Shown here: piece by piece, positions 1 to 64,000 of the stretch
Position numbering within the stretch: the stretch's first letter is position 1
Layout of the letters: each line of letters starts with the position of its first letter
Source: Clostridia bacterium
GTDB lineage: Bacteria > Bacillota > Clostridia > Lachnospirales > Lachnospiraceae
Direction: 5' to 3'
Length of the DNA stretch: 64,000 bases
NCBI GenBank assembly: GCA_003249225.1
Contig: QKJQ01000022.1
Span: forward strand, 90,121 to 154,120
Made by a program: the position numbers and the translations under genes
The notes under the pieces: model-generated
The model's input: only the letters and a program-made list of their open reading frames with translations
Told to the model about the DNA's origin: nothing
The model's database searches: none

Positions 1-158
1 CCTTTCTCGTTAAAATCATGAATCTGACGGATCAGTTTTTCCTTCGTTAATGTATCATTCAGGAACCAGAATGGGATTGGTGTATATTCTCTCTGCGGAT
101 TCAGAAAGCCTTCCATGAATCGCTTCTGCCCCTCGTTTTTATTTATCGTTTTTTCCAT
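1..158 (-). CDS. N-terminus of a GH106-like glycoside hydrolase (partial, runs off window)
   Basis: Reading the minus strand from the ATG at 158 gives about 52 residues with no stop before the window edge. A GGAGAAG ribosome binding site lies a few bases before the ATG. The peptide contains PIPFWFLNDTLTKEKLIRQI, which resembles the opening PFWFWNxxLTxEEL..QI segment of large clostridial glycoside hydrolases of the alpha-L-rhamnosidase (GH106-like) type. The family call rests on this short N-terminal motif only, so substrate and length are unknown. Not in the ORF track because it is truncated. Confidence 0.5.
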   Translation of the reverse strand, partial: MEKTINKNEGQKRFMEGFLNPQREYTPIPFWFLNDTLTKEKLIRQIHDFNEK

Positions 159-286
159 TGCTTCTTCTCCTTACTCTGTTGTCAGGGTTATAACGTTCTG
201 TTTTACATTTTACCCTGTTTTTCTATGAAAATCTATAATCTTTTTCTTGCCAGATCAATGATATCACATAGAACTGCAAGGAAAAG

Positions 287-325
287 ACACCGCCGGACAG
301 GAGAAACTCCTAAGTCCGGCGGCGC
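287..325 (-). terminator. Intrinsic terminator after the PatB-like gene
   Basis: CCGCCGGAC (290-298) and GTCCGGCGG (314-322) form a GC-rich stem extended by AGGAG/CTCCT. On the minus strand the stem is followed by TGTCTTTTCC. It lies 40 bp after the stop of the 367-1578 gene and separates it from the glycoside hydrolase gene. Confidence 0.8.
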
Positions 326-366
326 TATGATAAAAAAACAATAATGGGTAGGCAGCTGAAATGGTT

Positions 367-1578
367 CTATTCTGTTACATCACTGTTAAATACGTACTTC
401 CTGAGCCGATCCAATGCTTCTTTCAGCAAAGAGTAGGGCAAAGCCAGATTCATCCGTATGGTATCCGGCTTATTGAACGGCCTTCCATCCTGCCATATTA
501 CTCCTACCGCTATACCGCCGCGGATAAGATCATCAAGTTCTTTATTATTCTTCCGGCACCAAGCTGCACAATTCAAATACAGCATGTATGTTCCTTGTGG
601 TTTAAAAAGCGTGATTCCTTCAAAATTCTCTTGGATAAAGTCATAGGCATACGTAACATTACCGGACAGGACCTCGCATAATTCATCAACCCACTGAGCA
701 CCTTCATCTGAATAGGCACCGATCAGCGCATGAACCGAAAGAACATTATGCATATTATAGTGTGTCAGGGAGGCTTGCTTGGCAAACCGGTCTCGTAGAT
801 AGGTATTGTATATAATATGATAGGAACCGACAAGTCCTGCAAGATTAAAGGTCTTTGTTGGTGCGTAAATTGCTATGGTACGGTTCTTGGCATCTTCTGA
901 TATCTGCTGTGTTGGTATATGACGGTTGCCAAACAAGGTGAGATCAGCCCAGATCTCATCCGAAACAACGATACAGTCTGTTTCCTTGTATACTTCCATT
1001 GCTTTTTCTATCTCCCAGCGTTCCCAGACACGTCCGGCCGGGTTGTGAGGGGAGCAAAAAACCGCTGCGTGAATATGGTTCTCAAGAATCTTCTTTTTCA
1101 TATCTTCATAGTCCATACGCCATACACCATTCTCATCCTGAATCAGATCGCTGAGAATTATCGTGTAGCCATTGTTCTTTAATGTCATGGTAAATCCAAC
1201 ATAAGTCGGTGCATGCAAAAGTATGGCATCACCCTTTGAACAAAAGGCATCAAGTGCAGAAGTAACACCGCCAAGCACTCCATTTTCATATCCGATGGCT
1301 TCTTTCGTCAGATTTTTCACACCAAACCGATTCTTATGCCAGTTTATAACCGCATTGTAATAGGCATCGGATAGCAAAAAATATCCAAACAACGGATGAG
1401 CCAGCCGATCCGTAATTGCCTCTATAACACACGGGGCTGTTGCAAAATTCATATCTGCGACCCACATAGGTATCTTGCTGAAGCCATCCCTGATTTTTGC
1501 ATCCTTGAACGGTATCACATCAACTGCCAGAGAATCTTTTCCTTCTCTGTCCGTAATCGTTGTAAAATCGTATTTCAA
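367..1578 (-). CDS. patB: PatB/MalY-type PLP-dependent cystathionine beta-lyase / aminotransferase
   Basis: A 403-residue fold-type I PLP enzyme of the MalY/PatB family, which typically cleaves C-S bonds in cystathionine or cysteine to give pyruvate, ammonia and a thiol. Seen: the N-terminal PMWVADMNF signature, GYENGVLGG, the SPHNPAGRVW segment and the PLP lysine in APTKTFNLAG. The ORF track starts at 1608, but a TTG at 1578 sits five bases after AAGGAG and gives the usual family N-terminus (KYDFTT), so I start there. It follows ridA by about 70 bp on the same strand. RidA proteins clear the reactive enamine made by such lyases, so the pair makes metabolic sense. Exact substrate cannot be read from sequence. 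Confidence 0.9.
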   Translation of the reverse strand: MKYDFTTITDREGKDSLAVDVIPFKDAKIRDGFSKIPMWVADMNFATAPCVIEAITDRLAHPLFGYFLLSDAYYNAVINWHKNRFGVKNLTKEAIGYENGVLGGVTSALDAFCSKGDAILLHAPTYVGFTMTLKNNGYTIILSDLIQDENGVWRMDYEDMKKKILENHIHAAVFCSPHNPAGRVWERWEIEKAMEVYKETDCIVVSDEIWADLTLFGNRHIPTQQISEDAKNRTIAIYAPTKTFNLAGLVGSYHIIYNTYLRDRFAKQASLTHYNMHNVLSVHALIGAYSDEGAQWVDELCEVLSGNVTYAYDFIQENFEGITLFKPQGTYMLYLNCAAWCRKNNKELDDLIRGGIAVGVIWQDGRPFNKPDTIRMNLALPYSLLKEALDRLRKYVFNSDVTE

Positions 1579-1647
1579 AGTACACTCCTTCTCTGCCTGC
1601 AGATACAACCATTTTTAGAATTACGTTGGTCTGCAGTTCCATTACTA

Positions 1648-2031
1648 CTAGACAACAGCAATTGCTTCGATTTCAACAAGTGCGTCTTTGGGAAGCTTTG
1701 CTACCTCAACGGCAGATCTTGCCGGAAATGGATTCTCAAAATATGTCATATATACTTCATTCATTGCTGAAAAATTCTTAATATCGCTTAAGAAGACTGT
1801 TGTTTTTACAACATCTGATAAGGATGCTCCCTGCTCTTCCAGAATTGCTTTCAGGTTTTCCAGCGACTGCTTTGTCTGGCTGGTAATATCGTCACCCGCA
1901 AAACTGCCGGTAGCCGGATCAATTGGAAGCTGCCCTGACATAAAAAGCATGGTTTGGCCCTTTGCCTCCACACCCTGTGAATAAGGTCCGATTGCTGACG
2001 GTGCCTTTGCTGTATTGATCTGTTTTTTCAT
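1648..2031 (-). CDS. ridA: RidA family enamine/imine deaminase
   Basis: A 127-residue protein matching the whole RidA (YjgF/YER057c) family, which hydrolyses reactive enamines such as 2-aminoacrylate released by PLP enzymes. Seen: N-terminal APSAIGPYSQG, the FMSGQLPIDP segment, the conserved arginine in FPARSAVEVAKLP and the closing VEIEAIAV. The ORF opens at 2097, but the family start is the ATG at 2031, preceded by GAGG. It lies upstream of the PatB-like gene on the same strand and they are probably co-transcribed. Confidence 0.95.
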   Translation of the reverse strand: MKKQINTAKAPSAIGPYSQGVEAKGQTMLFMSGQLPIDPATGSFAGDDITSQTKQSLENLKAILEEQGASLSDVVKTTVFLSDIKNFSAMNEVYMTYFENPFPARSAVEVAKLPKDALVEIEAIAVV

Positions 2032-2123
2032 ATGTACCTCTTTCCGGATGAAGTTACTCCCCTTCATCCTATCCTCATTTCGGCCGCTTAGTTTCAACGC
2101 CCGTTATAACTACTATACCAGAT

Positions 2124-2322
2124 GATATGATACCAGGGTCATAAGGTCATGTGATTCATGCTTTTATGAATAAGCATGACTTTGGAACCCGCAAAACATG
2201 AGAAAGTAGCCATGGAATGGCGAATTTCGAGTGTTTTTAGGATTGTGAGAGCACATAGTGCGTAACAATCCGTACATATCAGGGGGCAAAATACCTGTTG
2301 AGCCCAACATCATGATATTGGA
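2124..2322. repeat. Long copy of an intergenic palindromic element (copy A)
   Basis: The block starts ATGATACCAGGGTCA and ends with a sequence whose reverse complement reads ATGATGTTGGGCTCA, so it has imperfect terminal inverted repeats. Inside, GTCATG..ATTCAT and ATGAAT..CATGAC form a hairpin at 2146-2180. The same core occurs at 34351 and 44106. In this copy about 110 bp is present between GGAACCC (2184-2190) and CCCAACATCAT (2303-2313), including a second hairpin GGATTGT/ACAATCC (2240-2271). No ORF of note. It fills the 438 bp gap between ridA and the HisC-like gene. Confidence 0.75.
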
Positions 2323-2469
2323 TCAAATCTCCCGGCTGCTCCTGCAGACGTAAATCACATTACATTTAACTCTGATATCCATAAATAGTACCATGGTAAA
2401 ATGTGGTTGTCAAAAACAATTCCACACTGTAAGCAACTGTTTTTGAAAACACATGCTGCGCGGCATTCC

Positions 2470-3549
2470 TTATTGCGCCATAATCTCACCAAGACATCCT
2501 ATGAACTCCCTGCACTGCTCCATGGTACCGACCGATACACGGTTCAATTCAAAGGCACCGATCAGGATTCCTTTGTTAATGCATTCCAGGTAAATGTCTG
2601 TCGGGTCCTTGTGTGCATCAAAATAAATAAAATTCGACTGGGAATCATAAACAACACAGCCAAGTTTCTTCATCTCCTCCATCAGATAACTGCGGCAGAT
2701 GTCATTGTTTTCCCTCACGTAGTCACCATGTGCTTCATCATGAAGTGCTTCGATGGCTGCTGCCTGTGCCATACGGGACAGATTCCACGCAGAGGAACAC
2801 TTTCCGACTTCTGCAATGATTTCTGGCTGAGCTAATGCGTAGCCAACGCGAACACCGGCCATTCCATAAAATTTTGAAAACGTCCTCATGATAACGATCG
2901 GCTGTTCTGGTCTTGCTTTCATAGCATCAAGCATGCTGACACAATCCTCTGCTTTTGCAAATTCTATGTATGCTTCGTCCATGACCACAACAATATGATC
3001 CGGTACCTTAGAAAGGAATGAAAGAAGCGCCTGTTCACCAACATAGGTACCAGTCGGATTGTTCGGATTGCACACAACGATCATCTTCGTCTTATCTGTA
3101 ATTCCGGCAAGAATTCCTTCCAGGTTATAGGACAGGTCCTCTTTTAAAGGGATGATTACAGGGGTTGCCCCATTTACATATGCCATGTCAAGAAATGCTC
3201 CAAAGGTCGGCATACAAAAAAGCACCTCATCCTTATCTTCTAAAAATGCTGCTCCCAGCATATCGATGATTGCGCTGGAGCCGGAAGCTGTAAGAACGCT
3301 GGAAAACGGTACATCAAAATACTCTGCAATCGCATTCTTCAGGTCTTTTGCCATAAAGTCAGGGTAGTAAAATGACTGGTCTGCAGCACATTTTAATGCT
3401 TCAAGTGCTTTTGGCGACATACCAAATACATTCTCATTAAATCCCATACGTGATAACTTGCTAAAATCAACCCCAACTGCTTTTCTGCTTGCACGGATTG
3501 TTTCCGGCTTCTCCCTGAATGCTCTGCATAATAATTTTTTTGCGTCCAT
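2470..3549 (-). CDS. HisC-like class I/II aminotransferase
   Basis: A 359-residue PLP-dependent aminotransferase of the histidinol-phosphate aminotransferase type. Seen: GFNENVFGMSPKA near the N-terminus, NPNNPTGTYV, the DEAYIEFA segment and the PLP lysine in RTFSKFYGMAGVRVGYA. The ORF opens at 3591; the ATG at 3549 follows a perfect AAGGAGG at five-base spacing and is preferred. No other histidine biosynthesis gene is nearby, and the gene lies downstream of a 2-hydroxyacid dehydrogenase, so it more likely transaminates an aromatic or other 2-oxo acid than serves histidine synthesis. That last point is inference. Confidence 0.85.
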   Translation of the reverse strand: MDAKKLLCRAFREKPETIRASRKAVGVDFSKLSRMGFNENVFGMSPKALEALKCAADQSFYYPDFMAKDLKNAIAEYFDVPFSSVLTASGSSAIIDMLGAAFLEDKDEVLFCMPTFGAFLDMAYVNGATPVIIPLKEDLSYNLEGILAGITDKTKMIVVCNPNNPTGTYVGEQALLSFLSKVPDHIVVVMDEAYIEFAKAEDCVSMLDAMKARPEQPIVIMRTFSKFYGMAGVRVGYALAQPEIIAEVGKCSSAWNLSRMAQAAAIEALHDEAHGDYVRENNDICRSYLMEEMKKLGCVVYDSQSNFIYFDAHKDPTDIYLECINKGILIGAFELNRVSVGTMEQCREFIGCLGEIMAQ

Positions 3550-3638
3550 ACTCTCCTCCTTGTTTTGTAAACCTGTTTTGTATTCATTCATTATGATACG
3601 TTCCGATAAGAAAAACAGCAGTATTCTTTCTGTTTTTC

Positions 3639-3700
3639 CTTTATGCTTTCCTTGATGCTTTCCTTGATACTTTCCTTTGATGCTTTCCTTTGATGCTTTT
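3639..3700. repeat. Short tandem repeat of CTTTCCTTGATG type
   Basis: About four imperfect units of 14-15 bp of the type GCTTTCCTTTGAT lie between the dehydrogenase and the aminotransferase. No function seen; unit number could vary between strains. Confidence 0.6.
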
Positions 3701-3752
3701 CACTGTCTTGCTTTATTGTCTGCCATTAATCCTGCGCCGCTTTTAGATTTTA

Positions 3753-4766
3753 TCAGATACTGATCACACTCGTTGGATGTCCGTCCATCCAGTTCAAAAA
3801 GTTTTCTGCTGCTAATTGCACGCTTCGGATTCTGGCTTCAACCGGCAACCAGGCAATGTGTTCGGTGATTCTTGTATTCTTACATTTCATAAGTTCACAC
3901 GGTTCTTTTATTGGTTCGTTCGCAACAACATCCAGTCCCGCCGCATAGATTTTCCCGCTGTTCAGTGCTTCGATCAGGGCAGGTTCTTCAATGATATCTC
4001 CTCTGGCTGTATTCAGCAGAATAACACCGTCTTTCATTTTCTGTATGGTTTGTCGGTTGATCAGCTGATGTGTCTGTGGTGTATAGGGACAATGAATGGA
4101 AATCACATCACTTCGTTCCAGCAGTTCATCCAGTGTTACCTGCTCGATGAAGTCATATTTACTGTCTGTCTTTTTCGTCCTGCTGTTCGCAAGAATTTTC
4201 ATTCCAAATCCAGCCGCCATTCCAGCCGTCTGATAGCCGATGCTTCCAAGTCCGATAATCCCCATGGTCTTTCCATACAGTTCGATCTGTCTCGAAAAGA
4301 TACGCATCATACGATTGCTCTCAGGTTCCAACCATTTTTTATTCTTGTAATAATCATCGTGCAGTCCTATGTTATGACAGATATCCAGTAAAAGTGCCAT
4401 GGTATATTGCGCAATCGTAACATCGCCATATACCGTATTGGTCACAGTTACACCGTGCTTTTGGCAGGCTTCTTTGTCAATTGTCCCATATCCATGTGCT
4501 GATGTTGCAATGTATTTTAGCTTCGGATGATTTGATAAAAATTCTTCCGATATCAGTCCATCTGTGATCCATGCACCGATAAATGCGTCTTCATCCTGCA
4601 ATGTCGCATGCAGTCTTCTGGATGCCGGAAAATCATAGAAACATAATTCATCAATGCCGGGCCTTCCAAGAAGACATTCCCGCCATAAATTCTGAAAGAA
4701 CTCACTGTTGTATTTCTCACCATATACATCCGACATTGTTGTCGTATTTACTAACCCTATTTTCAT
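3753..4766 (-). CDS. D-isomer-specific 2-hydroxyacid dehydrogenase family protein
   Basis: A 337-residue NAD-dependent oxidoreductase that would reduce a 2-oxo acid to the D-hydroxy acid or the reverse. Seen: the nucleotide-binding GLGSIGYQTAG motif, NTARGDIIEEPAL with the catalytic arginine, the glutamate in DVVANEPI and the histidine in ITEHIAWLP. The ORF runs back to 4823 with a GTG; the ATG at 4766 with a GAGG before it gives the family start (MKIGLVN). It has a consensus promoter and an early terminator in its leader (separate entries). It is followed by the HisC-like aminotransferase, suggesting a 2-oxo/amino/hydroxy acid pathway. Confidence 0.9.
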   Translation of the reverse strand: MKIGLVNTTTMSDVYGEKYNSEFFQNLWRECLLGRPGIDELCFYDFPASRRLHATLQDEDAFIGAWITDGLISEEFLSNHPKLKYIATSAHGYGTIDKEACQKHGVTVTNTVYGDVTIAQYTMALLLDICHNIGLHDDYYKNKKWLEPESNRMMRIFSRQIELYGKTMGIIGLGSIGYQTAGMAAGFGMKILANSRTKKTDSKYDFIEQVTLDELLERSDVISIHCPYTPQTHQLINRQTIQKMKDGVILLNTARGDIIEEPALIEALNSGKIYAAGLDVVANEPIKEPCELMKCKNTRITEHIAWLPVEARIRSVQLAAENFLNWMDGHPTSVISI

Positions 4767-4784
4767 AGTATCCTCATTCCCGGG

Positions 4785-4823
4785 AAAAGAAAAAGTGCTT
4801 CGCTCATTCTCTGAACGAAACAC
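4785..4823 (-). terminator. Terminator-like hairpin in the leader of the 2-hydroxyacid dehydrogenase
   Basis: On the minus strand GTGTTTCGTTC pairs with GAGCGAAGCAC and is followed by TTTTTCTTTT, a textbook intrinsic terminator placed between the promoter and the start codon. AACGAA just upstream could pair with TTCGTT of the left arm and so compete with the terminator. This is the arrangement of an attenuator; the signal sensed is unknown. Confidence 0.6.
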
Positions 4824-4848
4824 CTTTGTTCGTTATTCCATAAGCGTA

Positions 4849-4876
4849 ATTATATTGTAAAAAATTTTAATGTCAA
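4849..4876 (-). promoter_or_regulatory. Consensus sigma-A promoter for the 2-hydroxyacid dehydrogenase gene
   Basis: Minus strand TTGACA, 16 bp, TATAAT. Both hexamers are perfect. The start point would fall near 4842, giving a leader of about 75 nt that contains the hairpin at 4795-4823. The rest of the gap up to 5425 is T-rich, with no ORF that has a ribosome binding site. Confidence 0.85.
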
Positions 4877-5321
4877 TAATATTTTATCAGTCTTAAGATT
4901 CTTTTTACATACCTGACAATACGTATAGAAGTCCCTGAGCTTTATTCTATTGTCTTTAAGTTTTTGATAAATAATTCTTATTTTACTCAGTTAATCCAGT
5001 TCCACCAATTCCAACGCATACGAACCATCCGTCCTCCCTGTGAATTCTGCACAGGATATGAAGCAGCGAAAGCGCAAAGATCAGCATGCCGCTACAGAAA
5101 AGTCAAAGCATTGTTATAACAGTGTATTACTTTTGGGGGCATTTTATCTTTTTTTCATATATTTTCATTCATATTCATTTTATTTCATTTTGTTTTTTAT
5201 CTTTTTTTGAAGACAAGAGTTCTTTTTAATCAGCAAAACAAAGCTGGTTATTACATTTTCTACGGATGCCTTTGCCTTCATTTTCATTCATTTTCATGTT
5301 TGAAGGCTTATGCTATTCTGT

Positions 5322-5400
5322 CCTTTTTATTGTTCTTTTATTGTTCTTTTTATTGTTCTATTTATTGTTCTATTTATTGTTCTATTTATTGTTCTTTTTA
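5322..5400. repeat. Tandem TATTGTTCTATT minisatellite
   Basis: At least six units of about 12 bp (ATTGTTCTATTT type) in a row just before the end of the HAD gene. ORFs in the track here are low-complexity Phe/Leu/Cys/Tyr translations and are not believed. Confidence 0.8.
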
Positions 5401-5425
5401 ATAAGTATTAATATTACACTGGGAT

Positions 5426-6316
5426 CTATAATGGGTTGTCGACTGTTTGCTGCTCGAGCTGCGATTGATGTTTTCGTGTTAAGGTTTCAACCGCTGCCAT
5501 TTTTCGCAGTACATCCCGTACAATACTGTCGAGTTCTTTGCCTTCCCGGTAATCCGCTTCTGTAATAAAATCGACTCTGTTATGGAGGAGAAGTTCCTGA
5601 ACTTTCTCTCTTTTTCCTTCTGCATGAACGGCAACAGAGAAACCTCCATTTGCTTTGACCAACTTCATACAGGGTACATCCGTAAGTCCGTCACCAATGT
5701 AGATCATGTTGCGAAAGGGTATCGGCCGTTGATCTTCCGGTGTATAATGATTTAGGTCGGCATCGTTCGAAATGTCGAGAACACCCTTGTTGATTCGAAA
5801 CAGGAACTGTGTCTTTGTTGTATAATTCACAACATTCTTGGGCCAACAGGCTACATCATTTTCGTCATAAAGGAATTCACAAGCAAAGACTTCTTTAAAA
5901 TTGTCAAAGATGCTGGAGCCTTCGATGATTTCACGTAACCCGGAGGATATAATATAATGTTCAACGGTGATGCCGAGGCTTTCTCCGAACTGATTGATTT
6001 CAGAGAACCACGCTTCAACCCCGGGATATAATTGCAGGTCCTTGCCAAGCTTAACAAATTCCTGTCTTCGGATGCTGATTTTGGCGGCATGTGCTTTTTC
6101 CAGCATGACTCTCATATAGGCAAGGATCTTATCCATCTTTTTGTCATCTGTCAGGTTATCCGCTTCTGTCCAGAATTTTTCAGGAGTCATCCCGACATTG
6201 GGAATAAAGGTATACTCCTGCATGTCTTTTGTGCATAGTGTCTTGTCAAAATCATACATCATCGCAATGACCGGTGCTTTCTCTTTCATCGCGATGACCG
6301 CTGCTTTCTCTGTCAT
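5426..6316 (-). CDS. HAD-superfamily phosphatase (phosphoserine-phosphatase-like)
   Basis: A 296-residue haloacid dehalogenase-type phosphohydrolase. Seen: motif I MYDFDKTLC (nucleophile Asp at about residue 22), motif II as IISSG, and motif IV GDGLTD. A GGTGAGG lies seven bases before the ATG at 6316. The first 20 residues contain a near-duplicate (AVIAMKEKA, PVIAMM) from a 24-nt DNA duplication; later Met codons at residues 10 or 19 would also give a complete domain, so the start is uncertain. It is last in line behind the glycosyltransferase, ugd and radical SAM genes. A role in dephosphorylating a lipid or sugar phosphate there is inference. Confidence 0.8.
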   Translation of the reverse strand: MTEKAAVIAMKEKAPVIAMMYDFDKTLCTKDMQEYTFIPNVGMTPEKFWTEADNLTDDKKMDKILAYMRVMLEKAHAAKISIRRQEFVKLGKDLQLYPGVEAWFSEINQFGESLGITVEHYIISSGLREIIEGSSIFDNFKEVFACEFLYDENDVACWPKNVVNYTTKTQFLFRINKGVLDISNDADLNHYTPEDQRPIPFRNMIYIGDGLTDVPCMKLVKANGGFSVAVHAEGKREKVQELLLHNRVDFITEADYREGKELDSIVRDVLRKMAAVETLTRKHQSQLEQQTVDNPL

Positions 6317-6435
6317 CGTATTGCCTCACCTTCTTTCAAAAAAAATCACGCCTCTTTCCTATTCCCATATTATAGCGAATAAGACCAGAAGGCGCAATCT
6401 TTATTACGATAGTACGATGCAAGATTTAATAGTGT

Positions 6436-7731
6436 TTATGTTTCAGGTTCAGCCTTTTGGAGCATTCGTTCTTTCTTCAGATTCACGGCTGTCACTTTAT
6501 AAAAAGGTCGTCTTCCATCAAACAAATGGCAGTGAAGGTAGTACTTTATATCTGCGAACCATAGACGAAAAAGCTCTGAATCGGACTTTGAAGCTGCACT
6601 TGCCTTCCTTTTGTGAAATATAACTTTTAAAGGATGTCGGAGTATATAATTCCCGATTCCAAAAAGCTGTGAAGGATCCATAAAACATTCCCAGTGACAG
6701 CGAAAACACTTCTGTGTCCGATTCCTCTGCTTCATGGTTGTCCCAATTTCGCATCCCAGATCTTCTTCTCCCCGAAATCCACACGGATAGATATGCCCAT
6801 CCAGACTGTTCATGTAAAAGTACCGAATTCCACCAAGGCAGGGAAAGACCAGGGAAGAATCCTTTCCCGCCATTCCATAAAGTGCGGATAAGGGGGTGAA
6901 AATCCGAATTCGCTCCCTATAGATTGGAATAATCTCCAGCAGGGCTTGAAATATCAGCATAAGCTCCCGTCTTGAAAAACTTACGATACTGTCATCCGAT
7001 ATAGCTCCATACGCTGATTCGTTTATGTTCTCGTTGTTCCTGCTCATAGGGTAACATAAATTTGCCATTGTGAATCCCATGTGAATCACCTTTTGAAAAA
7101 AATTATGAAAACCAACCGAAAACTCTTCAAAAAATCTTCCTTCGTCCTCTGTTCCATTTAAAGGCAGAATCGTCGTACCCAGAATGTTACGGTTGATACC
7201 TAGATTTGCAGCAGGATATATGCCATAGGTGTGAAATATCGGCAATGCGTTTTCTATTCCGGCAATGACACCTGGAAGTCCTCGCATCGTCTCATGTGTT
7301 TTTGTATCGGATGAGTCTATGGAGATCCAGAAGTTCCTTATTTTTGTTTCCGCCAGTCTCCTGATAAAAAGCTCTGCTTCTTCCAGCGGGACCGGTTTTC
7401 CATTTCGAGCAAACATGAAACCATTGGTGCCGGAGCGAAGATAGCGAACCCCTTCTTTCCCGGCATAGTCAAGCAGTTCAAAAATTATTTTATGATCAAT
7501 AAAAGGCTCGCCACCAGTAAAGGAGATCGCGGAGAAATTGCTTTTCACGCACTGCTCTATTTGTTTTTTCAGTGTTTCTGTCGGAATTGATGTTCTTTTG
7601 ATTTTTTTTGATGTTCTCATTCCGCATTGCGGGCAGTCCCCGTTGCATTTATTGGTTATCTGAATTACCAACTGCCCCGGTTCACGTCCAGTTACCGTTC
7701 CAATCACTTCCGTCAGCAGATTCTTCCTCAC
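6436..7731 (-). CDS. Radical SAM protein with SPASM-like C-terminal cysteines
   Basis: A 431-residue radical SAM enzyme. Seen: CNGDCPQC (the CxxxCxxC cluster motif, about residues 29-36), the FTGGEP motif that helps bind SAM, and C-terminal cysteines in FPCLGG, IYPCGF and CFRCHWEC that resemble an auxiliary cluster or SPASM region. The ORF extends to 7911 and would overlap ugd. The GTG at 7731 is preferred because GGTAGGGGGGGG lies six bases before it. The ribosome binding site is a run of eight G. Immediately downstream of ugd and a glycosyltransferase, so the substrate may be a glycan, lipid or peptide of the envelope; function unknown. Confidence 0.85.
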   Translation of the reverse strand: MRKNLLTEVIGTVTGREPGQLVIQITNKCNGDCPQCGMRTSKKIKRTSIPTETLKKQIEQCVKSNFSAISFTGGEPFIDHKIIFELLDYAGKEGVRYLRSGTNGFMFARNGKPVPLEEAELFIRRLAETKIRNFWISIDSSDTKTHETMRGLPGVIAGIENALPIFHTYGIYPAANLGINRNILGTTILPLNGTEDEGRFFEEFSVGFHNFFQKVIHMGFTMANLCYPMSRNNENINESAYGAISDDSIVSFSRRELMLIFQALLEIIPIYRERIRIFTPLSALYGMAGKDSSLVFPCLGGIRYFYMNSLDGHIYPCGFRGEEDLGCEIGTTMKQRNRTQKCFRCHWECFMDPSQLFGIGNYILRHPLKVIFHKRKASAASKSDSELFRLWFADIKYYLHCHLFDGRRPFYKVTAVNLKKERMLQKAEPET

Positions 7732-7786
7732 AATAGTCCCCCCCCTACCTACAAGTCTTCCTGCCTGTAAATATGTCTTCCTGATT

Positions 7787-9115
7787 TCAGCCAGGCTCCC
7801 TTGCTTCGTTAATCGGTTGCCTCTGTGCATTGATTGTACGCCTTCCAATCGAATCATAAACAATCTCTGTTTCTTCAAACTCTTCTTTTTTATAGCAGTT
7901 CCTTCCATCAATAAGAATTGGGTGTTTCATTCGCTGTTGATACTTTATGATTGGAAACTGTTTTATCTCATCCCATTCTGTCATGATAAAGCATAGATCG
8001 GCTCCTTCAATCGTATCTTCAATTGAGTTCCGCATAACGGCCGTTCCGGGATTCAACGCTTCAAATCGTTCTGCCGCGGCAGGATCCCATGCCATTACCG
8101 TTGCTCCTTCTTCAACGCAAAGTCTTATCACATCAAGGGAAGGGGCCTCGCGCAGGTCATCAGTCCCCGGTTTAAAGGCCAATCCCAGCACAGCGACCTG
8201 ACATCCCTTCAGAGAACCATAATACTTTCTGGATTTTTTAAAAAGCCGTATTTTCTGATTTTCATTGATCTCAATGGTCGACTTTATGGTCTTTAATTCG
8301 TAATCATGATATCTGGCAAGCCAATGCAGTGCTTTGGTATCCTTTGGGAAGCAGCTGCCCCCATACCCGGTTCCGGGCTTTAGATACTGCGACCCTATCC
8401 TTGTATCAAGGCCCATTCCATAGGTCACCGTTTCGATATCCGCCTGAATAATTTCGCAGAGATTCGCAATCTCATTGATATAGGAAAGCTTCAAGGCGAG
8501 GAAATCATTGGAGGCATATTTTATCATTTCTGCACTCGGACTTTCCGTCAGTATCAGCCTGCCTTCCATTCCCGCATAAATTTTTTTAGCCATTTCAAGC
8601 GCTTCTTTGCTTTCGGAGCCTACCACGATTCTGGCCGGATGCAGGGTATCCCATACGGCCGTTCCCTGTGCAAGGAACTCAGGGTTCGTAGCCACCAGAA
8701 ATCTTCCTTTTTGCTGTTCCTCAAAGAACCTGGCAATCTTCTTGCAGGTTCCAACCGGTGCCGTTGACTTGATTACTACAAGGCACCCATTTGAGAATTC
8801 AACGATGTTCTGGCAGACATCATACAGGTACTGCAGATTTGCGCTTCCGTCTCTTCGCTCCGGTGTTGGTACTGCTATCATCACAACATCCTTATCCTTG
8901 TAAGCCTCTTCCTTTTCTGTCGTAAATATCATACGGTCATAACATTGTATCAAAAGCTCTTCCAGATCTTTTTCAAAGATGGGTGATTTTTTTGCTCGCA
9001 GCGTATCTATTTTACTCTTATCCACGTCAAACATGGTAATCTCATGACCCATTGTGCTAAGTACTACTCCGGTGACAAGCCCTACATAACCGGTTCCGGC
9101 AATTGCAATTCTCAT
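7787..9115 (-). CDS. ugd: UDP-glucose 6-dehydrogenase
   Basis: A 442-residue NAD-dependent enzyme oxidising UDP-glucose to UDP-glucuronate. Seen: N-terminal Rossmann motif GTGYVGLVTG, the catalytic cysteine segment GTGYGGSCFPKD, the LALKLSYINEIANLCE helix and the AFKPGTDDLREAPS segment of the C-terminal domain. The start ATG overlaps the stop of the upstream glycosyltransferase gene by four bases (ATGA), showing tight coupling. Its product would feed a glucuronate-containing glycolipid or polysaccharide, perhaps through that glycosyltransferase. Confidence 0.97.
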   Translation of the reverse strand: MRIAIAGTGYVGLVTGVVLSTMGHEITMFDVDKSKIDTLRAKKSPIFEKDLEELLIQCYDRMIFTTEKEEAYKDKDVVMIAVPTPERRDGSANLQYLYDVCQNIVEFSNGCLVVIKSTAPVGTCKKIARFFEEQQKGRFLVATNPEFLAQGTAVWDTLHPARIVVGSESKEALEMAKKIYAGMEGRLILTESPSAEMIKYASNDFLALKLSYINEIANLCEIIQADIETVTYGMGLDTRIGSQYLKPGTGYGGSCFPKDTKALHWLARYHDYELKTIKSTIEINENQKIRLFKKSRKYYGSLKGCQVAVLGLAFKPGTDDLREAPSLDVIRLCVEEGATVMAWDPAAAERFEALNPGTAVMRNSIEDTIEGADLCFIMTEWDEIKQFPIIKYQQRMKHPILIDGRNCYKKEEFEETEIVYDSIGRRTINAQRQPINEAREPG

Positions 9116-10392
9116 GACTGCCTCATTTCTGCCACACGCTTCGAATCGCAGGACCTTTGCAACAACCGTTGCTTTACTTTAACCTCGACCTGTCTTATTG
9201 AGATCCTGCTGCCAAACGCTGTTCTGTCAGACCGCAGTCCGCTGTGTGACACGATGACCTCCTCATATTCGCTCAGTAGTCCTTCGAATATGTCCTCCCA
9301 GCTTCTGGCTCCGGCAGTCTTTAAAGCTCCTTGTCTTAGATACTCCCTCAGCGCTTTCTTCTCCATTATTTCGACCAGCCGCTCGTAGAATTCTTCCTTT
9401 TCTCTTTCCCCCGTTTCACATAGCAGTGAGTTCTGTCCGGAAATCAGGAACTCTGTCACACCGCCGCTGTTCATTGCCACGACAGGGAGTCCGCTGGCCA
9501 TAGCCTCGAGTGCTGCATTTCCGAATGTCTCCGTTGCTGAGGGAAAAGCAAAACAATCACAGGATGCATAGATCTCTGACAGCTTTTCTCCTTTTTGAAA
9601 TCCAGTCATAATAACATTATCAAATCCATATTGCTCAATTACTTCACGGTAGGTTCCATCACCTGCAAAAACAAAAGCAGCCCTTCCCTTATACTCCCGG
9701 TTCATCCTCTCGATTGCATAAAGCAGCAGGTCCAGCCCTTTCTCCGGATTTATCCGGCCGACATAGAGAAAAGCAAATTTGTTCCGTATATTCAATGCTT
9801 CCCTGACTTCTTCTTTCCGGTATTTCGTATCAAACCGGTCCTTGTCAATTCCCCTTGACCAGATACCGATTTTCTTATATCCCTTGGTAAGCAATGAATT
9901 TCTTGTATGTTTTGAAGGGACCAGTATTCTGTCTGCATTCTTATAATACTGCCGTAAATAGCTTTCTGCCGCTGGAACGAAAAGTGAAAGATGATAAAAA
10001 TCAAGGTATTTACAATAATCTGTATGGTAGCTCATGACAAGTGGCAGATGATTGGCTTTCGCGTATTTTACACCGATGCGTCCGATCCCAAACTCGGTAA
10101 CAACATGGATTAGATCTGGCTTAAAATGACTGCATAACGCGCTTATCTCCTCATAACGGGGGAAGGCCAGACAGCTGTTGGGAGCGATTTTCATATTTCT
10201 GCCTCTGAACCGATAGATTCCCTTTGCACTTTGTGCCACAAACCCTTCTCGCTCTTCCTTCTTCGCATAATCCGGTGCAAAAATCAGAAATTCAACACCT
10301 TCTCTTGCAAGATAGCCCATTAATTTTGTTAAAGTATTCGTTACTCCATTAACCTCCGGTGCGTATGTATCCGTAAAGTATGCAATTCTCAC
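9112..10392 (-). CDS. GT4 family glycosyltransferase (MgtA/SqdX-like)
   Basis: A 426-residue retaining glycosyltransferase with two Rossmann domains. Seen: N-terminal FTDTYAPEVNGVTNTL, YVGRINPEKGLD, FVFAGDG, and the donor-binding SATETFGNAALEAMASGLPVVAMNSGG with its E-x7-E element. The start is GTG at 10392 after a strong AAAGGAGGAAGCT. This sequence type is common in glycolipid synthases (SqdX, MgtA, alpha-mannosyl or glucuronosyl transferases). With ugd overlapping its 3' end, a UDP-glucuronate-derived glycolipid is plausible, but the donor sugar cannot be read from sequence. Confidence 0.9.
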   Translation of the reverse strand: MRIAYFTDTYAPEVNGVTNTLTKLMGYLAREGVEFLIFAPDYAKKEEREGFVAQSAKGIYRFRGRNMKIAPNSCLAFPRYEEISALCSHFKPDLIHVVTEFGIGRIGVKYAKANHLPLVMSYHTDYCKYLDFYHLSLFVPAAESYLRQYYKNADRILVPSKHTRNSLLTKGYKKIGIWSRGIDKDRFDTKYRKEEVREALNIRNKFAFLYVGRINPEKGLDLLLYAIERMNREYKGRAAFVFAGDGTYREVIEQYGFDNVIMTGFQKGEKLSEIYASCDCFAFPSATETFGNAALEAMASGLPVVAMNSGGVTEFLISGQNSLLCETGEREKEEFYERLVEIMEKKALREYLRQGALKTAGARSWEDIFEGLLSEYEEVIVSHSGLRSDRTAFGSRISIRQVEVKVKQRLLQRSCDSKRVAEMRQS

Positions 10393-10759
10393 AGCTTCCT
10401 CCTTTTCACATGCAGGACTGATTGTTTTTCTATTTATTTTCAGTGTAGCACGTTGAGGTAAAATGACTGTTATACTTAGGATAAATCGCAGGAAAGAATG
10501 TTAAATCATAAAGAGCAGAGATAAATTACTGCTTTCACTCCTGCATAAAAATACATTTGCAGATTACATGATCGTACAAAATAAGCCTCTTATTATCTTT
10601 ACTAAAGGGCGTCTTGTCGTAGTCAGTGTTACAATTACAGCGGATGTATGTCTGCTGAACCTTATACTTCCCGGCAAACAATCGGCATACAAAAATGCGT
10701 CCCTTATAAAGATAATAACAGGCTGTATATGAATCCTGTAACTGATAAAAGCAAGAACT
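10393..10759. other. Intergenic gap, no gene seen
   Basis: This 367 bp stretch holds the upstream region of the glycosyltransferase gene (minus) and the downstream region of the amidohydrolase gene. The 75-codon ORF 10564-10791 has no ribosome binding site, overlaps the real amidohydrolase end and shows no protein-like pattern. I see no clear terminator and no strong promoter. Confidence 0.6.
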
Positions 10760-11530
10760 CTATAATCCCAGAATACGCTCTGCATTCCCATGAAAAATAA
10801 GTTCCTTTGCCTCTTCTGGTATATGCTCGTGTTTTACTGCCTGAACATACATACCAGGATTGCAGATCGGATAATCGGTTCCAAACAAAAACCGCTCCGC
10901 CCCTAACTGCTCTACTCCATACTTTAACATACCATAACGAAAAAGACCGGTTCCTGATAAGTCAAGAGAAAGATTCCTGTATTTTCTCATACGCTCCAGA
11001 TGGGAAAGAAAATCGCCCTTTTGCCCCGGATGTGCTGCCACAAAGGTTACATTCGGATGAGCAGCAACCATTTTTTCCATCTGGTCCGGATCCATTGAAT
11101 GAAAATTTACGACAAGCTCAAGCTGTCCTGCCGTATCAAGGATCTCGGAGAACTCTTTGCAGGAATAATCAGACCATCCATGGGCATAAGGAACAAGCTC
11201 TCCGACCAGCTTGACACCTTCTGCCTTCATACTTTCCATCTCTTCACAGGACTCTTTCACAAAATCAGGTGATACATGAATTCCCGGTGTATAAAATCCT
11301 TCCCATTGCTTTGCCAGCATAATTGCTTCCCGGTTCATCTGCCGAAAAGGTTCAAAATCAGTTACCCGCTCTTTCCCAAGCATCCTGATTACGGAGCCAC
11401 AGATACGATCAATGCCGGCTGCTTCTATGTCCTGTTTGAAAAATCCATCCGAAAAATCCATGCTTTCTTTGTACATACATAAATTTTCTTCCTGCTGTAC
11501 AAAGGGATGGACGTGAAAGTCGATAATCAT
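10760..11530 (-). CDS. Amidohydrolase family (TIM-barrel) metal-dependent hydrolase
   Basis: A 256-residue protein of the amidohydrolase 2 type. Seen: the metal-binding HxH near the N-terminus (DFHVHPF), a FVAAHPGQ segment with a ligand histidine and the C-terminal GTDYPICNPG with the catalytic aspartate. Family members hydrolyse or decarboxylate small cyclic or aromatic acids; the substrate here is not known. Its ATG overlaps the stop of the upstream DsrE-like gene by four bases, so the two form an operon. Confidence 0.85.
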   Translation of the reverse strand: MIIDFHVHPFVQQEENLCMYKESMDFSDGFFKQDIEAAGIDRICGSVIRMLGKERVTDFEPFRQMNREAIMLAKQWEGFYTPGIHVSPDFVKESCEEMESMKAEGVKLVGELVPYAHGWSDYSCKEFSEILDTAGQLELVVNFHSMDPDQMEKMVAAHPNVTFVAAHPGQKGDFLSHLERMRKYRNLSLDLSGTGLFRYGMLKYGVEQLGAERFLFGTDYPICNPGMYVQAVKHEHIPEEAKELIFHGNAERILGL

Positions 11531-11865
11531 ATAGATATCACCTGGTAGCCCTTCTCGATGTATGCATTCATCCCGGCGTGTCCCATCATATCATGAAGCA
11601 TGGGAAGTTTGGTTTCTAAAATTTGCTCATACACATCAAGAACCTTCGAACAGGCCAGACATACTCCTGCAATCAAACCTTGTTCTTTTGCTTTCAGGTA
11701 CAAAGGATTTTTTTCTTCCTCGAACACTGGTACCAGTTTGACGGAAGATCCTTCAAATATAATTTTTACTTCTTTACCTTCTGTTGTCATATCAATCGCA
11801 TTCATCAGGATGTGCAGAAAGCACATCTTCTTTTCTGTCATACCATAAAATAAAATCTTATCCAT
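11527..11865 (-). CDS. DsrE/DsrF-like small protein
   Basis: A 112-residue protein resembling the DsrE-like family (small sulfur-relay or peroxiredoxin-like folds): MDKILFYGMTEKK at the start, an EVKIIFEGSSVKLVP strand, and cysteines in GVCLACSKVLD. The ORF opens at 11970; the ATG at 11865 follows GGAGGTAAGG and is the better start. First gene of a two-gene operon with the amidohydrolase. Function of the pair unknown. Confidence 0.7.
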   Translation of the reverse strand: MDKILFYGMTEKKMCFLHILMNAIDMTTEGKEVKIIFEGSSVKLVPVFEEEKNPLYLKAKEQGLIAGVCLACSKVLDVYEQILETKLPMLHDMMGHAGMNAYIEKGYQVISI

Positions 11866-12002
11866 CCTTACCTCCGTTTCTGCATTTGCTGCTGCAAACC
11901 AGCTTCCATGAAAATATCTTATGCAACCTTTTTTTAAGTGTTGTTCTTTATGATTTATATCATACCACATTTTTTAACAGTATACGACGATAACCTATCA
12001 AA

Positions 12003-12021
12003 ACGATAGTATTCCTATCGT
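12003..12021. promoter_or_regulatory. Inverted repeat ACGATAG-N5-CTATCGT upstream of the DsrE/amidohydrolase operon
   Basis: Perfect 7-bp arms with a five-base centre, about 140 bp before the start codon of the DsrE-like gene. A possible -10 TATGAT lies closer to the gene. It could be an operator, but no regulator gene is adjacent. Confidence 0.35.
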
Positions 12022-12083
12022 AAGCGCAGAACACAGCAATTCGTAACATATGTCTGCCTTATTTCCCTTTCGCACGACGATAA

Positions 12084-12117
12084 AAACAGCACTTACATCT
12101 CTGTGTAAGTGCTGTTT
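12084..12117 (-). terminator. Terminator of the tannase-like lipoprotein gene
   Basis: AACAGCACTTACA and TGTAAGTGCTGTT form a 13-bp stem 20 bp past the stop at 12139. On the minus strand it is followed by TTTTATC; the plus strand also has a short U run, so it may act both ways. Confidence 0.85.
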
Positions 12118-12138
12118 TATAGTGTTTATATATATTAT

Positions 12139-14526
12139 TTAATCTGCATTAAATAATTGCGATAATACATCCTGATGTTCTTCAAGTGCATCAAGCACGA
12201 ACGTATCCCAGTGTCGGGCATCGGTATCCGAGTCACCGAACACATAATCTTCCTGACCATAATCAATAACATCAAATCCAGGGATAGCTTTGCTTGCACC
12301 GGCTGTTCTGTAGGCTGCCGCATCAGCAAGCGTAAAGGATACATTGCTGATATCTTCATAGTTCACCCAGCTGCTGATGTCCGTTCCCGTTGCTTCTGTT
12401 GCCGAACCGTTTTCTGTCTGTGTCTGTGCTGTACTTTTTGTTACAGTTACCGCACCATCCACATATTTTCCATACATTTCATCAACATACAGTGCCAGTG
12501 ATTCTCCTAAGATTTCTGAAGGTACATGGCCACCGTTCCACTGCCATTCTATTTCGGCATCGACTCCGGCATTCAGCCACGCGATCTGAAGATTAAGCGA
12601 AGAGAACATTGACATGTCACCTTCGGATGCTCCCATCATGATTCTTGTCCAGACAGGGTTATCTGTATCCTCAGCGCCGATATAATTGAGTGGATTGTAA
12701 AGGGACACAATATTGTTGCCATATTCGTCACCAGCTTCAATCTCTGCAATGTCTGCCTGGTATGCCGCGAGCATTTCATCATAGGTTGCGTAGTTTGACG
12801 AATCTTTTCCACCGGATGACGACTGTGTTGTTCCGGCATCCGGAGTTCCGACCACCATAACATTATCGCTGTTATCCGTTGTCGATCCGTCTGTCGTCGT
12901 TCCATCTGTTGGTGCTGCTGTGCTTTCTGAAGTTCCATTTGTACTATCCGTAGTTCCTGTTGTGGTTCCGCCGGGACCTCCGGTCATTCCGGCAGGTGCA
13001 CCGGTCATGTCACCGCCTGGACCACCGGTGAAATCTCCCATATCTCCGCCAGGACCACCCATTTCACTGGATGAACTTCCCTTTGCGTATTTGCCTTCAA
13101 TAAATGCCACAGCTTTATCCTCTGAGGTCATTGCCGCTACTTCTGCATCGCTTAATGCAGTTCCGTCTTCATTAAACCATGTCCAACCTTCCGAATAATC
13201 AAGGTTATCGAGGTACCACTGAAGGTTCTGGGTAAACTCCGCAAGATACAGGTCAAGATAAGTTCCGTAGTAGCCATTTGTCTCCGGATATGCTGCCAGA
13301 TCATAGCCAATGCTAAGTGCAATGGTATCGTTCATATCACCATCATTGTTCAGATCAAATCCAACAACAGATTCTTCCACGGTAAGATTCTGTGCATTGA
13401 TATATTCCATGTATGTCTCGGAGAGATATTCTGCGAGCTGTGCCTGGAACGATGTACCAAAGTCGTATGTAGTATCCATATAGTATTCAAATGCCATGGT
13501 AATATCACCTTCATACAGTGATGTAATTGCACTGTAAGCCACACAGCCCCATGCTCCGTCTGAGATATCAAAGTCAACACCATCAATGGTAACGGTTGTT
13601 GAATATCCGCCGTCGCTGGTCTCATAGACGCCAACCGCACCAGCTTCGATCTGATAATCATAAAAGTCAGAATTGTTGGAAGTTGCAGCAAACATTGTTG
13701 CGTGAGCCGCTCCACCGGAACCACCGGTAGAAACAAAATAATCAACACTTCCGGGAAGATTTCCAAGAAGAATATTATATTTTACATATCTGGCTGCTGC
13801 TTTCTGGTCTGCCAGACAGCTTGGTGCATCACCGGTATAGTAAGTATTTCCGCTGTCATCGGTTGCTGTGTCCTGTTTTCCGCGATTTCCGCAGGCAATG
13901 TTAATGTATCCGTCTGCGGCATAGGTCGTTGCTGCCGTACTGTTCATGGCAGATCCATATCCGGCTGCTCCCGTGTTAAGAATAACCGGTGCTGTTGCCG
14001 CTGTATAGACCTGTCCGTTCGTACTGGTAATCTCTGCCGTATAGTCAATGACCAGAGATCCTTTTACCGCTTCTGTGTAACTTGATGAAATAATATCGGC
14101 TGTTCCGTCTGCATTTGTATCAATACCGGTTACATACGCACCTGGAACACATACAGATACGCCCTGCTGATCCGGAAGTTCCGGATAGGCTACTGCCGAT
14201 ACAATGGACAATACCCATGCATCTGAATCTGCATAATAGGTCCACTCCTGATCTGCGTTATTTGCCAGGTTCAAAGTGCTTTCAATGTAGGCAGCATCGG
14301 ATACGATATCTACTGTTTCCGTGTCAGAAGTGGTATCTGTATTGCTCTGGTCAGCAGTATCTGATGTATTGGTATCCGATGCTGCATCTGTCGATGTTGT
14401 ATTCGTTGTGCTGCTGGTTGCTGTATTTCCTGCATTTGTACTGCTGTTGTTCTCGGCTGAACTGCCGCAAGCCGCCAGACTTACAACCATTGTACAGATA
14501 AGAAGCAGGGTAGCTGTTTTTTTCAT
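12139..14526 (-). CDS. Large lipoprotein with a tannase/feruloyl-esterase-like alpha/beta hydrolase domain
   Basis: A 795-residue secreted lipoprotein. Seen: lysine-rich start, hydrophobic stretch and lipobox LAACGSS, then about 70 residues of Ser/Thr/Asn/Asp-rich linker. The body has ACGNRGKQDT, GDAPSCLADQKAAARYVKYN and the nucleophile motif TGGSGGAAHATMFAATSNN (GxSxG, Ser at about residue 270), which matches my memory of clostridial subtype A tannases. Mid-protein there is a Gly/Pro/Met insert (GGPGGDM repeated, about residues 490-530) and a Thr/Ser linker. The ATG at 14526 follows AAAGGAGG; the ORF opens earlier at 14607. It would act at the outer face of the membrane on galloyl or hydroxycinnamoyl esters. 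It lies just after a two-component system and a MATE exporter and has its own repeat-bearing promoter. The substrate is inference. Confidence 0.75.
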   Translation of the reverse strand: MKKTATLLLICTMVVSLAACGSSAENNSSTNAGNTATSSTTNTTSTDAASDTNTSDTADQSNTDTTSDTETVDIVSDAAYIESTLNLANNADQEWTYYADSDAWVLSIVSAVAYPELPDQQGVSVCVPGAYVTGIDTNADGTADIISSSYTEAVKGSLVIDYTAEITSTNGQVYTAATAPVILNTGAAGYGSAMNSTAATTYAADGYINIACGNRGKQDTATDDSGNTYYTGDAPSCLADQKAAARYVKYNILLGNLPGSVDYFVSTGGSGGAAHATMFAATSNNSDFYDYQIEAGAVGVYETSDGGYSTTVTIDGVDFDISDGAWGCVAYSAITSLYEGDITMAFEYYMDTTYDFGTSFQAQLAEYLSETYMEYINAQNLTVEESVVGFDLNNDGDMNDTIALSIGYDLAAYPETNGYYGTYLDLYLAEFTQNLQWYLDNLDYSEGWTWFNEDGTALSDAEVAAMTSEDKAVAFIEGKYAKGSSSSEMGGPGGDMGDFTGGPGGDMTGAPAGMTGGPGGTTTGTTDSTNGTSESTAAPTDGTTTDGSTTDNSDNVMVVGTPDAGTTQSSSGGKDSSNYATYDEMLAAYQADIAEIEAGDEYGNNIVSLYNPLNYIGAEDTDNPVWTRIMMGASEGDMSMFSSLNLQIAWLNAGVDAEIEWQWNGGHVPSEILGESLALYVDEMYGKYVDGAVTVTKSTAQTQTENGSATEATGTDISSWVNYEDISNVSFTLADAAAYRTAGASKAIPGFDVIDYGQEDYVFGDSDTDARHWDTFVLDALEEHQDVLSQLFNAD

Positions 14527-14605
14527 TTGATTTCCTCCTTTATATTCCATGAATCCTTTTTCGGTCTGATCAATCGTGTTTTGATCCTGTTTCACCGTTG
14601 ATACC

Positions 14606-14638
14606 AAAGTACCATGGAAAGATTGAAGTAATATTGAA
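14606..14638 (-). promoter_or_regulatory. Direct-repeat response-regulator box and -10 of the lipoprotein gene
   Basis: On the minus strand TTTCAAT-N4-CTTCAAT (two half-sites 11 bp apart, 14622-14638) is followed after exactly 10 bp by TACTTT (14606-14611) as a likely -10. There is no good -35, as expected for a promoter activated by an OmpR-type regulator bound over the -35 region. The regulator is probably the one at 15943-16626. Confidence 0.6.
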
Positions 14639-14663
14639 AAAACGCCCCTGCTTTTTGAAAAAT

Positions 14664-15950
14664 CTATGAATCTTTTGGAAGTATGACTTTAAATGTCATC
14701 TTCCCATCCGAATACGAAGCTAAAATTTCTCCCTTGTGTGCTGTAACAATTGCTTTTGCAATCGAAAGACCAAGACCATAGTGTCCCTGCCCCGATGATG
14801 TTCTTGCTTTATCTGCCCTGTAAAAACGTTCAAATATCAGTTCCATCTGCTCCTGTGACACCGGCTGCCCTTCATTCGTCACGGTCAGTGTTATGTTATT
14901 TTTTTCTTCCTTCAGGGTAACATCAATACTGCTCTTTTCAACAGAATGTTCGATTGCATTATCCATAAGAATCGAAACAAGATTTTGTATTTGTTCTTTA
15001 TTCCCCATGAGAAAGAGACTTTTTTGGATCTCGGTGTTGATCACCGTTCCTTTCTCAAAAGCAATACTCTCAAAGGGAAGAATATCCCCGGTTACCAGAT
15101 GGCTTACATCAATTTTATTCTTTTCCGGTTCAACATTTTCCGTACGTGCAAGTATCAGCAGCTGATGAACAAGTTCTGTCATTCTCTTGTTTTCATAACG
15201 TATGTTCTCAAGCCATTTACTCTTTCCCACTTCCCGTTCCAGCATATCCACATTGGTCTGGATCACCGCAAGCGGCGTTTTTAGTTCATGGCCCGCATCG
15301 GACAAATATTGTTTCTGTTTTTTGAAAGTCACTTCAAGTGGTCTGACGATTCTTTTGGACAGGTCCAGTGCAACAATAAAAATCAAAAGAACCGCAATGC
15401 CTCCAAAAATCAGTGTATATTGAGCCAGGGTCTTTACACTCTCCTGCAGTACCGTATTGTCCATCACAACGACCAGCATCACACCATTTGAAGTCTCTCT
15501 GTGATAGACCCATTGGTCATACATGCCATTCGCTTTAGTTTCATCAAAGATACGGCCTGCAAGTTCAAGCAGTTTCTCTTCCGAGATTCCGCTGCTGTCC
15601 TCCTTGTTTACTACAGTTTCCGTGCCATCTTCGTCTTTCGCTACTGCGTAAAAAGTCAGAACACTGCTGTCATAGAATTCAGGGAGGATGGAATCTTCCG
15701 GTGCCTGTTCCTGTGGTGGTGTCTGGATCTCCAAATGTCCGGTATCTGCTGAGCTGTCCACAGAGGTTGTACTATCAAAAGCAGTATTGCTCTTCCAATA
15801 ACCATCCGCATATAATTCCAGCATCTTTCTGTCTTTATGATATACTTCATAGTAACTTGAAAAGTATATGACACACAATGTCCCTGCAAACAAACCGACC
15901 AGCACTGCCATGATCGCCGCAACAATTTTCATTCTGGATCTTCTAAACAT
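14664..15950 (-). CDS. Sensor histidine kinase (TCS with MATE and lipoprotein)
   Basis: A 428-residue membrane kinase. Seen: TM helix about 9-31, an extracytoplasmic region of about 140 residues, second TM about 172-193, H-box SDAGHELKTPLAVIQ, N-box ILMDNAIEHS, a G1 region NEGQPV and GHYGLGLSIAKAIV. The ATG at 15950 has GAGG seven bases before it and overlaps the regulator gene by eight bases. No HAMP is obvious. It would phosphorylate the neighbouring regulator in response to a signal outside the membrane; the neighbouring lipoprotein hydrolase suggests a plant-phenolic or other ester ligand, which is inference. Confidence 0.95.
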   Translation of the reverse strand: MFRRSRMKIVAAIMAVLVGLFAGTLCVIYFSSYYEVYHKDRKMLELYADGYWKSNTAFDSTTSVDSSADTGHLEIQTPPQEQAPEDSILPEFYDSSVLTFYAVAKDEDGTETVVNKEDSSGISEEKLLELAGRIFDETKANGMYDQWVYHRETSNGVMLVVVMDNTVLQESVKTLAQYTLIFGGIAVLLIFIVALDLSKRIVRPLEVTFKKQKQYLSDAGHELKTPLAVIQTNVDMLEREVGKSKWLENIRYENKRMTELVHQLLILARTENVEPEKNKIDVSHLVTGDILPFESIAFEKGTVINTEIQKSLFLMGNKEQIQNLVSILMDNAIEHSVEKSSIDVTLKEEKNNITLTVTNEGQPVSQEQMELIFERFYRADKARTSSGQGHYGLGLSIAKAIVTAHKGEILASYSDGKMTFKVILPKDS

Positions 15951-16626
15951 TGATCGACCTCAATTCATATCCTATGCCGCGCAGAGCCTTGATTTCCACG
16001 GCTGCGCCAATGAACAATATCTTCTTTCTGGTGAATGTAAGATATACTTCTACATTGTTATACTCTGACTCATAATCATAACCCCAGATTCTGAGCGCCA
16101 ACTGTTCTCTTGTCAGCACCATCTTCTGATTCAGTATAAAATACTCCAGTATTCTGAATTCCTTCTCGCTCAGTCTGACCGATTGTCCATTTGTTGTACA
16201 GGTCAGGTTACATGTCGTAACATTCAGCTCCATATCTCCAAAGTTTAGAACTTCAGCCACCGGAACATCATTTCGCCGCACCAGCGCCCGAAGCCTTGCC
16301 AGAAGTTCCCTGGTCTCAAAAGGCTTTGCGAGATAATCATCGGCTCCGCTGTCGAGTCCCATGACCTTATCATCAAGTTCTGTTTTGGCAGTCAGCATAA
16401 GGATCGGTGTCTTAATACCTCGACGTCTTGCTCGTTTTGTGATCTCAAACCCCGACATTCCGGGAAGCATAACATCAAGAATAATAATGTCATATTCCAC
16501 ATCAAGGATTGCGCCAAGTCCGGAAATTCCATCTTCGCATACTGTGACTTCATAGTCTTCCAGACGGAGCAGTTCAGACAGTGCTTCTGCCATCCTGCTT
16601 TCATCTTCAACCAGCAATATCTTCAA
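15943..16626 (-). CDS. OmpR-family response regulator
   Basis: A 227-residue regulator: receiver domain with VEDESR acidic pair, phospho-accepting Asp in IIILDVMLPGMSG and the conserved Lys in LAKPFETRELLARL, followed by a winged-helix domain (LSEKEFRILEYFILN, RIWGYDYESEYNNVEVYLTFTRKK). The start is TTG at 16626, one base after the stop of the MATE gene, with AGGGGG in the MATE 3' end as ribosome binding site. It is translationally coupled to the kinase. The direct repeat at 14622-14638 is its likely target. Confidence 0.95.
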   Translation of the reverse strand: MKILLVEDESRMAEALSELLRLEDYEVTVCEDGISGLGAILDVEYDIIILDVMLPGMSGFEITKRARRRGIKTPILMLTAKTELDDKVMGLDSGADDYLAKPFETRELLARLRALVRRNDVPVAEVLNFGDMELNVTTCNLTCTTNGQSVRLSEKEFRILEYFILNQKMVLTREQLALRIWGYDYESEYNNVEVYLTFTRKKILFIGAAVEIKALRGIGYELRSINV

Positions 16627-16627
16627 A

Positions 16628-17992
16628 TCAATTCCCCCTGTAATCCAGCTTTTTAAGGATTTTTGGAAATAGTATCATAAAAATTATTGTGCATAGAGTC
16701 GCCGCAGTCGCATCCGCAATGGATTCTGCCAGATAAACGCCATTGACTCCGATAATCGGTGACAGAATGAAAACAAGCGGAATCAACAGAAATACTTTCC
16801 GTAGAAGTGCAATGAACAAAGAGACTTTAGCCTGTCCAAGCGCAACGAACATGTTCTGGCAGGCTCTCTGTAAACCAAATACCATCATTCCGGTCAGGAA
16901 AAACGGCATAACTCTTTCAACGGTGCGAATTAATTCCGGATCACTGGTAAACATTCCTGCGACCACTGACGGAAATAAAAGAATCAAGAGTATCAGAAGA
17001 AAATTAAAGGATGCCATGATGGTTATCATGATCTTAAATCCTTCCTTAACACGCTTTTTATCTCCGTGCCCATAATTATAACTAATAATTGGTGCCGTTC
17101 CCTGCCCAAATCCAATAAGCGGCGCACCTGCGATCTGCATGGCGCTCTGCATGACTGTCAGAGCACTGACGTAGATGTCTCCATAATGGACCAGTGTCCC
17201 ATTCATAATGAAACCAATCAGGCTTTCGGTAATTGACATAATAAACGGTGAAACACCAAGCGCAGCAATCGATCCAATGATTCGAAAATCAGGAAGCTTT
17301 CGCTGAACACGGATACGAAGTGTCGCCCGTTTTGAAAATAGGAAAGATAGTACCCATAAAGCGCTGAAGAACTGTGCGATTACGGTTGCCAGCGCTGCTC
17401 CAGCCACTCCCATATGAAAGCCAAAGATGAAAAGGGGATCGAGTAGTATATTCAGCGCAGCTCCCATCATGACCGAAACCATGGCAACTTTTGGCCTTCC
17501 CTGTGCGCTGATAAAGCTGTTCAGACCAATGGAAGTCTGTACGAATAGTGTGCCGGTCAGATAGATCTTCAGGTACTGCATTCCATATCCGATTGTCTGA
17601 TCGGAGGCTCCGGTAAGACGGAGGATCGGTTCCATGAATACATAGGAAACCGTTGTCATGATGATAGTAAAAAAGATCAGCATGAGAAAACCATTTTCTA
17701 GTATCTTTTCTGCTTTCTTTCTGTCGCCAGCCCCAAGAGCAATGGAAGCAAGCGGTGGTCCCCCTCCTCCAACGATCATGGAAAAGGCAGAAATCATTAT
17801 AATAATCGAGTTGGTAACACCAACACCTGCCAATGCATCCGTCCCAATTCCTGCAATATGCCCAATGTATATACGGTCAACAATGCCGTATAATAAATTG
17901 ACCAGTTGTGCTGCCACCGCCGGTATTGACATGCGGAATATCAACGGCAGCATTTTCATGGTACCAAGCTGTTCTTCATAGTTCTGACCCAA
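16628..17992 (-). CDS. MATE family multidrug/toxin exporter
   Basis: A 454-residue membrane protein with about twelve hydrophobic helices. Seen: IPAVAAQLVNLLYGIVDRIYIGHIAG, typical of the N-terminal MATE half, the FISAQGRPK loop and APLIGFGQGTAPIISYNYGHGDKKRVKEG at the start of the second half. It would export organic cations or toxic compounds in exchange for Na+ or H+. The annotated start is TTG after AGAGGACAGG. It is first in an operon with the two-component system and so may remove the compound that system senses (inference). Confidence 0.93.
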   Translation of the reverse strand: MGQNYEEQLGTMKMLPLIFRMSIPAVAAQLVNLLYGIVDRIYIGHIAGIGTDALAGVGVTNSIIIMISAFSMIVGGGGPPLASIALGAGDRKKAEKILENGFLMLIFFTIIMTTVSYVFMEPILRLTGASDQTIGYGMQYLKIYLTGTLFVQTSIGLNSFISAQGRPKVAMVSVMMGAALNILLDPLFIFGFHMGVAGAALATVIAQFFSALWVLSFLFSKRATLRIRVQRKLPDFRIIGSIAALGVSPFIMSITESLIGFIMNGTLVHYGDIYVSALTVMQSAMQIAGAPLIGFGQGTAPIISYNYGHGDKKRVKEGFKIMITIMASFNFLLILLILLFPSVVAGMFTSDPELIRTVERVMPFFLTGMMVFGLQRACQNMFVALGQAKVSLFIALLRKVFLLIPLVFILSPIIGVNGVYLAESIADATAATLCTIIFMILFPKILKKLDYRGN

Positions 17993-18104
17993 AATCCTGT
18001 CCTCTTTTTCTTTCCGTACTTATGTTTTCTGTCTTCCCAGTTACTGCTCTTTTAACCCCAGGACTTTTTTGTCCAGTTCGTTTTCTCTCTTGTCCCGGGG
18101 ATTT

Positions 18105-18893
18105 TTATTTACATTCCTTTCCATACACTTCGATCTGCGTTAATGCCGGGAAGGGGGACGGATCGTCTGCTTTGATCAATTCTTTCAAAACAAGCCATTC
18201 AATTGTTCTTTCTTTGATTGAAAAAATATGAGGCATGCTGCTTTTCTCCATGGAAAGCACTTCTTTAGAACCATCTGAAAACTCGATGGTTGCCTGCTTC
18301 CACCAGTTATCATGCGGGAAGTCAGCTCTTGTGTATAAAACGACCTGATCAATTGTGACCCTACGGCCAAAATCAAGCTTCATCTCTGCATCATCCTGAC
18401 GATTAATGCCCCAGGATTCATAGGGCCAGTTTCCATGTGAAAGATTAGCTTTTACACCATCAATTGCATTTCTTGCTGCAAAGACTGCTTCGCCCCTTGT
18501 CTCAACATTCGCTGTTACATGAGGGTAACAGCCCTGTAAGGTATGCTGGTCGGCAACATTGAAAGCAAGATTCCTGTAACTTTCTATTTCGCTATCTTTT
18601 GCGATTCTTGCTGTCAAATAATGACGATCACCAGCAAAAACTTTCGGTGAATAACTGATCCTTTTTTCTCCGAACGGAATCTGGTATACAAGCTCTTTCT
18701 CTGTTGTATAGACAAAGGCCTGACCCAAGGCATCATCTACCTGCCAGAATACTGAATGATTTATCTCTTCCTGCTGTAGAATTATCTTATCCCCTTCTTT
18801 ATATTCGGATGAATATACAAGAATTACTTCATCCGCAGAGCTGGCAGAACAAAGCACTTCTCCGTCTGCACTAACCACCTTTAATGTCAACAT
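18105..18893 (-). CDS. Carbohydrate-binding-like (discoidin-type) protein of unknown role
   Basis: A 262-residue soluble protein without signal peptide. The C-terminal half has LSHGNWPYESWGINRQDDAE, then KLDFGRRVTIDQVVLYTRAD and DNWWKQATIEFSDGS, the pattern of an F5/8 type C-like beta-sandwich that binds sugars. The N-terminal half is a different beta-rich region. ATG at 18893 has AAAGGAG about ten bases before it. Similar proteins occur in Lachnospiraceae as intracellular carbohydrate-binding proteins near glycosidase genes. No clear operon partner here; the MATE gene follows on the same strand. Confidence 0.6.
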   Translation of the reverse strand: MLTLKVVSADGEVLCSASSADEVILVYSSEYKEGDKIILQQEEINHSVFWQVDDALGQAFVYTTEKELVYQIPFGEKRISYSPKVFAGDRHYLTARIAKDSEIESYRNLAFNVADQHTLQGCYPHVTANVETRGEAVFAARNAIDGVKANLSHGNWPYESWGINRQDDAEMKLDFGRRVTIDQVVLYTRADFPHDNWWKQATIEFSDGSKEVLSMEKSSMPHIFSIKERTIEWLVLKELIKADDPSPFPALTQIEVYGKECK

Positions 18894-19237
18894 ATGCTGC
18901 TGGCTCCTTTCCTGCTGTAAAAGATTTTTATATCACTATCCTATTACGATATGACAATTAATGCAATGAAAATGCCTAGGATTCTTTATTATAAAATTAT
19001 CTGCTTCTATTTCTTACAACCTTTTGTTGCTTCATGCGATTTCTTACATGCCGGATCAGGTTACTAAAGTTGTTACTATGAGGTATAGGGTTCGATACAT
19101 ATAATACGTACAGTCAACTTATCCGCAGTAACAATAAATAACTATGCATACATCAAACAAGCCCTCTGTTTAGGATTAGAAAACAGGCCCTCTGTCAAAT
19201 GCATTGACAAAGGGCCTGAAGTTAACTTTTTATTTTT
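18894..19237. other. Intergenic gap with terminator at its left-gene end
   Basis: This 344 bp gap holds the upstream region of the 18105-18893 gene and, near 19185-19218, the terminator of the FMN-binding protein gene (separate entry). GCCCTCTGT occurs twice (19161 and 19187). No ORF with a ribosome binding site is seen. Confidence 0.6.
19185..19218 (-). terminator. Terminator of the apbE / FMN-binding protein operon
   Basis: AGGCCCTCTGTCAA and TTGACAAAGGGCCT make a 14-bp stem with one wobble. On the minus strand the stem is followed by GTTTTC. It lies 20 bp beyond the stop at 19238. Confidence 0.85.
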
Positions 19238-21118
19238 TTAGCGGCGATGTCCACCGAAAGATGTACTGTTCGGATTCGTAAAGGACAGATTCAGTGCATC
19301 CGCTACTGCTTCAATGATACCATTGCTGCTGAAGGTAGCTCCGGAAACTGTATTCACATTGATTCCCTGCGTACTGATAATGTTGGAAGTCACAGTGCTG
19401 TAAGCACGGTTAAAATAAGGTGCATCATCCTGATAGGAGATCACGGTAATATCTGTGATTTCGCCACCTTCTACTGTTACGGAAACGGTTGTCGTGCCGC
19501 GGAAGCCGGTACCGGAGCCGGTATACGTTCCATCCGTATATAAACCGGTTGAAGCTGCAGTAGGTGTCGGGGCAGTTGTGGCTGTAGGTGCTATTGTTGC
19601 AGTAGGCGCCGTTGTGGCTGTAGGTGCTGTTGTTTCGGTAGGAGAAGCAGTTGCTGCGGGGGTGGAAGTCGCTGCTGAATCCGTTGGCGTAGCGGTTGCG
19701 GTCTCTGTTGAGGAAGGACTTTCTGTCGGTGTCTGTGTTGCTGCAGCAGCCTCTGTCGTCTCAACTGCTGATGAAGTATCGGTTGTTGATGTTGCGTTAT
19801 CGGATGTGCCAAGCGTTGTGCTGTCTGTTGTTCCATCCGTCGTAACATCCGTACTCGATGAATCTGCTGCTATTGTGAGTTCAGCTCCGCTCAGTGCATC
19901 GGCAACTGCATTGATAATACCATTGCTGCTGAAGGTTGCTCCGGATACTGTACTGACATCTACACTCTGTGTATCAATAATTTCAGCAATGATGGAAGCT
20001 TCTGCACGAATAAAGTATTCTCTGTCATCATTGTAGGATACGACTGTAATATCAGTTATATAACCATTTTCTACGGTTACGGATACCTTTGTTGTTCCAC
20101 GGAAACCGGAACCGGAACCAGTGTAGGTTCCATCTGCATAGAGGCCGGTATCTTCGCTTGCAGTGGACGTATCGCTGCCTGCAGTTGCTGTTGTATCACC
20201 AGAAGATGCGATTTCTGTCAGCAATTCAGGGATTGAAGTAGCCACGGTAGCGGAGGTAGCTTCTGATGTTGAGACAGAGGATGCAAGTGTACCGACATAA
20301 ACCAGTCCGGAAATTGCGACCACGGATGCGGCGGCAGCTACAGCAGGTGTTGGATTCGCTTTTACATTTTCTCTCGGACACACGTCAACGCATTCGAAAC
20401 AATTAATACATTCACCAGACGTTACTTTATCATATTTATAAAGTGGTATTCCCATGGAACAATTTCTGGTACAGATCTTGCAGGCACCGCATTTTTCACG
20501 ATTCTTTTTTATATGGAAGAAACGTGCTTTGGATGTGACGGCGAACACGGCTCCAAGCGGGCACACATAGCGGCAAAAAAATCGTTCAATAAAAAGAGAG
20601 CCAACGATAATAAGAAGCAGCAGCAATCCGCCGATGGAGATCAGATAACTTGCAGAAGGCCAGTTCCCAATGCTTGCATACATACCAAAAATTGTCCATG
20701 GACTAGCCAGACTGCTGATTGATACGACCTCAAAGCCCCAGATAAAGATAACAATAAAACCAAGAAGTATATATTTAAATGATTTTAATATCCGGTCTGC
20801 TTTTTCACTGGGTCTGAATTTCAATTTCAGAGTCTTCTTTGAGATGAACCATAACAGGTCACCCATGGCACCAAAGCTGCAAAGGAATCCGCAGAAGAAA
20901 CGGCCCATGAATACGGTGACTAATAACACACCCATTAGCAAAAGAATGGAACCAGCTTGTGCTCCTATCGTAAAGCTTCCGTCTTTCACCGATACAAAGA
21001 GATCTTTGATTGCGTAAAATGCTGATACAAATAATCCAGGCATTACAAGAAATGCCAACGTCTGAACTACTCTTCGAAAAATGTGTACTGCTGATATTTT
21101 TTTCTTTTTACTGCTCAT
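19238..21118 (-). CDS. NapH-like 4Fe-4S membrane protein fused to two FMN-binding domains
   Basis: A 626-residue electron-transfer protein. In order (ORF-track numbering): about six TM helices; membrane cysteine motifs CGFLCSFGAMGD (80-91) and CRYVCPLGA (186-194) as in NapH/RnfH-type proteins; two ferredoxin clusters, CGACKICTRNC (214-224) and CINCFECVDVCP (241-252); a further TM at about 263-284; FMN_bind domain 1 (about 329-412); a Thr/Ala/Pro/Ser linker with APTATTAPTAT repeats; and FMN_bind domain 2 (about 529-612), exactly 200 residues on. Both FMN domains carry TVSGATFSS, where a threonine is flavinylated by ApbE. ATG at 21118 is preferred to a TTG at 21130. It overlaps apbE by 11 bases. 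It would pass electrons from cytoplasmic ferredoxin across the membrane to extracytoplasmic flavins. Confidence 0.93.
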   Translation of the reverse strand: MSSKKKKISAVHIFRRVVQTLAFLVMPGLFVSAFYAIKDLFVSVKDGSFTIGAQAGSILLLMGVLLVTVFMGRFFCGFLCSFGAMGDLLWFISKKTLKLKFRPSEKADRILKSFKYILLGFIVIFIWGFEVVSISSLASPWTIFGMYASIGNWPSASYLISIGGLLLLLIIVGSLFIERFFCRYVCPLGAVFAVTSKARFFHIKKNREKCGACKICTRNCSMGIPLYKYDKVTSGECINCFECVDVCPRENVKANPTPAVAAAASVVAISGLVYVGTLASSVSTSEATSATVATSIPELLTEIASSGDTTATAGSDTSTASEDTGLYADGTYTGSGSGFRGTTKVSVTVENGYITDITVVSYNDDREYFIRAEASIIAEIIDTQSVDVSTVSGATFSSNGIINAVADALSGAELTIAADSSSTDVTTDGTTDSTTLGTSDNATSTTDTSSAVETTEAAAATQTPTESPSSTETATATPTDSAATSTPAATASPTETTAPTATTAPTATIAPTATTAPTPTAASTGLYTDGTYTGSGTGFRGTTTVSVTVEGGEITDITVISYQDDAPYFNRAYSTVTSNIISTQGINVNTVSGATFSSNGIIEAVADALNLSFTNPNSTSFGGHRR

Positions 21119-22121
21119 AAGAATAACCAACCCTTTCTGCGCCCTCTTTTTCTCCGGGCTTATCTATTGTAAACCGATCTCTGATTCCTTCTGTTATAAA
21201 GATTTCACCGGCACCGGTAATAAAAATTCCATCTGCTTTACAGTCTTTCAGTACAGACATTCCCTTTTCTAATCCAAGCAGAATAAAAATCGTAGCAAGT
21301 GCATCCAGATCCATTGCAGAATTTCCGATCAAGGTTGCACTGATCAATCCGGCATCTGCCGGATAGCCAGTCTTTGGATGCAGTATATGATGATAGCGGA
21401 TGCCATTCTTCATAAAGTATTTCTCGTAGACTCCGGAAGTAACAACCGCAGCGTCCTTAATAAAAAGTGTTCCAAAGGACGACATTTTATCATATGGTGA
21501 CTGAATACCAACATTTCTTGGTGTCTCGTTATTATCATTACCCTGATCTACAGAGATAACGGTACCTCCAAAATTGATCAGCGCATCGGTTATACCATGC
21601 TGTATAAGGATGCTTTTTGTTTTGTCTGCTGCATACCCTTTTGCGATACCGCCAAGATCTATACTTTGTCCATGCTTTTCAAGTGCTATCCGGTATGGTT
21701 TTGTATACATCTTTATCGACTCCCATGAAATGAGTTTTTGCGCTTCTTTGATCTTTGAATCGTCAGGTATGTATTCCTGCCTTTTCCCGATGCTCCAAAG
21801 TCTTGACAGAACACCTGAGGTGATATCAAAGGCGCCTTCTGATAACCTTGAAAAGTATATGGCGCGTTCAATGATTCGAAACGTATCTTCCGAAACTTCC
21901 ACGGGATGTTCTCCTGCCGAATGATTGACCCTTGAGATCTCACTGTCTTCCTTAAAAACAGAAAGACGGTCATCCATTGATAGTACATATGCTTTGCATT
22001 CATTCAGACATTCTATTATTTCCGCTTCTTTGCTTTCCAAATATCGCAGGGAAATGGTATTCGCTGTTCCCAGTGCAAAAAAAGTTTTTTGTATATTCTT
22101 CACTTTGTCACTCAATCGCAT
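21108..22121 (-). CDS. apbE: ApbE-type FAD:protein FMN transferase
   Basis: A 337-residue enzyme that transfers FMN from FAD to a Thr/Ser of FMN-binding domains, Mg2+-dependent. Seen: the FAITSG-like FDITSGVLSRLWSIGK segment, SIDLGGIAKGYAADK, NFGGTVIS and HHILHPKTGYPAD. No lipobox or clear signal peptide is seen, although family members usually act outside the membrane. GTG at 22124 or ATG at 22121, both after AGGACAGG. The stop lies inside the start region of the downstream FMN-domain protein, its evident substrate. Promoter with direct repeats at 22147-22180. Confidence 0.95.
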   Translation of the reverse strand: MRLSDKVKNIQKTFFALGTANTISLRYLESKEAEIIECLNECKAYVLSMDDRLSVFKEDSEISRVNHSAGEHPVEVSEDTFRIIERAIYFSRLSEGAFDITSGVLSRLWSIGKRQEYIPDDSKIKEAQKLISWESIKMYTKPYRIALEKHGQSIDLGGIAKGYAADKTKSILIQHGITDALINFGGTVISVDQGNDNNETPRNVGIQSPYDKMSSFGTLFIKDAAVVTSGVYEKYFMKNGIRYHHILHPKTGYPADAGLISATLIGNSAMDLDALATIFILLGLEKGMSVLKDCKADGIFITGAGEIFITEGIRDRFTIDKPGEKEGAERVGYSYEQ

Positions 22122-22146
22122 CACCTGTCCTGTTTTTGATATATGT

Positions 22147-22180
22147 ATTGTATCGTTCGAAAATTAAAGAAACATTAAAG
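22147..22180 (-). promoter_or_regulatory. Response-regulator box and -10 for the apbE operon
   Basis: Minus strand CTTTAAT-GTTT-CTTTAAT (22163-22180), then 10 bp, then TACAAT (22147-22152). The same seven-base half-sites with the same four-base and ten-base spacings occur in front of the response regulator gene at 24500-24533. This is the signature of an OmpR-type activated promoter lacking a -35. Confidence 0.75.
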
Positions 22181-22304
22181 CTTTCGCCGATTCTATGAAC
22201 ATATTGTGAATTCTTACTGTCAGAAAGCAAAAGAACTGCGTGATATGAAAATGCCATATTATAATACAGCTTCTCAGGGTATCGTACGCAGTTCATGTTT
22301 TTGC

Positions 22305-23774
22305 TTATAATGCAGGCAGTGTAATCGTAAAGGTGGTGCCTTGACCCAGCTGACTCTCAGCCCGGACTTCACCGTTATGTGCTCTTGCGATCCATTGTAC
22401 CATGGACAGACCAAGTCCCATGCTGTTGTTCGCAGCATTTCTGGAAGGATCCACCTGATAAAAACGGTCCCAGATCTTATTCAGGTTTTCTGTTGCTATA
22501 CCAATTCCGTCATCTGTCACCGTAAGAATGATCTTGTCTTTATCTCTATATAAATGAACGTCCAGATGACCGTTTTTCTTTCCATATTTTACACCGTTGT
22601 CAATCAGATTCATCAGAAGACGCATCAACAGGGTCTCATCTCCCCAAACAAACAGAGCCGGGCTGATATCTTCTGTGATGGTAATATTTTTAAGATCCAA
22701 TACTTCTCTCTGATTCTCTGTTACGATCTCAGCAAGCTCGCTTATGTTTATCTGTTCAAAATTCAGGTTTTTTCCTTCGTGTTCGGCGCGTGCCAGCATC
22801 AAAAGCTGGGATATCAGCGAGGACATCTTTTTCCCTTGTCCCATGATCTTTTCAATGGCTTCTTTCGCTTCTTCAAGCGTTGAAGCATTTTCCAAAGCAA
22901 ACTCACATTGTGAAAGGATAACGGACGTTGGCGTGCGTAGCTCATGAGAAGCATCTGAGGTAAACTGTTTTTCTTTTTCAAATGCTCCTTCCAGGCGATC
23001 AAACATCCGGTCAAACGCGTGGGCAAGTGCATGGATTTCATCCGTTCCTTCACCAAGACTGATTCTCTGAGATAAATTCTGACTCTCACCAATTCTCTCT
23101 GCTGCCTCAATAATCTTATTGATTGGACGAAAGGCACGATAGATCAGCAAGTATCCGCCAAGCCCAAAAAGGACAATAAAGACCGGCAGACCAAACAGAA
23201 AAAGCTTTAAAGACATTTCATACGTGCGGTATTCACCGTCACAGGATACAATACCACGAACCTGCAACTGCAATCCGGAAGAAAGTGTTATATTGATTGT
23301 GTATACATACCAGCTTTCGTCCTCTGATTTCACTTCCATTACACGCTTTTCTTCCTCTCGGCCAAAGCTTCCATCCCCGCTGAAATCAGACTTTGTCTTT
23401 CCTTCTTCCGACCCTTCTTCTGGCTTTTCTCCCAATTCATCGTACTCTGTAATGCTCATGCTTTCTACGAGATCTGAGGTTTCTTCGTTAAATGTAAAGC
23501 CATCCGGAACGGTGCCGCCAAGAAGATTTCCCTCTTCGTCATATACCACGATCGAAACACCATCGATACTATCGTCAAACTCATCTGTCATCCCACCAGC
23601 TTCATAGAGTGCAGCGGCGGCTGATTCAACTGTTTCTACTAACGCATTCTTGGCGTTATTCTTCACAACTCTGGTACTGACATTGGATAATACTGCGATT
23701 ACTCCTACCGTCAGTACTATCATAAAGGTAGTGAACCAGAGAGTGATGCGAAATTTAATGGATACTTTCTTCAT
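22305..23774 (-). CDS. Sensor histidine kinase (paired with regulator 23771-24445)
   Basis: A 489-residue kinase. TM about 11-31, extracytoplasmic sensor about 32-185 rich in Glu/Ser/Asp, TM about 190-212, HAMP with YRAFRPINKIIEAAERI, H-box FTSDASHELRTPTSVI, N-box LMNLIDNGVKYG, G1 TDDGIGIATE, F-box IWDRFYQVDPSRN, G2 NSMGLGLSMVQWIA. Its ATG overlaps the regulator stop by four bases. All catalytic boxes are intact. Signal unknown; its regulator seems to control the neighbouring flavin electron-transfer operon. Confidence 0.96.
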   Translation of the reverse strand: MKKVSIKFRITLWFTTFMIVLTVGVIAVLSNVSTRVVKNNAKNALVETVESAAAALYEAGGMTDEFDDSIDGVSIVVYDEEGNLLGGTVPDGFTFNEETSDLVESMSITEYDELGEKPEEGSEEGKTKSDFSGDGSFGREEEKRVMEVKSEDESWYVYTINITLSSGLQLQVRGIVSCDGEYRTYEMSLKLFLFGLPVFIVLFGLGGYLLIYRAFRPINKIIEAAERIGESQNLSQRISLGEGTDEIHALAHAFDRMFDRLEGAFEKEKQFTSDASHELRTPTSVILSQCEFALENASTLEEAKEAIEKIMGQGKKMSSLISQLLMLARAEHEGKNLNFEQINISELAEIVTENQREVLDLKNITITEDISPALFVWGDETLLMRLLMNLIDNGVKYGKKNGHLDVHLYRDKDKIILTVTDDGIGIATENLNKIWDRFYQVDPSRNAANNSMGLGLSMVQWIARAHNGEVRAESQLGQGTTFTITLPAL

Positions 23775-24445
23775 TCTCCCACCCGTAAAACATAACCAAC
23801 ACCTCTTACAGTCTGAATCAGCTTTGGTTCATGCCCTTCATCTATCTTTTTCCTGAGATAACGTATATAGACATCGACAACGTTGGAACCTCCATCGTAA
23901 TCATAATTCCATATATGATAGCTGATCTTGTCCCGCGACAGAACGATCCCGGCATTTCGAATCAGATATTCAAGGATTGCAAATTCCTTTGAAGAGACCG
24001 GGATGATCTCGTCATGTCTGGAAACCGTTCTGGCGTCACAGTCAACCACAAGATCTTCCAGTGTATATACATTTGAAACACTGGCGGTCGTGTGCCGCAG
24101 CATCACGCGTATTCTGGCCATCAGTTCATCAAAAGCAAATGGTTTTACGAGGTAGTCATCTGCGCCTGCATCAAGTCCGTTTACCCTGTCTTCTATGCTG
24201 TCCATAGCCGTCAAAAGTAACACAGGTGTCAGATTCTTCTCTGACCGGATCTTCTTTAGGAACTGGATTCCACTCATTCCCGGAAGCATGATGTCCAGAA
24301 TTACAACATCATATTCTGCCATCTGGAAATACTCCAGTGCAGTCATTCCGTCATAGCAGGAATCCACCGTATAATGCTCCAGTTCCAGCTTTTTCACGAT
24401 CAGTTCATTCAGATTCGGTTCATCTTCTACAACTAATATTCTCAC
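23771..24445 (-). CDS. OmpR-family response regulator
   Basis: A 224-residue regulator. The ORF track extends to 24643, but the GTG at 24445 has CAGGAG at eight-base spacing and gives the normal start VRILVVEDEP. Receiver: phospho-Asp in VVILDIMLPGMSG, Lys in YLVKPFAFDELMARI. Winged helix: SSKEFAILEYLIRN and YHIWNYDYDGGSNVVDVYIRYLRKK. It has its own promoter with the CTTTAAT repeat, identical in layout to that of apbE, so it is likely autoregulated and activates apbE and the FMN-domain protein. Confidence 0.96.
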   Translation of the reverse strand: MRILVVEDEPNLNELIVKKLELEHYTVDSCYDGMTALEYFQMAEYDVVILDIMLPGMSGIQFLKKIRSEKNLTPVLLLTAMDSIEDRVNGLDAGADDYLVKPFAFDELMARIRVMLRHTTASVSNVYTLEDLVVDCDARTVSRHDEIIPVSSKEFAILEYLIRNAGIVLSRDKISYHIWNYDYDGGSNVVDVYIRYLRKKIDEGHEPKLIQTVRGVGYVLRVGE

Positions 24446-24499
24446 CGTTCTCACTCCTGTTTTTTGGTAGGGCAGCGAAACTAAGCCCTTTTGACATTG

Positions 24500-24533
24500 A
24501 TGGTAGCACAGAAAGATTAAAGCACCATTAAAG
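24500..24533 (-). promoter_or_regulatory. Autoregulatory response-regulator box and -10
   Basis: Minus strand CTTTAAT-GGTG-CTTTAAT (24516-24533), then 10 bp, then TACCAT (24500-24505). It is upstream of the regulator GTG at 24445. Half-sites and spacings match the apbE promoter exactly; only the spacer letters differ. Confidence 0.75.
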
Positions 24534-24536
24534 TTT

Positions 24537-25385
24537 TCAAAATGGTACGGTATCGGGATCCATACCGGAACCTGCGAAGTACTCCATTGCATTAATTCGT
24601 TCCATATCCGCAGCATCAAGTTCAAAGTCAAATACTTGAGCATTTTCTTTGATTCTGGATGGTGTCACTGATTTTGGAAGCGGAATTGTCTTGTTCTGAA
24701 TACACCACCGGATGCAGACCTGTGCAACGGATTTTTTATATTTTGATGCAATCTCCAGTAACAAGGCATTCTCAAGCATCTTTCCGTTCCCAATCGGACT
24801 CCATGCCTCAACGGTTATTCCATTCTTTCTGCAAAAGGAGATCGTTTCTTCCTGCATAAGCCCAGGGTGGAACTCGATCTGATCAATCATCGGTTTTACT
24901 TCTGTACCAAGCAAAGCGTCCAGATGGTGAGGTTTAAAATTCGAAACGCCGATTGCTTTTATCCTTCCTTCTTTGTACAATTTTGTCATGGCACGCCAGG
25001 TGTCACGATTGATCTGTTCCCAGTTCTCAAACTGTGAATGGCTTGCCGGCCAGTGTATGAGATAAAGATCCAGATATTCCATCTGTAATTCCTGTAAAGT
25101 AACTTCAAAAGCGGCCAGTGTCTTGTCATATCCTCTGGAAGGGTTTCTTACTTTACTGGTAACAAAAATCTCATCTCTTGGTATACCGCTTTCCGCGATT
25201 GCTCTGCCGACACTTTTTTCATTGCCATACGCCGTTGCTGTATCTATGTGACGAAAACCACACAAAAGAGCGGTCTTCACAGCATTTTCTGCTGTATCTC
25301 CATCTGGGGCTTTCCATGTTCCAAATCCAACGCATGGTATTTTGTATCCATTTGCTAATGTATAGGTATCTGCTAATCTATTCAT
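24537..25385 (-). CDS. Aldo/keto reductase
   Basis: A 282-residue NADPH-dependent carbonyl reductase of the AKR5-like group. Seen: the catalytic set Asp (HIDTATAYGNE), Tyr in the same segment, Lys in VTSKVRN and His in YLIHWP, plus GVSNFKPHH and IPLPKSVTPSRIKEN for cofactor binding. ATG at 25385 has GGGAG before it. Separated from the upstream acetolactate synthase gene by a terminator, so it has its own transcript. Substrate unknown. Confidence 0.94.
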   Translation of the reverse strand: MNRLADTYTLANGYKIPCVGFGTWKAPDGDTAENAVKTALLCGFRHIDTATAYGNEKSVGRAIAESGIPRDEIFVTSKVRNPSRGYDKTLAAFEVTLQELQMEYLDLYLIHWPASHSQFENWEQINRDTWRAMTKLYKEGRIKAIGVSNFKPHHLDALLGTEVKPMIDQIEFHPGLMQEETISFCRKNGITVEAWSPIGNGKMLENALLLEIASKYKKSVAQVCIRWCIQNKTIPLPKSVTPSRIKENAQVFDFELDAADMERINAMEYFAGSGMDPDTVPF

Positions 25386-25444
25386 AGAAATCTCCCATCT
25401 TTTTTATTGTTTCTAAAACCAGTATACCACGTTGTCTAAAAACT

Positions 25445-25494
25445 GAAAATACTTCTTCAGGAAGCCGTTATAGTTTCCCAGAAGAAGTATTTTC
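25445..25494. terminator. Bidirectional-looking terminator after the acetolactate synthase gene
   Basis: GAAAATACTTCTTC and GAAGAAGTATTTTC make a perfect 14-bp stem with an inner GGAA/TTCC helix. U-rich tails follow on both strands. On the minus strand it ends the acetolactate synthase transcript. Confidence 0.85.
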
Positions 25495-25503
25495 TTTCTA
25501 TAA

Positions 25504-27189
25504 TCAGAAATCTTTCAAATGCTGTGTAAGCTTAACATTCTCATCATAATCAACACGACAGTCAATAATGGACGGAACCTTCTGTTTGAAGGCTTCTTCC
25601 AGAATGACCGGAAGATCTTCTGCTTTTTCAATCCGATACCCTTTGCAGTTCATGCTTTCTGCAAACTTAACAAAATCAGGATTGGTAAAATCAACATAGC
25701 AGTCTTTTCCGTACTGATCGAGCTGCTTCCATTTGATCAGACCATAGCTGCTGTCATTGAAGATCAGGACAACGATCGGAGTACCGATTCGCACTGCTGT
25801 CTCAAGCTCCTGACAATTCATCATAAATCCACCGTCTCCACAGACCGCGATAACTTTCTTTTCCGGATTCAGTAGCTTTGCCGCAATCGCTCCCGGTATC
25901 GCAATTCCCATAGAAGCAAATCCATTGGATATAATACAGGTGTTTGGCATTGTACAATTAAAATGCCTAGCGATCCACATCTTATGTGCACCTACGTCTG
26001 ACACCAGAATTCCTTCGTCACCAAGGACTTTTCTGATATCGATCAAAACTTTCTGTGGTTTCATTGGATAGCAGTTATCATTTTCATAACTGTAATGCTC
26101 TTTTGTCATTCTTTCCTTTAGTTCAAGTGCCCATGCCGGTTCTGCTTTCGGTGAAACCCTGCGTGTTAAACGCTCTAACGAATCCGTTATCTCACCGACA
26201 ACATCCACGACTGGCTGATAGTACTTATTGATATGTGCTGGTCTTCTGTCAATGTGGATAATGGACATATCTCTTTTGCTGTTCCATTTGTTCGGTGCAT
26301 ATTCCACGATATCATATCCTACTGTAATAACAAGGTCCGCACCTTCTATAATCTTATTAACATAATCTTTCTGAGGAATACCAATGGTCCACATGGAATA
26401 AGGATTTTCATAAGATATGATTCCTTTTGCCATCATGGTATTGATAACTGGGATATGAAGCTTTTCAGCAATATACGTAATGGCTGCACTTGCACCAGCG
26501 CGGATTGCACCGCTTCCGGCAAGAATGACCGGACGCTTCGCTGAGAAAAGTGCTCCTGCAGCTATTTCAATTGCTTCCAGCTCTGCATATTCTTTTGGAA
26601 TGATCCTTTTCTGCATAGGTTCTTCGCTTAATGGCACCTTCATTTTCGAAACATTGACCGGTATATCAATCAGACATGCACCTGGTTTTTCGCTCTCTGC
26701 ATATTTAAATGCAAGACGTACGATTTCACAGATGGAGTCCGGATTTACGACCTGCTTGCTTCTCTTTGTGATTGGCTCGAACATTTTCACAAGATCAAGG
26801 TACTGATGCGATGTAATGTGCATTCTTTCAGTTCCTACCTGTCCTGTAATGGCTATAACCGGAGCACCGTCGCTGTGTGCATCCGCAACACCGGTCACGA
26901 GGTTGGTCGCTCCAGGACCCAGAGTCGAAAGACAGATTCCTGCCTTTCCTGTCAGTCTTCCATAAACATCTGCCATAAAGGCTGCGCCTTGTTCATGCCT
27001 CACGGTTATGAACTGAATGGATGAATCGTATAATGCATTCATAATCTCAAGATTTTCTTCACCAGGTATACCAAAGATGTATTTTACTTTCTCTTGTTCC
27101 AGTGATTTGACCAGCATTTGTGCCACATTGCTGCACTCTGGTTCCTCTTTCCCTTTTCCATCAGTTTCAGGTGCATTCTTCTTATCCAT
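25504..27189 (-). CDS. Acetolactate synthase-type thiamine-diphosphate enzyme (large subunit)
   Basis: A 561-residue ThDP enzyme joining two pyruvates to 2-acetolactate. Seen: YIFGIPGEENLEIMNAL, the catalytic Glu in VRHEQGAAFMADVYGRLTG, LGPGATNLVTG, and the ThDP/Mg motif CGDGGFMMNCQELETAVRIG with NDSSYG. ATG at 27189 follows TTGGAGG; the track start at 27201 is a TTG inside that site. No ilvN regulatory subunit or other branched-chain genes are near, which favours a catabolic (AlsS-like) role, but no alsD is seen either. It is 19 bp behind the cytidylate-kinase-like gene and probably co-transcribed. Confidence 0.88.
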   Translation of the reverse strand: MDKKNAPETDGKGKEEPECSNVAQMLVKSLEQEKVKYIFGIPGEENLEIMNALYDSSIQFITVRHEQGAAFMADVYGRLTGKAGICLSTLGPGATNLVTGVADAHSDGAPVIAITGQVGTERMHITSHQYLDLVKMFEPITKRSKQVVNPDSICEIVRLAFKYAESEKPGACLIDIPVNVSKMKVPLSEEPMQKRIIPKEYAELEAIEIAAGALFSAKRPVILAGSGAIRAGASAAITYIAEKLHIPVINTMMAKGIISYENPYSMWTIGIPQKDYVNKIIEGADLVITVGYDIVEYAPNKWNSKRDMSIIHIDRRPAHINKYYQPVVDVVGEITDSLERLTRRVSPKAEPAWALELKERMTKEHYSYENDNCYPMKPQKVLIDIRKVLGDEGILVSDVGAHKMWIARHFNCTMPNTCIISNGFASMGIAIPGAIAAKLLNPEKKVIAVCGDGGFMMNCQELETAVRIGTPIVVLIFNDSSYGLIKWKQLDQYGKDCYVDFTNPDFVKFAESMNCKGYRIEKAEDLPVILEEAFKQKVPSIIDCRVDYDENVKLTQHLKDF

Positions 27190-27208
27190 TGTTTCCTCCA
27201 AAATTTAA

Positions 27209-27808
27209 TTAATTATTATATTTTTTGTTAATAATATCCACTAAAATATCAGTCGTTCCGTCGATCCCCAGCAGACTGGAATCCAGCAAAATGTGTTTAT
27301 AATCTTTGTCTGCCATATTGTGTCCGCAGTAATGTCTGTGATAGGCTTCTCTTGCTTTATCAACCGATGCAATCATTCTCTTGGCTTCTTCGGGCTGCAT
27401 ATTCAGTCTTTCAACACAATTCTTTAACCGTTCTGCATAAGGCGCATAGATAAATACATGCATTACATTGGGAAAACCGTTCAAAATGTGATCCGCGCAG
27501 CGTCCGACTATAATACAGGTCTCTTTTTCCTGAAGCTCCAGTATGATCTTTTTCTGTGCTGCAAAGATCTCGTCCTGTATATCCGTCGTACCCATTCCAA
27601 GTGGGTATCTCATATTGAAAAAAGATGATTTCGCTATCTCTTCGTTATCGCTTACTTCTGAGATTGGCAGGTTCAGCTTCTTTGCTGCGTTATCCACGAT
27701 ATAACGGTCATAGTATTCAATACCAAGTATTTCACTTACCTTTTTTGCAATAGGCCTTCCCATGCTTCCAAATTGACGTGTGATTGTAATTGCGTATTTT
27801 TCGCTCAT
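27209..27808 (-). CDS. Cytidylate kinase-like family protein
   Basis: A 199-residue P-loop-type protein of the cytidylate kinase-like family. Seen: ITITRQFGSMGRPIAKKVSEILG, in which the usual GxxGxGK is altered, IEYYDRYIVDNAAKK, and ETCIIVGRCADHIL. Strong CAGGAGG before the ATG and a good promoter upstream. Family members are common in clostridia and their substrate is unknown. Operon with the acetolactate synthase gene. Confidence 0.85.
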   Translation of the reverse strand: MSEKYAITITRQFGSMGRPIAKKVSEILGIEYYDRYIVDNAAKKLNLPISEVSDNEEIAKSSFFNMRYPLGMGTTDIQDEIFAAQKKIILELQEKETCIIVGRCADHILNGFPNVMHVFIYAPYAERLKNCVERLNMQPEEAKRMIASVDKAREAYHRHYCGHNMADKDYKHILLDSSLLGIDGTTDILVDIINKKYNN

Positions 27809-27863
27809 ATTTTTCCTCCTGTAGGTAGTAAGGTTTTGAGTAACATATTATTTCTTTCCACCT

Positions 27864-27892
27864 ATCATATAGTATGAACGAGATAAAAACAA
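27864..27892 (-). promoter_or_regulatory. Promoter of the cytidylate-kinase-like / acetolactate synthase operon
   Basis: Minus strand TTGTTT, 17 bp, TATGAT. The region upstream is very AT-rich, which may act as an UP element. Confidence 0.6.
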
Positions 27893-28018
27893 TAATTATT
27901 TTTTATTTAATAATTTTTTATTGTTTTTTTGTTTGATTGTATTTTTGTATTTTTGTTTCCGCGTTTTGATGTTTCACTGTACAATTGTTCTATTGTTTTT
28001 TTGTTCGCAGACTCTATT

Positions 28019-28052
28019 ACACCCGGGGTACCAATAGCGGTATCCCGGGTGT
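28019..28052. terminator. GC-rich hairpin after the GGDEF-EAL gene
   Basis: ACACCCGGG and CCCGGGTGT with inner TACC/GGTA form a strong stem 26 bp beyond the stop at 28078. The U-tail is weak on both strands, so termination efficiency is uncertain. Confidence 0.55.
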
Positions 28053-28077
28053 ATACTCTATTATAACACATACTGCC

Positions 28078-29736
28078 TCACACAGCACATTTTTCTTCTA
28101 ACAACATGGAAAATTCATTTTCCGGCAATGGTTTGCTGAACAAAAAGCCCTGTCCATAGTTACACTGATTCTTACAGAGCATCGATAACTGCTCGTTGCT
28201 CTCAATCCCCTCTGCCAGAATCTGTTTGTTTAAAAGATGCGTCATCTGTATGACAGATTGAACAATAGCACTGTCATTGCAGTTGTTCGCAATTTCTTTC
28301 ACAAAACTCCTGTCCAGCTTCACAATATCAATTGGCAGATTCTTCAGATAATTAAAAGAAGAATATCCGGTTCCAAAATCATCTAGCGCAATCCTTACAT
28401 TCAGTCGCCGTAATTGCTTTAGTACCTGCAATGATACATTTAACTCCCGGATGACTGCAGTTTCCGTTATCTCCAGAATAATATTTTCACAGCAGATATT
28501 GTATTTTGCTATCAGCGCTTTAACCCGTTCGACAAAACCGGACTGCGTCAGACTATACCCTGACACATTAACGGATACACCTAAATTTGTATAGCCCTCC
28601 TTTTCCCATGCTGCTTTCTGGGCAAAGGCAGTCTCGAGCACCCAGTCCCCAATTTTATTTATCATTCCGGCTTCCTCAGCAACCGGTATGAATTCTCCCG
28701 GTGATACCATTCCTTTCTTAGGATGATTCCATCGAATTAAAGCTTCCACTCCAATAATCTCCGATGTTTTCAGGTTCAGGACCGGCTGATAATACAATTC
28801 AAATTCATCATTTTCCAACGCATGATGAAGCTCATTGATCATGGTTACTTTCTCTGTCTTCTCCTCTTGAAGCTTGTTGTCATAAAAGGTAAAGCAGTCT
28901 TTCGAATGTTCTTTGGAGCAATACATTGCAACATCCGCATTTCGCAGTAACAAGGTGATCGTATCACCGTCTTCCGGGTAGATTGAAATGCCCACGCTCA
29001 TGGATTCATAGAACTCCTGTTTTTCATAGACCCATGGTTGTTTTACTTTACCGAATAGAAGAATCATTTTCTCTGCAATCTCGGTTCTGTCGCCAATGTC
29101 AGAAAAAATTATCGCAAACTCATCACCGCCGAGCCGTGCAACAAAATCTTCTTTATCAAGGTTACTCTTAAATACTTTTGCAATATGCTGTAAGAAGCAG
29201 TCCCCCGCAATATGACCTCTTGAATCGTTGATATTCTTAAAATTATCGATATCAATAAACAGAATGGCATGACTTTTCTCTTTTTGCTCTTCCATAAGCT
29301 CATATAGCCTCTCTTCAAATGCCATCCGGTTCGGAAGTCCTGTCAGGGAGTCCACATATGCCATATGATGTAATCTGACTTCCTGCTCTTTTTCACGCAT
29401 ATAACTTAATTCAGATTTTAATGCAGCGTATTTATACAAATGAAGCCGTTTACTGATCAGAATAAAAATTACTATAGAAGTAAACACGACAAATGCCAAT
29501 CCTTTTGTAATATCGATCATGTAAAAATTTGCATTATTGTGTGTAAGTTTATTGATCAGATAGTTTGGATAACACATCCAGATGACACCAATCAACAGAT
29601 AAAAACAGGCAATCCGGACTGACTCAAAGGTTGGGCGAATTGCATACGCCTTAAATTCATTTGTTTTAAATCTTTGTTCTTCTTTTTTTACTCCCGCACT
29701 TTGTTTGATTACATTGATTTTCTTCTTTAGTTCCAT
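28078..29736 (-). CDS. Membrane GGDEF-EAL cyclic-di-GMP protein
   Basis: A 552-residue protein. Two TM helices (about 42-62 and 77-95), a short coiled coil, GGDEF domain (DSLTGLPNR, FKNINDSRGHIAGD, RLGGDEFAI) and EAL domain (GVEALIRWNHP, NVSGYSLTQ, EITETAV, ALDDFGTGYSSFNYLKNLPIDIVKLDRSF, ILAEGIES). Both active-site sets look intact, so it may make or break cyclic-di-GMP; no RxxD inhibition site is seen just before GGDEF. It lies 58 bp behind a chemoreceptor gene on the same strand, linking it to motility or attachment. Confidence 0.95.
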   Translation of the reverse strand: MELKKKINVIKQSAGVKKEEQRFKTNEFKAYAIRPTFESVRIACFYLLIGVIWMCYPNYLINKLTHNNANFYMIDITKGLAFVVFTSIVIFILISKRLHLYKYAALKSELSYMREKEQEVRLHHMAYVDSLTGLPNRMAFEERLYELMEEQKEKSHAILFIDIDNFKNINDSRGHIAGDCFLQHIAKVFKSNLDKEDFVARLGGDEFAIIFSDIGDRTEIAEKMILLFGKVKQPWVYEKQEFYESMSVGISIYPEDGDTITLLLRNADVAMYCSKEHSKDCFTFYDNKLQEEKTEKVTMINELHHALENDEFELYYQPVLNLKTSEIIGVEALIRWNHPKKGMVSPGEFIPVAEEAGMINKIGDWVLETAFAQKAAWEKEGYTNLGVSVNVSGYSLTQSGFVERVKALIAKYNICCENIILEITETAVIRELNVSLQVLKQLRRLNVRIALDDFGTGYSSFNYLKNLPIDIVKLDRSFVKEIANNCNDSAIVQSVIQMTHLLNKQILAEGIESNEQLSMLCKNQCNYGQGFLFSKPLPENEFSMLLEEKCAV

Positions 29737-29794
29737 ACCTGCATACGGACCTCGCTTTCATAAAATCTAACCTTCTCTCCCCCCCGGTTATTAA

Positions 29795-31507
29795 TTAGAT
29801 TTTAAAACCTGCAATCAGATTATACAGTTGTTCAGACGCATCCGCTTGAATCTGGGCACTGACTGCAGCTTGCTCAACAGCACGCTCTGCGTCCTTTATG
29901 GATGCACTGATCTCAATTGAATTTTCTGCTGTGCTCTGCATGTTATGCGATATATCGGAAACCACATTGGTGATCTCATCGGTCGATGCACTAAGTTCCT
30001 GCGCCATGGCTGCATTATCACTGGAAATATCACTTACAAAAGTCGCATCTTTTTCGTACTGTGTCCCGGTTTCTATAAGCAGTTCATAATCTCCTTTCAC
30101 CTGTGTTCCGATGAAATTGAGGATATCCGCTGTATTATTTGCCAGGTTATCTACTGAAGTCTGTACTTCTTTAACAACCTTTTGAATATTCCCAACATAA
30201 GAAGTGGATTGTTCTGCCAGAATACGGACCTGTTCCGCAACGACTGCAAAACCTTTTCCCTGTTCCCCTGCGCGGGCAGCTTCAATGGCGGCATTCAATG
30301 CAAGCAGATTCGTCTGATCCGCTATGTCAGCAATGGACTTCGCGATAACATTGATTTCACTTACAACGGCAGCTTTTTCAATTGCACTCTTAATCTTACT
30401 TTCCTTTTCATTGTAAAGGCGGTCTGCCACAGCTTTTGAACTTACGCCGCGAGTCTTCGCTGCAGCTGCGCGCTGCTTGATGTCAGTCGCTTCATTGCTG
30501 CTTCTTGAAGCATTTTCAGCCAGTTCTCCAATTCCTGAATCTACCTGCATAGCGGTTGCATTCAGCTCCTGTGTAATTGCGTTGATACTTTCTATGTTAC
30601 CAGATATGTGCGTGGTGTTGCTGTTGATATTTTCAAAACTGGAGGAAATCTCTTCTAATGTTGCGCTTAGTACCTGACTGGATTCTGCTACGCTGTTCGC
30701 GTGTTCTGAAACATCCTGAATCATACCCCTGATCTGCCGCTGTGCCTGATTCAGCGCTATGGATAATTTACCGAACTCATCTGTGGAACTTACTTTCCAT
30801 TCTTTACTGAAATCACCATTGCCCAGTGCCTGTGCAAAGGTAAGACCGGAACGTAAATACTTTGATATATAGACAGAAAGCAAAATACCTGCAATGATTG
30901 CCCACACAAAACCAATCACGATAATCGTTATAACCCGGATCATTGTACTTTTTGCTTCTGTGGTATTGTTCGTATAGGAACTTAAAGCCAGATTCTGATT
31001 CTGTGTAATCAATCCATTCAGACTTTCGTCCAGCTGATCTTCGATTTCAACGGTTTCTTGAAGTGCTGTATAAGCGCCTTCATAATCCCCTGCTGCTGCC
31101 AACTGTAAAACCTCCTGTAATTGACTGCCATAGGTTTCCTGTATGGTTGTAAATCCTTCAATATCAGTTCCGAAAATAGTTGCAAATGTACTTGCGGAGA
31201 ATGCATTCATCAGTACGGTATATTCATCGTATAAAGTGCCAAGTTCCTCTTGCGCAGATGCTGCACCTTCTATGTCTTCTTCCAGCACAACATTGGTTAC
31301 AAGCATCGTGGTTTCTGCTATGTTTTCTTTGATCTGATGCAGATAATCAATATTCAGCAGATTATCTTCATACAATAAGCTGGCATTACGGTCCATGTTT
31401 TGAAATCCAAGACCTGCAACAATTCCTATGACGATCAGTAATGCACTGACCGAAATAAAAGCAGTCAGCAATTTAATTTTTACAGATATGCCCTTAATTA
31501 ACTTCAT
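29795..31507 (-). CDS. Methyl-accepting chemotaxis protein
   Basis: A 570-residue chemoreceptor: TM1 about 10-32, a four-helix-bundle-type sensor about 33-185, TM2 about 188-210, HAMP-like region, and a cytoplasmic signalling coiled coil with the tip [32 protein letters not shown]. The ORF opens at 31546; ATG at 31507 has GGAG at six-base spacing and gives [13 protein letters not shown]. The ribosome binding region resembles two copies at 48100-48215. No che or flagellar genes are in the window. Confidence 0.95.
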
Positions 31508-32139
31508 ATTTTTCTCCATTCCTGCGCTTATCTTTGCACATATCAAGTTTGAACGAGCGGTGACGCGCGAGGCACAAACTTTCTTGAGAAAGAATTATCT
31601 ACTTCTTTCACTCTTGTGTATTGTGTACCGCCTTACATATTATTTTCTAAATCCCATGTCTGAATTATTCAGTTTATTTGTTGATAATGTTATTTAAAAC
31701 TCGTGAATAATCTATGCGCTATCTGTGATTAAATTGTGAAATCGATATATATTTCTCTTTTTGTTATTTTTAATGCATTTATTGTTTTTTAACTATATTG
31801 CTCTCCTTTTTTGTAATTATTTGTTTTCCCCAATTCGCATGCCTTACATAATATACTCCTGTTTTACAATTTGCAACTTAATTATTTAAGTTTTGACATT
31901 AAAAAATTTGTTTTGTTAATTTTTTAACCCATCAAATGAAATATTATCTCTTGCAATTACACGGTACTGTTCCGACCATTTTTCATCAGCTCTCTATTGT
32001 TATAAATACTGGAAAGATCTTTCCTTTATTCTTTCTGATCCGTGCTCAAAGAATTCAATCATCGTCTCTCATTGACTTTTTTAATCATTAATGATTAAAT
32101 GAGACCAATTTTAAAGATAGGATCAAAAGGAGACCTTTC
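31508..32139. other. Divergent intergenic region between chemoreceptor and aminotransferase
   Basis: A 632 bp AT-rich divergent region. Left end: ribosome binding block shared with 48100-48215. Middle: CTTTCT-TG-AGAAAG palindrome near 31579-31592. At 31893 a plus-strand TTGACA has only TTAATT at 17 bp, a weak promoter candidate. Right end: promoter and palindrome of the aminotransferase gene. The track ORF 31428-31697 has no ribosome binding site. Confidence 0.6.
32072..32100 (+). promoter_or_regulatory. Aminotransferase promoter overlapping a perfect 20-bp palindrome
   Basis: TTGACT (32072-32077), 17 bp, TTAAAT (32095-32100). Between and over the hexamers lies TTTAATCATTAATGATTAAA (32080-32099), a perfect palindrome. 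A protein bound there would block RNA polymerase, so this is a strong operator candidate. Confidence 0.7.
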
Positions 32140-33303
32140 ATGAAATCACTTTCTTCAATTATTGAAAACATACCGCTTTCTCCGATTCGTGCTATGTTCG
32201 ATCTTGCACAAAGCATGGACCATGTACTAAATTTTGGTCTGGGTGAGCCCGGATATACGGCAGCACCTCATATCGTCGATGCTGCCTGTTCCGCAATTAA
32301 AAATGGACAATCAAGATACACTTCGAATGCCGGAATTCTTCCGCTTCGGCAGGCGATAGCAAAACACATGCCGGAACGAAAAGGATTGACATACGATCCC
32401 GAAAACGAGATCATGATTACGACCGGCGGAATGGAAGCGATCTATCTGGCCATAAAAGTTCTGACCAACCCCGGCGAAGAAGTCATGATGGGGGCACCTT
32501 ACTATGGAAACTATCTATCTCAGATCCTGCTAAGTGACGCTGTGCCAAACATAGTCGCTTTAAAAGAAGAGAATGATTTTAAGTACTCCATGGAAGATCT
32601 TGAAAAAGCCGTTACAGATAAAACAAAAGTTCTGTTCATCAATTCCCCCTGTAATCCGACCGGCACTGTATTAGACGAAGCCAACCTGCGTGAAGTTGCT
32701 GCCTTTTGCTTAAAGCATGATCTGTACCTCATAACCGATGAGGTCTATCAGGATTTTATCTATGGTGACACACCTTACTTTAGTATAGCGACCATACCGG
32801 GCATGAGAGAACGGACGCTGATCATTGACAGCTTTTCAAAGACCTATGCCATGACCGGCTGGCGCTGCGGTTATATCCTCGGTCCAAAGGAAATCATCCG
32901 CCATATGGTCAAGATTCAGGAATATATCGTATCCTGTGTAACAACATCAACGCAACATGCTGCCATCGCCGCGATCGATGGACCTCAGGACACCTTAAAA
33001 ATGATGATTCAGCAATATGGAAAGAACCGTTTACTTGTCATTGATTCGATCAATCACACAAAAAATCTATCCCTTCGCAATCCGGAAGGAGCTTTTTATG
33101 CCTTCATCAACATTCAAAAAAGTGGGTTATCAAGCCTTGCCTTTTGTCTAAAACTTTTAGAAGAAGAGCATGTTGTATTAGCTCCAGGGAATGGCTTCGG
33201 CGAAGAAGGAGAAGGTTACGTAAGAATGTCTTATGTCTCTGACTATGATATTATGGAAGAAGGTCTAAAGCGTATTAAATGCTTTATGGAACGTAATAGT
33301 TAA
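32140..33303 (+). CDS. Class I/II PLP-dependent aminotransferase
   Basis: A 387-residue fold-type I aminotransferase of the AspC/AraT-like group. Seen: LNFGLGEPGYTAAPHIVDAA, RYTSNAGILPLRQAIA, NSPCNPTGTV, ITDEVYQDFIY and the PLP lysine in DSFSKTYAMTGWRCGY. AAAAGGAGACC precedes the ATG. It stands alone with its own promoter and palindromic operator. Substrate is probably an aromatic, aspartate or alanine-type amino acid; not decidable here. Confidence 0.93.
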   Translation: MKSLSSIIENIPLSPIRAMFDLAQSMDHVLNFGLGEPGYTAAPHIVDAACSAIKNGQSRYTSNAGILPLRQAIAKHMPERKGLTYDPENEIMITTGGMEAIYLAIKVLTNPGEEVMMGAPYYGNYLSQILLSDAVPNIVALKEENDFKYSMEDLEKAVTDKTKVLFINSPCNPTGTVLDEANLREVAAFCLKHDLYLITDEVYQDFIYGDTPYFSIATIPGMRERTLIIDSFSKTYAMTGWRCGYILGPKEIIRHMVKIQEYIVSCVTTSTQHAAIAAIDGPQDTLKMMIQQYGKNRLLVIDSINHTKNLSLRNPEGAFYAFINIQKSGLSSLAFCLKLLEEEHVVLAPGNGFGEEGEGYVRMSYVSDYDIMEEGLKRIKCFMERNS

Positions 33304-33474
33304 ATTTAAATATAATTTATTTCTTTATTGCTTTATCTGTTGCAAAAAGGTAGGATGCAACCTGAAGTTTACATTTTGATAGTTCAAATTGGTGGTGGCT
33401 TATCTCACCTGTCTGTATTCTGTTACCAGTACCGGACAATCTGTTTGGTTCAATAATTTGATGGGAGAACATGT

Positions 33475-34317
33475 ATGACGCTGGGAGAAAAACTTTCAAA
33501 GCTAAGAAAAGAAAACAATTATACGCAGGAGCAGTTCGCCGACCTGCTCGAGGTATCAAGACAATCCATAAGTAAATGGGAATCTGATATCAGCTTTCCC
33601 GAAACGGAGAAGCTGATTCGGATCAGTAAGTTATACAATTGCTCTCTGGATTATCTCTTAAAGGATGAAATCGACACCTTCGATTTTCAAAAAAAAGAGT
33701 ACAATTCCCAAAACGAGAACATTTATGTGGAAAAGGAACAAGCATCCGCAGGTTCCTATATCAACATCTCCATCCCCGCGAAATTTAATAAAAAAAGCAA
33801 GCGAGAGATCCATGGTCTTCCGCTGTGGCATATTACCAATGACTGGCGTGTTACAGCAAAAGGTGTCCTTGCCATTGGCTTTCGTGCACAGGGTATTCTG
33901 TCCATTGGAATGCTCAGCATGGGGCTGGTCAGCCTGGGTCTGTTCTCTTTTGGATTACTGTCCCTCGGAGTATTCGCACTTGGAATTCTTGCTGCAGGCA
34001 GTTTTTCCGCCGGAATTTTCTCCGCCGGTGCCATCAGTATCGGCATGATTGCCGTTGGTGCGGTTGCTGTTGGCGAATTTGCTTTCGGTGCCGCGGCAAA
34101 TGGTCATTACCTTGCCATGGGGGATACCGCAAGAGCCGCCATCGCTCTTGGACAAACAAAGGCTTATGGTGACCTGATCTCTATATCGGGGGTCGGATAT
34201 GGTCCAGAGGTCAGAGCCTTAACAGGCCGGGAGATCATTATGGTAAAAGAAATGCTGGATTCGATTGTTCCTTCGTTGCTTGGCTGGGCGAAGAATATAA
34301 TTGAGATGTTTTTATAG
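33475..34317 (+). CDS. XRE-type HTH regulator with a Gly-pentad repeat domain
   Basis: A 280-residue protein. Residues 1-65 are a Cro/C1-type HTH (LSKLRKENNYTQEQFADLLEVSRQSISKWES). From Gly130 to Gly210 every fifth residue is glycine, in units G-h-x-(A/S)-h such as GILSI, GMLSM, GLVSL, GLFSF: sixteen pentads in register with hardly any charge. This could form a beta-helix-like solenoid or a membrane-embedded stack. A charged C-terminal tail follows. GGGAGAACATGT precedes the ATG. First gene of a cluster with other HTH and membrane proteins. Confidence 0.85.
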   Translation: MTLGEKLSKLRKENNYTQEQFADLLEVSRQSISKWESDISFPETEKLIRISKLYNCSLDYLLKDEIDTFDFQKKEYNSQNENIYVEKEQASAGSYINISIPAKFNKKSKREIHGLPLWHITNDWRVTAKGVLAIGFRAQGILSIGMLSMGLVSLGLFSFGLLSLGVFALGILAAGSFSAGIFSAGAISIGMIAVGAVAVGEFAFGAAANGHYLAMGDTARAAIALGQTKAYGDLISISGVGYGPEVRALTGREIIMVKEMLDSIVPSLLGWAKNIIEMFL

Positions 34318-34350
34318 ACAAGCCTTTCTCTGATTTACACCACACATTAA

Positions 34351-34433
34351 TATTATAATACTGGAATCAAAAGTTCATGTGATTCATGCCTGCATAAATA
34401 AGCATGACTTAAGGACCCAACATCATATTATTC
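34351..34433. repeat. Short copy of the intergenic palindromic element (copy B)
   Basis: Contains TCATGTGATTCATG..AATAAGCATGACTT and ends in a sequence whose reverse complement reads ATGATGTTGGG, like the copies at 2124 and 44106. It lies directly after the XRE gene and just before a terminator. Confidence 0.7.
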
Positions 34434-34443
34434 CTTATTACAA

Positions 34444-34473
34444 AAACACCTGTTCATGTTACAGGTGTTTTTT
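34444..34473 (+). terminator. Terminator after the Gly-pentad XRE gene
   Basis: AACACCTGT and ACAGGTGTT form a perfect 9-bp stem, flanked by A and T runs (AAAAA before, TTTTTT after), so it can work in both directions. Confidence 0.9.
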
Positions 34474-34490
34474 ACTATATTTATCCATTT

Positions 34491-34550
34491 ATTATTGACA
34501 AACAATAATTCCAATGTTATTATCGTACTAAATTATTGTAAAACAATAAT
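34491..34550 (+). promoter_or_regulatory. Promoter of the DUF2975-like operon with two identical operators
   Basis: TTGACA (34495-34500), 17 bp, TATTAT (34518-34523). ATTATTG-N5-CAATAAT occurs twice: 34491-34509 over the -35 and 34532-34550 around the start point. The centres are 41 bp apart, about four helical turns, on the same DNA face. The most likely binder is the small HTH protein encoded downstream (35613-35843). Confidence 0.8.
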
Positions 34551-34598
34551 AATCAGCACGAGCAACGAAGATAACTCATCCCTGGGGAGGACCAACTC

Positions 34599-35576
34599 AT
34601 GAAACATAAACTATTATTTCTACTCTTAGCCGCAGAAGCAGGCTTGTGTATGTTTTTATCCATTATTATTCTATCCACGAACGATTCCTTATCTGCTCTT
34701 ATGTCCTTCCCTTTTGAGCAGCTCGGTTTGCTTTTACGGAAGCTGTCAGAAACCGGACAAATCGGTAATGCCTTTGCCGTGACACTTTATACCGCGCTCT
34801 GCCTCTCTCCTTTCTTATTTTTACAAAAAGTAAAGCAAAAACGCAGATTTTATGCAGAAGATTTTCTTATGGTGCTGTTATCAGCAGGGCTTTTCATTAC
34901 TTTGTTTTATATGATCAATCCCTCCTATCTCAGCCGGATTACTGTGCTTGACTTAGGTGATTCTGGTGTAACTCTGCTTAAATTTATTCTTGGCAGCCTG
35001 ATATGGGCTTTCCTTCTTGGATATGTAATTCTGCGGCTTCTTCGTTTATCTTTTGCTAATGGAATTGAAACACTTCAACGATACGGTAAGGCACTCCTAT
35101 ACACCTTATGCTTCTTTTTTGTATTCACTGCTTTCTCCCTTCGTTTTACTGAGATGATTTCTTCCTTTCTTGATCTTCGCTCTAAAAACACCTCAGATAC
35201 TAATTATATGATTCCAACAAACATCTTTTATGTCCTCACATTCCTGGTTGATATACTCCCGAATATTCTCTACACCATACTTACCGTAAAAGCGATCGAT
35301 CTTTTGACTGCCATGCAGGCCGACCGGTACTCCAAAGAGACGGATACACTTGCCAAAAATATATCCGTCTGGTGCGCAAAATCTTTGGCGGCTATAATCT
35401 GCACTTCCATCATTTTTCCTATTCTTCAGCTGCTTTTTGCAAAAATACTGCTGGATATAAATACATCAATAAACATACCATTCTTGTCTCTGATCTTTGT
35501 TCTTGCACTTTTATTTGTCTCAAGAATTATCTCAGAGAACCGAAAACTAAAGACCGACAATGATTTATTTATCTAA
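34599..35576 (+). CDS. Multi-spanning membrane protein, C-terminal half DUF2975-like
   Basis: A 325-residue integral membrane protein with about eight hydrophobic segments. GGGGAGG precedes the ATG. The C-terminal part, four helices ending ISENRKLKTDNDLFI, resembles DUF2975 proteins, which are usually encoded beside a YozG-type HTH protein, as here. The N-terminal half is extra compared with ordinary DUF2975 proteins of about 150-200 residues. No enzymatic motif is seen. The pair is often thought to be an autoregulated membrane unit; function unknown. Confidence 0.65.
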   Translation: MKHKLLFLLLAAEAGLCMFLSIIILSTNDSLSALMSFPFEQLGLLLRKLSETGQIGNAFAVTLYTALCLSPFLFLQKVKQKRRFYAEDFLMVLLSAGLFITLFYMINPSYLSRITVLDLGDSGVTLLKFILGSLIWAFLLGYVILRLLRLSFANGIETLQRYGKALLYTLCFFFVFTAFSLRFTEMISSFLDLRSKNTSDTNYMIPTNIFYVLTFLVDILPNILYTILTVKAIDLLTAMQADRYSKETDTLAKNISVWCAKSLAAIICTSIIFPILQLLFAKILLDINTSINIPFLSLIFVLALLFVSRIISENRKLKTDNDLFI

Positions 35577-35612
35577 TTCGAATAAAAAATAACCTTTGAA
35601 TAAGGAGTGTAC

Positions 35613-35843
35613 ATGGCAATACGAATCTATCTTGAAGACGTATTAAAGCTTCAAAACATGACTTCAAAAGAACTCTGTGCCAAGGTGGGCATAACCGAGG
35701 CGAATCTATCGATCCTTAGAAGTGGGAAAGCAAAGGGTGTGCGATTTTCGACAATCAATCGTATCTGTTACTTTTTGTCATGCGACGTGGGTGATATATT
35801 AAAATTCGATGGGATCTTGGAGGATAATGATGACGAAGAATAG
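35613..35843 (+). CDS. Small YozG-like HTH transcriptional regulator
   Basis: A 76-residue HTH protein (MTSKELCAKVGITEANLSILRSGKAKGVRFSTINRICYFLSCDVGDIL pattern) ending in an acidic tail DNDDEE. AAGGAGTGTAC precedes the ATG at 35613; the track start at 35607 is a GTG inside that site. Likely binds the ATTATTG-N5-CAATAAT operators upstream of its operon (inference). The next gene starts inside its 3' end, overlapping by 14 bases. Confidence 0.85.
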   Translation: MAIRIYLEDVLKLQNMTSKELCAKVGITEANLSILRSGKAKGVRFSTINRICYFLSCDVGDILKFDGILEDNDDEE

Positions 35844-36831
35844 ATTGATAATTTTTTCCCTGATGCTGCTTATGGTCTTTTTCACTAGTTTTACAGGATT
35901 CACACTGGCAAAAAAGGACGGTGCCAAAGCAAGCAGTACATCCGCTGAAGACAAGCTGGTGGGCGTATACATAACAACGGATTACATAGATTCCTTTGAT
36001 ACAGAAAAGTATCTGTCCGACCACACTGATACCATACAAGATGGCGTGACACTGGACTATGCAGAAAGTAAAGAGTATAATAGCAGGATTTATGCCATAA
36101 GAACAGAAGATCTTGAATACGATAACGAAGATCCTCTAAAAAGCTATAAGATTGATTTTGAATTTAAAGGCATCGACGGATTTTCTTATTATTTGTATGA
36201 TCAGGTTGTCCCAAATGTAACCACCAGCATCTCTTATGTTGACCCTGTGATATCTGCGGCTAACTCAAGTATTAATGTGACAACAACAGATACCGGAACA
36301 AAGCTGACACTGATTGGAAACATAAACACAGTCTCTACCGGTGATTTTACATGTTTTTATTTTAACCCGGTCTACCAGACAGCGGATGGCGAACTGTATC
36401 TGCTACCCGGTACGGGAATGAGCACATCTGGTTTCACCTATGGTTCCTCTCTCTCTGGTGGTATAACAGAAGATTCGGTCTTCACCCAAAATGGCAGCAC
36501 GAAAAACTATTCTGCTGAGATAAAAATATCCGTAACATTCGTTAGAAAGCCATTGCAATACACAATAACTGAGTTTAATTCCAACCATGAACTTCTTACC
36601 AGGTACACTTATCTGCCGGAAGAAATCCCAACAGATTATACGCCAGATTCGTCTTGCTCTTATCTGGTGGTGGATTGTTTATATGGGAGCAAAAACACTG
36701 ACACTGTATCGGAACGCATTTTATATCAACCTACTGATTCCTCTCTGACGACACGAATCTGCCGTGAAGATGGTATATGTCTCGATAAGAGTACCACCCT
36801 TCACTGGGCAAACCAAGCCGACAACAGATAG
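35830..36831 (+). CDS. Membrane-anchored/exported protein, paralogue 1
   Basis: A 333-residue protein with an N-terminal signal or anchor helix (RLIIFSLMLLMVFFTSFTGF) then an extracytoplasmic domain: DKLVGVYITTDYIDSF, a beta-rich middle with FYFNPVYQTADGELYLLPG, and YTITEFNSNHELLTRYTYLPEEIPTDYTP near the end. The ATG at 35830 has GGAGG at six-base spacing. It is clearly homologous to the next gene over the whole length. I do not recognise the family. Confidence 0.75.
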   Translation: MTKNRLIIFSLMLLMVFFTSFTGFTLAKKDGAKASSTSAEDKLVGVYITTDYIDSFDTEKYLSDHTDTIQDGVTLDYAESKEYNSRIYAIRTEDLEYDNEDPLKSYKIDFEFKGIDGFSYYLYDQVVPNVTTSISYVDPVISAANSSINVTTTDTGTKLTLIGNINTVSTGDFTCFYFNPVYQTADGELYLLPGTGMSTSGFTYGSSLSGGITEDSVFTQNGSTKNYSAEIKISVTFVRKPLQYTITEFNSNHELLTRYTYLPEEIPTDYTPDSSCSYLVVDCLYGSKNTDTVSERILYQPTDSSLTTRICREDGICLDKSTTLHWANQADNR

Positions 36832-36853
36832 GACAAGGAAACGGAGGTCACTT

Positions 36854-37792
36854 ATGAAAAATACTGTCATTTCTAAGCATTCACTATATACCGGCATTCT
36901 TTTTGTATGCCTGCTGCTTCTGATGTTTTGCTTCGGATTTTGGGGTCTGTCACTGGTAAGAAAGACTGCACCCGTAAACCGACCTGAGGTGTCCTCGACG
37001 GATTATCTGATCGGTATCCTAGCGACACAAAAAAGTCTTGTTACTTACGATTCTTATGAAAAAGAGGAAGGTCGTATAGACGCTGTTGCCGTTTCTACCG
37101 ATTATACATTTGCAGAAACAAGCGAAAACACTACGTACACGAGTTACGAATTTGAAGATCTTGAAGGAGCGGCTTTCTATAATTATATATCGCCGGAGGA
37201 TGAAAGCACTTCTACAAGGGCAGATGAAAGTATTCGGGCAAGCACCGTATACAATCAGTCCGACGATGTCACAAGCATAACGCTTACTGGTGTTCTGTAT
37301 GCAACTTACAAAGAAAATAATGTAACACTGTTCTTTAACCCGATTTATGAGACCCCGGAAGGTGATGTATATGCTACCTGCGGCGGTGATGGTGTATCCT
37401 CATTACTCGGACCGATTTCATTCGATATGACAGGGTTTTACAAATTGGAAGGCAAGGAAAGAACAACCGATTATAAAATGAACATAATGTTATCCGTAGA
37501 GCTGACAACCCCACCCGAGTCCTATACCTTTCTGCAGTTTAATTCTTCTGATCAACTCCTGACAAGTGCTTCTTTTTCAAATGGTGAAGTTCCCAAAGAA
37601 TACGCTCCGATGGAAGACTGTGCTTATATCGTAGTTTTGTCCGTCACTGCCAGTCAAGAGGGTTCCCCGCGCACAGATTACAGACTGATTCAGCTGGATG
37701 ATACAACGAATAAAAAATCCTATATATCGACTTTCTCTGATTCCGATTACGGTTTTTGTTCTGTAAAAACCACTGCAGTAAATTGGAAATAA
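36854..37792 (+). CDS. Membrane-anchored/exported protein, paralogue 2
   Basis: A 312-residue protein with one N-terminal TM helix (GILFVCLLLLMFCFGFWGL). Parallel motifs to paralogue 1: TDYLIGILATQ, LFFNPIYETPEGDVYATCG and YTFLQFNSSDQLLTSASFSNGEVPKEYAP. GGAGGTCACTT precedes the ATG at 36854; the track start at 36764 lies inside the previous gene. The two genes are 22 bp apart and look like an old tandem duplication. Function unknown. Confidence 0.75.
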   Translation: MKNTVISKHSLYTGILFVCLLLLMFCFGFWGLSLVRKTAPVNRPEVSSTDYLIGILATQKSLVTYDSYEKEEGRIDAVAVSTDYTFAETSENTTYTSYEFEDLEGAAFYNYISPEDESTSTRADESIRASTVYNQSDDVTSITLTGVLYATYKENNVTLFFNPIYETPEGDVYATCGGDGVSSLLGPISFDMTGFYKLEGKERTTDYKMNIMLSVELTTPPESYTFLQFNSSDQLLTSASFSNGEVPKEYAPMEDCAYIVVLSVTASQEGSPRTDYRLIQLDDTTNKKSYISTFSDSDYGFCSVKTTAVNWK

Positions 37793-37816
37793 TCATAATT
37801 TCGCTAATTGCTACCA

Positions 37817-37868
37817 TTGGTTGCGGCATTTCAAGCTTTCATAGGTTGTCCTGCAACCAGGATTTTTG
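37817..37868 (+). terminator. Possible terminator after paralogue 2
   Basis: TGGTTGC (37818-37824) can pair with GCAACCA (37853-37859), followed by GGATTTTTG. Long loop, so only moderately convincing. Confidence 0.4.
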
Positions 37869-37913
37869 ATAAAGTAAGCATACAAAACACAATTTAAGCG
37901 GAGGAACTGTTTT

Positions 37914-38621
37914 ATGAAATTACAGGAAAAAATACTTTATTGCCGTAAAAAAGCCAGCTTATCTCAGGAGGCTCTGGCGGAACAGCTTGGTGTATCAAGG
38001 CAGGCGGTCAGTAAATGGGAAACCGGAGAAGCTGTGCCGGAAATAGGTAAATTACTGACACTGGCAAATACCTTTGAGGTCACAACAGACTGGCTGCTGA
38101 ATGATACAGCCCCAATCCCCGAACCTACTCCTTTTCGACCCTCTTCACCGTCTGAGGTTGGTGGTGATCCCTGGAGTCCTGGTTTCCAGACATATGAAAA
38201 CGATACCGCACAGCATTCTCAGTACAAAGATACTGCCAGCTCAAATACATCAGAAACCAAGAATCGTAACTGGATTGATTCCGTACCCGGCATGATTGGA
38301 ACTTTACTGCGTCGCTACGGATGGCTGTTCGGAGTCTATCTGGCAATTGCCGGTGCTGGTTTTACAGCGATCGGTGGTATGGCAAGATTCCTGTCAAAAG
38401 CAATGTTTCGCAGTAGTCCGTTCGACAATTTCTCAAGTGACCTATTCGGTGGTGAGGTCTATATTGATGCAAACGGCCAGGTAATCAGCAGCGGTCTGTC
38501 TGATTTTGCTTCCAACAATCCGGTAGCCATTATGGGATTGTTTATAATGATTCTTGGTATTCTTATGCTTGTTACGGGCATAATTCTTGCTCTTGTATTA
38601 AAACGAAAAAGCAGAAACTAA
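37914..38621 (+). CDS. XRE-type HTH regulator with C-terminal membrane segments
   Basis: A 235-residue protein. HTH at residues 1-62 (KILYCRKKASLSQEALAEQLGVSRQAVSKWETGEAVPE), a Pro/Ser-rich linker, then two hydrophobic segments at about 135-155 and 200-228 ending KRKSRN. Clostridial proteins of this layout are membrane-tethered regulators. GGAGGAACTGTTTT precedes the ATG. Closed by a strong terminator. It may sense the state of the membrane or the two paralogous anchored proteins upstream (inference). Confidence 0.85.
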   Translation: MKLQEKILYCRKKASLSQEALAEQLGVSRQAVSKWETGEAVPEIGKLLTLANTFEVTTDWLLNDTAPIPEPTPFRPSSPSEVGGDPWSPGFQTYENDTAQHSQYKDTASSNTSETKNRNWIDSVPGMIGTLLRRYGWLFGVYLAIAGAGFTAIGGMARFLSKAMFRSSPFDNFSSDLFGGEVYIDANGQVISSGLSDFASNNPVAIMGLFIMILGILMLVTGIILALVLKRKSRN

Positions 38622-38701
38622 GAAAACATTCTGGTGCAATGCTTTTGTCAGGACAACGCTATCATAGAAAACGATGTTCTTTTAAATAGCGAATAACATT
38701 T

Positions 38702-38750
38702 ATAATACGAAGGTCTGTTTTTTTTTGCTGGACTTTCGTATTATTTTTGT
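38702..38750 (+). terminator. Terminator after the membrane XRE gene
   Basis: ATAATACGAAGGTC pairs with GGACTTTCGTATTAT and is followed by TTTTTG. The loop is T-rich. Confidence 0.85.
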
Positions 38751-38904
38751 GATATACTACATTCGTGTTTTACTTCTTTTTTTGACTGATTTGTGTTAAT
38801 TGTACATATTTATAAATTATTTTATTTCGTTTCGTGTTTTTGTCGCTTGTTTTTATCATATATCAATAGATTTTATTTTCAATTCTCGCATCGCGTGTGT
38901 CGCC

Positions 38905-39009
38905 GCTCCAGGTATCAGCATTTCTTATTTCACAATTTCGAGTATCACCATTTCAGGTATCACCATTTCGTGTATCGCCATTTCGAGTGTTATTATTTCG
39001 TGTTATGCT
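38905..39009. repeat. 15-bp minisatellite, seven units
   Basis: Seven consecutive 15-bp units related to ATTTCGAGTATCACC (for example ATTTCAGGTATCACC, ATTTCGTGTATCGCC), the outer ones decayed. It lies in the 621 bp gap between the XRE gene and hcp. The unit length keeps reading frames open, which explains the track ORFs here, but none has a ribosome binding site. Confidence 0.85.
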
Positions 39010-39062
39010 GCCCAGTCTTTTAACCTTCAACCTCTAAAAATTTAATCCATAATCTTGCATTC

Positions 39063-39104
39063 CGTTGTAAATACAACATACTACAAAACTTTTCACGGGT
39101 ATAC
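39063..39104 (+). promoter_or_regulatory. hcp promoter with a CRP/FNR-type palindrome
   Basis: GTTGTA-AA-TACAAC (39063-39076) is a perfect palindrome. TATACT (39099-39104) is a likely -10 with no good -35. If the start is about 7 bp past the -10, near 39111, the palindrome is centred at -41.5, the classic class II CRP/FNR activator position. HcpR-type CRP/FNR proteins are known to control hcp in many anaerobes. Confidence 0.5.
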
Positions 39105-39242
39105 TACTATCATGTTCGACAGATTCAGCCATAAGATTTTTGCAGAAGAAGAATGGCTGTAGTAAAACTGATTAACTTGAAAGTCCTAAGTTACTGCCAG
39201 TTCCATCTGTTCTACAATATAAATTATAGGAGGATATGAAGA

Positions 39243-40865
39243 ATGTTTTGTTATCAATGTCAGGAAACGGCAGCCTGCAAAGGCTGTACCATCAAAGGTG
39301 TCTGCGGAAAGACTGCAGAAACTGCAAATCTGCAGGACCTTTTAATCTATACGGTAAAGGGAATCGCAGAGATTGTAACGAAAGGAAAGCTTGACGCAGC
39401 TTCCCTTGGCAAGGCAAATTATGATGTCATCAACAGTCTGTTCATTACCATAACGAATGCAAACTTTGATGAACAGGCCATTGAAGCACAAATCAGAAAG
39501 ATGCTTGCACTTCGAGATACCCTGAGAGGAAAAATCGCAGCTGCCTCACTGCATGACGCTGCGACCTTTACGGTAACGACAAGAGAATCCATGCTTGAAA
39601 AAGCTGCTACTGTCGGTGTGCTGGCTACCGAAAATGAAGATGTACGTTCTCTTAGGGAACTGATCACCTATGGTCTGAAGGGAATGGCCGCTTATGCAGA
39701 ACATGCCTTTAACCTTGGAAAAGAAGATACGGCAATCTTTGCTTTCATCTATGATGCAATGGCTGCGACACTTGATAATTCGTTGTCTGCTGAAGCACTG
39801 GTCGGACTTACATTAAAGACCGGTGAATTCGGAGTGAAAGTAATGGCTCTTCTTGATGAAGCCAATACCTCACGATATGGCAATCCTGAGATAACTTCCG
39901 TCAACATTGGTGTCAGAAAAAATCCTGCTATTCTTATATCCGGACATGATCTGACGGATATGGAGCGTTTGCTCGAACAGACCAAGGGAACCGGTGTCGA
40001 TGTCTATACTCACAGTGAAATGCTTCCGGCCAACTATTATCCGGCTTTCAAAAAGTACGATAATTTCGTTGGAAATTACGGAAATGCATGGTGGAAACAA
40101 ACCGAAGAATTCGCAAGTTTCCACGGTCCGATTCTCTTCACTACGAACTGTATCGTTCCTCCAAAAAGCGAAGAAGTAAGGGGACGTATCTTCACCACAG
40201 GAGCTTCCGGTTATCCGGGCTGTAAGCACATTGATGCTGATGCCGAGGGTAAGAAGGATTTTTCTGAGATTATCGCTCTTGCAAAGACACTTCCATCACC
40301 GGAAGAAATCGAGACCGGAACGATCGTTGGTGGATTTGCACACAATCAGGTGCTGGCACTTGCCGATAAGGTCGTAGACGCTGTGAAATCCGGTGCCATA
40401 AAGAAATTCTTTGTTATGGCTGGTTGTGATGGACGTATGAAATCCAGAGATTACTATACTGAGTTTGCAAAACAGCTTCCCAAAGATACTGTCATTCTGA
40501 CCGCAGGCTGTGCAAAATATCGCTATAACAAACTGCCTCTTGGTGATATCGGTGGCATTCCAAGAGTTCTGGATGCCGGTCAGTGCAACGATTCTTACTC
40601 TCTTGCTGTGATTGCATTAAAACTGAAAGAAGTCTTTGGACTTAACGATGTGAATGAACTTCCAATTGCTTATAACATCGCATGGTATGAGCAGAAAGCA
40701 GTTATTGTTCTTCTTGCCCTCTTATCCCTTGGTGTAAAGAACATTCACCTTGGACCGACACTCCCTGCCTTCCTTTCCCCGGATGTAGTAAAGGTTCTTG
40801 TGGATACCTTTGGCATAGCAGGAATTGGTAGCGTGGAAGATGATATCGCTTTGTTTACAGCATAA
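39243..40865 (+). CDS. hcp: Hybrid cluster protein (hydroxylamine / NO reductase)
   Basis: A 540-residue iron-sulfur protein. N-terminal [23 protein letters not shown] holds the cysteines of the [4Fe-4S] cluster; hybrid-cluster ligands are visible in [36 protein letters not shown] and [10 protein letters not shown]. Reduces hydroxylamine and, in vivo, probably nitric oxide, protecting anaerobes from nitrosative stress. AGGAGG precedes the ATG. Single-gene transcript: palindromic promoter upstream and a strong terminator downstream. No hcr reductase gene is adjacent. Confidence 0.98.
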
Positions 40866-40886
40866 TGTAAGTTAATATAACCAGAT

Positions 40887-40928
40887 AAGCCTCCTTTTCT
40901 GATTGCATCAGAGAAAGGAGGCTTTTTA
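40887..40928 (+). terminator. hcp terminator
   Basis: AAGCCTCCTTTTCT pairs with AGAGAAAGGAGGCTT, followed by TTTTATTA. It starts 22 bp after the stop codon. Confidence 0.92.
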
Positions 40929-40970
40929 TTATTACATATTCAGTTTTTTTGTCCGAAAATCCTATGTTTC

Positions 40971-43130
40971 TTATTCATTCACAGCAATCGCTTCGACCCC
41001 GTATTTTTCTCTTTCACTTTGTATGATTACTTTCATCGCCTGTGCTTCCGTGATGTCTGTAAATGCTGTATCCATTGCGGATTCATCCGCAAAGTTATCA
41101 AACAAGGTCGACTTTCCCTGCAGAATCTCTAAAATTCGTTCGTCAACACTTTCATCGATTAAAAGTCTGTGAACCAGTACACTTCTTGACTGTCCCATTC
41201 GGTATACCCTTGAGATCGCCTGGTTCTCTGTGGACGGTTTCCATTGTGGTTCGCAAAGGATCACCACGCTCGCCGACTGAATGTTAAGTCCCACACCGCC
41301 GGCTATGATCTGGCTGACCAGCACGCTTCCGGCTTTCCCTTTCGAAAATTCATCAACGATTTCCTGTCGATGATTTGCCGATACACTGCCATCAATCGGA
41401 CCATAACAGGCGTCTCCAAGCAGGCTTTGTACTTTTCGTATGGTATCGAGAAAGAAGCTGAAGACAATTACTTTACGCCCTGCCTCCTTCGCATCCTCAC
41501 AGATTTCCAGCAAACGATTCGCTTTTGAGGAATCTGAGAGCTTTGGCGCATTCCAGGATATCTGCCGAATCTGCATGATCGATCCTCCTTGCAGCGATTC
41601 TTTATAAGCTTTCTCTTCTGCAGCTGTCATAATGCACCATTCTTCTTTTTCCAGCTTTTCCGGTAATTCTGTAAGGACATCCTCCCGTACTCTTCGCAGG
41701 TAGACCGGTGCAATGGTCTGTCGAAATTCCGGTGCCATCGAAAGGGAAAGCATGGATTCTGTCTTCCTTGCTATCTCCTGATTCAGCATACTAAGAAGAA
41801 AGATCATCTCTTCGACCTTATTCTCTATGGGTGTTCCTGTCATGAAACATATAAACTCTGCTTTTTTTGCTATACCAGAAAGTGCTTTTGTTCTTACTGC
41901 CTGTGGATTCTTAACGTAATGCGCTTCATCAACGACAAGCATATCAATACGCAGACTCTCCTCAGCCTCAATTCTTGATACCGTTTCAAAGGTCGTAACT
42001 GCTATACCGCCTTGTTTTTCCCATTGTGCGAACTCTTCCTCCCGATTGTCACCATAAATTTTTACCGGAAGCAGCTCACTTTGCTGCGCAATCTCTCTGG
42101 TCCAGTTGACCATAACACTTACCGGGCAGACAACCAAAAAATGTGTACGTCCCTTCGCTGCCAAATGTGCCATCGCAGCAATGGCCTGTACGGTCTTTCC
42201 AAGCCCCATCTCATCCCCCAGTAAGGTTCGTTTCTGATATAACATATATTTCGTGCCAAAGGTCTGATAGCTGCGAAGCGATGCCTTCAGCCTTGATGTA
42301 TCAAGTTCAAAGGCAGCAATTTCTGACGCCAATTGTTCTGGAAGACCGTGATAAGCCGGATTTTCCACTGTACTTTTTCCAAGCAGCTGTTCCAGCATCG
42401 CATAGAATGGTGCTGTATTCTCTTCGAACCGCTGTCTTGCCGTATTATACTGGGTTTTTTCCTCGCATTGTTTATACGCTTCCTCAAGCGTCATACAGTC
42501 CCTTGCGAACCCCTGCTGTATAAGGTTTTCCAGTGATTCATATGCTTGCAGACATCTGTCCTTCTTACCTTTTGTCGAAAAGAACATACGCAGCGAAGAA
42601 GCTAACTGCTTTGCCAGTCTGCTCTCCTTGTTGATCTGATCTTTGAATGCTGCCAGAAGCTGCTTTGCTTTTTCGCTTGTCTGTGCTGTCTGCAGGAGAA
42701 TCGCCAGATGCAGCAAAAGATCTGCTGTATCCTTGCTCATGTTATCAATGTTGATCTTAACTTTTGCTGATTTTTGAACACTTTCGGTAATGTCTCTGAC
42801 TTTTTGATGGATTTTTCGTGCTCCGTCCTCTCCAATTCCATTAATAGCAATCAAACGCTGCAGTGAAATACCGGCAAGCTGATGAATGGTATGGAAGCCG
42901 GCTGCTTTTAACGTTGCAATACGGATACCGCTCTTGTCTTTGTTGATTTCTTCTACCGGCATCTGGTTCAGAATATCCTGAATACATTGATTTCGAAGCG
43001 CTGCATACGATTTCATGACGGCTTCTTTATGACCGGCTTCTTTCCTGCTGATCGTCTCCAGCTGGATCTGTGCGTTCTTTGCTGCTGCAACTGTCTGCTT
43101 TACCCTGTTCTTGTCTATACTGCTTTTCAC
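40971..43130 (-). CDS. SNF2-family DEAD/DEAH helicase with N-terminal helix-hairpin-helix
   Basis: A 719-residue SNF2/RapA-type ATPase. Seen: Walker A GDEMGLGKTVQAIAAMAHL (about residue 305), motif II VVDEAHYVKNP, motif III MTGTPIENK, and C-terminal motifs VLVSQIIAGGVGLNIQSASVVI and QAISRVYRMGQSRSV. The N-terminal third has HTIHQLAGISLQRLIAINGIGEDGARKIHQ, a helix-hairpin-helix DNA-binding element. It translocates on double-stranded DNA and probably remodels protein-DNA complexes. The ATG at 43130 is the natural start. No restriction or methylase genes nearby, so not an obvious defence island. Confidence 0.93.
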   Translation of the reverse strand: MKSSIDKNRVKQTVAAAKNAQIQLETISRKEAGHKEAVMKSYAALRNQCIQDILNQMPVEEINKDKSGIRIATLKAAGFHTIHQLAGISLQRLIAINGIGEDGARKIHQKVRDITESVQKSAKVKINIDNMSKDTADLLLHLAILLQTAQTSEKAKQLLAAFKDQINKESRLAKQLASSLRMFFSTKGKKDRCLQAYESLENLIQQGFARDCMTLEEAYKQCEEKTQYNTARQRFEENTAPFYAMLEQLLGKSTVENPAYHGLPEQLASEIAAFELDTSRLKASLRSYQTFGTKYMLYQKRTLLGDEMGLGKTVQAIAAMAHLAAKGRTHFLVVCPVSVMVNWTREIAQQSELLPVKIYGDNREEEFAQWEKQGGIAVTTFETVSRIEAEESLRIDMLVVDEAHYVKNPQAVRTKALSGIAKKAEFICFMTGTPIENKVEEMIFLLSMLNQEIARKTESMLSLSMAPEFRQTIAPVYLRRVREDVLTELPEKLEKEEWCIMTAAEEKAYKESLQGGSIMQIRQISWNAPKLSDSSKANRLLEICEDAKEAGRKVIVFSFFLDTIRKVQSLLGDACYGPIDGSVSANHRQEIVDEFSKGKAGSVLVSQIIAGGVGLNIQSASVVILCEPQWKPSTENQAISRVYRMGQSRSVLVHRLLIDESVDERILEILQGKSTLFDNFADESAMDTAFTDITEAQAMKVIIQSEREKYGVEAIAVNE

Positions 43131-43240
43131 TCGTAAGCCTCCCTCGCTGTGCTATGAATTGGATGTCATGCTAATTACTATACTATAGTCTGTGCTTTTT
43201 ATAAGTCCTCGTCCTGGCTTTCCATCTCTGTATTACACGC

Positions 43241-44065
43241 TTATCGTTCCTGATTGTCGACCAGATATTCGATTGCATCCTCAACCGTAATCAGAAGCAT
43301 TTTGGGTATCTCTTCTCGTCCCGGAAGAACCGCAAAATACATTTCCTCTATTTCCTCTGTCTCCTCAAAGACAGCCTCTGTAAATCCCATATCCGCAGAG
43401 AGTCTCTTTAGAAAGTCCAGATTCCTGATATAATCCTTTGTTCCGATATGAAAGCATCCTTTCAAATCATTCAGGAGAATGAACTCCACGCATTCAGCGA
43501 TCTGAACGTCCAGCGCCAGATTAATATACAGTCCGGGCGGCGAACTAATCAGTTCCTTTGATCTTGCACGCTCAATCAAATCAAGAATTCTCGGACAGTC
43601 CTTTCCCCATACACCTGGAATCCGAAGGATAACGGCTCTCTCGCCCAGCTTCTCGGACAACAGTCTTTCACATTCTATTTTGTATTTACCATAGTCACTT
43701 TCTGCGATTGGCTGGTCTTCCTCAAAATGTGGTCTGCTAAGGTCTGCATCAAAAACATTTGCCGTTGAAAAAAATATGACTTTGCTGTCCTTTCTATACT
43801 GACAGTATTCTGCCAGAATACGATGTGCTGCAAGCTGCTGTTCAAAGTCACCTCGTAAACAGGATAGAACGACCTGAGGGTTCACTTTTTCAAGTATGTT
43901 TTTTATCTCACTGAATGAGGACGTCGTAAAATGTATCCATCTCTCTTCCGGCAACAGGTCAGTCTTTTTTGTTGCATAGGTTCCATAGACCTCATGCTCA
44001 TCCGAAAGTTGTCTGCTCAGTGCCTTTCCAATGTAACCACTCGCCCCTATGATTAAAATCTTCAT
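43241..44065 (-). CDS. NAD(P)-dependent epimerase/dehydratase (SDR, RmlD-like)
   Basis: A 274-residue extended short-chain dehydrogenase. Seen: cofactor motif IIGASGYIGKALS and the active-site YGKYKIECE (YxxxK). AAAAGGAGGCTGGT precedes the ATG at 44065; the track start at 44098 is upstream of it. RmlD-like proteins reduce nucleotide-sugars, but no sugar operon is next to it, so substrate is open. Confidence 0.85.
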   Translation of the reverse strand: MKILIIGASGYIGKALSRQLSDEHEVYGTYATKKTDLLPEERWIHFTTSSFSEIKNILEKVNPQVVLSCLRGDFEQQLAAHRILAEYCQYRKDSKVIFFSTANVFDADLSRPHFEEDQPIAESDYGKYKIECERLLSEKLGERAVILRIPGVWGKDCPRILDLIERARSKELISSPPGLYINLALDVQIAECVEFILLNDLKGCFHIGTKDYIRNLDFLKRLSADMGFTEAVFEETEEIEEMYFAVLPGREEIPKMLLITVEDAIEYLVDNQER

Positions 44066-44105
44066 ACCAGCCTCCTTTTGCGAATCTTTCGCTTTCATAT
44101 CCTGT

Positions 44106-44188
44106 ATACTATGATCCCAGCATCAAAAGGTCATGTGCGTCATGTCAGTAGGAATCAGCACGACTTTGGAACCCCAACATCATAGTAT
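44106..44188. repeat. Short copy of the intergenic palindromic element (copy C)
   Basis: An 83-bp element with perfect 10-bp terminal inverted repeats (ATACTATGAT / ATCATAGTAT). The inside, GGTCATGTGCGTCATG..CAGCACGACTTTGGAACCCC, matches copies at 2124 and 34351 in sequence and order. It lies just upstream of the epimerase gene. Confidence 0.75.
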
Positions 44189-44254
44189 TGCATCCATTTT
44201 TCTCCCCTGCTTTTATGGTAAATTATACCATATTAATCTTTGGTGTGCAAGGTA

Positions 44255-44300
44255 AGAAAAGACAGGATACCCATTGCCGGATTATCCTGTCTTTCTTCTT
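44255..44300. terminator. Terminator after the DDAH-type gene
   Basis: AAAGACAGGATA and TATCCTGTCTTT form a 12-bp stem with U-rich sequence on both sides. On the minus strand it follows the 44374 gene. Confidence 0.8.
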
Positions 44301-44373
44301 AAATCTATTATAGCGAAACACCAATGAATTACTTTTTGTTCCCTTTTACATTGAATCAAAAATGCAGAGAGTA

Positions 44374-45144
44374 TCAGAAGCGCAGAGACAGACAGCTAAG
44401 TCCGCCATCGATCTTGCGGTATTCGGAGGTATCAACGATCAGCACCGGATAACCAGCTTCTTCCACAGCAGCCAAAACGGTTGGATATCCTTCTGCGATA
44501 ATAACGGTATCGTTCACCCAGATACAGTTCGCACCATAACTTTCCTCTTCCGGTACAATGATCTTGTTATACTCTGCAAATTCAGTCTTCTCTACAAATT
44601 CACCGGCTACCAGCATGTTATTGTTCTCAATATAATTTACACCTGTTTTTAAATGCAATACTTTCTCAAGAGGAACTTCCGAACCGCTTAATCCCCATCC
44701 CTTTAAGATCTCGATAAACTGTCGTATTCCCTCTGCGTTCGTTCTGGCAGACCGACCAACATAAAAGTGATCTCCGACCATCATTACATCTCCGCCTTCT
44801 AAGGTTCCCGGTGCTTTGATGTATGCGATCTCGTCGTCAGCAAAAAAGGTCTTAATGGTATCGATCATCTTTTCCGGTTCTTTATTCCTGCTTGGTGCTC
44901 CGGGATTGGTGATAATAGCCCCCTTCTTTGTAATAACAGCAACATCTTCTACAAAACAGGAATCCGGGAATTCTTCCTCCGCTTCCAGCATTGTCACTTT
45001 AACACCGCATTTCTTTAAAGCTTCCACATATGCGGCATGCTGTAACAATGCCTTTTCATAGTCTGGTTTCCCAAGTTCCGGCGCTGAGGTGATACCATCA
45101 AGCAGGGCCTTGCAGGGCTTTCTGACAATAACATTCGTAAACAT
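44374..45144 (-). CDS. Dimethylargininase / amidinotransferase-family hydrolase (DDAH-like)
   Basis: A 256-residue guanidino-modifying enzyme with the DDAH beta-propeller pattern. Seen: EFPDSCFVEDVAV, LEGGDVMMVGDHFYVGRSARTN, the catalytic His in LHLKTGVNYI and the nucleophilic Cys in KIDGGLSCLSLRF. It would hydrolyse citrulline-forming substrates such as methylarginines or related guanidines. The ATG at 45144 has AGGAG at seven bases; the track ATG at 45150 is too close. Transcribed from a perfect promoter with an early terminator. Confidence 0.88.
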   Translation of the reverse strand: MFTNVIVRKPCKALLDGITSAPELGKPDYEKALLQHAAYVEALKKCGVKVTMLEAEEEFPDSCFVEDVAVITKKGAIITNPGAPSRNKEPEKMIDTIKTFFADDEIAYIKAPGTLEGGDVMMVGDHFYVGRSARTNAEGIRQFIEILKGWGLSGSEVPLEKVLHLKTGVNYIENNNMLVAGEFVEKTEFAEYNKIIVPEEESYGANCIWVNDTVIIAEGYPTVLAAVEEAGYPVLIVDTSEYRKIDGGLSCLSLRF

Positions 45145-45208
45145 AGACATTCTCCTTTTGTTTTATGATTTTGTTGCAAATTCTCTTTTTCTATGTCTGC
45201 AATCAACT

Positions 45209-45248
45209 ATAAAAAGACGTCTGAATAACATCAATTATCCAAACGCCT
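45209..45248 (-). terminator. Terminator-like hairpin in the leader of the DDAH-type gene
   Basis: On the minus strand AGGCGTTTGGATAA pairs with TTATTCAGACGTCT (14 bp with G-U pairs) followed by TTTTTATAG. It lies between the promoter and the start codon. Its left flank CAAAGGCGTTT matches CAAAGGTGTTT of the leader at 4795-4830. A 10-codon ORF with two arginine codons overlaps it, but it would start almost at the mRNA end. Confidence 0.6.
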
Positions 45249-45276
45249 TTGCTTGTCTATCATCGATTTACGGGTA

Positions 45277-45305
45277 ATTATAATGACAAAAAAAATGTAT
45301 GTCAA
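45277..45305 (-). promoter_or_regulatory. Consensus promoter of the DDAH-type gene
   Basis: Minus strand TTGACA, 17 bp, TATAAT: a perfect sigma-A promoter. The start near 45270 gives a leader of about 125 nt containing the hairpin at 45215-45248. Confidence 0.88.
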
Positions 45306-45380
45306 GGCACACTGCGTCGCTTTTCAGCTTCTCCAACAAAAGCCTTTTTCGATAGGATTTTGTCCAAACCTTTTTGATTC

Positions 45381-46298
45381 CTAGGTCTCATAGATAGGAA
45401 AACTTAGTGTTATGTACAGATCCTTGTCGTCCGTTCTTGCCGATATGATACCCTTCATTTGTTCCACATAAAGCTTCGCTATGGTCAGGCCTAACCCACT
45501 GCTGGCAGAACTTCTGGCTTCATCCTTCTGATAAAACCGGTCAAACATATGCTGAACGTCATAATTGCTCAGATTTTTGCGGGAGGTCTGGTAGGTAAGG
45601 CACACCGTATTGTTCTCTTTGTCTTTTAAAAGTGAAATATAACTGTAACCATTGCAGTATTTCACTGTATTTGCTGTAAGATTCATAAAAACTCTCAACA
45701 GACCGTTTTGATCCCCCTGTATCCACAGAGGCTCTTCTTTCTTTGGCAGGTTAACGATCAGGTCAATTCCTTTTGCTTCGAAATCCGGATAGAAATTCAG
45801 CAGATGCTCTTTGAATAGCTTATACAGATCGACAGGACTTGCATCGATCTGCAATTCCATGCTTTCAAGTCTCACAAACTCATACAACTGTTCAATCAGC
45901 ATATTCAGGTCGACCGCTTTTCGTTTTACGACCTCTAGGTCTTCCTTTTGTTCCTGGAACTGTGCATTATCCATCATCCACTCCACGTATCCTAAAATGG
46001 AGGTAATCGGGGTACGCAGGTCATGGGACAGATTGGTTATCTCCCGGCGGATGTCGGATACTTCTTTCTTATAAGCATACTTATCTTTGTGATATTCCCG
46101 AATGTATTGATTACATTCTGCACACAGCTTCTCCAGCTGCCGGTCCGGCACAGGACAAAATACATGTTGTTCGCCCAGCTTATTCTGAATGCTGTTGTGA
46201 AACTCTGCACTGACTTTCTTAATTCCTCTTTTCAGTAAAAAATGCCAGACTAAGAGTAGGATCAGCAATACATCCGATATTATCAAAGCTATCATCAT
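45381..46298 (-). CDS. Small sensor histidine kinase of an ABC-transporter TCS module
   Basis: A 305-residue kinase with one N-terminal TM helix and almost no extracytoplasmic loop, as in kinases that sense through a partner transporter. H-box ITNLSHDLRTPITSILGY, N-box MNLTANTVKYC, then MFDRFYQKDEARSSASSGLGLTIAK. The usual DxGxG (G1) box is not visible; in its place is CLTYQTSRKNLSNYD. Last gene after regulator, ATPase and permease on the same strand. Confidence 0.9.
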   Translation of the reverse strand: MMIALIISDVLLILLLVWHFLLKRGIKKVSAEFHNSIQNKLGEQHVFCPVPDRQLEKLCAECNQYIREYHKDKYAYKKEVSDIRREITNLSHDLRTPITSILGYVEWMMDNAQFQEQKEDLEVVKRKAVDLNMLIEQLYEFVRLESMELQIDASPVDLYKLFKEHLLNFYPDFEAKGIDLIVNLPKKEEPLWIQGDQNGLLRVFMNLTANTVKYCNGYSYISLLKDKENNTVCLTYQTSRKNLSNYDVQHMFDRFYQKDEARSSASSGLGLTIAKLYVEQMKGIISARTDDKDLYITLSFPIYET

Positions 46299-46311
46299 AT
46301 GTTGTAAAACT

Positions 46312-46432
46312 CCTTTTTACCTGATTTGGTCTCCGGCTCCCGCTGCTTCTGCTGCTCTTGTTGCTCCCGCTTCTTCTGCTGCTTCTGCTGCTCCCGCTGC
46401 TCCTGCTGCATCAAACCTTTTCTATCTGATTT
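46312..46432. repeat. GCA/GGA/GAA triplet tract between permease and kinase genes
   Basis: On the minus strand, just past the permease TAG, a run of GCA, GCG, GGA and GAA codons stays in the permease frame for 35 codons up to TAA. It is bracketed by two similar copies of AAATCAG(A/G)TA..AAAAGG (46416-46432 and 46312-46327). The second copy supplies the kinase ribosome binding site. It looks like an expanded or inserted block in an intergenic region. Confidence 0.7.
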
Positions 46433-47183
46433 CTTTTCTTTTGAACAGGATCATACCAAAGATCAGAAAACCCGTCAGCCAGCAAAACCCGGTAAGAAGC
46501 GTTGTAAAAGTATCCCTTCCTGTCACTTCAAAGGTGAGCGTGTGATTGCTGTATTCAGCCATAGCAATGTAAGGAAAACATTTTGAGATTATATTAAGTA
46601 TTACGATTCTTCGTCCGAGCAGATTTAGCATCGTAGGGACAACAACAATTGCCGCTACTGAATATATCATAGCTAAACTCATGGTATCTGCAATCATCAT
46701 GAACATATACACACCTGTCAGTGCTGCCAGCAATCCTAGACTGCCGCTAAAGATCGCATTCCAGTAGACATTGAACTCGCCCACATCCGAGTGAAGCAAA
46801 AAGCGGTCGCAAAGAAATGCATAAAATCCCGCAAGTACAAGACAGCTAAACACGGCTATGATCGCCTGCACCAGTAATTTTCCAAGCAGCACCGTGCTGC
46901 GTTTTATTCCAAATGCAATCGAATTCTTATAGACATGTGTTTTATCACCGTCATTGAGCAGCAATACAAAACCACCGGCCACATAAAGGAGCATTGTTAA
47001 CGAAGCATAGATATTCGAAAGAGCAAACTTTGTATTGCCATAAGGAAAATTCTCGGCATAATTCTGAAAATAAGCAAGTACACCGACAACACTGGACAAA
47101 AGAACACCAAAGACAAAAAATAAGATCCATATTTTTTTGTCCCGGATCAGTCTATATGCTTCACTTCTCATGTAATTTAACAT
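46422..47183 (-). CDS. ABC-2-type permease (bacitracin/lantibiotic-immunity-like)
   Basis: A 253-residue membrane protein with six hydrophobic segments, starting MLNYMRSEAYRLIRDKKIW and ending KRKEIR. ATG at 47183 follows GGAGGAGTGCTGAT inside the end of the ATPase gene; the track start at 47201 is upstream. Partner of the ATPase at 47185-48099. Such transporters expel or block antimicrobial peptides or act as sensors for the kinase; the ligand is unknown. Confidence 0.88.
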   Translation of the reverse strand: MLNYMRSEAYRLIRDKKIWILFFVFGVLLSSVVGVLAYFQNYAENFPYGNTKFALSNIYASLTMLLYVAGGFVLLLNDGDKTHVYKNSIAFGIKRSTVLLGKLLVQAIIAVFSCLVLAGFYAFLCDRFLLHSDVGEFNVYWNAIFSGSLGLLAALTGVYMFMMIADTMSLAMIYSVAAIVVVPTMLNLLGRRIVILNIISKCFPYIAMAEYSNHTLTFEVTGRDTFTTLLTGFCWLTGFLIFGMILFKRKEIR

Positions 47184-47184
47184 A

Positions 47185-48099
47185 TCAGCACTCCTCCACA
47201 AGTTTCATATAGTAATTTTCAAGACTCATACGGCGTTTTTCCAGTCCGTTCAGGCTAATGTTCTCTCTGATTGCCAGTTCACAGATCTTGTTGCCATCCT
47301 CGAGTCCTTCATACAGGTGTATGCATTGATCCGGATATACTTTAAAATCTTTATACCCAAGTTCTTTCTCCAACAGCCTGCATAATTTTTCCGGCTGGTC
47401 TACAAAGATATTCAAAAAAGAAGCGCACTTTTCAGCCAAAGCCTGGGATGTTATCTCTTCCAGCATCCTTCCCCGGCTTAAGAACCCATAACAGGTAACG
47501 ATGTTCTCAAGTTCGGCAAGAATATGGCTTGATATCATAATGGTGGTATTGTGCTTACGATTTAACATCAGCAGCATCTGTCTCATTTCCAGAATTCCGG
47601 CCGGATCCAGGCCATTGATTGGCTCATCAAGGATCAGCAGCTCCGGAGAATGCAGCAGAGAAAGGGCAATTCCCAGACGTTGCTTCATTCCAAGTGAGAA
47701 CTGACTCACCTTTTTCTTGCCGGTATCCTTCAGTCCGACCATGGAAAGTACTTCATGAATTCTGTTCTTTTCCGGTATTCCGAACTGTATTCTAAAATAC
47801 TCAAGGTTCTGCCCGGCCGTCATACCAAGGTGAAATGCCGGTTCTTCGATCAACGCTCCCATCCTTTTCCGGTATTCGGCGTTCTTTTTTTCTTCGTTGC
47901 TGTCAAACAAATAGATACTGCCCTCATCAGCAAAAGACTGCCCCGCGATCAGACGCATCAGCGTTGTCTTTCCTGCACCGTTATTTCCGACGAGTCCGTA
48001 GATTTCTCCGCGCATGATATGCAGATTTACATCCATTAATACAGCATTTTCTTTATACTTTTTTGTTATATGCTCCATTCTCAAAACACTGTCTTTCAT
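47185..48099 (-). CDS. ABC transporter ATPase (BcrA/LanF-like)
   Basis: A 304-residue ATPase. Walker A VGNNGAGKTTLMRLIAG, signature FSLGMKQRLGIALSLL, Walker B LLILDEPINGLDP, then SSHILAE and a 70-residue C-terminal extension typical of the BcrA/lantibiotic-immunity group. ATG at 48099 has GGAG at four bases; the track start at 48156 lies in a repeated leader. Forms a transporter with the next gene. Confidence 0.94.
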   Translation of the reverse strand: MKDSVLRMEHITKKYKENAVLMDVNLHIMRGEIYGLVGNNGAGKTTLMRLIAGQSFADEGSIYLFDSNEEKKNAEYRKRMGALIEEPAFHLGMTAGQNLEYFRIQFGIPEKNRIHEVLSMVGLKDTGKKKVSQFSLGMKQRLGIALSLLHSPELLILDEPINGLDPAGILEMRQMLLMLNRKHNTTIMISSHILAELENIVTCYGFLSRGRMLEEITSQALAEKCASFLNIFVDQPEKLCRLLEKELGYKDFKVYPDQCIHLYEGLEDGNKICELAIRENISLNGLEKRRMSLENYYMKLVEEC

Positions 48100-48215
48100 T
48101 TTACTCCATTCCTGTGCTTTTTTATGCACAAACCTATTCATGAGATCGTTTTTCATTTCATGTTTTGCTCCACTCCTGCGCTGCTTATTCGCATAGGAAG
48201 TATGAACAGCGGGCT
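48100..48215 (-). repeat. Duplicated ribosome-binding-region block
   Basis: Minus strand. Two related blocks end AAGCGCAGGAGTGGAGCAAAAC (about 48163-48185) and AAGCACAGGAATGGAGTAAA (48100-48119), each followed by ATG. A third relative, AAGCGCAGGAATGGAGAAAA, precedes the chemoreceptor start at 31507, and there the similarity extends upstream (CCGCT.GTTCA.ACTT). Only the block at 48100 leads into a long gene; the other ATG is followed at once by a stop. Confidence 0.6.
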
Positions 48216-48339
48216 CCTTTATTCGAGTCCGTATACTTTTCTGGATTTGTATTGTATGATCATGAGCCTAGTGTACCGGAATGGTTCAAAGAATGCCTTA
48301 AGCAAATGTAAAGAAAGTATAAAGTTTGATTCCTGCCCG

Positions 48340-49092
48340 CTACAGACACAGTCGGTAGCCAATTCCCCATACGGTCGTAATATACTCTTCCGGTGTGACT
48401 GCGCCAATTTTTTTCCGGATGTTGCTGATGTGCACACTGACGGTATTGTCCTCCCCATAGTACCCATTCATCCACACGGCCTCATAAAGACCTTCCTTGG
48501 AATAGACCTTTTGCGGGTGACGCAGCATCGTCTGTAAAAGGTCGAACTCTCGGACTGTCAGTTCAATTTTCTCTTGATTCACACGGACAAGACGTTCCTC
48601 AACATGCATCGTTAATTCTTTAAAGGTAAGAACTTCTTCTATGTTATTGCTGCCCGGATTTCTTTGGTCTGTCCCGGTACTGTCCACATTATATGCTGCA
48701 ACGTCGTTTTCCATGTTATAGGATGGAACCGCCGCTCCTCTTCGAAGCTGTGCTTTTATCCTTGCCACCAACTCTCTTGGTTCAAAAGGTTTTGTGATGT
48801 AATCATCCGCACCAAGCTCCAGTACATTTACCTTACTGTCAAGATCGAGTCTTGCCGTCAGTGCTATGATTGGGACCTGACTTTTTTCTCTGATTTTTGT
48901 TATCAACTGTTCTCCGCTCATTCCCGGTATCATCAGATCGCAAAGAATCAGCTGGTATTCCTCCATTGCAAAGCGCAACTGGGCCTCTGTCCCTGAAAAA
49001 GCACAGGTTGCTTCATAACCTTCCTTTTTAACAATCCGTTCTAATAATTTATTAATATCCGTATCGTCTTCCACAATTAATATTCTGCTCAT
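48340..49092 (-). CDS. OmpR-family response regulator with extended linker
   Basis: A 250-residue regulator. Receiver with LILCDLMIPGMSG (phospho-Asp) and YITKPFEPRELVARIKAQ; then an unusually long Asn/Ser/Asp-rich linker of about 35 residues; then the winged helix LTVREFDLLQTMLRHPQKVYSKEGLYEAVW and EDNTVSVHISNIRKK. GGTGGGAG precedes the ATG. It heads the module regulator - ATPase - permease - kinase. Two direct repeats lie in its leader. Confidence 0.95.
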   Translation of the reverse strand: MSRILIVEDDTDINKLLERIVKKEGYEATCAFSGTEAQLRFAMEEYQLILCDLMIPGMSGEQLITKIREKSQVPIIALTARLDLDSKVNVLELGADDYITKPFEPRELVARIKAQLRRGAAVPSYNMENDVAAYNVDSTGTDQRNPGSNNIEEVLTFKELTMHVEERLVRVNQEKIELTVREFDLLQTMLRHPQKVYSKEGLYEAVWMNGYYGEDNTVSVHISNIRKKIGAVTPEEYITTVWGIGYRLCL

Positions 49093-49124
49093 CCTGGTCT
49101 CCCACCTGAATAATTTTTATTGAA

Positions 49125-49147
49125 TAACTTTTTGCTTAACTTTTTGC
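49125..49147 (-). promoter_or_regulatory. Direct repeat TAACTTTTTGC in the regulator leader
   Basis: TAACTTTTTGC occurs twice with a 12-bp period (49125-49135 and 49137-49147), 33 bp before the ATG of the 48340-49092 regulator. The rest of the 310 bp gap up to 49402 holds the terminator at 49223-49265 and otherwise nothing I can assign. Confidence 0.4.
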
Positions 49148-49222
49148 GCATACCTATTTTTACACTCAACAATCATCTTACCATGAATTATTATTTAATA
49201 AAACACTTTGCTTACCATAAAA

Positions 49223-49265
49223 GAAAAGACTCAATGAAATACCTCTGCTTTCATTGAATCTTTTC
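49223..49265 (-). terminator. Terminator of the FtsX-ABC / TCS operon
   Basis: AAAAGACTCAATGAAA and TTTCATTGAATCTTTT pair over about 16 bp with one mismatch; U-rich on both sides. It lies 140 bp past the kinase stop at 49403. Confidence 0.75.
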
Positions 49266-49402
49266 TCTTTTCTTAATCGAAAATGCAATTTGGGTTCACG
49301 GACGGTGACTTGTCGGCCCTGCCAAACAAAGGCTTTGGTATGAAGTGAACTTTTCCTTCGTGTACCGCACCTTGTAGATTTATCGAAAACCTCATGATAA
49401 TT

Positions 49403-50710
49403 TCATTTTTGTTTCACCGGCAGCATAATCAGTATTGTCAGTCCACCCGCTGCATTCTGTGCCGCATCAATGGTCCCGCTATGCCCTTCAATGATCTGTC
49501 TGCATATGGAAAGTCCAAGCCCTGATATCTGTCTGCTCTTATCCGAGGTAAAAAAGGGTTCGAACAGATGCGGAATTTCTTCTTTTGATACCCCCACTCC
49601 ATCATCTGAGACGGAAAACGAAACCCATGAACTGCTTTTTGTGATGTCAACCGTTACATTTACCCCACCATCTTTGTTATGTCTGATCGAATTACCAAAT
49701 ATATTAGCAAATACTCTTCGGATCTTTAACAGTTCTGCTTCCAGCACCGTTTGTTCCTCGCATTGGTTTCTGATCTGTAAAGTACAGCCGTGTTCTCTGA
49801 AAAAGTCGTCGTATTCTTCTCTCAGCATTCTTTCCAGATAATGGACTGGATATGGCTGTAATTGCTGCTTGTTCACCAGTGAGGAACCAATATAGTCATC
49901 AAACTCCTCAACGATGGCTTCGATGTCCTTTGCCTGATTGTAGATAATCGAAAGATACCGGTTTTTCTTTTCCTCTGTTAAATCTTTTTTTAAGATGCGC
50001 TCACTGTATCCAAGAACTGAGGTCAGCGGAGTCTTCAGATCGTGTGATATCGATGCAATCATCCGGTTCTGATTCTTTTTTTCTTCCGAAAGGCCGTCTG
50101 CAAGCCGATAAAAACTTTGCTCTAGCTGACCGATCTCTTCTTTGCTGACTTTTCTTTTCTTATTGCTGTACCCGTCCACTCTCTGACCGCTTTTATAGAC
50201 TTTCATTTGATGGTCTAAAAGCAATAGTCTTCTTACATAGAAGAAATGTATGGTAACGGACAGTCCGGCAAAAATAAAAAAGACCACACAGATCTCGAAC
50301 AAAAATATATTCTCAAAGATGTTATGTGCCTTCAGATTCAGCAGATCCACCTCCTTCTCCACTTTTAGAAGATAATCTCCGTCCTTAAGATGAATCAGAG
50401 TGGTGACCGAATAGCCAAGATTACTCTCTGACGCTTCGTCCTGAAAGACCTGCTCTGCTGTGTTTTGAAGCGTTACCCGTAGATTGCGCTCATTTTCAAG
50501 CCCTGCAATGAATGCTTTTACATCCACAAAAAACATGTCCGCAGAATGCGACTGAATGTCTTTTGTGGTTTCTGCCACTGCTGTCTGCATGTTGGTCTGG
50601 TATAACTCGACCCTGCCCTCCAGATAAATTCGGTAGTATCCAAGGATCAAAAGGATATTTAAAATAAATGCAGCAAGCAGCAGAAGAGGAAGCTTGTATT
50701 TAATGCTCAT
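49403..50710 (-). CDS. Sensor histidine kinase of the FtsX-ABC module
   Basis: A 435-residue kinase: TM about 8-28, extracytoplasmic domain about 29-130, TM about 135-157, H-box MIASISHDLKTPLTSVLGYSE, N-box ANIFGNSIRHN, G1 SDDGVGVSKEE, G2 QISGLGLSICRQII. AAGGGGGGAG within the end of the regulator gene serves as ribosome binding site; stop and start are one base apart. Last gene of the operon ATPase - permease - coiled coil - regulator - kinase. Confidence 0.95.
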   Translation of the reverse strand: MSIKYKLPLLLLAAFILNILLILGYYRIYLEGRVELYQTNMQTAVAETTKDIQSHSADMFFVDVKAFIAGLENERNLRVTLQNTAEQVFQDEASESNLGYSVTTLIHLKDGDYLLKVEKEVDLLNLKAHNIFENIFLFEICVVFFIFAGLSVTIHFFYVRRLLLLDHQMKVYKSGQRVDGYSNKKRKVSKEEIGQLEQSFYRLADGLSEEKKNQNRMIASISHDLKTPLTSVLGYSERILKKDLTEEKKNRYLSIIYNQAKDIEAIVEEFDDYIGSSLVNKQQLQPYPVHYLERMLREEYDDFFREHGCTLQIRNQCEEQTVLEAELLKIRRVFANIFGNSIRHNKDGGVNVTVDITKSSSWVSFSVSDDGVGVSKEEIPHLFEPFFTSDKSRQISGLGLSICRQIIEGHSGTIDAAQNAAGGLTILIMLPVKQK

Positions 50711-50711
50711 G

Positions 50712-51389
50712 TCACTCCCCCCTTCTGACTAACTTATACCCAACACCCCAGACCGTCTTTATCAGCTGACTGTCCGGATCGATCTTGTCCCGCAGGTTCT
50801 TGACTGTCACAGTAACACTGCCAATGTCTGCATAGTCCATACCCCAAACTTTGTCAAAGATCTGCTCCCGTGTCATGACTTTTCCGATGTTATCAATAAA
50901 ATAGATCAATAATTGGAATTCTCTTGTGGTCAGATGGATGTATTCTCCATTTTTAACAACTTCATAATTCTCGCGAAAGATCGTAAGCTCTCCAAGGCTG
51001 ACTGCTTTGTCCTGTGCCTGTGAACTTCTCTTCTCTCTTCGAAGGTGCGCTTTCACCTTTGCTGTAAGTTCTTCGACATGGAATGGTTTTGTGATGTAGT
51101 CATCCCCGCCCATCTCAAGGCCGAGCACAGTGTCGATTGTCCGTCCCTTTGCCGTAACGAACAAAATAGGACATGAGACTTCATCTCTGATCTTCTTGCA
51201 GGTGGAAAGTCCGTCAAGCTTTGGCATCATTATATCCAGCAGTATCAGATCAAAATCTGATTTTTTTACTGCTTCCAATACCATCTCCCCGTCCGAAACG
51301 GTGGTACATATCATTCCTTCATCTTCCAGACTGTCTGCAATCAGCTGTGCTATATTTGCATCGTCATCAGCAATGAGAATTCTGGGCAT
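50712..51389 (-). CDS. OmpR-family response regulator of the FtsX-ABC module
   Basis: A 225-residue regulator: IADDDAN acidic pair, phospho-Asp in LILLDIMMPKLDG, Lys in YITKPFHVEELTAKV, winged helix LTTREFQLLIYFIDN and VWGMDYADIGSVTVTVKNLRDK. GGAGGTAACC precedes the ATG. Its start lies 23 bases inside the 3' end of the coiled-coil protein gene, so the two are translationally coupled. Confidence 0.95.
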   Translation of the reverse strand: MPRILIADDDANIAQLIADSLEDEGMICTTVSDGEMVLEAVKKSDFDLILLDIMMPKLDGLSTCKKIRDEVSCPILFVTAKGRTIDTVLGLEMGGDDYITKPFHVEELTAKVKAHLRREKRSSQAQDKAVSLGELTIFRENYEVVKNGEYIHLTTREFQLLIYFIDNIGKVMTREQIFDKVWGMDYADIGSVTVTVKNLRDKIDPDSQLIKTVWGVGYKLVRRGE

Positions 51390-51930
51390 ATCCGGTTACC
51401 TCCGTGAAATTATTTAAAATAAACACATACTCATCAATTACATCTGAAAGTTCCTCTAATGTATTTTCAATGGTTTCAACATCAAAGGTTTTTTTTGCTT
51501 TCTTCATTTTATCATTTTTTTCTTCAAACTGTTCATTAATTTTTACAATATCATCATACAGCTGATCCAGAGACTGCAGTTCTTCCTGATAAGCAGATTC
51601 TTCACTCTCATTCAGCCTGTTCGTGCATTCTTTGGTAGCCTCCTTGGCATCTTCCGCGCAGTTCCTTAGCTTTGCGAATGCCTCTTCCATTCCCAGCAGG
51701 CTGTTGGTTTTGTTCCATGAAGCTTTGATGTATTTATCCAGATATTGTGTGTTTTCTTCCAACACTGTATTTATACCGGTTACTGCCGCCTGTGTATCGT
51801 TCCACTCAAATGTGTCTGATATACCGTCTTGCAGCTCATTTCTTCTGCTGCCTGACTGCCAGAGCATTATCACAAGAAAAATGAATAGCAGTGGCAGCAA
51901 AATCAAAAGTAACATAATTCCCTTTTTCAT
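51367..51930 (-). CDS. Membrane-anchored coiled-coil protein of unknown function
   Basis: A 187-residue protein with one N-terminal TM helix (IMLLLILLPLLFIFLVIML) and a highly charged, helical, probably coiled-coil extracytoplasmic part rich in Glu/Lys/Asn. No known domain recognised. GGAGGCGAACCG precedes the ATG. It sits between the FtsX permease and the regulator and overlaps the latter, so it likely works with the transporter or kinase outside the membrane, for example as an accessory or adaptor. Confidence 0.75.
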   Translation of the reverse strand: MKKGIMLLLILLPLLFIFLVIMLWQSGSRRNELQDGISDTFEWNDTQAAVTGINTVLEENTQYLDKYIKASWNKTNSLLGMEEAFAKLRNCAEDAKEATKECTNRLNESEESAYQEELQSLDQLYDDIVKINEQFEEKNDKMKKAKKTFDVETIENTLEELSDVIDEYVFILNNFTEVTGYAQNSHC

Positions 51931-51942
51931 CGGTTCGCCTCC

Positions 51943-54252
51943 TTACTCAATGCTCTTTAGTGCTTCTGTCAGTACTATGTCTTTTACCTTTTTCCGAAGC
52001 AGAAGATTGGTCAAAATAACAAAGAGCAGTGTCAGACAAACGGTTACTGCAGCCATTTTCAAATCAAATACCAAGGGCAGCCTCAGATTGTCACGGGAAA
52101 CCATTCCTGCTATGTACTCAAACAGTCCAAACCCTAACGGCAGCCCGCAGATACAACTAAAGACCGCGAGTACCAGATTCTCCACCATTGTCAGATGATT
52201 TACTTCATGCTTGTGGAAACCAAGCACCATCAAGGTCGCATACTCCCTGGTCCTTTCAAAAATACTTATGGAGGTTGTGTTGTATACCACAGTGATGGAA
52301 AGAATCGAGGCCGACACCAGAATCAAAAGAATGGTCGCATTCAGTGTCTTTAGCATTTCTTTGCTTCTGCTCACGACATCACTTTTTGTTGTTACATTTT
52401 TAATTGTGTCTGCTTCCGAAAGCGTATCAAGTGCTTTGTCAAGGTCTGCAGAATCCTGCGCCTGAACCAGTATCGTACTGGTTGATACATTCATTCCCAC
52501 ATCCTTTGCCTCTTCAAAACAAAGGTACAGCGTACTGCCGGAATATTGGTTGGAGATGTCTGTTACCAGCAGCTCATAGGAGATATCCTCAACCATCAGA
52601 ACAATGGAATCTCCGACTTCGACTTTGTTCTCTTTGGCATAGGACCCCGGAAGAATAACACTGTTCTTTTGAATAGGAAGCAGCTGTCCGTCCTCATCAA
52701 ACACAGAAACCAAACTGCTTTTTTCCTCCAGCAGCTGGTACCCCATTTCCTGACCGTTCAAAGTACCTTTCCCACTCTTTGTAAGCTCTTTCTCCTGTAC
52801 CGGAAAGGCAAAGGATACAGACTCCTTATTCTCAATTGCTTCATTGTACGTTATATTGAAATCATACTGCATCGTATCTGCATTCTGCTGCAGAACCATA
52901 AGAGCAGAGTTGCGCAGGGATACTCCGGTAAAGATCAGCATGACACTTCCTATCGTTCCAACTGCACTTAATAAAATTCTACGCTTGTTTAAGAATATAT
53001 TTCTTGCAATCAGTTTGCCTGAATAATTCAAATGCGTCCATAAGAATCCAACCTTTTCCAGAATGATCTTCTTACTTTTTGCCGGCGGTTTTGGACGCAT
53101 GGCCTGTGCCGGAATCTCCGAAAGCACCCGCTGCAGGGCAATCCATGCAGCCGTTTGGCAAAAAACAACAGCCAGTACAACCGGCACCACACAGTAGAGT
53201 GCATATATGGGTATTGGAATCTCAGGCAGTTCGAACCGATTGACGAACACCTGAATTAAAAGCTTAGGCACCAGAAGATTACCGAGCAGGGAGAACAAAA
53301 TGCCGCCCGACAAGGCTGCCAGTATGGAATAGAAAAAAAAGCTATATCGTATCGTTCGCTTTGATATGCCAATGGCTTGCATGACGGCAATCTGCATACG
53401 CTGGTTCTCGACCATCTTTGACAACGAGATAAACGCTACCAGCGCTGCCACAAAAAAGAAGATAAACGGGAATACATAAGCAATGGAACGAATCGGTGCC
53501 AGTGCTTCTCCCACCGTTGTAAAACTTGCCTGCTCTGCGCGTGTTGTTCCTGCAATGTACCCATCCATGTGTTCAGCAAAGAGTAAAATACTTTCCGGGT
53601 TCGCAGTTCTTACCAGGATTTCCTGATAGCCGAGGTCAGAAGCATACATGGATGTCATACTTTTCTCAAGTACCAGTTCCTTCACAGTGTCTTTTGTTGC
53701 ATATACTATTCCAAATGTTTTATTCACAGACGATGAACTGCCTGAATCCTTCTGCTTATACGCATACTCAGGATTCATACACAGTCCGGTCACAGTCATC
53801 GTATGATCCTTAATAACAAAGCTGCTGCCCGGTTCCAGATTGTTTAATTCTGCAAACTTGTAATCAACCATTACCTCATCTGTATCATCCGGGATGGTTC
53901 CTTCTGTCAGCAGTGAACTGTTGATTTGTGTCATACTGTGAAACCGAAGTGTCACATCCTGTCCGTCCAACGTAATCGCTTCACTGACTGTATATCTTCC
54001 TTCGGCGGTTTCAACATCTCTCTGCATCAAAAGCTTTTCAACATCGTCCGGTCCTGCATTTTGAAAAGTAAGCCACAGGTCTGCCATATGCTGGTCCTCA
54101 TAATAAGTTTCAACAGAATCATCCATGGCCCGGATCGCTGCGAACATTCCGGAGAAAAGCATTGAACCAATGGCAATAATCATGACAATCGATAAGAATT
54201 GTCCAAAATTCGATTTGATTTCACGTAGCATTCGTACCAATAATTTTTTCAT
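51943..54252 (-). CDS. FtsX-type ABC transporter permease
   Basis: A 769-residue permease with the two-FtsX-domain layout: N-terminal TM, about 210-residue extracytoplasmic domain, three TM, a middle TM pair, a second extracytoplasmic domain (about 455-610) and three C-terminal TM. Seen: LREIKSNFGQFLSIVMIIAIG at the start, FISLSKMVENQRMQIAVMQAIGISK, and the closing FERTREYATLMVLGFHKHEV segment. The ATG at 54252 overlaps the ATPase stop (TAATG). With its ATPase it would act as a MacB-type mechanotransmitter or exporter, perhaps for antimicrobial compounds. Confidence 0.93.
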   Translation of the reverse strand: MKKLLVRMLREIKSNFGQFLSIVMIIAIGSMLFSGMFAAIRAMDDSVETYYEDQHMADLWLTFQNAGPDDVEKLLMQRDVETAEGRYTVSEAITLDGQDVTLRFHSMTQINSSLLTEGTIPDDTDEVMVDYKFAELNNLEPGSSFVIKDHTMTVTGLCMNPEYAYKQKDSGSSSSVNKTFGIVYATKDTVKELVLEKSMTSMYASDLGYQEILVRTANPESILLFAEHMDGYIAGTTRAEQASFTTVGEALAPIRSIAYVFPFIFFFVAALVAFISLSKMVENQRMQIAVMQAIGISKRTIRYSFFFYSILAALSGGILFSLLGNLLVPKLLIQVFVNRFELPEIPIPIYALYCVVPVVLAVVFCQTAAWIALQRVLSEIPAQAMRPKPPAKSKKIILEKVGFLWTHLNYSGKLIARNIFLNKRRILLSAVGTIGSVMLIFTGVSLRNSALMVLQQNADTMQYDFNITYNEAIENKESVSFAFPVQEKELTKSGKGTLNGQEMGYQLLEEKSSLVSVFDEDGQLLPIQKNSVILPGSYAKENKVEVGDSIVLMVEDISYELLVTDISNQYSGSTLYLCFEEAKDVGMNVSTSTILVQAQDSADLDKALDTLSEADTIKNVTTKSDVVSRSKEMLKTLNATILLILVSASILSITVVYNTTSISIFERTREYATLMVLGFHKHEVNHLTMVENLVLAVFSCICGLPLGFGLFEYIAGMVSRDNLRLPLVFDLKMAAVTVCLTLLFVILTNLLLRKKVKDIVLTEALKSIE

Positions 54253-54956
54253 TACCACTCCAGCTCCTCTACTTTTTTAATGGTTTCATTCAGCATAATG
54301 TCTTCAATTCTGCCGCTTTTTACACGGATGACCTTATCTGCGATCGGGGCGATCAGAGAATTGTGCGTAATCAGTATGACCGTTTTCTTGTAGGTCTGAT
54401 TTATTTCAGAAAGAAGTGACAATACCTTCTTGCCCGTTTGATAATCCAGTGCTCCGGTCGGTTCATCGCACAGCAGCAGCGCCGGATTCTTTGCCACTGC
54501 ACGAGCAATTGCAACGCGCTGCTGTTCACCACCGGACAGCTGTGTCGGGAAGTTCCCTGCACGTTCTTCCAGCCCTACCCGCAGAAGGACATCCACAGGA
54601 TCGAGGTGATCTTTGCAGGTCTCTGCGGCAAATTCCACATTCTCATATGCATTCAGATTCGAGATCAGGTTGTAGAACTGGAAGACAAATCCGACCTTTT
54701 CACGGCGGTAATTCGTCAGCTGACGATCTTTGAACTTCGAGATATTCTCCCCTCCCACCACCACTTCACCTTCACTCGCCGTATCCATACCGCCGAGGAT
54801 GTTTAAAAGTGTTGATTTCCCTGCACCCGATGCGCCAAGTATAATGACGAATTCCCCTTCCTCAATTGTAAAATTAACTTCTGACAGTGCGTGAATTCCC
54901 ACTTCACCAATTTGATATCGTTTTGATACATTCTTTACTTCTATAAAAGAACTCAT
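54252..54956 (-). CDS. ABC transporter ATPase (MacB/LolD type)
   Basis: A 234-residue ATPase: Walker [19 protein letters not shown]-loop FVFQFYNLI, signature [14 protein letters not shown], Walker [14 protein letters not shown]-loop ITHNS. First gene of the five-gene operon. GGAGGTAAG lies before the ATG. Confidence 0.97.
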
Positions 54957-54988
54957 CTTTCTTACCTCCGGAAAATTAGTATAAAACT

Positions 54989-55016
54989 ACTATAACGGAC
55001 AAAAATTATGAGGTAA
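54989..55016 (-). promoter_or_regulatory. Possible promoter of the FtsX-ABC operon
   Basis: Minus strand TTACCT, 16 bp, TATAGT, just upstream of the ATPase gene. The -35 is poor, so a regulator may help. No clear 11-bp direct repeat is seen here. Confidence 0.4.
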
Positions 55017-55109
55017 GGGAGAAAAAATTAAGAAAAATTATTATACAGAATAACGAGAGCAGGCGCATTCAATCTGAATTCTTTTTCTTGCCTGCAGATT
55101 TTTTGCACA

Positions 55110-55146
55110 AAATAAAGAAGACCGATTCCTGTGAACCGGTCTTTGC
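55110..55146 (-). terminator. Terminator after the HSL-type esterase gene
   Basis: AAGACCG and CCGGTCTT form a short stem; on the minus strand it is followed by CTTTATTTTG. It lies about 85 bp after the stop at 55229. Confidence 0.65.
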
Positions 55147-55228
55147 GGGTATCCAAATGCGGGCTTTCCATTCCCTTTCCTTGGAATCAGTGCTGATTTA
55201 GTCTTGATTTTCTCTGTTGAAAAGAATG

Positions 55229-56113
55229 TTATGCAAGGTGAGCTTCGATAAACGCTTTCATTTTCTCAATGGCATCTTTCGCCGCTTCTGATTCATATAG
55301 TGTGAACCCATGTTTTTCTGTCGGGTATTCAAAACAACTTGTGTTGCAGCCAAGCTTCTCCATTCTTTCGTATAAGGTTTTGCCTTCCCTATACAAGGAA
55401 TCCATTCCCGGAAGAATAAAAATAGCAGGAGGCAGTTTCTTTAGTATATCATCGGTTGCAAAGCATGGGGAGATAAGTGGGTCCTTGGGATCCTTCTCTC
55501 CAACGTAGCACGCATTGAATACTTTCGCTATACCGGGAGGTATGCACCCCTTTGGCTGTGGTTTACTGTCTGGATCCGTTGCAATATCAAGCGGAGGATA
55601 GTCAAGAACAAGACAGTTTAGAGAAAATGCACCTGTCTGTATAGCTTTTATACAGACCGCAAGACTTAGATTTCCCCCCGCACTGTGACCACCGATTCCA
55701 AGACTTTCTGTGTCAATGCGAAACCTTTCCTTTTCTTTACTCATGTAGAGAATTACTTCAATGATCTGATCCAATGCATCCGGGTATGGATTCTTCGGTG
55801 CTTTTGCATAGTCAATGCTTAGGATCTTATATTTTCTATCCCGTATGAATTCTTTGTTGATCACTTCATCCATTTCAGGATTTCCAAGCACAAAGCCGCC
55901 ACCATGCAGTCCGATAAACAAAGGCTTTACTTCTTTGTCCTCAAAACCATAGGTAAGTGCGCGAACGTCCCCGAATGATGTTGGGATGATAAGAACCTTT
56001 CCCTCTGTTTTTTTGCGAAGGCTGCCAATTTTTGAGTGCAGCTGATACATATTGTGAAGCCGGCGTCCCTTTCGTATGCATTTTTTATATTCTTTATCCG
56101 GTGTTTTGTTCAT
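55229..56113 (-). CDS. Alpha/beta hydrolase, hormone-sensitive lipase (esterase) family
   Basis: A 294-residue carboxylesterase. Seen: oxyanion-hole motif LHGGGFVLG, nucleophile GIGGHSAGGNLS, acid in ILPGMDSLY and the catalytic His in TEKHGFTLYE. This is the HSL (Abhydrolase_3) group acting on short acyl esters. No signal peptide. A pair of inverted repeats lies just upstream. Substrate unknown. Confidence 0.93.
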   Translation of the reverse strand: MNKTPDKEYKKCIRKGRRLHNMYQLHSKIGSLRKKTEGKVLIIPTSFGDVRALTYGFEDKEVKPLFIGLHGGGFVLGNPEMDEVINKEFIRDRKYKILSIDYAKAPKNPYPDALDQIIEVILYMSKEKERFRIDTESLGIGGHSAGGNLSLAVCIKAIQTGAFSLNCLVLDYPPLDIATDPDSKPQPKGCIPPGIAKVFNACYVGEKDPKDPLISPCFATDDILKKLPPAIFILPGMDSLYREGKTLYERMEKLGCNTSCFEYPTEKHGFTLYESEAAKDAIEKMKAFIEAHLA

Positions 56114-56154
56114 ATATTTTCCCCCTTACGTAGAAGCTTGAATGACCAACGTTA

Positions 56155-56199
56155 TTAGAAAATGACACTGCATTTTCTAAATATCATGAAACGATATTT
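56155..56199. promoter_or_regulatory. Two adjacent inverted repeats upstream of the esterase gene
   Basis: TTAGAAAATG-N6-CATTTTCTAA (56155-56180) is perfect over 10 bp per arm and is followed at once by AAATATC-N7-GATATTT (56179-56199). They start about 40 bp before the esterase ATG. The rest of the gap 56200-56521 is featureless. Confidence 0.5.
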
Positions 56200-56521
56200 T
56201 GTTAAATTGTAATTTAATATTTATGTTATTCCTTTTATTCATAGTACTTTCAGCACTTATGTAACTTTCAGCATTCCCGTAAATACTGATACTCACAGGA
56301 TAACGACAAGTCCGACCATACCTTACTTTTCATGCACCCAAAAGGATATACCGGATGCTTTTTAATACACTTGTCTTCCTCCATTTGATTTTGACCAGAC
56401 AAAGGCGAAATCCCAACTAGGATCACGTCAGACAACCTTACACGTTATGATCGCTGAATTATTTACCACTTACAGTTTCCATAGAATTGAAAGCTTATTT
56501 TGCAATCATACCTCCTCATAA

Positions 56522-57373
56522 TCAAGCAAATCTTTTGTTCTTAACATCCAGCAGATACCTTATTATATTCTCATCTTCACTTTTATTGTATTGAAAATCA
56601 AGTTCCTTTGCTACACTTTCTGCAAGGTCTCGAAACAGGTCTCCCGCTGCGAATATGGATTTCCAAAAATTATCGTAAGAAGCATCTGAATAGGTAGCGG
56701 CATACATTTCATAAAGCTCAGCCGGCAGATACCTCTTAAAGTACTTGCCCATCTTTCCGGATGATACGGCAAAATCATGTGTTATTCCTATGTACCAGCT
56801 TACCATCTGATTCAGCATATCCCGAACGTAGTGATCGAACATCTCTTTTGCATAGGGAAGTTCGTCCCGGCCAATTCCTTTTGCCACATTATTCAGGCAC
56901 CACCAGAATTCGTTGCAGGTATCAAGAAAAATTTCTTCTTGGGGCTGTTTTATGTACCAGTGTTGCTCGTCTGGTTTTATCTCCGGCAAAAACCCGCCTT
57001 TGTCAAGCAGTACAATGGCCGGTTCTCCATCATTTCTATATGGCATGAACTCAATGCTTAGATCAATACGGACACCGTCATCATATAACATCAGGTAAGT
57101 AAAGGAACCGTCTCCTACCGGTGGCAGCAATGGATGAACATTAAGTTCCGGTCGCTGAAGCACCGCGGGTATTCCAAATTTATCATTAATCCAGTTCATA
57201 TTGTTGAAAAAGGGCTTCGCATCCTCCACAAAGTACACGATGTCATAGTCCTGATATCTGTCCCTGGGTGCATTCTGATCCGCTCTTGAGCCAGTCATCA
57301 GTACCGCTTTGATCCTGTCATCTTCTTTTGCTGTTCTTACAATCATATCAAGTATATCTTTTTCCGTACGCAT
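56522..57373 (-). CDS. Aminoglycoside 6-adenylyltransferase (ANT(6))-like nucleotidyltransferase
   Basis: A 283-residue enzyme of the streptomycin adenylyltransferase family. Seen: the nucleotidyltransferase core AVLMTGSRADQNAPRDRYQDYDIVYFV (GS..D-x-D), VRIDLSIEF supplying another acidic residue, CNEFWWCLNNVAKGI and the C-terminal helical domain. Full length for the family. AAGGGAGGCTGTT precedes the ATG. Chromosomal look with no mobile element nearby; resistance activity cannot be assumed. Confidence 0.9.
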   Translation of the reverse strand: MRTEKDILDMIVRTAKEDDRIKAVLMTGSRADQNAPRDRYQDYDIVYFVEDAKPFFNNMNWINDKFGIPAVLQRPELNVHPLLPPVGDGSFTYLMLYDDGVRIDLSIEFMPYRNDGEPAIVLLDKGGFLPEIKPDEQHWYIKQPQEEIFLDTCNEFWWCLNNVAKGIGRDELPYAKEMFDHYVRDMLNQMVSWYIGITHDFAVSSGKMGKYFKRYLPAELYEMYAATYSDASYDNFWKSIFAAGDLFRDLAESVAKELDFQYNKSEDENIIRYLLDVKNKRFA

Positions 57374-57711
57374 AACAGCCTCCCTTTTTTCTTACTGCTG
57401 TCCCTGTTCTCTTGATACAGCTTTCTTTGTTTCATAACAGAGTATAGCACAGAATGTTTACTATGTCTTCCTTTCAGCCCACAGGAAGGGGCAAAAATCT
57501 CCTGTTCCTTTAATGCTTGTCCCTATTGAAGAAAATTTATTTTTCTCTTGACTTTTTCTTCCGCTGTTCATATACTGTGCATGTGGATATATACAGTTAT
57601 GCAAACAGGATACGTTTTCAACCAATCCGATGTATGCTTCCACCTGTATGAGCATGTATAACCAGCTTTTGCTCATACGGTTCAGAAAACAAGACAGGAA
57701 CGAGGTACACA
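57374..57711. other. Divergent intergenic region between ANT(6)-like and ABC genes
   Basis: This 338 bp holds promoters both ways. Minus strand: TATACT at 57441-57446 with a weak -35, for the ANT(6)-like gene. Plus strand: strong promoter at 57548-57576 (separate entry) and, in its leader, GTATGAGCA/TGCTCATAC (57646-57678), a 9-bp inverted repeat with a 15-base loop. Track ORFs across this region lack ribosome binding sites. Confidence 0.6.
57548..57576 (+). promoter_or_regulatory. Promoter of the ABC-GntR-ABC operon
   Basis: TTGACT, 17 bp, TATACT. The leader of about 130 nt contains the inverted repeat at 57646-57678, a possible GntR operator or RNA hairpin. Confidence 0.75.
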
Positions 57712-58620
57712 ATGCTGCAAATAACAAATCTGAATAAACAACTTCCTGAATTCGCTCTAAGGGACATAAACCTTTCACTTCCAAAAGGATTCATCATGGG
57801 ACTGGTCGGTGTGAATGCCTGTGGAAAATCAACCCTGATCAAGACCCTCTGCAACATATATCACAAAGACAGCGGCAGTATTATTATTGACGGTCTGCCT
57901 ATGGATGAAGAGGAGGCCGCAATCAAGAACAAACTGGGAATTGTGCTTACCGAGAACTTTTATGAAACCAATCTGAGTCTTGAAAAAAATGCTGTGTATT
58001 TTGGCGGCACCTTCGAAAAGTATAACCACGATGTTTTTCTTCGGTATTGCAGGCACTTTGAACTAGATCCAGGGAAAAAGCTGCGCAAGCTTTCAAAAGG
58101 ACAGCAGATGAAATTCCAGATCGCCTTTGCACTTTCTCATGAGGCAGCCTTATTTCTCATGGATGAACCTACCGGGAATCTGGATCAGGGCTTTCGCCAG
58201 GAATTTATGCAGCTCTGTCAGGAGCTGATTGAGGATGGAGAACGAAGCATTCTTCTTGCGACGCATCAGACGGATACCTTGGATCAAATTGCAGATTACA
58301 TAACCATGATGGAGAATGGCCGGATTGTATTTTCTATGAGCAAAGAAGAGATTCATGACAGATACCTTCTTGTGAGCGGCGATCTATCTTCTATTTCCAC
58401 ATTGCCAGATCCTCTGGTCGTACATCTGGAACACGGCAAGTATCATTCGATGGCAATGCTGTACAATCCGGATTTTTCAGATTCAACACTTTCGTCCTCT
58501 GAGGCAGAGGCGTACCATGCACTATTGTCAGGTTCTGGTCTGTTCTGTATGGTTCCAAGCATTGAGGAAGTCATGTATTTTAAAACAAAAGGAGAAAAGC
58601 AACGATGTGGAAATTACTGA
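57712..58620 (+). CDS. ABC transporter ATPase (YtrB-like), first copy
   Basis: A 302-residue ATPase: Walker A VGVNACGKSTLIKTL (an unusual GVNACGKST), signature LSKGQQMKFQIAFAL, Walker B LFLMDEPTGNLD and H-loop ATHQTD. About 70 extra C-terminal residues. GAGGTACACA precedes the ATG. Typical of ATPases linked to YtrA-type GntR regulators in Firmicutes, where transporters respond to cell-wall antibiotics. Confidence 0.93.
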   Translation: MLQITNLNKQLPEFALRDINLSLPKGFIMGLVGVNACGKSTLIKTLCNIYHKDSGSIIIDGLPMDEEEAAIKNKLGIVLTENFYETNLSLEKNAVYFGGTFEKYNHDVFLRYCRHFELDPGKKLRKLSKGQQMKFQIAFALSHEAALFLMDEPTGNLDQGFRQEFMQLCQELIEDGERSILLATHQTDTLDQIADYITMMENGRIVFSMSKEEIHDRYLLVSGDLSSISTLPDPLVVHLEHGKYHSMAMLYNPDFSDSTLSSSEAEAYHALLSGSGLFCMVPSIEEVMYFKTKGEKQRCGNY

Positions 58621-59345
58621 TTGCAGACAGCCTGCATTTAAAATCATACAATGCCCAGAATACTCTTGGCTTTTTACTTGTTATTATAAATATCAATACC
58701 TTCCTTCAGTTCGGGAACGACCAATACCTGATTCTCCTGGCCGGCATCTTTATCCTGTCATTTCTTTCTGTTCTGCTGCCGCCCATCCGTATTGCCAAGG
58801 GATTATACCTTTGCCCGCTTACCGAACAGGACCGAAAAAAATATCTGAAGCTTTCCTGGTTCCTCCGGTTGATTTTTATAGAAACCATCGTTGTTATATT
58901 ACTATTCCTTCTGTATCTGCAAAAATCCTTTCACGTTTATGAATTCATACTTTTGTTCCTGACAATCAGCCAGTTGTTCCTGACTTCACTGCTCTTGACT
59001 GGCTTTTACAATCCTGAACTCGTAAAAAAGCAGTATTACCTGCAAAACAAACTCCCGGTACCGGAAAAAGGACTTATACCGGAAAAGTTAAAAATACCAA
59101 GGAACGGAATCCTACTGTTAGCCATTGTACTTATCCTTTCCCTTATTAACCTGTTCATCCTAGTTCTGTCCGATGAACTATCGTTTTCATGGCTGTATTA
59201 TTACCTTCCCTCTTTTTTGGTAAGTGCCGTCCTTTTGTTCTTGTATTTCACCCGGTATTTTGATTTGTTCCTGACTATAAATGCGAATTATGAAATGTAT
59301 TCCTATGCCGGAAAGAGAAAGGCAGGTGTTTATCATACAGATTAA
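58605..59345 (+). CDS. ABC transporter membrane subunit, first copy
   Basis: A 246-residue protein with about six hydrophobic segments. It overlaps the ATPase gene by 16 bases, with AAGGAGAAAAGCAACG before the ATG, and overlaps the GntR gene at its 3' end. No recognisable named domain beyond membrane topology; partner assignment rests on gene overlap. Confidence 0.8.
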   Translation: MWKLLIADSLHLKSYNAQNTLGFLLVIININTFLQFGNDQYLILLAGIFILSFLSVLLPPIRIAKGLYLCPLTEQDRKKYLKLSWFLRLIFIETIVVILLFLLYLQKSFHVYEFILLFLTISQLFLTSLLLTGFYNPELVKKQYYLQNKLPVPEKGLIPEKLKIPRNGILLLAIVLILSLINLFILVLSDELSFSWLYYYLPSFLVSAVLLFLYFTRYFDLFLTINANYEMYSYAGKRKAGVYHTD

Positions 59346-59712
59346 CATATCTTCCATGAGTCCCCTTGCCATCTATGAACAGATCATCAATCAGATCAAG
59401 GATGCCATAATCAAAAAGTCTCTTGTTCCCGGAGAGATGCTTCCTTCCATACGCACGCTGGCAAAGGATCTTCAAATCAGTGTTATTACGACCAAACGCG
59501 CTTACGAGGAACTCGAAAAGGAAGGCCTGATTAAATCCGTCGCCGGCAAGGGTTTCTATGTATGTGAACAAAATACAGATTACTTAAAGGAAAAACAGAC
59601 CGCAATGCTGGAAAATCGTTTTGCAAGCATTGTTCTGGACAGCAAAAAATCCGGAATGTCGTTGGAAGACATTCTGGAAACGGTGACTTTTTTATATGAG
59701 AATTCGGATTAA
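59326..59712 (+). CDS. YtrA-type GntR-family regulator
   Basis: A 128-residue winged-helix repressor: SPLAIYEQIINQIKDAIIKKSLVPGEMLPSIRTLAKDLQISVITTKRAYEELEKEGLI, then GKGFYVCEQN and a short C-terminal helix pair, as in YtrA. I place the start at the GTG at 59326 (VFIIQINISS), which fits family N-termini; the track ATG at 59281 adds 15 unlikely residues. The gene overlaps the permease by 20 bases. It probably represses its own operon. Confidence 0.88.
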   Translation: MFIIQINISSMSPLAIYEQIINQIKDAIIKKSLVPGEMLPSIRTLAKDLQISVITTKRAYEELEKEGLIKSVAGKGFYVCEQNTDYLKEKQTAMLENRFASIVLDSKKSGMSLEDILETVTFLYENSD

Positions 59713-59752
59713 TCTGACTCTTATAGATCGGATTAATCTGACCCTTATAGAA
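59705..59752 (+). repeat. Tandem 24-bp duplication over the GntR stop codon
   Basis: CGGATTAATCTGACTCTTAT (59705 on) is repeated from 59729 with one change. The first unit contains the TAA stop of the GntR gene. Slippage duplication or a double binding site; unknown. Confidence 0.7.
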
Positions 59753-59847
59753 ATGATAAGAGAAACAACAAACAGGGATTACCGCGTTATAAACCATAAT
59801 GCGAGACTTATAACTACTAGATTTAGCGCACTGCAGAAAGGTACACA

Positions 59848-60663
59848 ATGACAGAAAAAGCACTTGAATTTCAACATGTCAGCTTTGCCTGGCCGGATTT
59901 TTCACTGTCCGATGTCAGCTTTTCACTGGAACGAGGCTACTTAATGGGTTTGGTGGGCTTCAACGGTTCCGGCAAATCAACCCTGTTCCATCTGATGGAG
60001 AATAAAATCAGGAACTATACAGGAGCTATCTACATTGATGGATATGACTGCCGTCTGCAGGAACCAAAGGTCAAAGACATAACGGCCTTCCTGTCCGAGG
60101 AGCAGCAATTTTTCTACGAGGAAACCGCAGAAGGAAATGCCGATTTTCTCGGTCCCTACTATTCGTCATGGGATAAAGAGACCTTTCGTACCTGCCTGGA
60201 CAGGTTCGAAATCAGCCGGACTCATAAACTGAAGGACTATTCAAGAGGAACTTTTATAAAGTTTCAGCTGGCCTTTGCCATGGCACATCACCCCTTGCTT
60301 TACGTTATGGACGAACCAACGGCTGGTCTTGATCCTGTGTTCCGCTATGACTTTCTGCGTATCTTACAGGATATCCTCGAGAAAGAAAATGCTTCTGTTC
60401 TTTTTTCCACGCACAACACCGGAGATCTGGACCGTATCGCCGATTACATTACCATGATCGACAAGGGACGGATTCTCTTTAGCAAAGATGTGGAGACTCT
60501 TTCCGACGAATTTCAGGCTGGTCTGGCCGAAAACGAAAAGTTCCAGATACGACAGCTGTTTTGTAAAGGACGTTGGAAATCCGTGACCGCTGCTGATAAT
60601 TACAGCAATTCATTCCAAAAGAAAGGAACCTGCGCTGCCTTGGCTCAGGAAGCGAAACTATGA
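59848..60663 (+). CDS. ABC transporter ATPase (YtrB-like), second copy
   Basis: A 271-residue ATPase: Walker A VGFNGSGKSTLFHLM, degenerate signature YSRGTFIKFQLAFAM, Walker B LYVMDEPTAGLD and H-loop STHNTGDLD. AAAGGTACACA precedes the ATG, nearly the same ribosome binding region as the first ATPase. Probably a paralogue of 57712-58620. Confidence 0.92.
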   Translation: MTEKALEFQHVSFAWPDFSLSDVSFSLERGYLMGLVGFNGSGKSTLFHLMENKIRNYTGAIYIDGYDCRLQEPKVKDITAFLSEEQQFFYEETAEGNADFLGPYYSSWDKETFRTCLDRFEISRTHKLKDYSRGTFIKFQLAFAMAHHPLLYVMDEPTAGLDPVFRYDFLRILQDILEKENASVLFSTHNTGDLDRIADYITMIDKGRILFSKDVETLSDEFQAGLAENEKFQIRQLFCKGRWKSVTAADNYSNSFQKKGTCAALAQEAKL

Positions 60664-61148
60664 AGCAATCTGTTTACCTGCAATTAGACAAGCTGCATCG
60701 AAAAAAGCTGATCAGCACCGATATCCGTAATCTTGGTATCGGTATCGTCGGTCTGGTTCTGTTTTCTGGTTTTATACTAAATCTTGGCCTATGCACCATG
60801 GATCACCTGCCGGTCTTTTCTTTTTATGCGGTCTGTTTTCTTGTTGCACAGTCCTTCTATATATCCCCGCTGATCATGGTCTATGAGGAAGGTTATGTTT
60901 CAATATTCAAAAAGTATAAAAATGTTCCCATCAACAAACACCTCTTTCTTCAGTCAAAGTTCATACTTCTTATGAAGTTTTCCGTGTTGTTCTTCCTGCC
61001 GGTACAGCTTCTGCACTTCGCAGGTCTGACAAGAACGAGCACCCCGCTCATCAGTATCACAGGCTTCTGGCCTGCTTTTGCAATGGCTGGGGCGGTGTTC
61101 CTGCAGCTTATCTTTATACGTATCATGGCCCGGGAGCTCTGGAGATAA
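60660..61148 (+). CDS. ABC transporter membrane subunit, second copy (short)
   Basis: A 162-residue protein with about four hydrophobic helices. ATG overlaps the ATPase stop by four bases (ATGA). It is shorter than the 246-residue partner of the first transporter; the stop falls directly before the convergent gene, so a truncated 3' end is possible, but no remnant is visible beyond it. Confidence 0.75.
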   Translation: MKQSVYLQLDKLHRKKLISTDIRNLGIGIVGLVLFSGFILNLGLCTMDHLPVFSFYAVCFLVAQSFYISPLIMVYEEGYVSIFKKYKNVPINKHLFLQSKFILLMKFSVLFFLPVQLLHFAGLTRTSTPLISITGFWPAFAMAGAVFLQLIFIRIMARELWR

Positions 61149-63410
61149 TTACTCCAAAAGCTCCAAAAGCTGATAAGAAGCATACACTGTCCGGCTGCCA
61201 TTTTGATTGCCAAGACCAATACAGCCACTTTGATATACCTTTTCAAGAGCAAAATCACGATCGATCAGCACTGTATCCTCAACCGCTATTCTGATATGAT
61301 TCTCTTTGCATTGGATGCTTACCCGGTAAAACGTATTGTACTCCCAGCAAAAGCTGACCGATTCAAGTATCTCATACTCCCGGTCTTTCCTGTAAAGTTG
61401 AAATCTGTTCCCTTCTGCAAACCCTGCTGCCATACATCTTGCACCGCCCTGGACCCGGAACAGTACATTATGGTTTGGCCCTTTGACCGGCCGGACGCTG
61501 ACAAAAAGTTCAACATTCTTCCAGTGGATATTTCCCGTATAACATTCCGCCGGAAGTCCGCTGCCACTGATGGCAAGCCCATCTGCTTCCACTCGAAGCA
61601 TCCCCCGCAGATAACTAAAATGAGCCGGTTGGATGTGAAGCGGTGTCCACTTCTCCAGCGGCAGCTTCTTCAGATCCATCCGGTAGTCTGCACTGTGAAG
61701 TATTTCAAAGTCATCCAGATACAAAATCTCAGTGAACTTTGTCTCCCTTGCTCCGCCTTCCATGCATACAAACAAAAATCCGACTTCTTCCAGGATCACT
61801 GTATCCATCCCCGGCAAACGAAACTCAAGCTTTTGCCAGTTCTTCGTTACGTATTGTTCATAGTTCATAAGCTTCACTATTTCATTTCGGATTCTATCTT
61901 TATAGTAAGGAAGGATGCGCATCCTCTTTCCGGATTCTTTCCTCGGAGAAGTATCCTTTTCGTCAAAATACTCTGCACCATCCTTCCCTTTGAAATATGC
62001 TCTTATCACATCTCCCGGATAAAGGGTCGGTACCAGCTCCGGATCGTACCGGCTGTCCTCGAACTCTTGTGGCTGATAATACGGCTTGTAGTAAAGCTGA
62101 AAAGAATCTCCATTCTCTGTCCAGGGCGATACAATCTTTAATGCCCGGCTGCCGGTATGCGCTTCTTCTGACGTATTCGTAAGCAGAAGCTTCTTTCCAT
62201 CAAGGCTGTGGACACGCATGGCATGTGTTGCCGTTGGAAATTCAAAATGAAAATATGTCCCTTCATCCTTTTCAAATATCGTCTTCCAAATCCCCTGCGG
62301 CTGTTCTTTGTAAATCGTAGCCGTAAGCTTCGCACAATAAGCAGCAATCTGTGACACCGTCTGAAGATTCAGGTATCCCAGGGAGCTGGATGCACAGATA
62401 AAATCATGCACCTGTGGCAGCCATTTCTCCTCAATTCCTTCTGTTTTGCAGTAAACACCAAGTATCGCTCCGAGATTCCCCACATTACAGTCGGTATCCC
62501 AGCCACACATATTGGCTATGTTAATGGACCGGCTAAACTCACCTTTCCCATGAATTAATGCCAGCAAGATCACCGCCGCATTCGGTATAATATGACAGCT
62601 TCCTTCATAATGCTGATATCCAAAGTGTTCTTGCACAAAAGAAAAGCTCTCTTCCCAGACTTCAAAACTGTCTTTGGGGCGATATATCTTTGGATGATTC
62701 GTCTCCTCCAGCGTATTCGAATCTGCTGTCTTTTCATTCTTTCTGCAGACTGCCAAAACCTCTCCTGCCATACGATAATATTCGCTCGTAACAGGAATCT
62801 GTGCAAGGCCGGCTTCTATGATTTCATCAACGCTGTTCGCCTCAAAGGCTTTTGCAATGCAGGCCGCAATAAATCTGGCTCCATAAACTCCATTCCTGTC
62901 ATGTGTTATGGATGCCATCTTTTCAGCCAGATCAGCAGCTTCCTTTGGTCGGCCAGGATACACCAGCCCCCAGCAATCGGAAAAGATCTGTCCGCCGATC
63001 TGTTCTGCGGTGGCGCTGCCGTTTTGTTTGATCGATCCACTTTCCGGTGCCGGTATCCCCGCCATCAGATTCTGATAAGCCGTATGTTCTGTGGATACAC
63101 CATAACCGCCCCACCAGAAAAAACCATGTCCGTCTCCGACATAGTTCAACATAGAAGCGGCCAGTTCCTGTACCGATATCTCACTGCCCTTTTCATAATC
63201 GGCGAGTGCACGCAGATAAAACAGAGGTCCATTGATATCATCATCGGAGCAAAAGTTCTTAAAACGAAACGGATACTCCGTAATCTTCCCAAAGCTCTCC
63301 CGGATCCTTTCATAGGGCCAGCCTTCAATGTTGGCCCCGTGAATTACACCAATCACTTTGCCGACCCATCCTCCGTACAATTTGCTGTAATACTCTACTG
63401 TGCCAAGCAT
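61149..63410 (-). CDS. ADP-ribosylglycohydrolase-family protein with long C-terminal domains
   Basis: A 753-residue protein. N-terminal half (to about 370) is an ADP-ribosylglycohydrolase fold: YGGWVGKVIGVIHG, the first metal site CSDDDINGP, GYGVSTEHTAYQN and the second metal site CGWDTDCNVGNLGAILG. The remaining about 380 residues look like two beta-rich domains (EVGFLFVCMEGGARETKFTEILYLDDFEI, then a final VRPVKGPNHNVLFRVQGG..GLGNQNGSRTVYASYQLLEL), similar to sugar-binding or concanavalin-like folds. ATG at 63410 follows AAGGGAG; the track start is 63470. Such proteins occur with glycosidases and may hydrolyse N-glycosidic bonds rather than reverse ADP-ribosylation. Confidence 0.85.
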   Translation of the reverse strand: MLGTVEYYSKLYGGWVGKVIGVIHGANIEGWPYERIRESFGKITEYPFRFKNFCSDDDINGPLFYLRALADYEKGSEISVQELAASMLNYVGDGHGFFWWGGYGVSTEHTAYQNLMAGIPAPESGSIKQNGSATAEQIGGQIFSDCWGLVYPGRPKEAADLAEKMASITHDRNGVYGARFIAACIAKAFEANSVDEIIEAGLAQIPVTSEYYRMAGEVLAVCRKNEKTADSNTLEETNHPKIYRPKDSFEVWEESFSFVQEHFGYQHYEGSCHIIPNAAVILLALIHGKGEFSRSINIANMCGWDTDCNVGNLGAILGVYCKTEGIEEKWLPQVHDFICASSSLGYLNLQTVSQIAAYCAKLTATIYKEQPQGIWKTIFEKDEGTYFHFEFPTATHAMRVHSLDGKKLLLTNTSEEAHTGSRALKIVSPWTENGDSFQLYYKPYYQPQEFEDSRYDPELVPTLYPGDVIRAYFKGKDGAEYFDEKDTSPRKESGKRMRILPYYKDRIRNEIVKLMNYEQYVTKNWQKLEFRLPGMDTVILEEVGFLFVCMEGGARETKFTEILYLDDFEILHSADYRMDLKKLPLEKWTPLHIQPAHFSYLRGMLRVEADGLAISGSGLPAECYTGNIHWKNVELFVSVRPVKGPNHNVLFRVQGGARCMAAGFAEGNRFQLYRKDREYEILESVSFCWEYNTFYRVSIQCKENHIRIAVEDTVLIDRDFALEKVYQSGCIGLGNQNGSRTVYASYQLLELLE

Positions 63411-64000
63411 TGAATTCTCTCCCTTCCTGTTTTCGGATACAAAGCTGACTGCTATTATACTCGACTTCAAGGATTAATTTTAATAGACCTATATAAACTG
63501 TTGCCCACTTACATTATTGATCAAACATCAAAAAGTAAAATCATACTTTAACTTCATTTTTCTTCATTACCTTATCATAGAAAGAACCCTGATTAAGAAA
63601 CAATATGTATCTCAGAAAAGTTCATTTTCTATCACTTTAATAATACAGGAAGCGGAGAAAATAAAAAAGAAAAAGTTTTTTTTCCTTGTTGTATTGACAT
63701 AAGTTGAATCATTCACGTTTATATACTCTTATTATCCTTTTGAAGATTAACATTTACCTTTCAACTATATGTTTGTACCAAGATTCCTCTTCACTCGTTT
63801 AATAAAGACTGGATGTGCATTATTGAACCTGTACATCAAAACTTATAAATATTATTCCTGAATTATTCATGATAATTCATTGAGCGGTGCGAAGCACCGC
63901 ATAGTTACTGTATTTTTTTATGCTTTTTACTTTCACTTATTAGGTGAAAAAAATTATATACAAAAAGAACCTCAAGTTTGTTAAAATTTAGGTGTCGAAT
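63411..64000. other. AT-rich upstream region at the window end
   Basis: Holds the upstream region of the ADP-ribosylglycohydrolase gene (TATAAT on the minus strand at 63454-63459 with a poor -35). GAATTAT-N5-ATAATTC (63861-63879) and the hairpin GCGGTGC-GAA-GCACCGC (63884-63900) lie near the right end. A plus-strand TTGACA at 63694 has TTTATA 18 bp on. No believable ORF; the 61-codon ORF at 63517 has no ribosome binding site. Confidence 0.55.

Follow-up and report, generated by a model that had tools for sequence, protein, structure and literature searches.

A candidate trans-membrane electron conduit with paired C-terminal FMN_bind domains and a signal-less ApbE in Clostridia

Organization of the locus

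The analyzed window, that is, the whole 64,000-nt stretch of clostridial DNA, contains on its minus strand (19238-24445) genes in the order response regulator (RR), histidine kinase (HK), apbE, and a gene for a fusion protein (Table 1). The fusion starts at the ATG at position 21118 (626 aa); the listed 630-aa open reading frame begins at an upstream TTG. As an earlier, sequence-only reading of this DNA had stated, apbE overlaps the start of the fusion, and the overlap is 11 nt. The terminator-like stem suggests that a transcription unit ends with the apbE-fusion pair.

Table 1. Features of the apbE-fusion locus
Feature	Position	Strand	Basis or remark
Fusion protein: NapH-like core, TM5, two C-terminal FMN_bind domains	19238..21118	(-)	626 aa; same order in 13 relatives
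NapH-like membrane core, residues 1-256	20351..21118	(-)	Fer4_5 x2; hydropathy; four hydrophobic helices and two [4Fe-4S] motifs
Membrane-edge CX3C(S), C76-C80	20879..20893	(-)	Invariant alignment columns
Membrane-edge CX3CP, C182-C186-P187	20558..20575	(-)	Invariant alignment columns
Two [4Fe-4S] motifs, C210-C220 and C237-C247	20378..20491	(-)	Fer4 models; invariant Cys
Fifth hydrophobic helix (TM5), residues 260-278	20285..20341	(-)	Hydropathy; K/R flank bias; AF2 helix 256-293
FMN_bind domain 1, predicted flavinylated Thr395 in STVSGAT	19889..20107	(-)	Pfam; AF2 pLDDT >90
Ser/Thr/Ala/Pro-rich linker between the FMN_bind domains	19538..19888	(-)	Sequence; length varies among relatives; pLDDT <50
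FMN_bind domain 2, predicted flavinylated Thr595 in NTVSGAT	19289..19507	(-)	Pfam; AF2 pLDDT >90
apbE, FAD:protein FMN transferase without signal peptide	21108..22121	(-)	PF02424, E 1.4e-76; motif comparison
Sensor histidine kinase with extracytosolic acidic loop	22305..23774	(-)	HAMP, HisKA, HATPase_c
OmpR-type response regulator, GTG start at 24445 after AGGAG	23771..24445	(-)	Response_reg, Trans_reg_C
Terminator-like stem-loop, 15 pairs, directly after the fusion	19184..19218	(-)	Consensus scan only

The sequence-only reading assigned the locus to a dedicated two-component system (TCS). In the window, an OmpR-type TCS lies upstream on the same strand; 10 of 14 fusion loci have such a TCS beside the fusion, L024 at a distance of two genes. 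Its position on either side of the fusion and its sub-type (at least two) vary, and its dedication to the conduit proposed below is plausible. The proximity of a TCS in these loci hints at induction of the conduit by an external signal.

Other neighbors are less regular. Lipoproteins of the Cthe_2159 family (PF14262) adjoin the fusion in three rumen-type loci (L023:2490-4046, L024:1967-3577, and L028:402-1754); this link may be due to chance, since each genome has several copies of the family. Elsewhere in the window, the gene for an 822-aa lipoprotein-like protein with no Pfam match (12139-14607, minus strand) has a second TCS (14664-16626) and a MATE transporter gene as neighbors, and the TCS/MATE neighborhood in the sister-genome locus L027 likewise ends in a similar lipoprotein start. 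A look-alike of the hybrid-cluster protein (Hcp), judged by its N-terminal Cys pattern, is encoded at 39243-40865 on the plus strand, outside the apbE-fusion unit. A PADLOC search for anti-phage systems gave no hit.

Domain architecture of the fusion protein

Sequence and hydropathy give the following order from the N-terminus: four hydrophobic helices with the CX3CS and CX3CP motifs, two C..C..C...C motifs, a fifth helix, an FMN_bind domain, a Ser/Thr/Pro-rich linker, and a second FMN_bind domain. The Pfam matches are Fer4_5, found twice (E 4.8e-15, 55.7 bits; cut-off 22), and FMN_bind, found in two stretches (E 3.1e-23, 82.7 bits; cut-off 22); 4Fe-4S dicluster models also match. All 12 core cysteines are invariant in the alignment of 14 fusion sequences. 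Thus, Pfam and the invariant cysteines confirm the earlier description of one protein with membrane Cys motifs, two [4Fe-4S] motifs, and two FMN_bind domains with SGAT. NCBIfam models of NapH (napH_, E 2.6e-23) and of the NosR core (E 7.1e-21) match the fusion far below their curated cut-offs, the scores being 82.9 and 73.6 bits for TIGR02163 and NF007013 (cut-offs 213 and 234, respectively) and, over the Fe-S/membrane part only, 74.2 bits for the NosR equivalog NF046105 (cut-off 1000).

For comparison we used the ApbE substrate motif D-x-x-[ST]-G-A-[ST] with its modified Thr. The fusion contains SGAT twice, T395 and T595 being the predicted FMN sites, and the positions of the motif Asp are occupied by Ser and Asn. 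Many fusions paired with a signal-less ApbE (e.g., those of the window, L028, L034, and L070) have another residue in place of this usually conserved Asp, which stands six positions ahead of the flavinylated Thr; the fusions of L071, L072, and L074 retain it. According to a review, substitution of the Asp by Ala has only a minor effect (PMC12052999).

Both FMN_bind domains have a relative in 8p2b, which is a domain of CbFMN4; the study behind that structure demonstrated covalently bound FMN in multi-FMN proteins of this type (PMC10339131). The AF2 model of the whole chain is confident in the FMN_bind domains (pLDDT >90) and poor elsewhere. The membrane part modeled alone is better but still weak (mean pLDDT 70, with a helix at 256-293), and Foldseek found no matches with this model.

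Distribution of the fusion

The distribution of the fusion is patchy but widespread. A scan of GTDB genomes, the search that the sequence-only reading had proposed, yielded 13 relatives with the same domain order and one or two C-terminal FMN_bind domains, two of these loci being partial. Most of their hosts are Ruminococcaceae/Clostridiales from the rumen and gut, and the cultured Parasporobacterium paucivorans DSM 15970 (L032) is also among them. One relative (L027) comes from the sister genome G003 ("Clostridia bacterium SZUA-448" scaffold), which belongs to the same genus as the window genome, keeps the RR-HK-apbE-fusion order, and shows 68-72% identity overall; the 12 further loci come from other genomes. 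Since the domain order is the same in this separate genome and in the 12 other loci, an assembly or fusion error, which would have undone the earlier proposal, is ruled out. A sample of 391 genomes drawn evenly from the class added three double-domain fusions (L070-L072) and several with a single domain (L073-L076, L083, L085, and the more distant L078). Among the 36 same-genus or same-family genomes sampled first, the fusion was found in G003 alone.

Another group of proteins (L077, L081, L086, L089, and L091) carries different C-terminal tails behind the NapH-like core and fifth helix. These tails may represent a further class of extracytosolic modules attached to this conduit; the two that were scanned (L077 and L086) had no Pfam match.

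Topology of the flavin-binding tail

In NapH-type cores both the N- and C-terminal ends are cytosolic. TM5 of the fusions is conserved, and in 22 of 24 proteins its N-terminal flank holds more Lys and Arg than the C-terminal one, these counts being non-independent because the proteins are relatives. The conservation and the charge bias together place the FMN_bind domains outside, as does the N-terminal membrane anchor of the ApbE encoded next to the fusion in L072 and L074. In the split-gene relatives L007-L011, a NapH-like gene is paired with FMN_bind proteins that start with a hydrophobic segment of their own. All these observations, as well as the ST/P-rich linker, typical of the Gram-positive exterior, argue against an arrangement in which TM5 does not span the membrane and the fusion is a membrane-bound cytosolic Fe-S/flavin protein. 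That arrangement would be a simple account of a cytosolic ApbE, and TM5 is indeed short, Ala/Gly-rich, and only mildly hydrophobic, but we consider it very improbable. From hydropathy and charge, the FMN_bind tail is predicted to lie outside; the AF2 membrane model is weak in this respect.

ApbE without an export signal

The window ApbE has the expected domain (PF02424, 258 bits; cut-off 25.6) and largely preserves the active-site motifs: GGIAKGYA, HHI, and D-x-x-A-T are kept, and HILDP reads HILHP. The ApbE begins directly with the catalytic domain and has no export signal, lipidation site, or anchor, a feature missed in the sequence-only reading. No upstream start in its stop-bounded frame adds a hydrophobic stretch; hence, stop-to-stop frames rule out a missed start that would provide a signal peptide. 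The missing signal counts against the conduit proposed below, in which this enzyme would have to flavinylate an outside domain.

The apbE gene is adjacent to or overlaps the fusion gene in 12 loci, and in 10 of the 12 checked the encoded ApbE lacks an export signal (the window, L023, L027-L032, L034, and L070; the upstream extension in L029 is dubious). An ApbE fragment in G062 (L064) agrees with this state. In contrast, a lipoprotein-type or hydrophobic N-terminus was observed in all 13 ApbEs that fusion-bearing genomes encode away from the fusion locus (G072 contributes two), and all 29 of the closest other clostridial ApbEs have an export signal, one low-identity fragment at a contig edge being unjudgeable. 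The latter set rules out that signal-less ApbEs are common in Clostridia. In the phylogenetic tree, the fusion-linked ApbEs, both signal-less and anchored, form their own clade (support 98/94), and the signal-less state appears as one change with modest support (77/70).

The flavins are attached either prior to Sec translocation or by another ApbE. The first scenario, in which the signal-less ApbE acts in the cytosol on the nascent or untranslocated tail and Sec then exports the FMN-bearing chain, is a tentative explanation that we place short of even chances. It is a variant of maturation, compatible with the conduit role. It agrees with the distribution of export signals described above, with the preserved active site, and with the close spacing of the two genes, which overlap or are separated by at most 13 nt in five of seven other loci measured. 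The minimal ApbE motif comprises only seven residues (PMC12052999), so that the enzyme could conceivably modify the tail while it is still unfolded, ahead of Sec translocation. The FMN_bind domains of the window genome (G000) belong to RnfG, the fusion (two domains), and one 150-aa anchored protein, which leaves no evidently cytosolic FMN_bind client. TatC is also consistent with this scenario: no match exceeded the cut-off in the 14 fusion genomes, several of them incomplete, with one sub-threshold fragment. On the other side, we found no precedent for Sec export of an FMN-linked chain, and the ApbEs of L072 and L074 are anchored. A more specific version, in which an ApbE that lost its export signal loads FMN before Sec translocation, with no role for Tat and with the loading coupled to translation through the gene overlap, is offered more guardedly still. 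Dual Sec/Tat insertion, in which Tat would export a domain already folded and flavinylated in the cytosol, is unlikely, given that TatC stayed below the cut-off in these genomes.

In the second scenario, an exported lipoprotein ApbE flavinylates the fusion outside, and the signal-less ApbE is a relic or acts on some other cytosolic target. A lipoprotein ApbE, which presumably also serves RnfG, is present in G000 (L041) and most fusion-bearing relatives and could serve the fusion as well; in L026/G064 the fusion is accompanied by a lipoprotein ApbE alone. However, the motifs of the signal-less ApbE are preserved, its linkage to the fusion extends over several families, and it falls into one clade with the anchored fusion-linked ApbEs; we regard this scenario as rather doubtful. 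A dedicated ApbE with no signal challenges the rule that outside domains obtain their flavins from an outside enzyme, and the natural anchored (L072 and L074) and signal-less variants permit a direct comparison.

Proposed electron path

Domain content, gene order, recurrence, and the topology signal, all read from the sequence, point to a one-chain trans-membrane conduit that would carry electrons from ferredoxin to extracytosolic acceptors. We consider this function probable. A cytosolic low-potential donor, likeliest reduced ferredoxin, would reduce the two cytosolic [4Fe-4S] clusters, and electrons would cross the membrane via the membrane-edge CX3C(P/S) sites of the four-helix core. Two covalent FMN, attached by ApbE in domains that TM5 would hold outside and that are flexibly linked, would collect the electrons and pass them to Fe(III), soluble flavins, quinones, or a partner encoded elsewhere. 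Expression would probably be set by the adjacent TCS.

Ferredoxin is the likeliest donor, and the window genome has an Rnf operon. NosR is proposed to receive its electrons from quinol, but such a donor is unlikely in this genome, since no MenD above the cut-off and no match to MqnA/D were found there; at 88% completeness, this absence is not proof. Sub-threshold MenD-like matches occur in three other genomes (G061, G062, and G064), those in L067 (G062) and at G064:C43:55495-56769 lying inside 1298-aa open frames. Unlike G000, the fusion carriers G062 and G064 may make a quinone.

On the acceptor side, no partner reductase or acceptor is encoded within the window, which is a point against the conduit; the sequence-only reading had suggested extracellular electron acceptors or a periplasmic reductase from outside the window. 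The characterized NapH-like flavoproteins have dedicated partners (PMC8238504, PMC5928378), and by analogy with NosR-NosZ and the proposed PceC-PceA pair, the fusion might feed one dedicated extracytosolic reductase encoded elsewhere rather than free acceptors. This is unlikely, as no reductase gene is constant beside the fusion across the 14 loci, where the recurrent neighbors are only the TCS and, in three loci, the Cthe_2159 lipoproteins. A secreted fumarate-reductase-like partner (FAD_binding_2) was not recognized in G000 either: the sole full-length match lies between ORFs resembling nadA and nadC and therefore is probably NadB. The 150-aa protein mentioned above (L004, G000:C34:7433-7639), which consists of a single hydrophobic segment at the N-terminus and a single FMN_bind domain, is encoded near a flavodoxin-like gene and is a possible partner for outer electron transfer.

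Quinone-poor Clostridia of the gut, rumen, and sediments need outward electron routes, and the two-gene unit is a convenient candidate for a whole route.

Comparison with known systems

The sequence-only reading proposed a path from the cytosol to outer flavins and regarded its location in one chain as new, separate proteins being known. The path is the best explanation of the domains; the novelty does not hold. Among flavinylated NapH-like gene clusters, 1926 of 2465 have an FMN-binding domain, N-terminal, in the same protein (PMC8238504), so that most such systems are single-chain. NosR and PceC/RdhC are characterized examples (PMC8238504, PMC5928378), and a clostridial apbE-"NosR" module has also been described (PMC13134045). 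The window locus shows the core of the published definition of such systems, a PF12801 protein clustered with ApbE and/or FMN_bind. The definition also includes a signal peptide or lipidation site in at least one of the ApbE/FMN_bind genes; here the ApbE has neither, and the fusion begins with TM1 of its polytopic core. The FMN_bind domains described there are N-terminal and extracytosolic or encoded by a separate gene (PMC8238504), and here they are C-terminal in the same chain.

Like the fusion, NosR and PceC (RdhC) are single chains with FMN_bind, membrane helices, and two CX3C(P) motifs, and NosR also has two cytosolic [4Fe-4S] clusters. Their covalent FMN on Thr depends on ApbE; in the fusion, it is predicted from the motif. 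They have one N-terminal FMN_bind domain, whereas the fusion has two at the C-terminus, behind an additional helix. It also differs in having neither an N2O nor a dehalogenase partner and in that no quinone pathway is seen in G000.

The nearest functional clue, a correlation, comes from expression data for the clostridial apbE-"NosR" module (PMC13134045, 2026). Its membrane protein has several FMN domains, and the module is upregulated during reduction of Fe(III) plaque. It occurs in Fe(III)-reducing Clostridium species and is absent from a non-reducer, which again is a correlation. Extracellular Fe(III) reduction with a quinone donor was proposed for this module, in a text that gives no domain order. 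The loci L072 and L074, with anchored ApbEs, may belong to the same group, whereas the window ApbE is signal-less.

Repeated FMN_bind domains on flexible linkers are shared with SaFMN3 and CbFMN4 (PMC10339131) and with the split systems L007-L011, where a NapH-like gene lies alongside FMN_bind genes. Unlike in the fusion, the flavin domains of all these systems are in separate secreted or single-helix proteins. Where an ApbE of a split system was observed (L021 and L022), it groups with exported ApbEs, unlike the window ApbE. The ApbE of Klebsiella pneumoniae (PMC12052999) also has no signal peptide, but its client is a soluble cytosolic fumarate reductase, whereas the client in the window is predicted to be outside. 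Compared with these published systems, the new features are the paired C-terminal FMN_bind domains after an added helix and the dedicated ApbE without an export signal.
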